DNA of 43,222 nt from positions 1-43,222 of the forward strand of contig JAGXIB010000184.1 in assembly GCA_024635865.1 (NCBI GenBank), read 5' to 3'. Made by a program: the position numbers and the translations under genes. Position 1 is the stretch's first letter. The number at the start of each line of letters is the position of its first letter. The stretch is from Flavobacteriales bacterium (GTDB taxonomy: Bacteria; Bacteroidota; Bacteroidia; Flavobacteriales_D; Parvicellaceae). Under the pieces are notes generated by a model. It saw only the letters and a list, made by a program, of their open reading frames with translations, searched no databases and had not been told where the DNA came from. This document shows positions 1 to 43,222 of the stretch, piece after piece.

Positions 1-513
1 ACTTTGTGGTGTAGGATATAAAGGGGTTGGAGCTGTACACTCATCGTTAGTAGGTTCATTTGTTTGGGCACAAACAGTAATTCCTGTACCGATGTCTTTT
101 GTCCATACTCGTAAATAATAACAAGTATTAGCCGTAGTTACACCAGAAGAAGACCAGACTCCACCTGTTCCTAACTCTGAACAAGATACGGTAATAGCAC
201 CAGATCCAAAACCTCCAGAGCAAGAACTATAAAGCACAAACTCAGAAAAAGACGAAGTTGAAGTAGATAAATCAAAAACGACACAGTCGTTATTAGAATT
301 GGTACAAAATTTTAACCAAACATAATTTCCAGAACCTCCAAAACCACCTCCATTACATGATAAGGTACTGGAGCTACCTGAGTTTACTATAGTATAGTTA
401 TTGCAAATTGAAGTAGAAGAAACTACACCAAGGTCTGTTGCTGTATTACAGCCGCTTTGGGAAAAGAAGCTTAGGCTTAGCCAACAAAAAAATAAAATTA
501 ACAATAACCTCAT
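1..513 (-). CDS. secreted T9SS-type protein with repeated beta domains, 3' end missing
   Basis: An open frame starts at the ATG at 513 and runs off the left edge, giving 171 visible residues. The N-terminus (MRLLLILFFCWLSLSFFSQS) is a clear signal peptide. The mature part is rich in Ser, Thr, Gly and Cys. It holds a beta-rich module with a YVWLKF strand and a cysteine-containing FVLYSSC strand, then an NDEC motif near residue 155 that usually opens the next repeat in such proteins. This layout is common in large cell-surface proteins exported by the type IX system, whose sorting domain would lie outside the window. It begins 3 nt after the small gene 517-780 and is probably cotranscribed with it. 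The function is not recognisable. Confidence 0.75.
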   Translation of the reverse strand, partial: MRLLLILFFCWLSLSFFSQSGCNTATDLGVVSSTSICNNYTIVNSGSSSTLSCNGGGFGGSGNYVWLKFCTNSNNDCVVFDLSTSTSSFSEFVLYSSCSGGFGSGAITVSCSELGTGGVWSSSGVTTANTCYYLRVWTKDIGTGITVCAQTNEPTNDECTAPTPLYPTPQS

Positions 514-516
514 AAA

Positions 517-780
517 CTAATCTTTAATGTAAATTAATTTAAGACCAGGAGTTGACTTGTAAAAAATCGTTGTATCGTATATTGCGTGTGGAGTAGAGCC
601 AGTATTTACAGGGTTTCTAGTAGAAAACTCTGCAGAATCAATACTTGTTGTATTTAATAAATAGTTCTGATTAATCCGATTCGTATCAATTACAGTTAGA
701 AAATCTTGTCCGTTAATGGCTGTGAAAACCAATAACAAAATGAATGCCCCCATGTTTTTAATAACTGTTCTTGAATTCAT
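517..780 (-). CDS. small exported protein, unknown function
   Basis: This is an 87-residue protein. A hydrophobic segment at about residues 9-22 is followed by INGQ, which looks like a signal peptide with cleavage near Q25. The remaining roughly 60 residues are polar (Thr, Asn, Asp) with no cysteines and no family I recognise. A good Bacteroidota promoter lies immediately upstream (800-830), which supports both the start and real expression. The stop codon is 3 nt before the start of the large exported protein at 513, so the two probably form an operon. It may be a small partner of that surface protein, which is inference from position only. Confidence 0.6.
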   Translation of the reverse strand: MNSRTVIKNMGAFILLLVFTAINGQDFLTVIDTNRINQNYLLNTTSIDSAEFSTRNPVNTGSTPHAIYDTTIFYKSTPGLKLIYIKD

Positions 781-799
781 ATCTTTGATAGATTAAATA

Positions 800-830
800 C
801 TAAAGTAAAGCTTTTTGTGACTGAATCAAA
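800..830 (-). promoter_or_regulatory. Bacteroidota-type promoter for the gene starting at 780
   Basis: On the minus strand, TTTG (827-830) is followed by a 19-nt spacer and TACTTTAG (800-807). The Bacteroidota consensus is TTTG with about 19-21 nt to TAnnTTTG, so only one conserved -7 position differs. Transcription would begin near 794, giving a leader of about 14 nt. Confidence 0.6.
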
Positions 831-849
831 ATAAAAACTGATGTTACTT

Positions 850-880
850 TTTTATCTGATTAAATTAAATTATACCTTTG
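850..880 (+). promoter_or_regulatory. Bacteroidota-type promoter for sucA
   Basis: TACCTTTG at 873-880 matches the TAnnTTTG -7 box exactly. A T-rich TTTT at 850-853 lies 19 nt upstream in the -33 position. The predicted transcript start is near 886, about 28 nt before the sucA ATG. This promoter is divergent from the one at 800-830. Confidence 0.6.
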
Positions 881-914
881 TAGGTATTAAGTGTTTTAGA
901 ATTAAACAATCATA

Positions 915-3656
915 ATGGACAAATATTCATACCTAAGTAATGCTGAGGGTAGTGCAATTGAAGAATTGTATGCTCAGTATTCAAAAGACCCAAATTCAGT
1001 AGATAAAAGTTGGGCTTCATTTTTTGAAGGATTTAACTTTGCTAAAGAAAATTATGATACCGATGGAGAAATTCCAGAAAATGTACAAAAAGAGTTTAAA
1101 GTAATCCAGTTAATAGCAGGCTATAGAGATAGAGGACATCTATTTACAGATACAAACCCTGTTAGAGAAAGGAGAAAGTACGAGCCTACTTTAGCACTTG
1201 AAAATTTTGGACTAGAGCAATCTGATTTAGATACCGTTTTTCAAGCGGGCGAAGAAGTTAAGCTAGGACCAGCAACACTGAAAGATATTGTAGCTCACTT
1301 AGAAGGAACTTATTGTCGTTCTATTGGTATTGAGTATCAGTACATTCGTCACCCTAAAAGAGTGGAGTGGATTAAAAATAAGATAGAATTAAGAAACAGG
1401 CTTAAGTTTACCGTAGAAGACAAGAAGCATATTTTACATAAGTTAAATCAAGCAAGTGTTTTTGAAGAGTTTTTGCATAAGAAGTTTGTTGGTCAAAAGC
1501 GATTTTCTGTGGAAGGAGCAGAATCTTTAATTCCTGCACTAGATTTTCTAATGGAAAAAGGATCTATTCTTGGTGTTGAAGAGTTTGTTATGGGGATGGC
1601 ACACAGAGGGCGTTTAAATGTTTTAGCAAATATTTTTAACAAAACCTACTCTGCTATTTTTAGTGAGTTTGAAGGAAAAGAATACGATGACGCGTTGTTC
1701 GATGGAGATGTAAAATATCACTTAGGGTATACTTGCAATGTTACCACAGACGCAGGTAAAGAGATCAAAATGACATTAGCGCCAAACCCTTCTCACCTAG
1801 AAGCTGTGAATCCAGTAGTAGAAGGGATTACAAGAGCAAAAATAGATCACGATTTAGGAGGAGATGAATCTAAAATAGTTCCAATCCTTATTCATGGAGA
1901 TGCTGCAATTGCAGGTCAAGGAATTGTTTATGAAGTGATACAAATGGCTCAGTTAGATGGGTATAGAGTAGGAGGAACAATCCATATAGTAATTAACAAT
2001 CAAGTTGGATTTACGACCAATTATTTGGATGCACGTTCAAGTACCTATTGTACAGATATTGCTAAAACAACATTATGCCCTGTCTTTCATGTAAATGGAG
2101 ATGATGTAGAAGCGGTAGTATTAGCAATGGAAGTTGCATTAGAATACCGCCAGACATTTAACAGAGATGTTTTTATTGATTTGCTATGTTATAGAAAGTA
2201 TGGACACAATGAAGGGGATGAACCAAAATTTACTCAACCAAAACTATATAAAGCTATTGCAAGCCACCCGAACCCAAGAGTTATTTACTTAGAGAAGTTG
2301 GTAAAAGAAGGAGTGGTTACTGCAGAAGAAGGAGACGTTCTAAAGAAAAACTTTGATGACATGTTACAGGATCGTTTAGACGATGCTAAGGAAATTAAAC
2401 AAGCAAAAATTACAGATTTTTTAGAAGATAAATGGAAAGGGTTTAGGCCTGCAACAAAAGAAGACTTCTTAGAGTCTCCTGTTACTGCTATTCCTGAAGA
2501 AAGAATTAAAGAATTAGGGATAAAGTTAGCCACCTTGCCTGAAGGAAATAATTACTTCCGTAAAGTTATTAAGCTATTGAAGGATAGAATTAAAATGATT
2601 GAGGATGACCGTTTAGACTGGGGTATGGGAGAAATGTTGGCTTATGCTTCTCTATTGACAGAAGGACATCATATTCGATTGTCTGGAGAAGATGTCGAAA
2701 GAGGAACTTTCTCTCACAGACATGCTGTAGTTAAGATAGAAGATACAGAAGAAGACGTAGTTACATTAAATAACCTAGAGGAGGGGCAAGCTAAATTCGA
2801 AGTTTATAATTCGTTACTCTCAGAATATGGAGTGTTAGGGTTTGATTATGGATATGCCTTTTCAACACCTAATAGCTTAACTATTTGGGAAGCGCAATTT
2901 GGAGATTTCTTTAATGGAGCTCAAATAGTAGTTGACCAGTACCTAAGTGCTGCCGAAGATAAGTGGCATACTCAAAACGGTTTGGTTATGCTGTTACCTC
3001 ATGGTTATGAAGGAATGGGGTCGGAGCACTCTAGTGGTAGAATGGAACGTTTCTTAACGCAGTGTGCAGATTTAAATATGCAAGTTGCTAATTGCACAAC
3101 ACCGGCAAACTTCTTTCATTTACTAAGAAGACAAATGAAGCGTGATTTTAGAAAGCCATTGATTGTTTTTACACCAAAAAAACTACTACGTTACCCTGCT
3201 GCTGTCTCTAAAATTAGTGACTTAGCAAATGGAGGGTTTAAAGAGTTAATTGACGATACAACTGTTACAGCAAAGGAAGTTGATACTGTAATGATGGTTT
3301 CTGGGAAGTTCTATTATGATATTATAGAAGAGAAAGAGAAAATAGGAGCAGGAGAAAATATTGCGGTAGTAAGAGTAGAACAGCTATATCCATTGCCAGC
3401 CAAGCAATTAGAAGAAATGGTAAGTAAATATGGAAAAGAAGCTAACTATATATGGGCTCAAGAAGAACCAGAAAACATGGGGGCTTGGCGTTTTATTCAA
3501 AGCCGTCACCGTTTTTGGAAAAAATTAGGGGTACAATTAGATGTTGCTTCAAGAAGACGTTCAGCTAGTCCCGCTAGCGGATCATCTAAAGTTGCTGCTA
3601 TTCGTCATCAAGCTATACTAGATGATTTAATGCAATACGCTAAACAAAAAGTTTAA
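915..3656 (+). CDS. sucA: 2-oxoglutarate dehydrogenase E1 component
   Basis: This 913-residue, full-length protein decarboxylates 2-oxoglutarate with thiamine diphosphate and passes the succinyl group to the lipoyl arm of E2, in the cytoplasmic TCA-cycle complex. The N-terminal segment (residues 8-40, with SAIEELYAQY and WASFFEGF) is the E2-binding arm typical of SucA. Other family signatures are KRFSVEGAES (195-204), MAHRGRLNV (228-236), NPSHLEAV (291-298) and the cofactor-binding region GDAAIAGQG (328-336) to NNQVGFTT (361-368). The C-terminal transketolase-like part has HGYEGMGSEHSS. The E2 gene follows 61 nt downstream. No E3 gene is nearby, which is common because lipoamide dehydrogenase is shared between complexes. 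Confidence 0.97.
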   Translation: MDKYSYLSNAEGSAIEELYAQYSKDPNSVDKSWASFFEGFNFAKENYDTDGEIPENVQKEFKVIQLIAGYRDRGHLFTDTNPVRERRKYEPTLALENFGLEQSDLDTVFQAGEEVKLGPATLKDIVAHLEGTYCRSIGIEYQYIRHPKRVEWIKNKIELRNRLKFTVEDKKHILHKLNQASVFEEFLHKKFVGQKRFSVEGAESLIPALDFLMEKGSILGVEEFVMGMAHRGRLNVLANIFNKTYSAIFSEFEGKEYDDALFDGDVKYHLGYTCNVTTDAGKEIKMTLAPNPSHLEAVNPVVEGITRAKIDHDLGGDESKIVPILIHGDAAIAGQGIVYEVIQMAQLDGYRVGGTIHIVINNQVGFTTNYLDARSSTYCTDIAKTTLCPVFHVNGDDVEAVVLAMEVALEYRQTFNRDVFIDLLCYRKYGHNEGDEPKFTQPKLYKAIASHPNPRVIYLEKLVKEGVVTAEEGDVLKKNFDDMLQDRLDDAKEIKQAKITDFLEDKWKGFRPATKEDFLESPVTAIPEERIKELGIKLATLPEGNNYFRKVIKLLKDRIKMIEDDRLDWGMGEMLAYASLLTEGHHIRLSGEDVERGTFSHRHAVVKIEDTEEDVVTLNNLEEGQAKFEVYNSLLSEYGVLGFDYGYAFSTPNSLTIWEAQFGDFFNGAQIVVDQYLSAAEDKWHTQNGLVMLLPHGYEGMGSEHSSGRMERFLTQCADLNMQVANCTTPANFFHLLRRQMKRDFRKPLIVFTPKKLLRYPAAVSKISDLANGGFKELIDDTTVTAKEVDTVMMVSGKFYYDIIEEKEKIGAGENIAVVRVEQLYPLPAKQLEEMVSKYGKEANYIWAQEEPENMGAWRFIQSRHRFWKKLGVQLDVASRRRSASPASGSSKVAAIRHQAILDDLMQYAKQKV

Positions 3657-3678
3657 TCAATTAAAAATATACGTTTTT

Positions 3679-3708
3679 GCGTAATACTTTTTACGTAATA
3701 CATAATAC
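3679..3708 (+). repeat. short direct repeats between sucA and sucB
   Basis: The 61-nt sucA-sucB spacer contains CGTAATAC twice (3680-3687, 3694-3701), followed directly by the related ATAATAC (3702-3708). A further CGT-containing T-rich stretch lies just upstream. The function is unknown. It may be a low-complexity intergenic microrepeat. Confidence 0.5.
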
Positions 3709-3717
3709 AAAAAAAAG

Positions 3718-4995
3718 ATGTCAGTATTAGAAATGAAAGTACCAAGCCCAGGAGAGTCTATTTCTGAGGTAGAAATTGCAGAATGGTTGGTAGAAGATGG
3801 AGACTACGTAGAAAAAGATCAAGCGGTTGCAGAGGTAGATTCTGATAAAGCCACTTTGGAGTTGCCAGCTGAAGCTTCAGGAATAATCACATTAAAAGCC
3901 GAAAACGGAGATACTGTAGCTGTTGGAGATGTGGTTTGTTTAATAGACACATCGGCAGAAAAGCCAGAAGGTCACAGTTCTAAAAGTGAGCCAGAAGCCG
4001 CTAAAGAAGAAGCTCCTAAAGCTGAGGCTAAGGAGACTACTGCACCAAACCCTAACCCTGTTGCAGAAAAAACGAGTGCTCCAACAAAAGAGACTTACGC
4101 AAAAGGAACTCCTTCTGTTGCTGCTAAGAAATTAGCAGACGAAAACAACGTTCCTTTGGAAAAAGTAAACGGAACAGGAAAAGACGGACGATTAACAAAA
4201 CAAGATATTGTAGCGGCAATGGCGGCAGGATTCCCAGCTGAGTCAACTCAAGGATGGGGAGGAACAAGAGATACTTCTACGGCAAAAATGAAAATGCTGA
4301 GAAGAAAAATTGCTTCTCGTTTGGTAGCTGTTAAAAATGAAACAGCAATGCTGACTACTTTTAACGAAGTAGACATGAAGCCAATTATGGACTTAAGAAA
4401 TAAGTATAAAGTTCAGTTTAAAGAAACACATGGAACAAACTTAGGTTTTATGTCTTTCTTTACTAAAGCCGTAACAGAGGCATTAAACTTATTTCCACAG
4501 GTAAATTCTATGATTGATGGAGATAATATGATTTCTCACAACTATGCGGATATAGGAATTGCGGTAAGTTCTCCAAAAGGACTAATGGTGCCTGTTGTTC
4601 GTAATGCTGAGCAGTTATCGTTGCAAGAAATAGAAAAAGAAATAAAACGTTTAGCAATTAAGGCTAGAGATGGTAAAATTGCGATTGAAGATATGGAAGG
4701 AAGATCCTTTACAATTACCAATGGTGGTGTATTTGGTTCTATGCTAAGTACTCCAATTATAAACCCTCCACAATCTGCAATTTTAGGAATGCATAACATT
4801 GTTGAGCGCCCTGTAGCTATAAATGGAAAAGTGGAAATACGTCCAATTATGTACTTAGCGCTTTCTTATGATCATAGAATTATTGATGGTAAGGAATCTG
4901 TTAGCTTCCTTGTAAAAGTAAAAGAAATGTTAGAAAACCCTACGAAAATGATATTTGGTGCTAAACCACCAGAAGAAGTGTTGTTGGGATTGTAG
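3718..4995 (+). CDS. sucB: dihydrolipoyllysine succinyltransferase (E2 of 2-oxoglutarate dehydrogenase)
   Basis: The protein has 425 residues and forms the core of the 2-oxoglutarate dehydrogenase complex. The lipoyl domain (about 2-77) carries the lipoylated lysine K44 in DSDKA. An Ala/Pro/Glu-rich linker spans about 80-128. The peripheral subunit-binding domain (about 130-166) begins [10 protein letters not shown] and contains GTGKDGRL. The catalytic domain (about 188-425) has the acetyltransferase motif SYDHRIIDG with catalytic H386 and D390. The single lipoyl domain and placement after sucA favour succinyl- over acetyltransferase. It is followed by a strong terminator at 5018-5057. Confidence 0.96.
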
Positions 4996-5017
4996 TTATT
5001 GAATAATAGAGAGTTGA

Positions 5018-5057
5018 AACCGCCATTGTAATTTAGATTATAATGGCGGTTTTTTTG
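5018..5057 (+). terminator. rho-independent terminator of sucAB
   Basis: A perfect 10-bp stem, AACCGCCATT (5018-5027) with AATGGCGGTT (5042-5051), is followed by a run of seven T. The run lies 22-60 nt beyond the sucB stop codon, as expected for an intrinsic terminator on the plus strand. It separates sucB from the convergent gene ending at 5070. Confidence 0.9.
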
Positions 5058-5069
5058 TTAAAAACATAA

Positions 5070-5600
5070 CTAGTTTTTTAAACTTTCTTCTTCCATTATG
5101 TCAGCAATATATTTATACTTCTTTAAAATTTTATCAGCTTTTCTTACACTGAAATACCCATAACTTAGAGTTATTAAAATAATAGCTTTCCACAAGATCC
5201 CAGTCCATAAATCATACGGACTAATTATTAGTAACAGCAAGTAATAAGACATCACTGTAATCAAAGGAATAAGTAAACCAATTTTTGGTTTTTTTATGGA
5301 TAATACACCACATCCAATAAAAAAAAGACCAATGATTATATTAATGATTAAAACTATATTATTATGAGGCGAAAAAAAAGGAATAAGAGGAACTATAATC
5401 AGCATTGCACCTAGAACAAACAAAAGGATTCTTGCTTTTTTCAAATATTCAAAAGAATCTTTAATGTCTCCTTTTTGAATAATAAACTTAGCGCCAAAAA
5501 CAGCTTGCTCTTTTTTAGTCCCTTTTAATGGGTAGTTACAAACTTTACAAGTTATATCTGATTCTTCTCCGTCTGTTTTACATATCCTACAATGATTCAT
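5070..5600 (-). CDS. zinc-ribbon membrane protein, unknown function
   Basis: A 176-residue protein. The N-terminal 25 residues carry a CxxC-x10-CxxC ribbon (C4, C7, C18, C21), likely binding zinc in the cytoplasm. A linker of about 25 residues follows, then four hydrophobic segments (about 52-72, 76-97, 104-124 and 132-150) and a charged tail. No catalytic motif is visible. It starts 1 nt after the stop of the Pmp3-like gene (5602-5811), so the two are surely cotranscribed. The pairing of a tiny Pmp3-like protein with a ribbon-plus-membrane protein suggests a joint envelope or stress role, which is inference. Confidence 0.7.
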   Translation of the reverse strand: MNHCRICKTDGEESDITCKVCNYPLKGTKKEQAVFGAKFIIQKGDIKDSFEYLKKARILLFVLGAMLIIVPLIPFFSPHNNIVLIINIIIGLFFIGCGVLSIKKPKIGLLIPLITVMSYYLLLLIISPYDLWTGILWKAIILITLSYGYFSVRKADKILKKYKYIADIMEEESLKN

Positions 5601-5601
5601 C

Positions 5602-5811
5602 TTAATTATTATATTTAGTCTGTAATATTCTTCTCTCCATATCCTTCATCCGTTTTTCACTTCTAGCATTACTTAAAGATACCACTGCCCAAATTGCAAC
5701 AGGTAGCCAACCTATAACAGTTAATTGTAGTATAATTGCTAAAATTGCTGACAGAATTTTTCCTCTGACTAAAAAGGAGATACCTGGAAAAATAATGGCT
5801 AATAGAATCAT
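5602..5811 (-). CDS. YqaE/Pmp3-like small membrane protein
   Basis: A 69-residue protein with two hydrophobic stretches (about 2-12 and 18-45) joined by a short RGK loop, and a basic C-terminal tail (residues 49-69). The pattern of a Pro-containing first segment, a short loop, a longer second segment with GWLPVAIWAV and then a charged tail resembles the Pmp3/YqaE family. Some members of that family respond to salt or membrane stress. The match is to general layout rather than to invariant residues. It is the first gene of a two-gene operon with the zinc-ribbon membrane protein. Confidence 0.65.
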   Translation of the reverse strand: MILLAIIFPGISFLVRGKILSAILAIILQLTVIGWLPVAIWAVVSLSNARSEKRMKDMERRILQTKYNN

Positions 5812-5947
5812 GAAAATGGGGTTGTTTATTTAGTGTAAAAATAATAATTAAAATTAAACCTATTCCCAATCAACTGTTAATAGTTTGATTGTCTTGTAAA
5901 GATCTTTTGTAATAATTCTTTTACCTTCATTCTTTAATCAAAACAAA

Positions 5948-7447
5948 ATGTCAACAATTCTAATCATATCTGTAATTGCACTTTACTTTCTCGTATTAGT
6001 AGGAATTGCGCACTTTACTTCAAGAGGAGCTGCAAACAACAAGTCCTTCTTTTTAGGAGAGCGAAAATCTCCTTGGTTCATTGTTGCTTTTGGAATGATA
6101 GGCGCTTCACTTTCTGGAGTTACCTTTTTATCGGTTCCGGGTTGGGTTGGTAATGAGGCCAATCAGTTTAGCTACATGCAAGCTGTGTTTGGTTATTTTA
6201 TTGGTTACATCATTGTTTCTATGGTGTTAGTTCCATTGTACTATAAAATGAACTTAACTTCTATTTATGGATATTTAGAGCAACGTTTTGGTTTTTGGAG
6301 TTATAAGACTGGAGCTACTTTCTTTTTGTTATCGAGAGTTTTAGGAGCTTCTGTTCGGTTACTATTAGTTGCCAATGTTTTACAAGCGATCTTATTTGAC
6401 GCTTGGGGAATTCCTTATGTAGTAACGGTTATTATTTCTGTATTATTAATTTGGGTGTATACCAACAAAGGAGGAATTAAAACGATAATTTGGACAGACA
6501 CTTTGCAAACCGCTTTTATGTTAGGTTCTGTTTTTTTAACCATATACATGTTAAGCGACCTTATGAATCTATCTGAATCTGGAGGAATGGTTGAAACCAT
6601 TAACAAAAGTAATTATTCTCAAATTTTCTTTTTTGATGACATAAACGGAAGCAATCATTTTATTAAACACTTTTTGGGGGGAATATTCATTACTGTTGGA
6701 ATGACTGGTTTAGATCAAGATATGATGCAAAAGAACCTAAGTTGTAAGAATAGTAAAGAAGCTCAAAAAAACATGTTATCTATGGCTGCGGTACTTGTTG
6801 TTGTAAATTTGGTTTTTCTTTCCTTAGGAGCCTTATTATATCTTTATGCAAGTCAATCAGGCATAGGAACAGATGTAAAACCAGATATGTTGTTTGCAGA
6901 GATTGCTTTACATGAAAATACGGGGACACTAATTGGCGTTTTATTTCTCTTAGGGGTAATTGCTGCTGCTTATAGCAGTGCAGATTCAGCTTTAACTTCT
7001 TTAACTACCTCTTTTTCTGTAGATTTTTTAAATGTAGAAAAGAAACAAGAGCAAACAGCAGAAAGGATTAGAAAGAGGGTACACATTTTTATGTCGGGAG
7101 TCATCGTTTTAGTGGTACTGATGCTAAAGTATGTCACCGACGAATCTGCAATTGGACTGTTAATGAAGCTCGCTGGGTTTACTTATGGTCCATTAATCGG
7201 CTTGTTCTTTTTTGGAATCATAACGAAAAGAAAACTGATAGATAATTTAGTCCCTGTTGTTTCATTGATAGCGACTTTACTTATGTTTTTCTTTTGGTAT
7301 TATTCAACTGGAGCCCCTGGAGTTGAGAAGAATTCTTTAGGAATATTTGGAGCCTATCAATTTGGATTTGAAATTATTATTTATAACGCAATACTTTCAT
7401 TTGTTTTGCTGTTGGTTATAAGCAAAAAGCCCCAGTTAAATGAATAA
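5948..7447 (+). CDS. sodium:solute symporter family transporter
   Basis: A 499-residue polytopic membrane protein with about 13 hydrophobic segments, as is usual for the SSS family. Family signatures include an early SFFLGERKSPWF motif after the first segment and GASLSGVTFLSVPGW (about 53-67). An AAAYSSADSALTSLTT stretch (about 339-354) corresponds to the conserved sodium-site region of helix 8. It would import an organic solute with Na+ across the inner membrane. The substrate cannot be read from sequence, though sugar or organic-acid transport is typical of this branch. It is monocistronic, and its stop codon lies within the terminator-like repeat at 7430-7462. Confidence 0.9.
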   Translation: MSTILIISVIALYFLVLVGIAHFTSRGAANNKSFFLGERKSPWFIVAFGMIGASLSGVTFLSVPGWVGNEANQFSYMQAVFGYFIGYIIVSMVLVPLYYKMNLTSIYGYLEQRFGFWSYKTGATFFLLSRVLGASVRLLLVANVLQAILFDAWGIPYVVTVIISVLLIWVYTNKGGIKTIIWTDTLQTAFMLGSVFLTIYMLSDLMNLSESGGMVETINKSNYSQIFFFDDINGSNHFIKHFLGGIFITVGMTGLDQDMMQKNLSCKNSKEAQKNMLSMAAVLVVVNLVFLSLGALLYLYASQSGIGTDVKPDMLFAEIALHENTGTLIGVLFLLGVIAAAYSSADSALTSLTTSFSVDFLNVEKKQEQTAERIRKRVHIFMSGVIVLVVLMLKYVTDESAIGLLMKLAGFTYGPLIGLFFFGIITKRKLIDNLVPVVSLIATLLMFFFWYYSTGAPGVEKNSLGIFGAYQFGFEIIIYNAILSFVLLLVISKKPQLNE

Positions 7448-7462
7448 CTAGGGATTTTAAAT
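7430..7462. terminator. bidirectional terminator-like repeat, copy 1
   Basis: The imperfect stem CCCCAGTTA / TAACTAGGG (one bulge) is flanked by A-rich sequence on one side and T-rich sequence on the other. It can therefore end transcription of the symporter (plus) and of the gene at 7494 (minus). It overlaps the last codons of the symporter. It matches 31 of 33 positions of the copy at 8173-8205. Confidence 0.65.
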
Positions 7463-7493
7463 CTTTTTTTAAGGAATTACAAAAGATCTTTAT

Positions 7494-8072
7494 TTAAAAT
7501 AAATAACTGATGTTTATTTCTCCATTGAAACTTTGAAGTAAGTAATTACTTCTATCTTCTTTAGCTATGCCTAATCCTGCAATTAGAGATATTAAGAGGT
7601 CGTTGTTTATTTTATTCTCAATACCTAAGTTGATTAAGGCACTGTTTCTAAATATATTATAATGCTTTGTCGAACCTGGCCCTGTATAATCTAAATCTAA
7701 TAGTCCTCCGGTTGGAATGAAACCTTCTTCGGTGTTCTGACTAGAGTGATAATGTGATTTTTCTAATAAGACCATATCTCTTCTTAAAGAAACACCTGCT
7801 AGTAAATTTGTCTTTCTTAAACTATTAAAATGATAATACGAATCAAGGCCATAAGAATAGTATTGAACTCCAAAATCTCTGTTTATAGAAAGTTTAAGTG
7901 GGATTTTAATACTTAGATTTTTATTTAAGTAGCGCTCATAAGATAAAGATGTTGTGCTTAGAGCAATGTCAATCAAATTTATACTTATCTGATTTTTGTT
8001 ATTAGTTGTATCTTTTTGCGAATAAAAGGATAAAGAATTAATAACAATCAAAAGAGTTGTTATATTTTTCAT
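7494..8072 (-). CDS. small outer-membrane beta-barrel-like protein, unknown function
   Basis: A 192-residue protein with a signal peptide (about 1-18, ending FYSQ). The remainder shows alternating hydrophobic/polar strands with many Tyr and Phe (ALSTTSLSYERYL, YYSYGLDSYYHF, LLISLIAGLGIA). It ends in phenylalanine (NISYLF), the usual C-terminal signature for outer-membrane barrel insertion. The size suits an 8-stranded barrel. It is monocistronic and bracketed by the two 33-bp terminator-like repeats. I do not recognise a specific family. Confidence 0.65.
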   Translation of the reverse strand: MKNITTLLIVINSLSFYSQKDTTNNKNQISINLIDIALSTTSLSYERYLNKNLSIKIPLKLSINRDFGVQYYSYGLDSYYHFNSLRKTNLLAGVSLRRDMVLLEKSHYHSSQNTEEGFIPTGGLLDLDYTGPGSTKHYNIFRNSALINLGIENKINNDLLISLIAGLGIAKEDRSNYLLQSFNGEINISYLF

Positions 8073-8172
8073 TTGTATATTTATTATGGTTAAGTATACT
8101 TTTATTCATTAAGTTGTATTAAAGGTGAGTAGAGTAAACGGATAAAAAAACGGTTTATTGTTAATGTAAAAA

Positions 8173-8205
8173 CCCCAGTTAATTCAATAACTAGGGATTT
8201 TAAAT
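8173..8205. terminator. bidirectional terminator-like repeat, copy 2
   Basis: The sequence is near-identical to 7430-7462 (31 of 33 positions). On the minus strand the stem CCCTAGTTA / TAACTGGGG is followed by TTTTTA, so it can terminate the HD phosphohydrolase mRNA. It lies between the stop of that gene (8229) and the start of the barrel gene (8072). Confidence 0.65.
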
Positions 8206-8228
8206 TTGTTGTAGATTCAACTAGCTAA

Positions 8229-9458
8229 TTACCTAGGATAACACAAAAAGTATTTCTTTACTGGCTTTGTTAATGCTTGAATGTTAAAGTTGTCGCTTGC
8301 TTCTGTAATGTCTAAGACTTTTCCGGATTTAAAAATGATATTAATGGAGTCACTATGAGCATCATAGGCATTGTTTACAATTTCGTCAGTAAAGACAAAA
8401 TAGGAAGCTTCCTTATAAGAGATTCCAAGTTTTTCAGCTATCTTTTGTTTATGTTGTTCTATCTCTTCAGTTTTAAATTTCTCTTTTTGAATAGAAACTT
8501 TCAAAAGTTTTCTATCTGTTATCATGGTTGCTAACAATGAAAGTATTTTGTCTTCATGGCTTGTCCAAACCTTAATTGCTCCTAAAATATCATAATCATC
8601 TAGTTGAGAAAAAGCATGTAATATTTCTTTTTTCTCAAAATCTTCTTTAGAGATGTCAGCATATAAAAACACTTTAAAAGCTGGGCTACAAAACAAATCA
8701 ACCCCTGACTTAGCAAGCTCTTTTGCTCTCTCCAACGCTTTTACCAATAAAAATTCGGCACTTATGACTGTTTTATGTAAATAAACTTGCCAGTACATTA
8801 AACGACGAGCAACAATAAACTTTTCTATCGAGTAAATTCCTTTTTCCTGTATAACCAGTTCGTCATTAACAATGTCTAGCATTTTAATAATTCGTTGGTT
8901 GCTTACCACACCTTCCGAAACTCCGGTATAAAAACTATCTCTTTTAAGGTAATCTAAACGATCCATGTCCAATTGACTAGAAACGAGTTGATGTAAGAAT
9001 TTTTTTGGATAATTATTAGTAAAAATTTCGATTGCTGTGTCTAATTGTCCATTAAACTCTTTATTTAAATGTTGCATAAAGATCAAAGACAGCTCTTCAT
9101 GATGCACTCCTTTAGCTATGGATTGTTCAAGGGCATGAGAATAAGGGCCGTGGCCAATATCGTGAAGTAAAATAGCCAACGTAACTCCTTTAGCTTCATC
9201 TTCAGTAATCTCATGGCCTTTAGAGCGCAATGTTTCTATTGCTTGTTGCATTAAATTAGTACAACCCAGCACATGATGAAAGCGAGTGTGTAAAGCACCA
9301 GGGTAAACTAAATGAGACAAGCCCAACTGTTTTATTCTCCTTAAGCGTTGAAAATAGGGGTGGTCAATTATGTCTAAAATTAATTCGTAAGGAACTGAGA
9401 TAAACCCATAAACAGGATCATTAAAAATCTTTTTTTTATTGGTTAAAATACGCGTCAT
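8229..9458 (-). CDS. HD-domain phosphohydrolase (SAMHD1/dGTPase-like family)
   Basis: A 409-residue cytoplasmic protein of the HD superfamily branch related to dGTPases and SAMHD1. Near the N-terminus are the family motif HPYFQRLRRIKQLG (33-46) and HTRFHHVLG (57-65). The metal-binding HD pair is H99-D100 in LLHDIGHGPYSH, and a later conserved segment has DMDRLDYLKRD. A dNTP- or nucleotide-hydrolysing role is the family expectation, but the substrate of this group is not established. It is monocistronic. A -7 box lies 26 nt upstream, in a region shared divergently with the lipoprotein gene at 9578. Confidence 0.88.
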   Translation of the reverse strand: MTRILTNKKKIFNDPVYGFISVPYELILDIIDHPYFQRLRRIKQLGLSHLVYPGALHTRFHHVLGCTNLMQQAIETLRSKGHEITEDEAKGVTLAILLHDIGHGPYSHALEQSIAKGVHHEELSLIFMQHLNKEFNGQLDTAIEIFTNNYPKKFLHQLVSSQLDMDRLDYLKRDSFYTGVSEGVVSNQRIIKMLDIVNDELVIQEKGIYSIEKFIVARRLMYWQVYLHKTVISAEFLLVKALERAKELAKSGVDLFCSPAFKVFLYADISKEDFEKKEILHAFSQLDDYDILGAIKVWTSHEDKILSLLATMITDRKLLKVSIQKEKFKTEEIEQHKQKIAEKLGISYKEASYFVFTDEIVNNAYDAHSDSINIIFKSGKVLDITEASDNFNIQALTKPVKKYFLCYPR

Positions 9459-9483
9459 AAATCCAAATCTTTTATTCTGTTTA

Positions 9484-9491
9484 CAAACATA
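9484..9491 (-). promoter_or_regulatory. -7 promoter box for the HD phosphohydrolase gene
   Basis: On the minus strand TATGTTTG is an exact TAnnTTTG match, 25 nt before the ATG at 9458. A good -33 TTTG is not evident. It is paired divergently with the promoter at 9516-9546. Confidence 0.45.
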
Positions 9492-9515
9492 ACTATTTTG
9501 CGAGTTGAGAAATCG

Positions 9516-9546
9516 TTTTTTTATTGAAACATTTCGGTTATATTTG
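9516..9546 (+). promoter_or_regulatory. Bacteroidota-type promoter for the lipoprotein gene at 9578
   Basis: TATATTTG (9539-9546) is an exact TAnnTTTG match, with a TTTT (9516-9519) 19 nt upstream. The expected transcript start near 9552 lies after an in-frame ATG at 9524. This favours the downstream ATG at 9578 as the true start. Confidence 0.6.
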
Positions 9547-9577
9547 TAATAATCTCAATAGAATAAACAGAAACAGA

Positions 9578-10192
9578 ATGAAAAAAATTATAATTGCATT
9601 AGCGATCTCTTCTTTATTTATAGCTTGTGGGAGCGAGAAAGAAGAAACTGTAGAAAACCAAGAAGATAAAGTTTTGGAAGATGATTCACAAGAAAAACCG
9701 ATTGACTTTAGTGAGCTTAGAGAGTTTCCTATGAGTGATTATGATTTGGAAGCAGTTTTGTTTATCCCTCAAAAACACTATATAGATGGAGATGAGAATG
9801 ATCAGCTAGAAGAACCTCTTATTGATCATGCAGAAGGAGAAGCTTTTTGGGATTTATCGATGCGATCTGATAAAAACTGGAAAATTACAGTTGAAGATTG
9901 GGCAGATGTAGAAAAGTCAATCGCATTAGAAAAGGAAATTCATAAAGAAACAGCTGAGGTTTATGATTATAACTACATAGAAGAGGGAGAAGATTATTTA
10001 TTGTACCAAAGAGCTTTAACTACTGGAGGTACAACCATGGATGAAAAGACAGCATCTAAATTACCTAACTTTCATTTTGTGGTTGTTAAAAAGATAAACG
10101 GAACATACATTACCATAAAGAGTAATGACCTAGGAGAGTTTAGAAAAATTAGTGTAGAAAAGATGATGAATGCTGCTAGGGCAATGAAGTAG
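9578..10192 (+). CDS. exported lipoprotein, unknown function
   Basis: A 204-residue protein when started at 9578. The frame is open to an ATG at 9524, but the 9578 ATG directly gives a lipoprotein signal (MKKIIIALAISSLFIAC, acylated Cys17) and lies after the likely promoter. The mature protein begins with an acidic Glu-rich linker (about 20-45). A mixed alpha/beta domain follows with no motif I recognise (YDLEAVLFIPQ, DNWKITVEDW-like segments, HFVVVKKING). It would sit in the inner or outer membrane facing the periplasm. It is followed 9 nt later by a second lipoprotein gene, so the two are probably one transcript. Confidence 0.75.
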   Translation: MKKIIIALAISSLFIACGSEKEETVENQEDKVLEDDSQEKPIDFSELREFPMSDYDLEAVLFIPQKHYIDGDENDQLEEPLIDHAEGEAFWDLSMRSDKNWKITVEDWADVEKSIALEKEIHKETAEVYDYNYIEEGEDYLLYQRALTTGGTTMDEKTASKLPNFHFVVVKKINGTYITIKSNDLGEFRKISVEKMMNAARAMK

Positions 10193-10201
10193 GGATTCTA
10201 A

Positions 10202-10566
10202 ATGAAAAGTATCATTCATTTATTGATTACTTTAATCTTTTTTGGATTTCTGAATGCTTGCGAAAGCAAACGGCTACAACTAAAGCTGAAAAAGAAAAAG
10301 CTGCTTTATTCGATTCAAAAGCCGAGAGAATGAAAGAGTTAGGCCTTGTAATGGGGACGATAAAAGATTTTTCTAATGAACAGGGTTGTGGTTTTCTAAT
10401 TGTACTAAAAGAAACAGAGCAGGTTTTACAACCATTTAAGCCATTAGATTTAGCATTTCAAAAAGAAGGGTTAATTATTTGGATAAAGTACAGGCCTGTT
10501 CGACCAATTGCTCCAACTTGTAAGAAAGGAATTCCAATTGATATTGAGAAAATAGAAGAGGCTTAA
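10202..10566 (+). pseudogene. small lipoprotein gene with an apparent frameshift
   Basis: The ATG at 10202 opens a textbook lipoprotein signal (MKSIIHLLITLIFFGFLNAC, Cys20). That frame turns into basic low-complexity sequence and stops at 10331-10333 after 43 residues. Another frame overlaps it from about 10258 and runs to 10566. This second frame has no ATG upstream but encodes a plausible conserved domain (VMGTIKDFSNEQGCGFLIVL, then CKKGIPIDIEKIEE). Joining the two near 10262-10275 by a one-base shift gives a roughly 120-residue lipoprotein, of a type I recall from other Bacteroidota. Either one base has been lost (mutation or assembly error) or the gene is decaying. A classic slippery heptamer is not present. 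The end is 1 nt from the convergent SDR gene. Confidence 0.6.
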
Positions 10567-10567
10567 C

Positions 10568-11332
10568 CTATTGCTTTTCTTGAATAAAATCTCTAATGTC
10601 ATACAGTTCTCCTCCAACAGTTTTATTACTAGGCAACAGTTCTAACAACTTATGTGCAACAAAATTTGGTGGCAATAATTGACCATTCTCTTTTAAGTCA
10701 ATAAAACGATTGACTGAATTAAATGTTTCTTTTGGAGTTTTCCTAATCGTTACTTGCATATTAGTATCTACAACACCAGGGGCAAAAGAAATTACTTTTA
10801 CAGGGTGTTTTTCTAGTTCTTGTTCCACCCCAATACAAGCAGTAAATAAATCTAGCCCAGCTTTTGCAGCACAGTAAGATGCCCAACCCGCATATGGTTT
10901 TCTTCCTGCACCAGAAGAGATATTCAAGATGAACTTTTGAATGGGAGAAGATTGTGTGACTCTTATAAAATGTTCAGCAATTTGAATGGGAGCTTTTAGA
11001 TTCGTATCAATACTATTGCTAATATCAATTGAGTTATTTGTTCCTACATTTCCTATAGGCTGAATAGTTCCGGCATTATTAATTAACGTAATAGAGTTCA
11101 GAGAAGCTAATTCTATTGCTTCAAAAAGAGTTTTTAATGTTTGATTTAGTTGCTCTTCATTAGCTAAGTCACAGTTATAGTGGTGAAAATTCTCGTGTTT
11201 TTTTAATGCCTTAATTGATTCATTTTCTTTTCTAGAAATCGAACAAAGCAGCTTGCCTTGCTCCAATAATTGTTGAGCAAAAGCTAATCCAAGTCCGCTA
11301 GAAGTTCCAGTAATAATGTAATAATCATTCAT
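10568..11332 (-). CDS. short-chain dehydrogenase/reductase
   Basis: A 254-residue classical SDR with a Rossmann fold. The dinucleotide-binding motif is TGTSSGLG (8-15), the structural motif NNAG is at 85-88, and the catalytic residues are S139/S140, Y153 and K157 (YCAAK). The CSISR segment after beta-2 suggests NADP(H) preference. The overall pattern resembles the sepiapterin reductase/benzil reductase branch, but the natural substrate is unknown. It starts 1 nt after the DUF4199 gene, as the last gene of the purF operon. Its stop is 1 nt from the stop of the convergent lipoprotein gene. Confidence 0.9.
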   Translation of the reverse strand: MNDYYIITGTSSGLGLAFAQQLLEQGKLLCSISRKENESIKALKKHENFHHYNCDLANEEQLNQTLKTLFEAIELASLNSITLINNAGTIQPIGNVGTNNSIDISNSIDTNLKAPIQIAEHFIRVTQSSPIQKFILNISSGAGRKPYAGWASYCAAKAGLDLFTACIGVEQELEKHPVKVISFAPGVVDTNMQVTIRKTPKETFNSVNRFIDLKENGQLLPPNFVAHKLLELLPSNKTVGGELYDIRDFIQEKQ

Positions 11333-11333
11333 T

Positions 11334-11912
11334 CTAAAATAATTTAGCGAGTACCAACCTATTTAATCCAGTAATTACAAATGTGTAAACCATTCCTAAA
11401 AGGATTAAAGAAAATAAAGTCATAGGGATAATGTTTTTAAAAGAAGGGGTTAAAACCATTTCAATGGCTGCTTCATTCGTATCTCTAAGGTCTTCAATAG
11501 ACTTTCCTTCATACATTTCAGGAGCGGCCTCCATTTTCAACTTAGCTTGTTCTTCAAAATTTTCATGTTGTGTTCGTTCCAAATGTTGTTGTGCTCTTAT
11601 TTTAGAGTATTCAGGATCGATCCAATTGTAATAAGAAAAAACAAACAAAGAGATCATTACTGCGTAAGTACTTACTGTTCTTAATCCGGATTTAATATCG
11701 TGCAGTAGACTAACACCTTTACCGTCTTGTAACTTTCTGTTATATTCACTTAAGATACTATATGCAACAGCGATAAGAAGAATTAGCGTATTAACCCCAA
11801 AAGCAATAACATGTACGTTTTCATTGTGATTATAACCTAAAAAGACAATAGCTAATTCAAACACCATGTAAATGATAGCTGCTACAATCCCTATTTTATA
11901 AGTTCTATTCAT
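11334..11912 (-). CDS. DUF4199-family membrane protein
   Basis: A 192-residue protein with four predicted membrane segments (about 8-28, 34-53, 78-97 and 163-185). A charged extracytoplasmic loop between the third and fourth (about 105-155) is rich in Glu and Lys. This layout, and the second-to-third loop with KSGLRTVSTYAV, fit DUF4199, a Bacteroidota family of unknown function. It lies between purF (3 nt upstream) and the SDR gene (1 nt downstream), so it is cotranscribed with both. Confidence 0.8.
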   Translation of the reverse strand: MNRTYKIGIVAAIIYMVFELAIVFLGYNHNENVHVIAFGVNTLILLIAVAYSILSEYNRKLQDGKGVSLLHDIKSGLRTVSTYAVMISLFVFSYYNWIDPEYSKIRAQQHLERTQHENFEEQAKLKMEAAPEMYEGKSIEDLRDTNEAAIEMVLTPSFKNIIPMTLFSLILLGMVYTFVITGLNRLVLAKLF

Positions 11913-11915
11913 GTT

Positions 11916-13817
11916 TTAATAAGCTCTAACATTTTTACCTTCCACATAATTAATAAAAGCTTGGTTTACCACTTTGTTTCCGCCTGGAGTTGGGTAGTTT
12001 CCTGTGAAATACCAGTCTCCAGTATTGTTAGGGACTGCTTTATGCAAGTCATTAACAGACTGGTAGATAATAGTTACCTCTGCATTAATGTCTTTATGGG
12101 TTAACAGCTCAGCAATTTTATTGCTAATCTGCTCATCTGTAAAAGGGATATAAATTTCTTTTACATAATTAACGATCTCCTCTTTTGGCAATCCAACTTG
12201 AGCTTTAGATTTTTGATAGACTTCTTGTATTATATTTTCTTTTCCTTGATCTTTTAGTAAAGCAATGGCTGCTTGAAAAGCAATAAAGTCTCCTAACTTA
12301 GCCATGTCTATTCCATAACAATCAGGGTAACGAATTTGAGGAGCAGATGAAACGACAACAATTTTCTTTGGTTCTAAACGGTCTAAGATACGAATGACAC
12401 TCTGTTTTAAAGTTGTACCACGAACAATAGAATCATCTAGAACAACAAGGTTGTCTTCTCCTCTTCTCACAGAGCCATAAGTAATGTCGTAGATGTGAGC
12501 AACCATATCATCTCTTGCATCATCTTGGGTAATAAAAGTTCTTAGTTTAGCATCTTTAACCATTACTTTATCTACTCGTGTTTTCATAGACAAAATCTCG
12601 GTCAAATCTTCATCACTTGGCTTCTCTCCCAATGCTTTGATTTTACTTAACTTAACTTTGTTAAGGTGGTCTTCTGTAGCCTTTAGCATTCCGTAATAAG
12701 CCGTCTCTGCAGTATTTGGAATAAAAGAAAAAACAGAGTTTTTTAAATCATAATCTATAGCTTCTAATACTTTAGGGGTTACTAATCGCCCTAGCTCTAG
12801 TCGCTCTTGATAAATGTCTTTGTCTGTCCCCCTAGAAAAATAAATACGCTCGAAGGAGCATTGTTTTTCTTCTAACTTAGGCTTGACACTCTTCTCAGTA
12901 ACAGGGCCATATTTTGGGATTAATAATGCACTTCCAGGAGTAACCTCTTTAATTTCCTCCCACTTAATGTTAAAAGCAGTTTGAATAATTGGACGTTCAG
13001 AAGCGACTACGGTAACCTCATCATCATCGTACCAAAAAGCAGGACGAATTCCATTAGGGTCTCTCAAGACAAAAGCATCACCATGGCCTAGCAATCCTGC
13101 CATTGCATAACCTCCATCCCAATCTATAGCAGATTGTTCTAATATTTTTTGTAGGTCTATATTTTTAGCTATTAGTTCAGAAATCTCTACATAGCTCTTT
13201 CCTTCTGCTTTGTATTTTTCAAATAATTGCTGATTAGCATCATCTAAATAGTGGCCTATTTTTTCTAAAACAGTTACCGTATCAGACTTTTCCTTTGGGT
13301 GTTGCCCAATGTTGACTAAAAGGCCAAACAACTCATCAACATTAGTTAAATTAAAGTTTCCGGCAAGCGCTAAGTTTTTTGTCATCCAATTATTGGTTCT
13401 TAAAAATGGGTGACAATTTTCAATGCTGTTTTTCCCGAAAGTTCCATAACGTAAATGACCTAAAAATAACTCTCCGGTAAAGGCTTCGTTCTGTTTTAAC
13501 CACTGAACATCATTTAACTTTTCGGGGTCACTTAGCTCCAACTCTTTAAACCGTTTATTGACATAAGAAAATAAATCTTGAATTGGTTTTTGAGCAATAC
13601 TTCGATGGCGACTAATGTAACGCGTTCCGGGCGCCATATCAAACTTAATGTTTGCAATTCCAGCGCCATCTTGCCCACGATTATGTTGCTTTTCCATTAG
13701 CAAGTACATTTTGTTTATTCCATAAAAAGCCGTTCCGTATTTTTTATGGTAAAACTCAAGTGGTTTCTTAAGCCTAAGAAGTGCAATTCCACATTCGTGT
13801 TGTATAGCGTCGCTCAT
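11916..13817 (-). CDS. purF: amidophosphoribosyltransferase, long Bacteroidota form
   Basis: A 633-residue protein, longer than the roughly 500 residues of typical PurF. It catalyses the first committed step of purine synthesis: glutamine plus PRPP to phosphoribosylamine. The N-terminal Ntn glutaminase domain has its nucleophile at C9 (HECGIALL), implying removal of an 8-residue leader, and HNRGQDGAG (45-53). The phosphoribosyltransferase domain has the PRPP loop VVLDDSIVRGTTL (458-470). Extra sequence around 180-230 and 380-430 accounts for the added length. PurM lies elsewhere in the window (36437). The -7 promoter box is only 5 nt from the ATG, so the mRNA may be leaderless. Confidence 0.92.
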   Translation of the reverse strand: MSDAIQHECGIALLRLKKPLEFYHKKYGTAFYGINKMYLLMEKQHNRGQDGAGIANIKFDMAPGTRYISRHRSIAQKPIQDLFSYVNKRFKELELSDPEKLNDVQWLKQNEAFTGELFLGHLRYGTFGKNSIENCHPFLRTNNWMTKNLALAGNFNLTNVDELFGLLVNIGQHPKEKSDTVTVLEKIGHYLDDANQQLFEKYKAEGKSYVEISELIAKNIDLQKILEQSAIDWDGGYAMAGLLGHGDAFVLRDPNGIRPAFWYDDDEVTVVASERPIIQTAFNIKWEEIKEVTPGSALLIPKYGPVTEKSVKPKLEEKQCSFERIYFSRGTDKDIYQERLELGRLVTPKVLEAIDYDLKNSVFSFIPNTAETAYYGMLKATEDHLNKVKLSKIKALGEKPSDEDLTEILSMKTRVDKVMVKDAKLRTFITQDDARDDMVAHIYDITYGSVRRGEDNLVVLDDSIVRGTTLKQSVIRILDRLEPKKIVVVSSAPQIRYPDCYGIDMAKLGDFIAFQAAIALLKDQGKENIIQEVYQKSKAQVGLPKEEIVNYVKEIYIPFTDEQISNKIAELLTHKDINAEVTIIYQSVNDLHKAVPNNTGDWYFTGNYPTPGGNKVVNQAFINYVEGKNVRAY

Positions 13818-13822
13818 ACCAA

Positions 13823-13830
13823 CAAAGATA
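13823..13830 (-). promoter_or_regulatory. -7 box abutting the purF start codon
   Basis: On the minus strand TATCTTTG is an exact TAnnTTTG match ending 5 nt before the purF ATG (13817). No TTTG stands at the usual -33 distance. If used, transcription would start at or next to the ATG. Confidence 0.4.
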
Positions 13831-13899
13831 ATATAGTTTGTTGGATAAGTATTTTTATTTAGAAAGAAAATACGGTATCAAATAGAAAGATTTAAGCGT

Positions 13900-14919
13900 T
13901 TATTTTTTAGGAGCTATAATAGAGTCAGGCTTAACCTCTTCTAAAAGCAAAGGATCAGGTTTTATGGGTTGCTCATGCCAAATCATTTCTGCCTTTCCTG
14001 TTTCTTTGTTTAGAGTATAACTTTCAGCCCAAAAGTACCCATCATTAGACTTATGACTTACCAATAGTTCATATTCTTTAACTGTAACAGCTTTAATTGT
14101 AATATCAGCTTTTGATCCATACTTATTTCTAAACTTTATTAATTTTCTTTTATTAGCCTTGTTTTTCTCTAACAGTATATATTCATCAATAGTCATTACG
14201 TTTGAAGGCTCCATAATTAAATCTTTTTTTTCTTCTAGTGTTGATTCCAATTTTTTAATTTCCTTATAACTATCTTCCTCATTGGTAATAGGGTTTGGTT
14301 CTATTGAAGCAGAGAACTCATCATACTTCACTCCTGATTTTTTATTTAACAGATAATACCATTCATAGCTATCATCCATGTATTCTGATACAGAGTAATA
14401 ACTTCCTTTATTTAAAATAACTAAGCTAATATTAGGGAATAGACTTTCTATATGTTTCTCTAATTCTTCAGGGCTTTGATTTCTACTTTTGGCTACTGCT
14501 TCAATTGCTGTTTTTCGATCAGTAGGTTTTACTTCAATAGTCTTATTTGTTGCAGTGTTTTCTAACTCTTTCTTTGTTTCTATTGATGAAATGGTGTTTG
14601 AATTAATAACTCCAGTAATTAAATTTACTGAAGCTCCTGATATTATAGTTGAGTTTTGAGGAACGTAGATGAGGTCATTGATTCTAAACAAAACAAAAGC
14701 ATCATTCTTGTTGACTAAAATCCGAGTAAGGTTAGGGTTAAACAGAGGGTAGTTTAAAGCTGCTTCATCTAGAAGTTTTTGAGCTGCTTCTATTATCTCT
14801 GCTCTGCTTTTTGTATGTATTTCTTTTACTGTCATTGTTTGTGCCGTTGACTTTTTATTAAAACCCAAAGAAGCGATTATCGACATTAAACTCATTGTTA
14901 TTATTGTTTTTACTCGCAT
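13900..14919 (-). CDS. exported protein with three related modules, unknown function
   Basis: A 339-residue protein with a signal peptide (about 1-26, ending STAQ). After it I see three units of roughly 70 residues, at about 33-110, 130-205 and 240-320. Each has a helical start (SRAEIIEAAQK, DRKTAIEAVAK, TIDEYILLEKNK) followed by strands. Each ends in a turn of the type N-x-x-[TS]-G (NLITGVI, LNKKSGVKY, LNKETGKAEM). Units two and three also share a W/Y pattern before the turn. The helix-then-strands pattern recalls PepSY-like periplasmic domains, but this is only an impression. It probably has its own transcription unit, 82 nt before purF. Confidence 0.65.
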   Translation of the reverse strand: MRVKTIITMSLMSIIASLGFNKKSTAQTMTVKEIHTKSRAEIIEAAQKLLDEAALNYPLFNPNLTRILVNKNDAFVLFRINDLIYVPQNSTIISGASVNLITGVINSNTISSIETKKELENTATNKTIEVKPTDRKTAIEAVAKSRNQSPEELEKHIESLFPNISLVILNKGSYYSVSEYMDDSYEWYYLLNKKSGVKYDEFSASIEPNPITNEEDSYKEIKKLESTLEEKKDLIMEPSNVMTIDEYILLEKNKANKRKLIKFRNKYGSKADITIKAVTVKEYELLVSHKSNDGYFWAESYTLNKETGKAEMIWHEQPIKPDPLLLEEVKPDSIIAPKK

Positions 14920-14993
14920 TTTAATTTGTTTTATATAGAATATACTCTTTATAAATAAAAAGGTTCATTTTTAGTTCTAAACTATTGAAGTCT

Positions 14994-15046
14994 CAAGTCG
15001 ATTCATGTCAAAAACTTGGTAGTAAAAGAGCTCAAATATCGACTTG
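14994..15046. repeat. 9-bp inverted repeat in the 336-nt intergenic region
   Basis: CAAGTCGAT (14994-15002) and ATCGACTTG (15038-15046) are perfect reverse complements separated by 35 nt. There is no T-run to suggest a terminator. The wider gap 14920-15255 otherwise holds only a weak small ORF and a possible promoter for the downstream gene. Confidence 0.5.
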
Positions 15047-15200
15047 CACTTCTCTCACAATCAGCAAATAATATTTTCTGTTTTTTATTAAGGTTTCTAA
15101 CTCTATGATTTTTGAGTTTTTCATATTGTCTTCTTTCCTTTAAGTGTAACAACTTTTTAAAAGTAACCTTCTTTTTAAGAATAAATAAAATTATCTTCAT
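15003..15200 (-). CDS. possible small basic protein (doubtful)
   Basis: An ORF of 65 codons starts at the ATG at 15200 (an in-frame ATG further upstream at 15254 is possible). The product is very basic (KKKVTFKKLLHLKERRQYEK) with a short hydrophobic start (MKIILFIL) and has no family I recognise. A TATATTTT sequence at 15214-15221 (minus) could serve as a -7 box. The C-terminal part overlaps the 9-bp inverted repeat. It fills an otherwise empty gap and may be a chance ORF in AT-rich DNA. Confidence 0.25.
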   Translation of the reverse strand: MKIILFILKKKVTFKKLLHLKERRQYEKLKNHRVRNLNKKQKILFADCERSASRYLSSFTTKFLT

Positions 15201-15205
15201 ATTTG
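15173..15205 (+). promoter_or_regulatory. possible promoter for the DUF547-barrel gene
   Basis: CATATTTG (15198-15205) differs from TAnnTTTG only at the first base. TTTT (15173-15176) lies 21 nt upstream. A start near 15211 would support the ATG at 15256 rather than the longer open frame beginning at 15112. Confidence 0.4.
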
Positions 15206-15255
15206 TAAGGGTTAAAATATACTTCCGTCTTAAGAATAACGATAATATTGCCATA

Positions 15256-16869
15256 ATGAATAAAATAAACTTATTACTATTACCATTTCTGTTTGTTTAT
15301 ACTTTTTTCTCTCAAGACCTAGATTCTTTTTTAGATCAATCAAACAACTTCTTTATTCATAATGTAACTGATGGTAAAGTCGATTACAATAGCATTAAAG
15401 AAAGTTCTGAGTTACCCGTATTAATGAATACTATAAGTACACTTCAATTTTCTGAATTAAAAGAAAATGATCAAAAAGCATATTTAATAAATGTGTATAA
15501 TTTATTAGTAATAAATAAAATAAGAGAAAATTGGCCAATAGCCAGTCCTATGGATATTTCTGGTTTTTTTGAAGGAGTAAAACACAATATTGCTGGTAAA
15601 AAATGGACATTAAATCATTTAGAAAACGAGATTATACGTCCTCGTTTTAAGGATCCAAGATTACATTTTGTTTTAGTTTGTGGAGCTAAAGACTGTCCTC
15701 CAATTATAAACGAAGCCTACTATCCTTTAACACTCGAGCTCCAATTAGATGAACAAACGAAATCAGCACTAAACAACCCTAATTTTATTAAGGTAGAAGG
15801 AGAGGTTGTTCAGATATCAGAAATTTTTAAATGGTATACTGCAGATTTTAAATTAAAAGCTAAAAATGAATTAGCATACATAAATAGTTATAGGACAAAC
15901 AAAATAGACCCTAAAGCTAAGTATGATTACTATAGTTATGATTGGTCTGTAAATGCTGCTGTGAATAGCGGCTCTTCTAATAGTGACTTAACTATGAATT
16001 CTAAAGGAGAAGCTCAAGAGCCTTCAGAGTTTAACTTGCAAACATATAACGCTGGTTCTTTATTGAGGAAAGGAAAATTTGATGTTTCATTATTCAACTC
16101 AATATATACCCAAAGTAAGTCACAATGGATGGGTACCACTTTTGATGGGTTTAGAGAAACATTTTACTCGTCTTTACTACAGTTTACATATGGGACTTCA
16201 AAAAACGCCAGATTTAACCTTGGTTTTGACCTCAAGTTTGGTGGCTCAGGAAAATCCTCTGTTGATGATTTTTCTAAAATTACTAGAGCGTTTGAATTTA
16301 AGAATGATGACTCTACTCGTGTTGGTTTATCTTATGCGGGTCCCAGAGTTAAAATTCAACCCTTAAAAAGCGAACCTAACTTTACTATTCAGAGCAGTTT
16401 ACTCTTTCCAACTATAAATTCTGGAGAAGGAAGAGTTGCAGATAGTAATGGGAATGGAGCATTGTATTTCTTAGAGTGGAACAGAGTGCAATGGTGGACT
16501 CAATTTTTTTATGTAAGAGACTTTAAAAAGTCACAACTATTTTTAGAAGTAGACGTTTGGTATCGTATTGGGTATAAAGAAAATCAAGCTTCTGCAGTAG
16601 ATTTGCCGGTAACCGCTATTTATAGTTATTTCCCAACTTCTAAGACTACAGTTTATGGTCTTGTTTCGCATGTTACAAGAAACCAATATAATCCTAATAG
16701 TTATAATGATGGAATTACTACAGCAGCTAACTTTAGCACGGCTGGCTTAGGTCTTAAATATCAAATGACATCAAAAATAAACTTAGAATTACTGTACACT
16801 AAATTTTTACGAGGCACCAATTCTGGCTTAGGTAATACTTTTAATATAGGAATAAGATATGTCCACTAG
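15256..16869 (+). CDS. DUF547 domain fused to an outer-membrane beta-barrel
   Basis: A 537-residue protein when started at 15256. The frame is open further upstream, but only this ATG gives a signal peptide (MNKINLLLLPFLFVYTFFSQ). Residues about 25-210 form a DUF547 domain with VDYNSI, KAYLINVYNLLVINKI and the conserved cysteine pair C142/C147 in VCGAKDCPPI. A Ser/Asn linker (about 232-262) leads to about 275 residues of amphipathic strands (FDVSLFNSIYTQ, ARFNLGFDLKFG, INLELLYTKFLRG, FNIGIRYVH). These look like a 10-12-stranded barrel. DUF547 proteins are usually stand-alone, so the fusion would display or tether the domain at the outer membrane. The activity of DUF547 is unknown. Monocistronic. 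Confidence 0.8.
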   Translation: MNKINLLLLPFLFVYTFFSQDLDSFLDQSNNFFIHNVTDGKVDYNSIKESSELPVLMNTISTLQFSELKENDQKAYLINVYNLLVINKIRENWPIASPMDISGFFEGVKHNIAGKKWTLNHLENEIIRPRFKDPRLHFVLVCGAKDCPPIINEAYYPLTLELQLDEQTKSALNNPNFIKVEGEVVQISEIFKWYTADFKLKAKNELAYINSYRTNKIDPKAKYDYYSYDWSVNAAVNSGSSNSDLTMNSKGEAQEPSEFNLQTYNAGSLLRKGKFDVSLFNSIYTQSKSQWMGTTFDGFRETFYSSLLQFTYGTSKNARFNLGFDLKFGGSGKSSVDDFSKITRAFEFKNDDSTRVGLSYAGPRVKIQPLKSEPNFTIQSSLLFPTINSGEGRVADSNGNGALYFLEWNRVQWWTQFFYVRDFKKSQLFLEVDVWYRIGYKENQASAVDLPVTAIYSYFPTSKTTVYGLVSHVTRNQYNPNSYNDGITTAANFSTAGLGLKYQMTSKINLELLYTKFLRGTNSGLGNTFNIGIRYVH

Positions 16870-16932
16870 AAAAACAGCTTTTTTTACTAATGGGTTTTTA
16901 AATTCCAATTAATGAAACGAAGCGCTACTTTT

Positions 16933-17502
16933 TTAGTTTCCTGCCTCCATTTTTTCCATTTGCCTTTCTATCGCTTTATCTATAATTAGTGAATCTACGT
17001 TTACGTTAGAAAAATCACTAAACATTTTATTATCTTTTAATGCAGGAATCACTGTTTTCGATAAGTCCGATAAAGGGTAGTATAGCGAAGACTCGACTTT
17101 TAAGTTGTTTGGGATGAGGTTTAGCTGTTCATCGTAAGAATTAATAATAACCAACAGAACACTTATTATCAATAATATTTTTAAGGCTCCAAACCCAGCT
17201 CCAGCAGCTTTGTTTATCAGTTTTAATTGAATCAAGTTAATAAACTTTTCTAAAATCCTCCCTAAAACAAACACTCCTGCCACAATTAAGATAAAGGTTA
17301 CCGTGAACGAAGCTAAAGGAATATACTTATCCTCAACTTTTCCAGTAATAATTTCAGCGATATAACTTGAAAAGTGAATGGCACCCCAAACACCAAGGCC
17401 CAAAGCGATTAAGCTACTCACTTCTATGATCAGTCCTTTTTTAAACCCTCTATATGCTGCCCATAAAATAGGGACAATTATAACAATGTCTATTGTACTC
17501 AT
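16933..17502 (-). CDS. CvpA-family membrane protein
   Basis: A 189-residue protein. The N-terminal IDIVIIVPILWAAYRGFKKG (residues 4-23) is the conserved CvpA opening, followed by three more hydrophobic segments (about 28-50, 62-84 and 104-122) and a polar C-terminal tail of about 65 residues. CvpA proteins are inner-membrane proteins linked to colicin V production in E. coli and to envelope stress tolerance; their biochemical role is unclear. It is the last gene of the minus-strand envelope cluster, 85 nt after the DUF4837 gene, and may also have its own promoter. Confidence 0.88.
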   Translation of the reverse strand: MSTIDIVIIVPILWAAYRGFKKGLIIEVSSLIALGLGVWGAIHFSSYIAEIITGKVEDKYIPLASFTVTFILIVAGVFVLGRILEKFINLIQLKLINKAAGAGFGALKILLIISVLLVIINSYDEQLNLIPNNLKVESSLYYPLSDLSKTVIPALKDNKMFSDFSNVNVDSLIIDKAIERQMEKMEAGN

Positions 17503-17512
17503 ATTTTGGGCA

Positions 17513-17543
17513 AGATAGTAGCTTAACTAACTTTAAAAGCAAA
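17513..17543 (-). promoter_or_regulatory. possible promoter for the CvpA-family gene
   Basis: On the minus strand TTTG (17540-17543) is followed 19 nt later by TACTATCT (17513-17520), a partial match to TAnnTTTG. A 9-bp inverted repeat, TTAACTAAC (17523-17531) and GTTAGTTAA (17572-17580), has its proximal arm inside this spacer and could be an operator. Confidence 0.3.
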
Positions 17544-17587
17544 CGAAAAGAGAAAGTATTAACAACAGAGGGTTAGTTAATGTTTAC

Positions 17588-18622
17588 TTAAAACTCCAAG
17601 GAGTATATCATCGCCTCCAATTCTCTAAGATAAAGTTGTTTTTGAAATTTTGGAGCGAAAATATACCCTTCCACAGTGATAATTCGATTGTTTTTTTCAT
17701 CTAATTGACTCACACTAATGAACGGTCCTCCCATTAAACTATTTTGCATTTTCCAAAGGCCTTTGGTTTCAAAAACATAATTATCATTGTGCTTCTTTTC
17801 AATGTACTGAGGAGCGTATTCTTTAGTCCGTTCAGTCGTCATATAAGTTCCTTCTTCTTGTCCGTGAATATATTTTTTTAGAATAGAGTCTCTTTTGTTG
17901 AGTTGGTAAGCTAGAGTGAAAGTACTGTCGTCTAAAAAAGGATAAGTATAAACAATTAGCCCTTGTTGTATTTCATGATCAAGACCCCCTGATCGTTTAG
18001 AACGTATTTGCTGCATCCAAATTAACTCATTAAAGTTTTCAGAAATTGTCATTGAATTGGGAACATTTAAAGAGAGGTTCATCGTGATTTCTAACTCTTC
18101 TTTTATTGATTTATTAGCTCCTTTTTTATACTCTTCTTTAAGCACAGAAATAGCCGAACTACTTAATTGGTTAATTAAACTAGAGGCATAGGAAAGGTAT
18201 TGTTCTGAAACTTCAGTTGTATTTCCTCCAGAAATTTTATAAATGGTTTGTCCTTTAGCCCAAATATCTTTTCTAGGGTTATTAAAGTTAAGTGAGACAG
18301 ACTTTTTAGACTTACTGAGTTCAAAAATTAAAATAGTATGATTAGTTTTTAACCCCTGATTAAAGGAAGAGTTGTCAACCATTAGAACATTAAACAAAGG
18401 TTCTTCCTGTGGCAATGTTTCAATTGGTTTTTCCAATGTTTCTCTTATTGCTTTACCAAGGTTAGTGTCCCAGTATTCTTTATCTAAAACAACAATTATT
18501 TTACCTGGTTCCCCAGTTGCTTTTTCTTTCAGGTCTAACTTTGTAAATCCATCATCAATGCAACTAGAGTAGATAAAACTAGTGACTAAAGTGATCATAA
18601 TAATCTTAATCATTGAACTCAT
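17588..18622 (-). CDS. DUF4837-family lipoprotein
   Basis: A 344-residue protein with a lipoprotein signal ending IYSSC (Cys21). The mature start GEPGKIIVVLDKEYWDTNLG and the following PQEEPLFNV segment match what I know of DUF4837, a Bacteroidota-specific lipoprotein family of unknown function. The body is mixed alpha/beta. The C-terminal region ends YLRELEAMIYSLEF, which resembles family members. It starts 6 nt after the coiled-coil protein gene and is cotranscribed with it. An ATG at codon 4 is an alternative start that keeps the signal. Confidence 0.8.
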   Translation of the reverse strand: MSSMIKIIMITLVTSFIYSSCIDDGFTKLDLKEKATGEPGKIIVVLDKEYWDTNLGKAIRETLEKPIETLPQEEPLFNVLMVDNSSFNQGLKTNHTILIFELSKSKKSVSLNFNNPRKDIWAKGQTIYKISGGNTTEVSEQYLSYASSLINQLSSSAISVLKEEYKKGANKSIKEELEITMNLSLNVPNSMTISENFNELIWMQQIRSKRSGGLDHEIQQGLIVYTYPFLDDSTFTLAYQLNKRDSILKKYIHGQEEGTYMTTERTKEYAPQYIEKKHNDNYVFETKGLWKMQNSLMGGPFISVSQLDEKNNRIITVEGYIFAPKFQKQLYLRELEAMIYSLEF

Positions 18623-18628
18623 ATTTAT

Positions 18629-19648
18629 TTATTTTAAAGCAAATGTAGTTGTCCCTATTTTAGTTCCTTCTGCAAAAATTTGAGTAGTATATGTTCCTTC
18701 CTCAATTTCTCCTTCTACCTCAAAATAGATACATAAATCAACATTTTCATTTTGGTAGTTAATTTGACGTTTCACACTTCCAGACTTAGAAACACCGTCA
18801 ATAGTAAAGTTAAAAGAGGAGCTGTTTTTCAAAACTTTTCCTTTAGGGTCTGTCACCGTCATAATGATATCTTTATTTCCTGCTTCAGCAATTTTATTCT
18901 CTATAATTGTAAAGCAAGATTTAATCATGTCAGTTCTTCTAGCTCTACTTGTTTCTACTTGTTTTCCACTGTTTCTAACGATAATGGCTGTTGAGGTTAT
19001 TCCTCCAGTTTGTAAAACAGATCCCAATGCAACAATGTTTTTGGTCTTATTCAATTCGTCTTTAACAAGATCCCTTTCTGTGGAAACAGCATTGATTTTA
19101 TCATCTTTAATAATAATTGTTTTTTGAAGGTTTCCATTTAAGGTATTCAAAGAGTCTATGGTATGAATATAACCTTTCATTATACCTCGTAACGTTTCGG
19201 TTTCTTTTTTTAGTTTATATATTTTACCCCAGTCCCTTTTACTTTTATTTTTAAGCCCATCTACTTCTTCTATTAGTGAAGTAATTCGAGTTCTTTGACT
19301 ATTTATACTGTCCTGCATTTCTTGGTTTTCTATTTCAATATTATCATATTGATCTAACATACTAACCAAATTGTTACGAAGTGCTTCGTCGTCGGACTCT
19401 GCAATTACTCCAGAGTTTTTTAATATAGTATTCAAGTCCTCTTTCTCTTGTAATAAAGCAGAGATAGAAGATTCGTGAGTTGTATTTTTTTTCTTTAGTT
19501 CTCCTATGGCATAACTTAGGTATCCTATGCCGGCTAATAGTAAGACGATAACAATGATGTAGACCCCGTCTTTTTTAGAACTTTTTTTAGTTGGTTCAAT
19601 AATAGGGCTATCTTCTTTTTTTATTGGGCTCTTGGTTTGTTCAGTCAT
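18629..19648 (-). CDS. membrane-anchored coiled-coil protein, unknown function
   Basis: A 339-residue protein. A cytoplasmic Lys/Pro-rich tail (1-27) is followed by one membrane helix (about 28-49, VYIIVIVLLLAGIGYLSYAI). A long coiled coil (about 52-205) is rich in Leu, Glu, Lys and Asn, and a beta-rich C-terminal domain (about 210-339) includes DIIMTVTDPKGKVL and EEGTYTTQIFAEG. The layout suggests a periplasmic stalk holding a small beta domain. I do not recognise a named family. It has its own likely promoter within the 59-nt gap after murI and is followed 6 nt later by the DUF4837 gene. Confidence 0.7.
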   Translation of the reverse strand: MTEQTKSPIKKEDSPIIEPTKKSSKKDGVYIIVIVLLLAGIGYLSYAIGELKKKNTTHESSISALLQEKEDLNTILKNSGVIAESDDEALRNNLVSMLDQYDNIEIENQEMQDSINSQRTRITSLIEEVDGLKNKSKRDWGKIYKLKKETETLRGIMKGYIHTIDSLNTLNGNLQKTIIIKDDKINAVSTERDLVKDELNKTKNIVALGSVLQTGGITSTAIIVRNSGKQVETSRARRTDMIKSCFTIIENKIAEAGNKDIIMTVTDPKGKVLKNSSSFNFTIDGVSKSGSVKRQINYQNENVDLCIYFEVEGEIEEGTYTTQIFAEGTKIGTTTFALK

Positions 19649-19671
19649 AGTTCTGTTCAGTTGTAAAGTTA

Positions 19672-19679
19672 CAAAGGTA
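19672..19679 (-). promoter_or_regulatory. -7 box for the coiled-coil protein gene
   Basis: On the minus strand TACCTTTG is an exact TAnnTTTG match, 23 nt before the ATG at 19648. The -33 region overlaps the end of murI and has no clear TTTG. This suggests that the downstream genes can be expressed separately from murI. Confidence 0.45.
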
Positions 19680-19707
19680 ATTACTTTTATAAAAACCGAT
19701 CCCTAAT

Positions 19708-20505
19708 TTATAAAAACCGTTTAACTTCTATTTGTTCAAACTTGTTAACTTGTAAATGAGATAATATAGTTTCTATTACTGAAAAGTTACTTCCTGATGT
19801 ATATATGGTCGTTTTTCTAGATGTATTTTCTCCTATTAAACAATGTTCCTTTAATTTTTTTGCTGTTTGTTTTGCGATTGCCTGAGACGGCTCTAGCAAA
19901 TGAATTTTACCTTTAGTGATTTTGTTTATCTCGCTAATCAACAAAGGATAGTGAGTACACCCTAACACAATATAATCAACTTTGTTGTCAATCATCGGTT
20001 GTATATAACGTATTAGTAGTTTTTTAGTCTCTTCTGAGTCAATTAAATTGTTCTCTACTTGATGAACTAAACCATAACCAATTTGTGTGATTACCGCTGT
20101 GTTTTTAGCAAACTTTTCAGAAGTGGTTTTAAAGTGATTTCCATTAACTGTTCCTTTAGTTGCTAAAACACCAACACAACCAGTATTACTTAAAAGAGAA
20201 GCTGGTTTTATTGCTGGCTCTATTCCAATTATTGGGATTGAGTATTTTTCTCTTAATGTGTTAATTGCAGCAGCAGTTGCAGTATTACAAGCGATAACAA
20301 TCAATTTACACTTTTGTTCAATTAGAAAATCAATAATGAAAGAACTCAACGCTATAATCTCTTTATTCGTCTTATTTCCATAAGGACAGTTTTTGCTATC
20401 TGCAAAATAGACAAAAGACTCGTTTTTAAATTCCTGTAAAAGTGTTTTCCAAACAGTTAAACCTCCAACACCAGAATCAAATATTCCAATTGGATTGTTG
20501 TTCAT
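19708..20505 (-). CDS. murI: glutamate racemase
   Basis: A 265-residue cytoplasmic enzyme that converts L- to D-glutamate for peptidoglycan. The N-terminal NPIGIFDSGVGGLTVW motif contains the conserved D10. The two catalytic cysteines are C73 in ACNTATAA and C183 in LGCTHYPLL, each in its canonical setting. The length is normal for MurI. Its ATG overlaps the stop of the upstream LEA-like gene by one base (TAATG), a sign of translational coupling. It belongs to the envelope cluster with the coiled-coil, DUF4837 and CvpA-family genes. Confidence 0.96.
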   Translation of the reverse strand: MNNNPIGIFDSGVGGLTVWKTLLQEFKNESFVYFADSKNCPYGNKTNKEIIALSSFIIDFLIEQKCKLIVIACNTATAAAINTLREKYSIPIIGIEPAIKPASLLSNTGCVGVLATKGTVNGNHFKTTSEKFAKNTAVITQIGYGLVHQVENNLIDSEETKKLLIRYIQPMIDNKVDYIVLGCTHYPLLISEINKITKGKIHLLEPSQAIAKQTAKKLKEHCLIGENTSRKTTIYTSGSNFSVIETILSHLQVNKFEQIEVKRFL

Positions 20506-20975
20506 TACATAAAGTTTTTTAAGTAAACAGTTTCCTCTTCGTTAATGTAGAATTTTTTCCCGACCCCATAAGCTTTCGCTTTTACATTGCCTTTTATTCC
20601 CATTTTTACTTTGCCAGATAAAAGAGCACCTAAAGAAACTGGAATCGAGCTCATGATATCTTTTGTTTTTGCTTGCATATATAGTGGGTAAACAGCAGTC
20701 GTGTTTTTTTTCAGTATAATTTTGTCTTTCATTTTAGTTTTACCAGCAAACTTACCATTAACAAATATATCTAAGGTAGTGGGCTTAATCGTTATATTAT
20801 AAGTGTTAGGGTTGTTTACTTTTATATCTAGCCGCATTAACAAGTTTTCAGCGCTTTTATTTTCTAGCTTAAAATTTTGTATCCCCTTAAAGTCTACTTC
20901 TTCATATTCAAAGCATCTATTGAAAAAGACTAAAATAGAAGTGTAAATTAATATTTTCTTAATTATTTTATTCAT
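20505..20975 (-). CDS. LEA type 2 (WHy-like) exported protein
   Basis: A 156-residue protein. A hydrophobic N-terminus ends FFNRC (Cys21). This could be a lipoprotein signal, although Arg just before Cys is atypical, so a membrane anchor is also possible. The rest has the LEA14/WHy pattern: FKLENKSAENLLMRLDIKV, then NNPNTYNITI, then a small-loop strand VNGKFAGK and a later KGNVKAKAYGVG strand. Such domains are beta-sandwiches of unclear function in bacteria. It is the first gene of the murI cluster and overlaps murI by one base. Confidence 0.75.
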   Translation of the reverse strand: MNKIIKKILIYTSILVFFNRCFEYEEVDFKGIQNFKLENKSAENLLMRLDIKVNNPNTYNITIKPTTLDIFVNGKFAGKTKMKDKIILKKNTTAVYPLYMQAKTKDIMSSIPVSLGALLSGKVKMGIKGNVKAKAYGVGKKFYINEEETVYLKNFM

Positions 20976-21138
20976 ATTTGTATAAACTCTTACTGTAGGT
21001 AAAAAGTTTCAAAATTAACTCGAATATAATGTTTTAATTTAAAGAGTTTGGAGGTTTTTCAACTTTTAAAAAGATGGAAGCAACTTTTTATTACAATTTT
21101 TAGTCTAACTAATTATAAAACAATATTTAATAATCAGG

Positions 21139-23331
21139 ATGAAGTATATATTTTCTTTTTTAGTAATCGTTCCCTTTTTCACTTTTGGACAAGTAACTGT
21201 AAACAATAGTATGACTGTTGCACAGTATGTTCAGAATGTTTTAGTTGGAAATGGGGTTACCGTTTCAAACATACAATACAACGGAGCTTCTGCTGCAACA
21301 GTTCAAGAACAAGTAGGCTCATTTAATGATGCGAACTCTTCTACTGGTTTACCAAATGGATTGATTATGGGTTCTGGGGACGTTCAAATGGCTGGGTTTT
21401 TAAATACTGGGGGAGGAGTAAACTTAGGAGGTTCAGGAAATCTAGGTGTTGATATAGACTTGCAGTCTATTACATCAAGTCAAATTTATGGTGAATGTGT
21501 TATTGAGTTTGATTTTATTCCTCAAGGAGATACAATTTCCTTTAACTATGTATTTGCCTCTGAGGAGTATGAAGAATATGTATGTGGTACTGTTAATGAT
21601 GCTTTTGGGTTTTTTCTATCGGGAGTTAATCCAGCAGGAGGAACCTATACTGCTGATAATATAGCTTTAATCCCAGACCCTTCTAACCTTTCGAACTATA
21701 CAACAACACCAGTTTCAATAAATACAGTAAATCCAGGAGTGCCAGGAGGCTTCTCTTCTTCTGCTAACTGCGATGCTATAGACCCTAATTGGGCTTCATA
21801 CAATTTTTTTTATACCCCAAACACCACTAGTGATTATGAGTATGATGGAAGTACTGTTGTTTTACAGGCAAAAGCTGCGGTAGTCTGTAATCAAACTTAT
21901 CATATTAAGTTAGCAATTGGAGATGGGGGAGATAACGTTTTTGACTCTGGAGTGTTTCTAGAAGCCGGTAGTTTTTCTTCAAACTCTGTTGATGTCAATA
22001 TTTCAGCACTTTCAAGCAATAACTCTATTTTAGGAGACTCAGCTATAAAAGAGGGCTGTATAGATGCGGTTTTTACTTTTGTTAGACCAGATACTGCAGG
22101 AAGTTTAACTTTAGACATTGATATTTTAGGTACTGCTACAAATGGAGTTGATTATACGCTTATTGCAGATAGTGTTTTTTTTACTTCAGGAGAAGACTCA
22201 TCTCAAATTATTATTAATACAATTGCAGATGGAATTATTGAAGGAACAGAAGAATTGACGATTAACGTTTATACTATTACTGCCTGTGGAGATACGATAG
22301 TTACTTCTGGAACACTTTATATTGTTGAGGACTATGATTATAATGTAATAGCTTCTCCCGATACATCATTTAAATGTCTTTTAGACTCTATTTTGATTAC
22401 GGCAAATGCGTCAGGTGGTATTTCTCCTTATACCTACCAATGGGATAATAATCTTAGTGGAGATTCTGTCTATGTTAGCCCTTCTGAAAACACTTTTTAT
22501 ATTGTTACTGCCTATGATGCTTGTAATGTTGCTTCGATTGAAGATACCGTAATTATTTCCTTCACTTTAGCACCTCTTTTAGTTTCTGGACTAAATGATA
22601 CGACTTTATGTGGCTCTAATTTTATTCTATTAGATGCGAACAGTTCAGGAGGAGCATTGCCAATATCTTATCTATGGAGCACGGGGAGTACCAGCGAAAC
22701 AGCTTTAGTCTCCCCTTCAGTTTCAACAAGTTATTCGGTTACAATGACAGACAGCTGCGGTGTTGAGTTGGTTCAAAACGTATTGGTTAAAGTAACTGAT
22801 AACCCTGTTAGTTTATCTCTAGAGGGACCAGTAACACATTGTATAGGAGAGGAATTAATCTTAACACCAACAATTACAGGAGGTGCAACTCCTTTTTCAT
22901 ATACATGGACAGGTAATGGAGGGTTAAATACTAACCCTCAAACTGGAGAGCTTTCTGTTATTGATCCAGAAACAGGTGATTTTTCTTTATTAGTCACCGA
23001 TGGGTGTAACCAGCAAGAATTAGCTAGTGTATTTGTAGATGTAATAGGTTGTTCAATTACAATTCCAAATGTAATCACACCAAATGGAGATGGAAAAAAT
23101 GATCAGTTTATCATAGCAAACTTAGAGTATCACCCTAACACTAAAATATTAATTTATAATAGGTGGGGAAGAGTGGTTTATAAAGATAATGATTATAAAA
23201 ATGATTGGGGAGGAACTAATAAAGGGGGAACTAAAGTAGGTGCAGGAACTTATTTTTATGTTTTAGACCTCGAAGATGCTGAACAATGTGATAAAGTTGA
23301 GTGCAATGGATTTATTACTATAATGAATTAA
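21139..23331 (+). CDS. choice-of-anchor L domain protein with T9SS type B sorting domain
   Basis: A 730-residue secreted protein with a signal peptide (1-17, ending TFGQ). Residues about 20-265 are a choice-of-anchor L domain (PNGLIMGSGDV, FNYVFASEEYEEYV, NDAFGFFLSG). A Calx-beta-like module follows (about 290-400). Three Ig/PKD-like modules then have the pattern GG-x-x-P-x-x-Y-x-W (about 405-655, e.g. SGGISPYTYQW). The last roughly 70 residues are a gliding-motility-type C-terminal domain (NVITPNGDGKND, IYNRWGRVVY, GTYFYVLDL), which directs type IX export and surface attachment. It is probably a surface adhesin or matrix protein. The 3' end overlaps the convergent protease gene by 14 bp. Confidence 0.92.
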   Translation: MKYIFSFLVIVPFFTFGQVTVNNSMTVAQYVQNVLVGNGVTVSNIQYNGASAATVQEQVGSFNDANSSTGLPNGLIMGSGDVQMAGFLNTGGGVNLGGSGNLGVDIDLQSITSSQIYGECVIEFDFIPQGDTISFNYVFASEEYEEYVCGTVNDAFGFFLSGVNPAGGTYTADNIALIPDPSNLSNYTTTPVSINTVNPGVPGGFSSSANCDAIDPNWASYNFFYTPNTTSDYEYDGSTVVLQAKAAVVCNQTYHIKLAIGDGGDNVFDSGVFLEAGSFSSNSVDVNISALSSNNSILGDSAIKEGCIDAVFTFVRPDTAGSLTLDIDILGTATNGVDYTLIADSVFFTSGEDSSQIIINTIADGIIEGTEELTINVYTITACGDTIVTSGTLYIVEDYDYNVIASPDTSFKCLLDSILITANASGGISPYTYQWDNNLSGDSVYVSPSENTFYIVTAYDACNVASIEDTVIISFTLAPLLVSGLNDTTLCGSNFILLDANSSGGALPISYLWSTGSTSETALVSPSVSTSYSVTMTDSCGVELVQNVLVKVTDNPVSLSLEGPVTHCIGEELILTPTITGGATPFSYTWTGNGGLNTNPQTGELSVIDPETGDFSLLVTDGCNQQELASVFVDVIGCSITIPNVITPNGDGKNDQFIIANLEYHPNTKILIYNRWGRVVYKDNDYKNDWGGTNKGGTKVGAGTYFYVLDLEDAEQCDKVECNGFITIMN

Positions 23332-24673
23332 CACCGTTTTTAATAGAGGCATTATTTTCTAAAACAATAACACCTCTGTTCTTTTTCTTCTTTACTTTTT
23401 TTGAAGAGTTAAAGACAGACTTACAATAAACGATACCTTTCCAATTTGTTCCAAAGTGATTGTTTAATTCTGCTCCATTAACAATTAGTTTAGCTTTTTT
23501 TTCCAAATAAATAGTTGACCCTTCAGAGAGGTGAATGTTTTTATTTACGGTAAGTTTTTGATGTTTTTTAATGACTAAGTCGCCGGTTATAACCATTGCT
23601 TTATTCCAAGAAGTATCACTCCAAATTATAATTGTGTTTTTAGGCTGATATTCATTAGCCGTCGTCAATTTTATTCGCTCCGGTTTTAAAGTATATAACT
23701 GATGAACATGGCCAATTTGTTTAGGAGATAAATAGTTTCGACATTGATTGTAGCCCATAATATTATTACTTGTTTTTGAGCTGTCACAAGGAATAAACCC
23801 AAACTTATCTTTTGGAGGCAAATCATTAAATTGGGGATAATTAGTATGGTTTAGCCCTAAGGTATGTCCAAGTTCGTGCGCAATAAGTTGAGCGTTTGCC
23901 CAACCTCCACCTTTAATCATGTTAGATACATTTAAAAAATATGGCGCAGGACCACAACCAAAAGCAACACCTGAGTAGGAGCTTCCGGTAAAAAAAACAT
24001 GTAAATAGTTTTTGTCTTCTCCTGTGTGCATTTCCCATAAATACCGATCGCAATTAAGGTCTTTTTTTTTATAACAAGAGAAAGAATCTACGGGGTCAAT
24101 TATAGCTTTGTTTAAATTAATAGAAGTATACTCTTTGTTTTTGTGTTTTGAAACTAGAAGATAATTAACTTTATTAATAGAAATACTATCAATACCTCTT
24201 AACCTGTAGTTGTCTTTCTGATTGATGAATATTATGTTCTTAACCATGTTAACAGAGTCTATTTTTATAGCGTTTTTACTTTTTTCAATAAAAATTCTAT
24301 CCCAAGCGGTTGAGTCTACAAAAGAGTCAATAGTGTCCAGTCTAAACTGGATTCTACTATCGGGTATAAAATGCTTTAAACCGTCCTGAGCAGCCAAAGT
24401 GCTAGGAGAAAGGTTGCTATAATAACTGTTAATCCACTCAAATTGGTTATTAATTAAGTTAAGACTGTCTAAGGTATAATTCTGCTCATCTTCTTTGTAT
24501 CGATAAACAAGGTGCAGCTTCATTTTGACAGTAATAACAGGATGAGTGACTAAACTAGTCGTTTCATAAGGGATATACTGCTCTAGTTTTTCTTTTTGGC
24601 CATAACAATCAAAAATAGAAACAATCAAAAATAGAGCAAAACCTAATTTATGTAGCTGTTGTATCAATTGCAA
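23318..24673 (-). CDS. secreted metzincin-type zinc protease, apparently truncated
   Basis: A 451-residue protein starting at TTG (24673). No ATG is available before the signal peptide (about 8-26, ending CYGQ). The zinc site is HELGHTLGLNH, with H266, E267, H270 and H276, and the likely Met-turn is NIMGY (304-308). Together these define a metzincin-type endopeptidase. From about 345 the sequence becomes a beta-solenoid-like stretch (DLVIKKHQKLTVNKNIHLSE, NWKGIVYC). It stops in what looks like mid-repeat (GVIVLENNASIKNG), with no T9SS sorting domain. The start overlaps the end of the M23 gene by 26 bp, so the two are cotranscribed. The 3' end overlaps the convergent gene by 14 bp. Confidence 0.82.
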   Translation of the reverse strand: MQLIQQLHKLGFALFLIVSIFDCYGQKEKLEQYIPYETTSLVTHPVITVKMKLHLVYRYKEDEQNYTLDSLNLINNQFEWINSYYSNLSPSTLAAQDGLKHFIPDSRIQFRLDTIDSFVDSTAWDRIFIEKSKNAIKIDSVNMVKNIIFINQKDNYRLRGIDSISINKVNYLLVSKHKNKEYTSINLNKAIIDPVDSFSCYKKKDLNCDRYLWEMHTGEDKNYLHVFFTGSSYSGVAFGCGPAPYFLNVSNMIKGGGWANAQLIAHELGHTLGLNHTNYPQFNDLPPKDKFGFIPCDSSKTSNNIMGYNQCRNYLSPKQIGHVHQLYTLKPERIKLTTANEYQPKNTIIIWSDTSWNKAMVITGDLVIKKHQKLTVNKNIHLSEGSTIYLEKKAKLIVNGAELNNHFGTNWKGIVYCKSVFNSSKKVKKKKNRGVIVLENNASIKNGVNSL

Positions 24674-25901
24674 TATTATCTAATTTAATTTTTATTGGGG
24701 AAATGTAGGTCTTATATTCAATAAGAGCGCTGTCTTTTATAGGTTCTACAGTAGGAATGTCTATACTAAGTGGATCAACAGCTTTTCCTTTAATAAAGAT
24801 ACGATAATCTAAGTGAGGCCCAGTAGAAACACCAGAGCTTCCTACTTCACCAATCTTTTGCCCTTGACTTACATGAGTTCCCTTTTTTATTCCATCCGCA
24901 AATCGTCTTAAGTGCATATACTTTGTTTCTATGTTACCTGTGGCGTGCTTTATTTTTACAAGTCTTCCTGCTCCTCCAGCCCAGCCAGCAAAAGATACTA
25001 CCCCACTACCCGTAGCTACAACTTCTGTGCCTATTGGAGCTGCATAATCTACACCATGATGAGGCCTATAATATTTTAAAACAGGGTGAAATCGTCTATG
25101 AGAAAACTTAGAAGAAATCCGAGAGTAAATCAAAGGTGCCGAAAGTAAAGCTCTTTTCATACTCTCTCCTAGTTCACTGTAATAGGTCTCTGGCGAGGTG
25201 TCGTTTTTGTATGTAAAAAAATACATGCTTTTATCCGAGTGATTAAATAAAACAGATTTAATTTTCCCAACTCCTATAAATTGATCATCTACATATTTAG
25301 CTTCATAAATCACTTTAAAATAATCTCCTTTTTGGATTCCAAAAAAATCAATGCTCCAGGCATATAGGCTAGTCACTTTCCCAACTAAAGCAGGGGAAAG
25401 ACCATTTTCCATAAAAGCATTCCAAAGACTTGAGGTTACAACACCCCCAGCCATCAACTCTTTCGTCACTACCTCTTTTTTACCTGAGTAAACATTTAAA
25501 GAGTCCTCAAAGTCAAAAACAATATAGTTAATCGCATCTTTTTTATAGACAAACTTCAACAACCTATTAGTAGAGTCTTTAGAGCTAAAAGCAGTATATA
25601 AATGATTCGTCTTTATTTTTCTAACATCAAAAATAGAGTCAAATAAGTCAACAATATTAAAAATTGTTGTGCTACTAACCCCATACTTTGGTAATATATG
25701 TGTTAGCCCTTGGTTTTTTTCAACTCTACCTGTATCTACTTTATAGTGGTTAAGATTAAAGCCATACTCAATTTTAGGTATAACTTTAGTTTCCTTTTTC
25801 TCTTTTTTTTCCGAAGTAGTTTTTTCTTTTTTTTCTGAATTATTGCAAGAAGTTAAAGTCGCAAGAAATAAAGTTAAAAGTATAATAAGTTTAGTATTCA
25901 T
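24648..25901 (-). CDS. M23-family peptidoglycan endopeptidase, lipoprotein
   Basis: A 417-residue protein with a lipoprotein signal ending TLTSC (Cys19) and a Lys/Glu-rich linker (20-42). An N-terminal helper domain spans about 45-245, of the kind that precedes M23 peptidases. The M23 LytM-like domain (about 262-390) has HHGVDYAAP, with zinc ligands H281 (or H282) and D285. The usual HLHYE motif is HLDYRI here (H363, D365), so the third ligand His is replaced by Asp. It would cleave peptide cross-links in the periplasm if active. I recall similar HLD variants in other Bacteroidota, so it may still be functional. It overlaps the protease gene downstream. Confidence 0.9.
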   Translation of the reverse strand: MNTKLIILLTLFLATLTSCNNSEKKEKTTSEKKEKKETKVIPKIEYGFNLNHYKVDTGRVEKNQGLTHILPKYGVSSTTIFNIVDLFDSIFDVRKIKTNHLYTAFSSKDSTNRLLKFVYKKDAINYIVFDFEDSLNVYSGKKEVVTKELMAGGVVTSSLWNAFMENGLSPALVGKVTSLYAWSIDFFGIQKGDYFKVIYEAKYVDDQFIGVGKIKSVLFNHSDKSMYFFTYKNDTSPETYYSELGESMKRALLSAPLIYSRISSKFSHRRFHPVLKYYRPHHGVDYAAPIGTEVVATGSGVVSFAGWAGGAGRLVKIKHATGNIETKYMHLRRFADGIKKGTHVSQGQKIGEVGSSGVSTGPHLDYRIFIKGKAVDPLSIDIPTVEPIKDSALIEYKTYISPIKIKLDNIAIDTTAT

Positions 25902-26012
25902 TTATATTTTTGTCAAAGTGTTTAAGAAGTTAAAATTATCCAATAAAAGGATATTTATTCCGTTCATACAAAAGTCTTTTAAACATAGTAATGTTTTTAA
26001 TAGTAATGAGTT

Positions 26013-26020
26013 TAACTTTG
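26013..26020 (+). promoter_or_regulatory. -7 promoter box for the outer-membrane protein gene at 26047
   Basis: TAACTTTG is an exact TAnnTTTG match, 26 nt before the ATG at 26047. T-rich sequence (25994-25998) lies upstream but closer than the usual -33 spacing. Confidence 0.5.
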
Positions 26021-26046
26021 TATTTTAAGGGTTCAATAGTTTTTAA

Positions 26047-26766
26047 ATGAAATTTAACTTCACAATAATATTAATTTTAACTTTCTCTCTTTGTTTTTCT
26101 CAAAAAAAAGGGACAACTTTTGGGTTTCAAGTTAAACCGATTATACCCGTAAACTACTTTAATGCTGGACCTCAAACCCTTTCTGATTCTTTAGTAGAAA
26201 TTAATATCCTTCCTAAACTTGGGTTTAGCTTTGGAGCGATAGTGAGGCAAAGACTATCGAAATCAATTGCTATCGAAGTAGGGATTTCTTCAGTTAGAAG
26301 AAACTATGAGGTAACAGCAAAAGGACTATCTGCTGCTACTTCAGATCAAACTGAATTTGGTTTTGTTGGTTATCAAGTTCCATTACAAGCACTTTTTTAT
26401 ATACAGTTATCTGAAAAAGTGTTTATGAATACTACAGCTGGCGTTGGACTAGATATGTATCCTTCTAGTGTCGAAACAATTGGAGAAAATGTATTGTTAA
26501 ACAATTTAACACTTCGTCAGTTTTGGATTAATTATTCTTTATTGGCCAATATAGGTTTTGAATATAGAACAGAAGAAAAAGGAACTTTTTATATAGGAGG
26601 ATCGTTTAACCGTCCTTTTAAACCTATTGCAGAATCAAATTTTTCTTATAATTATGAAGGGAATAAAAAGACAAGGATTAATACGCTTTTGAATGGGAAT
26701 TATATTACGTTAGATCTTCGTTTTTTCTTTCCAGAAAAGGAAGATGAAGCTAAAAAGAAAAAATAA
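26047..26766 (+). CDS. outer-membrane beta-barrel protein (PorT-like fold)
   Basis: A 239-residue protein with a signal peptide (1-18, ending LCFSQ). The body has alternating amphipathic strands (GFSFGAIVRQRL, IAIEVGISSVRRNYE, ALFYIQLSEKVFMNTTAGVGLDMY, TFYIGGSFNRPF, YITLDLRFFF) typical of 8-10-stranded Bacteroidota barrels, including the PorT family. The last strand is followed by a Lys/Glu tail (EKEDEAKKKK) that would face the periplasm. The specific function is unknown. It is monocistronic, divergent from the M23 gene, and ends 3 nt from the stop of the convergent Ig-like lipoprotein gene. Confidence 0.75.
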   Translation: MKFNFTIILILTFSLCFSQKKGTTFGFQVKPIIPVNYFNAGPQTLSDSLVEINILPKLGFSFGAIVRQRLSKSIAIEVGISSVRRNYEVTAKGLSAATSDQTEFGFVGYQVPLQALFYIQLSEKVFMNTTAGVGLDMYPSSVETIGENVLLNNLTLRQFWINYSLLANIGFEYRTEEKGTFYIGGSFNRPFKPIAESNFSYNYEGNKKTRINTLLNGNYITLDLRFFFPEKEDEAKKKK

Positions 26767-26769
26767 CAC

Positions 26770-28362
26770 TTAATTTTTCCAAGTTAAATCTAAATCCCAC
26801 CCACCTTTTAAATCTATTTTATCTTCAAAAAGCTTTACTAATTCTGGCTGTTTTTTTAATAGGTAGTCTCCTGTATCCCATTTACCATTGTTGTTTTTGT
26901 CTTCAATGGTTTTTAGTAGGTAATTCCCTGGAGATAAGTTTTTATATTCAATTGTTTCAGATGAGTTAGAAACGATTGTTTCTTTAATTACAAGCCCTTC
27001 TTTTATCAATTGAATAAGGTGTTGCTCACTTTTGTTTTGTTTTTCATAATGTAAAATTAAACTTCCATATTGATTTGGAGGAATCGTTTTAAAAAACAAG
27101 TTGATGGTGTCATTTGTCCCACTGTAGAGGTCTTTAAAAGCATTTGGCAAGATGGTTATTTGGTAATCTATATCTTCTTTTAGCTGACTTGAAATAGATA
27201 CAATGTTGTTTTCTTTTTCAATGTCAAATTCAAGTTCAATGGAGTCTTCATTCAATAGCTTAATCAGGCTTTTGTCCATTTCTTTTATTGGAGTATTGAA
27301 CTCTATTTTAACAGGGTCAAAATATGAAAGATCATTTGTTGTGTTTGTTTTAAACTTTAGAATAGTGTCTTTAGAAACTTTTGGCTTTCTAATTTTTAAA
27401 AAAGTAGTATCTGCTTCTTGGTTTATAATTTCTGTTATTATTTTTACCTCAGAAACCGAGTCCACTTCATTGATCCAAAAAGTAATGCTATCTGTATTTA
27501 CAAACTTTTTGTTTTTTGTATTGTCTGCAAAAATATTGTTAAGTAGATCAACTTTTATTTCTGTCGTTTTTTCTTCAAGGATTAAAGTAACTTTTCCTGG
27601 GTGCGTATATTTTTTTTCTGTCACCCTATTTTTTCCTTTTGCCTCTGTGAATAGCGATAGGTTTATAGATTGAGCGGTAGAGTCATACTTTATAGTAATA
27701 GAGCTGTCTAGAAAAGCAACACCATCTGTATAAGGATTGTATTTTAAGTCATTGTTTTTATCTTCAATAGCCACAAGTGTGTACTTTCCTTTTTTTAAAT
27801 TTTTGAATGCAAAGGACCCATCTTGTTTTGTTGGGTTAAAGTAATAAGGTCGTTCCTTTATTGCTATTGAGTCTAGGTCAGATTTATATAAACCAACTAA
27901 TATTTCTTTTTGCGGCTCTTTTGTAAAGGCATTGTAGACAGATCCGTTTAGCGTTAGGGAGTCTATCTCACTTCCTGTAGAAAAAACATAATTAAAATTA
28001 CTTAATCTATTTCCTTCGGTTATGTCGGAGATACTATTTCCGAAATTTATGATGTAAGTTGTGTTTTCGTCCAACTTACTTTTTAAAGTGACAACTACTT
28101 TTTTTCCTTTTATTTCGTAAGTTGGTTGTTCAGTGGTCAAAGGGGTAATAATAATATTTTGATTAGGCTTTTCTAATCGAATAAACTCATTAAAACCAAT
28201 TTCTATTTTATTAGTATTAAAGTTGATGGCGTTATTTTTCGGTATCGTTTTATCTTCCTCAACTTGTGGTGGAGTAATATCTTTGTTCCCCCCAGAAAGG
28301 CCAGACTGCTGAGCACACCCAACAGATAATAAGATTATAAAGAGAAAATAGATAGACTTCAA
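26770..28362 (-). CDS. Ig-like (SbsA-type) domain lipoprotein
   Basis: A 530-residue lipoprotein starting at TTG (28362), with its signal ending SVGC (Cys16). Residues about 27-130 form a bacterial Ig-like domain of the SbsA type (TPPQV, NKIEIGFNEFIRL, TTYIINFGNSISD). A middle region holds a prealbumin-like regulatory module (about 137-215, GSFAFKNLKKGKYTLVAIED, DKNNDLKYNPYTDG). A second similar segment lies near the C-terminus (NLSPGNYLLKTIEDKNNNG). It is a common Bacteroidota surface lipoprotein type of unknown function. The TTG overlaps the stop of the methionine-sulfoxide reductase gene (TTGA), which implies translational coupling and supports the unusual start. Confidence 0.85.
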   Translation of the reverse strand: MKSIYFLFIILLSVGCAQQSGLSGGNKDITPPQVEEDKTIPKNNAINFNTNKIEIGFNEFIRLEKPNQNIIITPLTTEQPTYEIKGKKVVVTLKSKLDENTTYIINFGNSISDITEGNRLSNFNYVFSTGSEIDSLTLNGSVYNAFTKEPQKEILVGLYKSDLDSIAIKERPYYFNPTKQDGSFAFKNLKKGKYTLVAIEDKNNDLKYNPYTDGVAFLDSSITIKYDSTAQSINLSLFTEAKGKNRVTEKKYTHPGKVTLILEEKTTEIKVDLLNNIFADNTKNKKFVNTDSITFWINEVDSVSEVKIITEIINQEADTTFLKIRKPKVSKDTILKFKTNTTNDLSYFDPVKIEFNTPIKEMDKSLIKLLNEDSIELEFDIEKENNIVSISSQLKEDIDYQITILPNAFKDLYSGTNDTINLFFKTIPPNQYGSLILHYEKQNKSEQHLIQLIKEGLVIKETIVSNSSETIEYKNLSPGNYLLKTIEDKNNNGKWDTGDYLLKKQPELVKLFEDKIDLKGGWDLDLTWKN

Positions 28363-28844
28363 AATAGTTGATTAATATAATTAACAATAAGCTCTAGGCC
28401 GACTTTATCTTCTTTATCAAAAGTACTTAAGTATTCACTGTCTATATCTAAAACCCCAGTACATTCATTTTTATTGTTTCTTAATGGGAGAACAATTTCT
28501 GACTTTGTACTGCTGCTACATGCAATATGCCCTTCAAATAAATCTACATTAGGAACAACGACAGTCTCATTTTTTTCCCAAGCAATTCCACAGACACCTT
28601 TTCCTTTTTTTATTCTTGTGCAAGCTACTGGACCTTGAAAAGTTCCTAGCACTAACTCATTTTGTTTAACATGATAAAATCCAACCCAAAACCAATTCAT
28701 TTCGTACTTTAAAATTGAGCAAATGTTACTTAAATTAGCAACTAAGTCTTCTTCATCAGAAGTGATAGATGTTATTTGCTCAAGCAGTAATTGATAGATC
28801 TCTTTTTTAGGAAGCGACTTATCTATTGTTTGTGTTGTTATCAA
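28359..28844 (-). CDS. msrC: free methionine-(R)-sulfoxide reductase (GAF-domain)
   Basis: A 161-residue, single GAF-domain cytoplasmic enzyme that reduces free Met-R-sulfoxide. The three conserved cysteines of this family are present as C75 (GPVACTRI), C85 (KGVCGIAW) and C109 (GHIACSS). Their spacings of 10 and 24 residues are the same as in the E. coli enzyme. The substrate pocket segment SEIVLPL follows. The gene sits between the 113-residue protein (7 nt upstream) and the Ig-like lipoprotein (4-bp overlap), in one operon. Confidence 0.93.
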   Translation of the reverse strand: MITTQTIDKSLPKKEIYQLLLEQITSITSDEEDLVANLSNICSILKYEMNWFWVGFYHVKQNELVLGTFQGPVACTRIKKGKGVCGIAWEKNETVVVPNVDLFEGHIACSSSTKSEIVLPLRNNKNECTGVLDIDSEYLSTFDKEDKVGLELIVNYINQLF

Positions 28845-28851
28845 TTTTTAT

Positions 28852-29193
28852 TTAGTTTATTGCAGTTTCTTCAAAATAATCAATAATGGCTTCTTTCATT
28901 AAATTTTCTTGATCTTTTTCGTTTAGTACTGGGAGTTCATCTTTTTTTTCAAAATGCGGCCAACCATCCTGATCTTTACCTTTAAACTCATAATAACCAT
29001 AAGGCTCGAGTAAAGTACAAATAGCAATATGCATGACTTCTAATTTTTGATCTTTCGTAAGGTCTATATAACCCTTGTTTAACTCTTGTAAGCCAAGAAT
29101 AAAAAGGATAGACTGCATGTCTAGGTCTTCTCCAAAGTGTTTAGAAGCAGTTGCAACAGTTAGCCTCCAAGATTTTTCTAATTCAAAATTCAT
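28852..29193 (-). CDS. small conserved cytoplasmic protein, unknown function
   Basis: A 113-residue, acidic protein with no signal peptide or membrane segment. It is largely helical (ELEKSWRLTVATASKHFG, DMQSILFILGLQELNKG) with an aromatic-rich YGYYEFKGKDQDGWPHFEK segment near residues 66-84. I recall similar proteins in other Bacteroidota but no function. It is the first gene of the operon with msrC and the Ig-like lipoprotein. A near-consensus promoter ends only 4 nt before the ATG, so its mRNA is probably leaderless. Confidence 0.75.
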   Translation of the reverse strand: MNFELEKSWRLTVATASKHFGEDLDMQSILFILGLQELNKGYIDLTKDQKLEVMHIAICTLLEPYGYYEFKGKDQDGWPHFEKKDELPVLNEKDQENLMKEAIIDYFEETAIN

Positions 29194-29197
29194 ATTT

Positions 29198-29230
29198 CAA
29201 AGTTAACAAGTATTGTTTTTATAAAACAAA
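29198..29230 (-). promoter_or_regulatory. consensus promoter abutting the start of the 113-residue protein gene
   Basis: On the minus strand TTTG (29227-29230) and TAACTTTG (29198-29205) are separated by 21 nt, a full match to the Bacteroidota consensus. The -7 box ends 4 nt before the ATG at 29193. The -33 element lies in the U-tract side of the terminator at 29223-29262. Confidence 0.65.
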
Positions 29231-29262
29231 AAAGAGAACTAAAAATTAATTTAGCTCTCTTT
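29223..29262 (-). terminator. terminator of the lipoprotein gene 29285-29656
   Basis: On the minus strand AAAGAGAGCTAAA (29262-29250) pairs with TTTAGTTCTCTTT (29243-29231), with one G-U pair, around a 6-nt loop. A T-rich run follows. It lies 23 nt past the stop codon of the upstream gene and overlaps the next promoter. Confidence 0.8.
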
Positions 29263-29284
29263 AAAATAACTAGACGATTAAATC

Positions 29285-29656
29285 TTATTGAAGATTTACA
29301 GTTTCTTCGTTTTGTTGTTCTTCTTCTATTTTTATAATACCTAAAATAGCTCCATCAACTTCAATGTCTAAAACAGCTAAACCAGCTTGTCCAGATTTGA
29401 ATTCCTCGGTATAATTAAAGTTAACTTTTCCAGAAGCATCAGTAGTTTCTGTTTTGTCAAGTCTTAAGTCAGTTCCTAAAGAATCACTTCCATATTTGTA
29501 GTAAAGTTTAACTTCGGCTCCTGGTACGGGTGCGTTTGCTGCATCTAAAACGGTAACAACAGCAGTTGTTTCTTTCTCTTTGTAGCAAGAAGATAAAGCT
29601 GTCATTAATAGGATGAACCCAATGAATAAAATCGAATTTCTTAGAACAGTTTTCAT
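29285..29656 (-). CDS. lipoprotein with carboxypeptidase-regulatory/Ig-like domain
   Basis: A 123-residue lipoprotein with its signal ending ALSSC (Cys24). The mature part is a single beta-sandwich: TTAVVTVLDAANAPVPGAEV, a TTDASGKVNFNY turn, and a final strand with GIIKIEEE. This is the pattern of a carboxypeptidase-regulatory or invasin-like Ig domain. It is monocistronic with its own terminator (29223-29262). It is divergent from the peptidyl-prolyl isomerase gene across an 80-nt spacer containing a 7-bp inverted repeat (CTTTTAC at 29680-29686, GTAAAAG at 29705-29711). Its role is unknown. Confidence 0.8.
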   Translation of the reverse strand: MKTVLRNSILFIGFILLMTALSSCYKEKETTAVVTVLDAANAPVPGAEVKLYYKYGSDSLGTDLRLDKTETTDASGKVNFNYTEEFKSGQAGLAVLDIEVDGAILGIIKIEEEQQNEETVNLQ

Positions 29657-29736
29657 AATGTTTATTATTTTTTAAAGGTCTTTTACCGCAAATTGCTTTT
29701 CTTTGTAAAAGAACGAAGTTACAAAATTTAATTAAT

Positions 29737-30654
29737 ATGTTACAAACAAGTAGTTTAAAACTAGCATTCTTCTTATTTATAACAACGTCTTTTAGTTCTT
29801 GTGGGTTGCTTAACAAGACAAATAAAGTTGAAGAGACGAAAGAAGTAGAGCCAAAAGAGGAGTTAGTGATACAGGAAGTAAAGGAAGAGGAGCCTAAATT
29901 AGTTATCCCTACTCTTGTAGAAATGAAGACAACTATGGGGTCAGTCAAAATTCGTTTATACGAAGGAACACCCTTACATCAAGAAAATTTCGCAAAGTTA
30001 ATCGATCAAAACTATTATGACAGTCTATTGTTTCATAGAGTAATTAAAGACTTTATGATTCAGGGTGGAGATCCAAATTCTAAGAATGCTCCGGTAGGAA
30101 CTCGTTTAGGAAATGGAGGGCCAAACTATACTATCCCAGCTGAAATAAAACAAGAGTACTTTCATAAAAAAGGAGCTCTTTGTGCTGCGAGGCAAGGTGA
30201 CAATGTAAATCCAGAACAACGTTCTAGTGGTTCTCAGTTTTACTTTGTAACTGGAGCTGTTTATTCTGAAGGAGATTTAAAGCAAATGGAAGACCGTATC
30301 AATCAACAAGCAAAAGCAGGTCTGATACGGAAGTTTTGGGCAGCCCCTGAAAATAAAGAAATAGCTGATCTATATGCTAAGTGTAAAAGAGAAAATAAGA
30401 CAGATAGTTTAAACCTGTTACAAACACAAGTCACAAAATCTGAATATGCTAAATATGTTCCTTATAAATTTACGGAAGAACAAATAAAAACCTACACCAC
30501 TATAGGAGGTACTCCATTCTTAGATAATAATTATACTGTTTTCGGAGAGGTGGTAGAAGGTTTAGATATAATAGATCAAATAGGTAAAGTTGCGACTCAA
30601 GGAGAAAGACCTGTTGAAGATGTGAAAATATTAAGTATTAAAATTTTAGAATAA
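29737..30654 (+). CDS. cyclophilin-type peptidyl-prolyl isomerase lipoprotein
   Basis: A 305-residue lipoprotein with its signal ending SFSSC (Cys22), then a Glu/Lys/Val-rich linker (about 28-58). The cyclophilin domain (about 62-305) includes LVEMKTTMGSVKIRLYEGTP, FHRVIKDFMIQGGDP (catalytic Arg and the FxxxxxMxQGGD core), SGSQFYFVTG and the C-terminal NYTVFGEVVEGLDII. An insertion of about 60 charged residues (about 178-250) splits the domain, as in other Bacteroidota versions. It would assist folding of exported proteins in the periplasm. It is the first gene of a tight operon with pheS (10 nt) and the penicillin-binding protein (21 nt). Confidence 0.92.
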   Translation: MLQTSSLKLAFFLFITTSFSSCGLLNKTNKVEETKEVEPKEELVIQEVKEEEPKLVIPTLVEMKTTMGSVKIRLYEGTPLHQENFAKLIDQNYYDSLLFHRVIKDFMIQGGDPNSKNAPVGTRLGNGGPNYTIPAEIKQEYFHKKGALCAARQGDNVNPEQRSSGSQFYFVTGAVYSEGDLKQMEDRINQQAKAGLIRKFWAAPENKEIADLYAKCKRENKTDSLNLLQTQVTKSEYAKYVPYKFTEEQIKTYTTIGGTPFLDNNYTVFGEVVEGLDIIDQIGKVATQGERPVEDVKILSIKILE

Positions 30655-30664
30655 AGCATAGTTT

Positions 30665-31678
30665 ATGTTAGCTAAAGTAGAAGAACTATTAAAAGAAGTT
30701 GCAGGTTTTAAAACTTCTGCCCCAGAAGAAATCGAGCAGTTTAGAATTAAACTCTTAGGAAAAAAGGGAGAGGTTACAGCTCTAATGGCTGAATTTAGGA
30801 ATATTCCCGTTGAGCAAAAAAAAGAATTTGGTCAAAAAATTAACACTTTAAAGCAAGCAGCATTAGAAAAAGTAAACGAATTAAAACTGGCTGCTGTAAA
30901 TACCGCCTCTTCCAACCACGGCTTAGATTTAACAATGAGTGGTCAACCATTCGAGTTAGGGGCAAGGCATCCATTGTCTGTTGTTAGAAATGAAATAATT
31001 TCAATTTTTAATAGAATTGGTTTCTCTGTGTCAGAAGGCCCAGAAATTGAAGATGATTGGCATAACTTTACAGCTTTAAACTTCCCAAAAGAACACCCTG
31101 CTAGGGATATGCAAGATACTTTTTTTATTGATCCAGAAATTGCATTAAGAACACATACTTCATCTGTTCAGGTTCGAGTAATGGAAGGAACTGAACCTCC
31201 AATACGTACGATTTCTCCTGGAAGAGTGTTTAGAAATGAAGCAATCTCAGCAAGGGCACATTGTATTTTTCATCAAGTAGAAGGGTTGTACATTGATAAA
31301 GACGTTTCATTTGCTGATTTAAAACAAACATTATTGTACTTTGCTAAAGAAATGTTTGGAGAAAAAACAAAGATTAGATTAAGGCCTTCTTACTTTCCAT
31401 TTACAGAACCAAGTGCAGAGGTTGATGTTAGTTGTCAATTGTGCAGTGGAAAAGGATGTAATGTTTGTAAGCATACTGGTTTTCTAGAAATAATGGGATG
31501 TGGAATGGTAGACCCTAATGTCTTAGAAAACTGTGGTATTGATAGCTCAGTATATAGTGGTTTTGCTTTTGGTATGGGAATAGAACGTATTGCTATGCTA
31601 AAATATCAAGTAAATGATTTACGACACTTTTTTGAGAATGATTTACGTTTTTTAAAGCAGTTTAAAACAGCTTATTAA
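30665..31678 (+). CDS. pheS: phenylalanyl-tRNA synthetase alpha subunit
   Basis: A 337-residue cytoplasmic enzyme. The N-terminal coiled coil (about 1-85) binds tRNA. The class II catalytic core includes HPLSVVRNEI, FNRIGFSVSEGPEIEDDWHNFTALN-type motif 1 sequence, motif 2 around SPGRVFRNEAISARAH, and motif 3 GFAFGMGIERIAML near the end. Cys-rich residues (CQLCSGKGCNVC, about 258-269) lie before motif 3. PheT is not in the window, as often in this phylum where pheS and pheT are unlinked. Confidence 0.96.
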   Translation: MLAKVEELLKEVAGFKTSAPEEIEQFRIKLLGKKGEVTALMAEFRNIPVEQKKEFGQKINTLKQAALEKVNELKLAAVNTASSNHGLDLTMSGQPFELGARHPLSVVRNEIISIFNRIGFSVSEGPEIEDDWHNFTALNFPKEHPARDMQDTFFIDPEIALRTHTSSVQVRVMEGTEPPIRTISPGRVFRNEAISARAHCIFHQVEGLYIDKDVSFADLKQTLLYFAKEMFGEKTKIRLRPSYFPFTEPSAEVDVSCQLCSGKGCNVCKHTGFLEIMGCGMVDPNVLENCGIDSSVYSGFAFGMGIERIAMLKYQVNDLRHFFENDLRFLKQFKTAY

Positions 31679-31699
31679 TTAATCGCTTTTAACTGAAGT

Positions 31700-34225
31700 A
31701 TGGAAGAAGTTCAAGACATAGCACCAGAAAAGAATAAAAAAGAAAAGAAGCAATTAGGAAAAAAGTCTAAATGGTTTTTCGTTTTATTATTATGGGTAGG
31801 CGTTCTAGCTCCAGCTAGCTTAGTTTACTTTATGTTAAATATTGCAGACGATGGAACGCTGCCAAGTTTTGAATTGTTAGAAAACCCTCAATCAAATTTA
31901 GCATCAACAATTTATACCCAAGATAATGTAGAACTAGGGAAATATTTTAGAGAGAATAGAACGACGGCTAAATATAACGAACTTTCTCCTTGGCTTCAAA
32001 AAGCTTTAGTAGGGACAGAAGATGAGCGCTTTGAAGAACATTCAGGTGTTGATGTTAGAGCGTTGGGGAGAGTTGTAAAAGGGGTTGTTTTAGGTCAAAA
32101 AAGTCAAGGAGGAGGTAGTACAATTTCTCAACAATTGGCAAAACTTTTGTTTCCGAGAAAAAAACTAACAAAGTGGGAGTTAGTAAAAAGAAAATTTAAA
32201 GAGTGGATTATTGCTACTAGGCTAGAGAAAAACTATACAAAAGAAGAGATCATTACAATGTATCTTAACAAGTTTGACTTTTTAAATAACGCAGTAGGAA
32301 TTAATTCTGCAGCACAAGTTTATTTTGGGAAAACACCCTTAGAATTAGAACTTCATGAAGCAGCAATGTTAATAGGGATGGCAAAAAACCCCTCGTTGTT
32401 TAACCCTTTAAAAAGATATGATACTGTTCAGCATAGAAGAAATGTTGTTTTCTCGCAAATGAAGAAAAGTAAGTTTATAACTCAGGAAATTTATGACTCA
32501 GTAAAAGTATTACCACTAGACTTAAATTATACTAGAGTAGATCATCAGTCTGGTTTAGCCCCGTACTTTAGAGAAACATTAAGGAAAGAGGTTACAAATA
32601 TTTTAGGAGAAAAAGACGAAGGAGGGAACTATGTAATTATAGATGCAGACGGCGAGCCTTATAACATATATTCTGATGGGTTAAAAGTTTATACTACAAT
32701 AGACTCTAGGTTACAAAAATATGCTGAATATGCTGTTCAGGAACACCTGAAGTTTGAATTACAAGAAGACTTTTTCAAAAATAATAAAAGATGGAAAAAT
32801 CCTCCGTTTTCGAATGATTTATCCTTAGGTGAGATTGATACTTTGATGCAAAGAGCTAAACGAAGGTCTAAAATGTATAAGTCTCTTATAGGAAAGATTT
32901 GTAGTTATTGCGAAAGAACACAGTCTCTTCATAGGGTAGGGGATCACTACCACTGCGACCACTGCGACAACGATACTAAAATTCATACAGAAAAAGAAAT
33001 TGATGAAATTTTTAATAAAAAACGTAAAACGAGAGTATTTGACTGGAAATCAAAAGGCTATGAAAAAGACACCTTAATTTCTGCAATGGACTCTATTCGC
33101 TATTACAAAAGTTTATTAAGAGCTTCAATGATTTCTATTAACCCTCATAATGGGTATATAAAAGCCTGGGTTGGTGGAACAAATTTTAAACACTTCAAAT
33201 ATGACATGGTTAGAAATGGTAAAAGACAAGTTGGATCTACTTTTAAACCTTTTGTTTACGCAACAGCGATAGAGGTAGGAGCAATTCACCCCTGTGACCA
33301 AGTTCCAGATATGCAGTATTGTGTTGACGTTCCTTATAATGCAAATAGAAATAAAATGTGGTGCCCAGGTAATGCCGGAGCTAGGTATACAAACGAAATG
33401 ACACCTTATTCTTTTGCTTTAGCTTCTTCGATGAACAACATTACAGCGCATATAATTGGTAAAGATGGAATGCCACAAAAGGTGTTTAATCGTGTTGCAG
33501 AGTTAGGGATAGATACTTCTATGCTTGAGCCCGTTCCATCAATGGCTTTAGGGGTTTTTGACTTGTCCGTTTATGAAATGGTGAGTGCGATGACAGCTTT
33601 TGTTAATAACGGGGTTTATATTACTCCAACTTTTATTTTAAGAATAGAAGATAAGAATGGAAACGTAGTATACGAACCAAAGCATAAAGCCAAAGAAGTT
33701 TGGGCAGAGAATACAGCTTATACAATGCTCCAAATGATGAAAAGAGTTACCTCTGGAATGCAGCACCCCACAGCTAAAGGAAGCAACGGAAGAAAACTTA
33801 TTGGGGGGACAGCGATAAGAATAAGAGGAAGACAAACTGAGAAAAGACCCTATGCAGGTCTTAAAATGCCTATCGCAGGAAAAACAGGGACAACTCAAAA
33901 TCAGTCAGACGGTTGGTTTATGGGCTTAACCCCAGACTTAGTGAGTGGAGTATGGGTAGGGGCTGAAGATCGTTCTGTTCGATTTAGGAGTTTACAGTTG
34001 GGAATGGGAACAAATATGGCATTGCCTATTTGGGCTTATTACATGCATAAGGTCTATAATGACTCTACCTTAAATATTTCCCAAGGAGATTTTCCAAAAC
34101 CTCCAAGTGTTACTCAAGACCCTTTAAATTGTTTTCAGTACGAGATGGGTCAACCCAGCATTGACGATTATAACAACGAAGGATTTGATGGTTTAAATAG
34201 CCAAGGTCAAGAACAGGAGTGGTAG
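31700..34225 (+). CDS. class A penicillin-binding protein (PBP1A-like) with Cys4 insert
   Basis: An 841-residue bifunctional peptidoglycan synthase. A cytoplasmic basic tail (1-24) and one membrane helix (25-47) precede the glycosyltransferase domain (about 65-245), which has catalytic E107 in TEDERFEEHSG and the GGGSTISQQLAK motif. The transpeptidase domain has S513-TFK516, SMN (577-579) and KTGT (728-731). Between the domains, at about residues 400-424, is a CxxC-x14-CxxC knuckle (C401, C404, C419, C422; CSYCERTQSL, then HYHCDHCDN). I do not expect this in typical PBP1A sequences. It faces the periplasm, so it could bind metal or form disulfides. The gene is third in the operon after pheS. 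Confidence 0.94.
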   Translation: MEEVQDIAPEKNKKEKKQLGKKSKWFFVLLLWVGVLAPASLVYFMLNIADDGTLPSFELLENPQSNLASTIYTQDNVELGKYFRENRTTAKYNELSPWLQKALVGTEDERFEEHSGVDVRALGRVVKGVVLGQKSQGGGSTISQQLAKLLFPRKKLTKWELVKRKFKEWIIATRLEKNYTKEEIITMYLNKFDFLNNAVGINSAAQVYFGKTPLELELHEAAMLIGMAKNPSLFNPLKRYDTVQHRRNVVFSQMKKSKFITQEIYDSVKVLPLDLNYTRVDHQSGLAPYFRETLRKEVTNILGEKDEGGNYVIIDADGEPYNIYSDGLKVYTTIDSRLQKYAEYAVQEHLKFELQEDFFKNNKRWKNPPFSNDLSLGEIDTLMQRAKRRSKMYKSLIGKICSYCERTQSLHRVGDHYHCDHCDNDTKIHTEKEIDEIFNKKRKTRVFDWKSKGYEKDTLISAMDSIRYYKSLLRASMISINPHNGYIKAWVGGTNFKHFKYDMVRNGKRQVGSTFKPFVYATAIEVGAIHPCDQVPDMQYCVDVPYNANRNKMWCPGNAGARYTNEMTPYSFALASSMNNITAHIIGKDGMPQKVFNRVAELGIDTSMLEPVPSMALGVFDLSVYEMVSAMTAFVNNGVYITPTFILRIEDKNGNVVYEPKHKAKEVWAENTAYTMLQMMKRVTSGMQHPTAKGSNGRKLIGGTAIRIRGRQTEKRPYAGLKMPIAGKTGTTQNQSDGWFMGLTPDLVSGVWVGAEDRSVRFRSLQLGMGTNMALPIWAYYMHKVYNDSTLNISQGDFPKPPSVTQDPLNCFQYEMGQPSIDDYNNEGFDGLNSQGQEQEW

Positions 34226-34253
34226 CAATAAAAATGGACTGTTTTTTTAACTT

Positions 34254-34287
34254 TTTGTTGATAAATAAATATAATTGTTTATTTTCG
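34254..34287 (+). promoter_or_regulatory. possible promoter for the porE-like gene
   Basis: TTTG (34254-34257) and TATTTTCG (34280-34287, one mismatch to TAnnTTTG) are separated by 22 nt. The leader would be about 50 nt to the ATG at 34344. Confidence 0.4.
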
Positions 34288-34343
34288 CATCTACTTACGC
34301 TAAAAAAAGAACCTAGTGTTGTTCACAAAATATAAAACGTAAT

Positions 34344-36353
34344 ATGAAAATATTGAAGATTTTTACTTGTTTCTCAGTGCTTTTAATCCTTTCTCATGGG
34401 GTTTTCGCACAAAAAAACTTTGCAACAGACGCAGATTTTGCGTTTAAGAACGAAAACTTTTACTCTGCTACAGAAATGTACAAAAAAGCGATGTCTAAGG
34501 CAAAGCCAGAAGAAAAAGCTCGAATGAACTTTCAATTAGGGGAAAGTTACCGTTATCTTTTAGAGCCTGATCAAGCTGAGGTATACTATGGTAAAGCGAT
34601 AAGATTAAAGTTTGATAAAACAAACCCTGATGTCATTCTTAAGTTAGCAGACGTTCAACGTCAACAAGCTAATTACAAAATGGCTAAGAGAAATTATGAA
34701 AAATATTTAGAGGTTAAGGCTGGAAACGAAGAAGCTAAAAAAGGGATAGAGTCATGTGAGCAGGCGATTGGATGGATAAGCGAGCCAACAAAACACATTA
34801 TTCAGCAAGAAATTCAACTAAATACAGATAAGTATGATTATTCTCCTACTTGGGCAGATAAGAAATATAATGAGTTGGTTTTTGCTTCTTCTAGAAGTGG
34901 AGCTACAGGAGATGGAGTAGATTTAAGAACAGGAGAAAGTTATATGGATTTATGGATTACCACTAGAGATAATAACGGAAAATGGGGAGAGCCTGTAATT
35001 CTTGATGCTACCATAAATACCCCAGACAATGAAGGGTCTTCAATTTTTAACTACAAAGGATCAAACCTTTATTTTACAAGGTGCCCAGTTATTAAAAAGG
35101 AAAACATCGGGTGTGATATTTTATTAGCATCTAGATCAGGGAGCTCTTTTAAAGATGCTGAAAGTTTAGGTTTAAAAGGAGACTCTGCAGGAAGTGACAC
35201 AATTACTGTTGGTCACCCAGCAATTAACAAAAAAGAAACTTTAATTATTTTTGCTTCAGATATGCCCGGAGGTCTAGGAGGTAAGGACTTATGGTATTCA
35301 ACTTACGATAAGAGAGAAGATACTTGGACTAAGCCTGTAAATTTAGGAGCATCAATCAACACACCAGAAAATGAGATGTTTCCTTTTCTTGATGAAGATG
35401 AGAACTTATACTTTTCTTCTAACGGGTTAATAGGGTTAGGTGGATTAGACATGTTTAAAGCTGAAAAAATAGCTGAAAACAAATGGGGAAATGCAGCTAA
35501 CTTAAAGTATCCTTTAAACTCTGCAGGTGATGATTACGGAATCATATTTGAAAAAAGAACAGATCAGAAAGGGTTCTTTACTTCTAATAGAGAAGGAGGA
35601 AAGGGACAAGATGATATTTACAACTTTAGCTTACCAGATGTAAAATATATTTTAGAAGTGTATGTTAAAAATAAAGAAACGAATGAACCAATTCCAGGAG
35701 TAACAATTACTTTAATGGGAAGTGATGGTTCTCAAGTAGTTAAAACTACAGATGAAGAAGGGAAGTTTATTTTTGATGAGGAAGGAGGAAACAGGTTTGT
35801 TAAGGAAAACACAAACTATGGTTTACAAACTAAGAAAGATGAGTTCTTAGCTGCTAAAACTAAATTTTCTACGGAAGGAGAAGAATCGTCTAAAAGATAC
35901 ATTGAAGAAGTGTTCATGCAGCCTGCAAGTGCAGATGTAGTTATTGACTTTCCAGAAGTTCAGTATGCTTATAACAAATCAGAGTTACTAGTAAATGAAG
36001 CGACAAACGCAAAGGATTCATTAAACTTCTTATATAATACTTTAATGGAAAACCCAACAATTATTATTGAATTACAAGCTCATACGGATTGTAGAGGTAG
36101 AGACGCATATAATGAGGAGCTGTCACAAAGAAGAGCTCAATCTTGTGTTGATTATTTAGCTTCTAAAGGAATTCCTGCAGAGAGAATGATTGCTAAAGGA
36201 ATGGGAGAAACAATGCCTAGAGCTTTAGGGTTAGAGTGTGATACGATTAGTAAAATGGCAACTAAAGAAGAGCAAGAGGCCGCACACCAAAGAAATAGAC
36301 GAACACAGTTTAGAGTTTTAAGTTATGATTATAAACCAACTGGAGGGAAGTAA
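34344..36353 (+). CDS. porE: PorE-like OmpA/PD40 protein of the type IX secretion system
   Basis: A 669-residue exported protein with a signal peptide (1-22, ending GVFAQ). The order is TPR-like helices (about 27-145), PD40/beta-propeller repeats (about 160-430, e.g. ELVFASSRSG, LYFTRCP, NLYFSSNGLIGLGGLD), a carboxypeptidase-regulatory-like domain (about 436-520) and a C-terminal OmpA-like domain (about 538-660). The OmpA domain keeps the diaminopimelate-binding pair D582 (HTDCRGR) and R597 (LSQRRA), 15 residues apart, and NRRTQF. This architecture matches PorE, which links the T9SS to peptidoglycan, though Bacteroidota carry several paralogs. It is monocistronic and followed by a strong terminator. 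Confidence 0.82.
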   Translation: MKILKIFTCFSVLLILSHGVFAQKNFATDADFAFKNENFYSATEMYKKAMSKAKPEEKARMNFQLGESYRYLLEPDQAEVYYGKAIRLKFDKTNPDVILKLADVQRQQANYKMAKRNYEKYLEVKAGNEEAKKGIESCEQAIGWISEPTKHIIQQEIQLNTDKYDYSPTWADKKYNELVFASSRSGATGDGVDLRTGESYMDLWITTRDNNGKWGEPVILDATINTPDNEGSSIFNYKGSNLYFTRCPVIKKENIGCDILLASRSGSSFKDAESLGLKGDSAGSDTITVGHPAINKKETLIIFASDMPGGLGGKDLWYSTYDKREDTWTKPVNLGASINTPENEMFPFLDEDENLYFSSNGLIGLGGLDMFKAEKIAENKWGNAANLKYPLNSAGDDYGIIFEKRTDQKGFFTSNREGGKGQDDIYNFSLPDVKYILEVYVKNKETNEPIPGVTITLMGSDGSQVVKTTDEEGKFIFDEEGGNRFVKENTNYGLQTKKDEFLAAKTKFSTEGEESSKRYIEEVFMQPASADVVIDFPEVQYAYNKSELLVNEATNAKDSLNFLYNTLMENPTIIIELQAHTDCRGRDAYNEELSQRRAQSCVDYLASKGIPAERMIAKGMGETMPRALGLECDTISKMATKEEQEAAHQRNRRTQFRVLSYDYKPTGGK

Positions 36354-36372
36354 AATAAATTAAGGTTTTTAA

Positions 36373-36407
36373 AACATCCTATCCAGTTCGGTAGGATGTT
36401 TTTTTTT
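36373..36407 (+). terminator. rho-independent terminator after the porE-like gene
   Basis: A perfect 9-bp stem, AACATCCTA (36373-36381) with TAGGATGTT (36392-36400), has a 10-nt loop and ends in nine consecutive T. It sits 20 nt past the stop codon, which makes this a separate transcription unit from purM. Confidence 0.92.
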
Positions 36408-36436
36408 ACTCAAAAACTAGAAACATTAAGACTAAT

Positions 36437-37609
36437 ATGAGTGAAGAAACTAGATATAATTTAAGGGGTGTTTCAGCTGGAAAAGAAGATGTACATGCCG
36501 CAATAAAAAATGTAGATAAAGGCTTGTTTCCACAAGCATTTTGTAAAATTGTACCAGACTATTTAACTGGTTCAGAAGAGCATTGTATTGTAATGCATGC
36601 AGATGGTGCAGGAACCAAATCTAGTCTTGCTTATATGTATTGGAAAGAAACAGGAGATATCTCTGTTTGGAAGGGAGTTGCTCAAGATGCATTGATAATG
36701 AATATAGATGATTTATTATGCGTTGGAGCTCTGGAAAACATACTGCTTTCTTCTACAATTGGTAGAAATAAAAATTTAATTCCTAAAGAAGTATTATCAG
36801 CACTAATCAATGGAACAGAAGAGCTATTGGCAGACCTAAATAAGTATGGGGTTAAAATTCACTCAACGGGTGGGGAAACAGCAGACGTAGGAGATTTGGT
36901 AAGAACAATAATTGTTGACTCTACAGTAACTGCCCGAATGAAAAAGACTAATGTAATTGATAATGCAAATATAAAGGCAGGAAATGTTATTGTTGGCTTA
37001 TCGTCATTTGGTCAAGCAAGTTACGAAACAGAATACAATGGAGGAATGGGAAGTAACGGCTTAACTTCTGCAAGACATGATGTTTTCGATAATTATTTAG
37101 CAGAAAAGTATCCTGAAAGTTTTGCTGCTGCTGTTCCAAGTCATTTAGTTTATTCTGGAACAAAAAAACTAACTGATAAAGTCGAAGGAACAACACTAGA
37201 TGCAGGAAAATTAGTTTTATCGCCAACTAGAACATATGCTCCAATAATCAAAAAAATATTAGATAAACATCACAAACAAATCAATGGAATGGTTCATTGT
37301 AGTGGAGGTGCACAAACAAAAGTTCTTCATTTTGTTAAAGGAGTACATGTAATAAAAGATAACTTGTTCGATGTTCCACCTTTATTTGATTTAATTCAAA
37401 AAGAGTCAAATACAGAGTGGAAAGAGATGTATAAAGTCTTTAACATGGGGCACAGAATGGAGCTATATGTCCCCGAAGAAATTGCTGAATCTATTATAGA
37501 AATTAGTAAATCGTTTAACGTTGACGCTCAAATAGTCGGGCGTGTTGAAAGTTCAGGCCAAAAACAATTGACGATTACATCAGATAAAGGTACTTTTGTC
37601 TATCACTAA
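36437..37609 (+). CDS. purM: phosphoribosylformylglycinamidine cyclo-ligase (AIR synthase)
   Basis: A 390-residue cytoplasmic enzyme for the fifth step of purine synthesis (FGAM plus ATP to AIR). It shows the AIRS fold: an N-terminal NLRGVSAGKEDVHAAI opening, the nucleotide/metal segment HADGAGTKSSLAYMYW, AQDALIMNIDDLLCVGA, STGGETADVGDLV, and a C-terminal half with HCSGGAQTKVLHF and FNMGHRMELYVP. It is longer than the roughly 345 residues of E. coli PurM, which I recall as usual for Bacteroidota. It is followed 17 nt later by prfA, likely in the same operon. Confidence 0.94.
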   Translation: MSEETRYNLRGVSAGKEDVHAAIKNVDKGLFPQAFCKIVPDYLTGSEEHCIVMHADGAGTKSSLAYMYWKETGDISVWKGVAQDALIMNIDDLLCVGALENILLSSTIGRNKNLIPKEVLSALINGTEELLADLNKYGVKIHSTGGETADVGDLVRTIIVDSTVTARMKKTNVIDNANIKAGNVIVGLSSFGQASYETEYNGGMGSNGLTSARHDVFDNYLAEKYPESFAAAVPSHLVYSGTKKLTDKVEGTTLDAGKLVLSPTRTYAPIIKKILDKHHKQINGMVHCSGGAQTKVLHFVKGVHVIKDNLFDVPPLFDLIQKESNTEWKEMYKVFNMGHRMELYVPEEIAESIIEISKSFNVDAQIVGRVESSGQKQLTITSDKGTFVYH

Positions 37610-37626
37610 GTGAAGAAAGCGAAAAT

Positions 37627-38712
37627 ATGAGTCAAGAAAGTTTATTACATAAGTTAGAGTTAATTAATGTTCGTTACGAAGAAGTAGGAAAGCAAATTGT
37701 CGATCCTGATATTATTTCTGACATGAAACGATATGTAAGGTTAACGAAAGAATATAAAGACTTAGAACCCCTAGTGCAAGCTTACTTAGATTTAAGAAAT
37801 ACGTTAGACAACATTAAATCTTCTCTAGAAATCATTAAAACAGAAGCAGACCCTGAGTTTAAGGAGATGGCCAAGATGGAGTTAGATGATTTACAGAAAA
37901 AAGAAGAAGAATTAAACGAAGAAATTAAGTGGCTATTAATCCCTAAAGATCCAAATGATGACAAAAATGTTATTATGGAATTTAGAGCTGGTACTGGAGG
38001 AGATGAAGCTTGCATATTTGTAGAAGACGTCTTTAGAATGTATACCATGTACTTTAAAGAAAAGGGATATGCCTTTTCCATCGTAAACTCCAATACAGGA
38101 ACCTCAGGCTATAAAGAAATATCAATGGAAGTCTCAGGAGAAGAGGTTTATGGAACATTAAAATTTGAATCAGGAGTTCATCGTGTTCAACGTGTTCCTG
38201 ACACAGAGTCCCAAGGTAGAGTTCATACTTCAGCAATAACAGTGGCTGTTTTGCCAGAAGCAGAAGACATCGACTTTACACTAGACATGAAAGACATAAG
38301 AAAAGATACTTTTAGAGCTTCAGGAGCAGGAGGTCAGCACGTTAATAAAACTGAATCTGCTGTACGTTTGACACATATCCCTACCAATACAGTAGTGGAG
38401 TGCCAAGATGGACGTTCGCAACATAAAAATTACGCTAAAGCACTACAGGTATTGCGTTCGAGGTTATACCAAGCAGAAGTCGACAAAGCCGACGCTATCC
38501 GTTCTAAAGAAAGAAAGTCATTAGTTTCTACAGGCGATCGTTCTGCAAAGATTAGAACTTATAATTACCCACAAGGAAGAATTACAGACCATAGAATAGG
38601 GAAAACCATCTATAACTTATCTAGTTTCATGAACGGAGACATTGAAGAAATGTTAGAAGCTTTAAAAATGGCTGAAAATGCTGAAAAATTAAAAGCAGGA
38701 GGAATGGACTAA
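37627..38712 (+). CDS. prfA: peptide chain release factor 1
   Basis: A 361-residue protein that ends translation at UAA and UAG. It has the usual three parts: helical domain 1 (about 1-110), the codon-recognition domain with VQRVPDTESQGRVHTSA (an RF1-type P-x-T motif), and the hydrolysis domain with GGQ at 235-237 in ASGAGGQHVNKTES. The C-terminal part has KIRTYNYPQGRITDHR. Length and motifs match RF1 rather than RF2. No frameshift site is present, as expected for RF1. It lies between purM (17 nt) and pyrF (152 nt). Confidence 0.96.
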   Translation: MSQESLLHKLELINVRYEEVGKQIVDPDIISDMKRYVRLTKEYKDLEPLVQAYLDLRNTLDNIKSSLEIIKTEADPEFKEMAKMELDDLQKKEEELNEEIKWLLIPKDPNDDKNVIMEFRAGTGGDEACIFVEDVFRMYTMYFKEKGYAFSIVNSNTGTSGYKEISMEVSGEEVYGTLKFESGVHRVQRVPDTESQGRVHTSAITVAVLPEAEDIDFTLDMKDIRKDTFRASGAGGQHVNKTESAVRLTHIPTNTVVECQDGRSQHKNYAKALQVLRSRLYQAEVDKADAIRSKERKSLVSTGDRSAKIRTYNYPQGRITDHRIGKTIYNLSSFMNGDIEEMLEALKMAENAEKLKAGGMD

Positions 38713-38750
38713 TAGGGCAAGTTCTAAAAAGAACCAAGCGATCACTACTC

Positions 38751-38776
38751 ACTCTTTAGTGAAAAACTAAAGGAGT
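38751..38776 (+). other. stem-loop in the prfA-pyrF spacer
   Basis: ACTCTTTAGT (38751-38760) pairs with ACTAAAGGAGT (38766-38776) around a GAAAA loop, with one bulged base. No T-run follows, so it is not a standard terminator. It could be a processing or stability element in the prfA 3' region. Confidence 0.45.
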
Positions 38777-38820
38777 TCAAACAAGCCGTTCTATCTTTCT
38801 TGCAAAAAATTAATAATATA

Positions 38821-38845
38821 GTCTTGAGTCTTTTTGTCTTGAGTC
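38821..38845 (+). repeat. tandem 10-bp repeat upstream of pyrF
   Basis: GTCTTGAGTC occurs at 38821-38830 and again at 38836-38845, separated by TTTTT and followed shortly by another AGTC. It lies 19-44 nt before the pyrF ATG. It may be an intergenic microrepeat or a binding site; nothing in the sequence decides this. Confidence 0.6.
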
Positions 38846-38864
38846 ATCTTAGTCTATAAATAAA

Positions 38865-39677
38865 ATGAATTATCAAACATTAGTTAGCGAAATAAAAAAG
38901 AAAAAGTCTTTTTTGTGTGTAGGGTTAGATACTGATATCGATAAAATACCAGTTCATTTACTAAAAGAAGAAGACCCTGTTTTTGAATTTAATAAACAAA
39001 TAATAGACGCAACAAAAGACATTTGTGTAGCCTATAAACCAAATATTGCTTTTTACGAAGCGCTAGGACCAAAAGGGTGGAAAAGTCTTCAGAAAACAAT
39101 CGATTACATCCCTGAAAATATTTTCACTATTGCAGATGCTAAACGCGGAGATATTGGAAACACTTCAAAAATGTATGCCAAGACATTTTTTGAATATTAT
39201 AACTTTGACTCCGTAACTGTAGCACCTTATATGGGAAGAGACTCTGTTTCTCCTTTTTTAGCTTTTGATAATAAATGGGTCATTTTATTGGCAGCAACAA
39301 GTAATATTGGAGGAGAAGACCTTCAATACCAAGAACTCATCAATGGCAACCAACTTTTCGAACAAGTGTTGGAAACATCAAAACAGTGGGGAAATAAAGA
39401 AAACTTAATGTATGTCGTTGGAGCAACACGACCAGAAGTTTTTAAAAAAATAAGAGCAATTGTTCCTAATTCATTCTTGTTAGTTCCAGGGGTGGGAGCA
39501 CAAGGAGGCTCATTGGCAGAAGTCTGTAAATACGGATTGTCTAAAGATGTTGGTTTGTTAGTCAACTCTTCTAGAGGAATTATCTATGCAGATCAAACCG
39601 AAAAATTTGCGGAGGTCGCAAGAGAAAAAGCAATAGAAATTCAACAAGAAATGAAAGTTATACTTGACTCTCTTTAA
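38865..39677 (+). CDS. pyrF: orotidine 5'-phosphate decarboxylase (type 2)
   Basis: A 270-residue cytoplasmic TIM-barrel enzyme for the last step of UMP synthesis. The N-terminal [14 protein letters not shown] and the catalytic D-x-K-x-x-D tetrad segment [15 protein letters not shown] (D91, K93, D96) identify it. [11 protein letters not shown] and VVGATRPE are also typical of the longer 'type 2' form. Upstream is a 152-nt spacer with a stem-loop and a tandem repeat. The 3' end overlaps the convergent membrane-protein gene by 20 bp. Confidence 0.95.
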
Positions 39678-40536
39678 GCTTCAACTTTACCCCATAATAA
39701 ATAAATAGAGGAATAGTAAAGTGCGGAACTCTTACCAAAAACTGAAATAAATCCTGAGTAATATTACTCCAAAACAACTCTAAAGAAAAAGGAGCGTAAA
39801 AACGAGCGGCAGCAGTTAAAAACCCCCAAATAACTCCATACCAAACCCAACTATTAAAAAATAATGCTTTTAGTTGAGTATCTAGTTTTTTATAAGGAAT
39901 CAATAATACCAAGCCAAATACAAAATCTAACACTCCTAAAATTACGAGAAGCAATCGAGCCAAGTCCTCTTCTATTCCAAAACTAACAATAAGCATATCT
40001 GCAAAATGCCCAGGCTGAGGGTAATAACCTGCTGCGAAAAGGCCATGACTTATAAAGGTGATAGAAATAGCTAGTTGAGCCAAGTAAATGGTTTGGCTTG
40101 TTATTTTATCTACTGTCAATAAAAACAATAACGGAATAACAAGCTGAGCGCTATGTTCAAAAAACATACCCCACATCTCAAAATGCTTTCCCATTAAAAG
40201 ACCAAAGTAATTAAAGGTTAAACCCAATAAACCGATATAAATTATACCTTTTAGTTTCTTTAACCGTTCAAAAAATAAAATAATTAATCCCGAAAGTAAA
40301 AAAACAACTCCTAGCCCTTTTGAAAAGTTAATGACTAAATTTTCGTAAAAGTGATTATTGTATATTTCAGTTACTGTTTCATTTGTAAAAACAGAAATAG
40401 ACTTTAGAATAAGACCATTTGGATTATAAAAGACATCTCGATAAGGGCCTAACCAACGAAAATGCTCCCAAGAACGCCCAAAAAATAGGAGAGTTGCAGA
40501 TATTCGCAAAAGATGATTAATCGTTTGTTTATTCAT
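39658..40536 (-). CDS. polytopic membrane protein, unknown function
   Basis: A 292-residue protein with about seven hydrophobic segments (for example about 72-87, 95-112, 128-142, 150-170 and 193-215). Conserved-looking polar or aromatic features in the loops and helices include [17 protein letters not shown] near the N-terminus, [17 protein letters not shown] in the middle and [16 protein letters not shown]. His and Trp residues inside the segments recall DoxX-like or heme/quinone-associated membrane proteins, but I cannot assign a family. It is monocistronic, with its 3' end overlapping pyrF by 20 bp. It is divergent from the secreted phosphoesterase gene by 49 nt. Confidence 0.7.
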
Positions 40537-40585
40537 GAAGTTAGGCTTATTTTTACCAAGTTAAAGCTACTAAATTAATTGTTTA

Positions 40586-42937
40586 ATGAAAAACATTCCA
40601 TCTGTAATACTATTAGTTGTTGGTTTATTACATTGTAGTTCTTTTGCTGCAAACACTAGACGCTACCGATTGTCACTGCAAGAAGACCCTGCTACCTCAG
40701 TTGTTATTGGCTGGGATCAAAATGGAGGCTCGTCTGTGGCAGTTTATTTTGGAACAACAGATTTTGGAACAAACTGGGCATCCTACCCTAGTTTTCAAAT
40801 TCCTAGTAGGACGATTAGCGCTCATGGAATGGACAATTCATTTGTTCGATTAACAGGTCTAACTCCAGATACTAAGTATTATTTTGTTGTCAAAGACTCA
40901 GATGGAGTGAGTGATCGGTTTTGGTTTAAAACTGTTGCAATGGGTAATAGTAAACCAATCTCTATTATTTCTGGAGGGGATAGTAGGGCTTCAACTAATA
41001 ATGGACCTAGAGAAAACGCCAATAAATTAGTCGCTAAGTTAAGGCCAGATTTTGTCCTTTTTGGCGGGGACTATACATGGTTAGGAACAAGTTTTGAATG
41101 GGCTTCTTGGATGGATGATTGGCAACTAACAATTTCTCCAGATGGAAGAATGTACCCTGTTATCTGGGAAAGAGGAAATCATGAATTGAGCAGTGGAATG
41201 GTCTACGATTTATTCGACGTCCCTTCAGCTGATGAATATTATAATATTCCAGTAGGTGGAACTTTCATGAACATCTATACGTTAAACACCGAAATTTCTG
41301 TTGCTGGAAACCAAAAAAACTGGCTAGAAACTCAATTGCAAAATACAGCAGATAGTTTTGATTGGAATATAGCGCAGTACCACAGGTCCATTCGACCTCA
41401 CACAACAACAAAAACAAACGAAGATGGACAATACAATGCATGGGCACAGTTGTTTTACGATTACCAAGTACGGTTAATTATAGAAAGTGACGCTCACGAC
41501 ATTAAAACAACTTGGCCTATTAAGCCATCTTCTGGTCCAAACTCAGACGATGGGTACGAATTAGATAGCATCTATGGTTCTGTCTATATTGGAGAAGGAT
41601 GTTGGGGAGCACCGTTAAGAACAAATGACAACAATAGATCTTGGACTAGAGATTCTGACAGCTTCAATAGTTTTAAATGGATAAAGGTGACTAGAGATAC
41701 CATTGAAATTAGAACCATAGGAACAGACAATGCAAATAGTGTTGCATCTGTTTTAGACAATGATCGTTTTACTGTTCCTCAAGGGGCTAACTTATGGTCT
41801 CCAAGTAATGGAAGCTCAGTTTATATTACCAACAATAAGTACCTAGGAAGACCCTTGGTTGCAGTTACCTACCCATTTCATCAACAATACTTCTCTTCTA
41901 CTCAAAATATAAACATAACAGCAAATGCTTCAGATGTTGGAGGAAGTGTTCAAGAGGTTAAGTTTTATATCAATGATGTTTTTGTAGGAAATGACTTAAG
42001 CGCACCTTACTCTTTTAATTGGACGATGCCTTCAGATGATGATTATGTAATTACTGCCTGGGCAATAGATAACGATGGTTGGCATAATGTCTCAGATGAA
42101 ATTAAAATTCATGTGGGGAATGTTACAATAGAAGGGGATATTCTTACGGATAACGATGACGCAGAAGAGCATAAAGACGATGGTTCTGTCGACTTAACAA
42201 GTTCTGACTTAGAATTGTGTATTGAAGAGTGGGTTTGGCCTTTATCTGATGAAGACCAATGGGTTGGGTTACGTTACGATAATTTAGCATTACCTCAAGG
42301 AGCAACAGTTATAAACGCTTACCTTCAGTTTACTGCAGATTCAGATGAGTCAAATGCAGCAAACTTTACGATTTATGCAGAAGATGATCATAATTCTGCT
42401 GCTTTTCAAGGAGCGGACTATGATATTTCAAGCAGACTTAAAACGAGTAACTCTGTTTCTTGGAGCCCTAATGACTGGACTTTAGAAAGTGTTGAGCAGT
42501 CACCTAGCCTTACTACCCTACTTCAACAATTAGTAAATAAAAACGGATGGCAGTCTGGCAACCCCGTTACATTTTTAATTGAAGGTACAGGAACAAGGTC
42601 GGCTTACTCTAGAGATACTGATGCCAACAAAGCACCAAAGCTAATAATTGAGTTCAGCTACAACAGCTCTATTTCTCAAACTAGTATTGAGGAAACCCCA
42701 GAAATAAAAGTTAAAATATTTCCAAACCCTGCTAGTGAAACAATTACGATTGATTTAGAGAATGAAGAAGGAACACTCTCTATTTATAATATAGGAGGAA
42801 GATTTATTACCAAAAAGAAGGTCCTCAAAGGTGAAAACACTTTTCCTATCAATAATTTAAACTTACCTCAAGGAATCTACCTTTTTGAAATTAACAGTGG
42901 CACCAGAAAATCAATGAATAAAATTATTATAAAATAA
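40586..42937 (+). CDS. secreted metallophosphoesterase with T9SS type A sorting tail
   Basis: A 783-residue secreted protein with a signal peptide (1-21). A fibronectin-III-like domain as in purple acid phosphatases (about 25-115) is followed by a calcineurin-like phosphoesterase (about 124-320). That domain has D132 (GGDSR), D162 (GGDYTW), GNHE (197-200), H266 and H304 (SDAHD). Then come an Ig-like module (about 425-512, VKFYINDVFVGND), a DNRLRE-like beta-sandwich (about 518-695) and a type A sorting tail (PNPASETITIDL, LPQGIYLFEI). It probably releases phosphate from extracellular esters. The first and last metal motifs deviate from the textbook GDxH and GHxH. It is followed 6 nt later by a PhoD-like gene. 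Confidence 0.88.
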   Translation: MKNIPSVILLVVGLLHCSSFAANTRRYRLSLQEDPATSVVIGWDQNGGSSVAVYFGTTDFGTNWASYPSFQIPSRTISAHGMDNSFVRLTGLTPDTKYYFVVKDSDGVSDRFWFKTVAMGNSKPISIISGGDSRASTNNGPRENANKLVAKLRPDFVLFGGDYTWLGTSFEWASWMDDWQLTISPDGRMYPVIWERGNHELSSGMVYDLFDVPSADEYYNIPVGGTFMNIYTLNTEISVAGNQKNWLETQLQNTADSFDWNIAQYHRSIRPHTTTKTNEDGQYNAWAQLFYDYQVRLIIESDAHDIKTTWPIKPSSGPNSDDGYELDSIYGSVYIGEGCWGAPLRTNDNNRSWTRDSDSFNSFKWIKVTRDTIEIRTIGTDNANSVASVLDNDRFTVPQGANLWSPSNGSSVYITNNKYLGRPLVAVTYPFHQQYFSSTQNINITANASDVGGSVQEVKFYINDVFVGNDLSAPYSFNWTMPSDDDYVITAWAIDNDGWHNVSDEIKIHVGNVTIEGDILTDNDDAEEHKDDGSVDLTSSDLELCIEEWVWPLSDEDQWVGLRYDNLALPQGATVINAYLQFTADSDESNAANFTIYAEDDHNSAAFQGADYDISSRLKTSNSVSWSPNDWTLESVEQSPSLTTLLQQLVNKNGWQSGNPVTFLIEGTGTRSAYSRDTDANKAPKLIIEFSYNSSISQTSIEETPEIKVKIFPNPASETITIDLENEEGTLSIYNIGGRFITKKKVLKGENTFPINNLNLPQGIYLFEINSGTRKSMNKIIIK

Positions 42938-42943
42938 AACACT

Positions 42944-43222
42944 ATGAGAATTAAATTATTATTAATGTCTTCACTTTTCTTTTTTGCCTTCTTGTTAAAT
43001 GCTCAGGAAGAAATTAGAGAAAAATTAGACCCTGCATTATATCCTTTTTATCATGGAGTTGCGTCAGGAGATCCATTGTCCAATGCTGTAATTTTATGGA
43101 CTCGTTTTACAAACGATACTCTTTCTAGTGATAGTGTAAAAATAGACTGGAGAATTGCCACAGACACAAACATGACCAATGTTGTAAACTCTGGTTTTGG
43201 GTATACAAAAGAAGCCATAGAC
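42944..43222 (+). CDS. PhoD-like phosphatase, N-terminal part
   Basis: The first 93 codons of a gene that continues past the right edge. There is a signal peptide (MRIKLLLMSSLFFFAFLLNAQ). It is followed by the PhoD N-terminal domain signature FYHGVASGDPLSNAVILWTR (residues 37-56) and a WRIATDTNM strand. PhoD enzymes are secreted alkaline phosphatases/phosphodiesterases using calcium and iron. The catalytic part is outside the window. It starts 6 nt after the metallophosphoesterase stop codon, so the pair is an operon, perhaps for scavenging organic phosphate. Confidence 0.85.
   Translation, partial: MRIKLLLMSSLFFFAFLLNAQEEIREKLDPALYPFYHGVASGDPLSNAVILWTRFTNDTLSSDSVKIDWRIATDTNMTNVVNSGFGYTKEAID

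Follow-up and report, generated by a model that had tools for sequence, protein, structure and literature searches.

The window analysed here, a stretch of 43,222 nucleotides of Flavobacteriales DNA, carries on its forward strand (positions 31700..34225) an open reading frame whose 841-amino acid product was identified by domain searches as a class A penicillin-binding protein (PBP) of the PBP1A type; all protein features given below lie on the same strand. A glycosyltransferase domain (residues 81–255, 31940..32464; Pfam Transgly, E=4e-54) and a transpeptidase domain (residues 480–746, 33137..33937; Pfam Transpeptidase, E=1.7e-15) are present in one chain and both score above the Pfam cut-offs, as is characteristic of class A PBPs. 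Since the motifs EDERF (at 107), STFK (at 513, with Ser513), SMN (577) and KTGT (728) are all in place, the enzyme looks intact. The best NCBIfam match, TIGR02074 PBP_1a_fam (E=8e-139), reached 463.8 bits and thus stayed below the curated cut-off of 508.75; the protein is called PBP1A-type here, without assignment to TIGR02074.

The two catalytic domains are connected by a linker (residues 353–472, 32756..33115) that aligns to no PBP of solved structure. The N-terminus of the protein is Lys-rich and is followed, as judged by eye, by a single hydrophobic segment at approximately residues 25–47 (31772..31840), a putative membrane anchor. It follows that the linker should be periplasmic, in agreement with the first-pass annotation of this DNA. 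The same annotation had placed a CxxC-x14-CxxC motif between the two domains, and this was borne out: C401, C404, C419 and C422, with codons starting at 32900, 32909, 32954 and 32963, form a C-x2-C-x14-C-x2-C motif between the Pfam bounds of Transgly and Transpeptidase, within a predicted Cys4 zinc-ribbon insert (residues 398–423, 32891..32968). The histidines that had also been pointed out do exist in the window protein (five in the linker, at 411, 416, 418, 421 and 429) but are not conserved among homologs and are, by this comparison, incidental to the window's genus.

Downstream of the PBP gene, at 34344-36353, there is a gene for a TPR/OmpA protein with a carboxypeptidase-regulatory-like segment, which we take to be PorE-like. 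In the other genomes that were examined, this gene is not a neighbour of the PBP gene.

Conservation and distribution of the linker insert

Homologs were chosen by the length of the linker and not by the motif, which yielded 116 linkers of at least 112 residues and 48 shorter ones. The full ligand set was found in 113 of the 116 long linkers and in none of the 48 short ones, the three exceptions among the long linkers being two unrelated inserts of family f18 and a sequence in which some bases are ambiguous. The motif is thus not a chance occurrence, and the ligands are inseparable from the insert. The f18 orthologs L069 and L072 have a different long insert, free of cysteines, at the same position of the linker.

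Among the insert-bearing sequences, the first three cysteines and the glycine that precedes them (G398) are invariant, and the arginine two residues after the second cysteine (R406) is conserved in 99%. The fourth ligand is a histidine in all six sequences of family f13 (CNYNPNH, CDYNNKH and CDFDEKH). The surface outside the ligands varies. Motifs of individual members include CPECxRP...C-x6-C, CPNCHRR...C-x4-C, CANCGRR...C-x4-C and CSYCERP...C-x2-C. At the level of sequence, a zinc ribbon or a pair of zinc knuckles is recognised by two C-x(2-6)-[CH] pairs that are kept together, as they are here, and the observed variation in spacing (2, 4 or 6 residues within the second pair, 13–36 residues in the hairpin between the pairs) is typical of zinc ribbons.

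We searched 395 genomes of the class with profile A2, which describes the insert, counting a match only when it extended over the full length of the profile; families were tallied by hand. Full-length matches were obtained in 56 of the 395 genomes, from families f1, f7 and f9 and from nine families outside the window's order (f58, f62, f66, f74, f75, f83, f94, f100 and f109), while the remaining 37 matches covered only the flank. With f2, f3, f5, f10 and f13 added, the insert is present in 17 families. It is therefore not peculiar to the window protein, as had been supposed; though widespread, it occurs in a minority of the genomes sampled, and the opposite case, a Cys4 segment in most PBP1A proteins of Bacteroidota, was not observed either. 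In a sample of 395 genomes from the phylum, full-length matches were found in two only, both from the window's own order, and none was found outside the class.

Closer to the window, all genomes of the same family that were examined contain an insert-bearing ortholog, with the exception of G011, and two of the orthologs are 82% identical to the window protein. Beyond the family but within the order, the insert is present in f2, f3, f5, f7, f9, f10 and f13 and absent from f4, f8 and f11; in f6, a remnant with a single C-x2-C is left.

The expectation that the ordinary linker of Bacteroidota is shorter and free of cysteines held true: the median length was 89 residues, against 124 for the long linkers, and 47 of the 48 short linkers contained no cysteine. 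Class A PBPs without the insert, for example those of f17 (presumably Flavobacterium-like), have the same domains as the window protein and are 45–50% identical to it on both sides of the insert, whereas their linker is approximately 35 residues shorter and lacks cysteines. A second PBP1A-type gene, with a short linker and no insert, is located in the window's own genome (G000:C39 18708-20963; loci L002 and L003). It matches the insert query in the flank only and groups with other insert-less paralogs of the family.

Genomic context and history of the insert

The order gldH – PBP1A – scoAB (scoAB encoding the subunits of a CoA-transferase) was found in insert-bearing members of f2, f3, f10, f13, f58 and f83 and also in f17, which has no insert. 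Since this arrangement is common to both types, insert-bearing and insert-less genes represent the same orthologous locus. Genomes of the window's genus have the PBP gene elsewhere, beside pheS.

A tree was built from the catalytic domains only. Without constraint, the insert-bearing sequences fell into one group of 50 rows with SH-aLRT support of 96, f74 being placed outside. Several insert-less lines are included in this group, namely f8 together with f11, f4, f6, the group of paralogs and one copy from G011. When all insert-bearing rows, f74 among them, and the order were held as one clade, the resulting tree was not rejected (AU test, p=0.53). The tree agrees with a single gain, which we infer, followed by several losses; this is its simplest reading, although counts of changes alone cannot separate gain from loss. 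Since the insert was apparently lost several times, PBP1A as such does not depend on it for its function.

The lipoprotein gene gldH is situated directly upstream of the PBP1A gene, and a gene for a PSP1-domain protein precedes gldH (loci L206, L207, L209, L211, L212, L213, L214, L216 and L217). This arrangement is kept across orders, irrespective of the insert, and suggests that the gliding-related lipoprotein GldH and PBP1A are functionally linked. We considered GldH, as a conserved neighbour, for the partner of the insert and rejected it: its adjacency is shared by insert-less orthologs and leaves the insert unexplained.

Metal site or disulfides

The transpeptidase domain and C-terminal part of the window protein provided an internal control. 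C541 and C555 (33320..33364) were both present in 98 homologs and both missing from 64, with not a single sequence having only one of the two; C532 and C811 (33293..34132) were both present in 119 and both missing from one, and one sequence had a single cysteine. By this co-occurrence, the two pairs probably form disulfides. They are found with or without the insert, in comparisons that extended to up to 164 homologs. The quartet of the insert behaves differently from these pairs, in that it is kept as four and shows one Cys-to-His exchange. The difference argues for a metal, in a compartment where disulfides probably form. As to that compartment, an exported DsbA-like protein with a CPFC motif and a signal peptide (L157:1420-2199), FrnE-type by eye, is encoded in the genome, and searches of the window's genome, which is 91% complete, revealed neither DsbB nor VKOR.

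We infer that the quartet binds zinc in a ribbon fold, and we give a probability of roughly 0.6 to the reading in which the periplasmic linker contains a structural zinc ribbon, likely a docking or spacer module. The suggestion of a metal site made by the first-pass annotation gains support from the invariant C-x2-C, the C-x2/4/6-C of the second pair and the replacement of the fourth ligand by histidine in one family. The redox-active disulfides that it had also offered fare worse. Two periplasmic disulfides, be they structural or redox-switching, would be in line with the co-variation of the two other Cys pairs of the same protein and with the presence of the DsbA-like protein. However, a histidine as the fourth ligand would leave an odd cysteine, which suits a metal; ligands were lost as a pair in one sequence only (L048), whose linker is shortened; the spacing of the C-x2-C and C-x2/4/6-C hairpin is that of metal ribbons; and the failure to find DsbB and VKOR likewise speaks against disulfides, an arrangement that we regard as improbable.

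Some observations are at odds with a zinc ribbon. The periplasm is oxidising and two apparent disulfides are present in the same protein, which is awkward for free thiolates. In addition, no described family model matched the insert above its cut-off in the family databases searched. Individual members gave weak matches that converge on zinc families (Zn_ribbon_IS1595, TFIIB, GRF, Top1, GATA and ClpX), none of them significant; the best zinc-ribbon family match had E=0.0038, below the cut-off, and the best PDB match E=0.074. DUF4729 (E=0.0012), below its cut-off and matched by one member only, was taken as a chance hit, and ordinary zinc-finger families gave only scattered weak matches. AlphaFold2 predictions made from two sequences were unreliable, with a pLDDT of 62 for the fragment and 31 for the whole protein, the fragment model containing at best a short strand hairpin just before C419. 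No second protein with such a ribbon was found in the window's own genome by the ribbon search, and no related loci were found on viral contigs with the whole protein as the query.

Possible role and related systems

If the quartet is a zinc site, C401/C404 and C419/C422, which lie at opposite ends of a short hairpin, would bind one zinc ion, and approximately 26 residues would fold around the metal as a compact knob flanked by two helices of the linker. This knob would occupy the position of the LpoA-docking insert (ODD) of gammaproteobacterial PBP1A and would most probably act as a rigid module for protein docking or as a spacer, setting either the coordination of glycosyltransferase and transpeptidase or the choice of the envelope partner that is recruited. 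A docking site, which the first-pass annotation had listed among its options, is possible and is the functional guess that we prefer, drawn solely by analogy, even though the gldH adjacency does not track the insert.

A zinc ribbon might, on the other hand, be a pure staple that stiffens the arm between the catalytic domains and has no partner. A passive element of this kind would agree with the variability of the surface beyond the ligands and with the apparent losses, and the Cys4 ribbon of MurT is likewise variable on its surface and unclear in its role (PMC6113224). However, insert-less orthologs at the same locus do with a shorter linker, so that the protein has no need of a staple as such, and conservation extends beyond the ligands to R406 and G398; we therefore consider this explanation rather unlikely. 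Very improbable, in our estimate, is a zinc or redox sensor, in which reversible loading with zinc would tune peptidoglycan synthesis to the zinc or oxidant level of the envelope. A metal-thiolate site that faces the periplasm would presumably respond to both signals, but the strict conservation of four ligands suits a tightly held structural zinc, and no zinc-uptake or stress gene recurred in the neighbourhoods examined.

The analogy behind the docking or spacer module that we favour is with gammaproteobacterial PBP1A, in which LpoA is docked by the lineage-specific ODD insert (Typas et al. 2010, PMC3060616). In both proteins, a lineage-specific insert is located between the two catalytic domains. 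The phmmer blocks between the window protein and the gammaproteobacterial PBP1A structures 4oon and 3udf end at residues 314/351 and restart at 473/474, leaving a gap over this linker, and with the window linker alone as the query no structure of a PBP was matched at E-values up to 10. There is no sequence similarity between ODD and the insert. To our knowledge, ODD is not a Cys4 module. In a clade of Bacteroidia, PBP1A may have acquired a zinc-ribbon domain for docking in the periplasm, a counterpart of ODD–LpoA of independent origin through which an envelope partner would license cell-wall synthesis, though we put this forward tentatively.

The insert is a real accessory part of a well-known enzyme and is named in no database used here. 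No paper describing it was found in the open-access literature searched, which does not prove that none exists, and no paper on the regulation of class A PBPs in Bacteroidota was found there. Regulation of gammaproteobacterial cell-wall synthesis from outside takes place at accessory inserts of class A PBPs, and a conserved, putatively metal-binding insert in the periplasmic linker offers a concrete, small and testable handle on PBP regulation in Bacteroidota. With a site that probably holds zinc and, in the same exported chain, two cysteine pairs that probably form disulfides, the protein is also a clean comparative case, one that bears on how thiolate–zinc modules survive outside the cytoplasm.

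The profile of the insert matched a Mur ligase family protein at E=2.8 only. In MurT of the GatD/MurT amidase, a Cys4 (RanBP-type) zinc ribbon is inserted in the Mur ligase domain (PMC6113224). Like the predicted ribbon of the PBP described here, this ribbon is an insertion in a peptidoglycan enzyme, occurs in only part of the family and has no clear role (PMC6113224), whereas MurT is a cytoplasmic enzyme and the host domain is unrelated.
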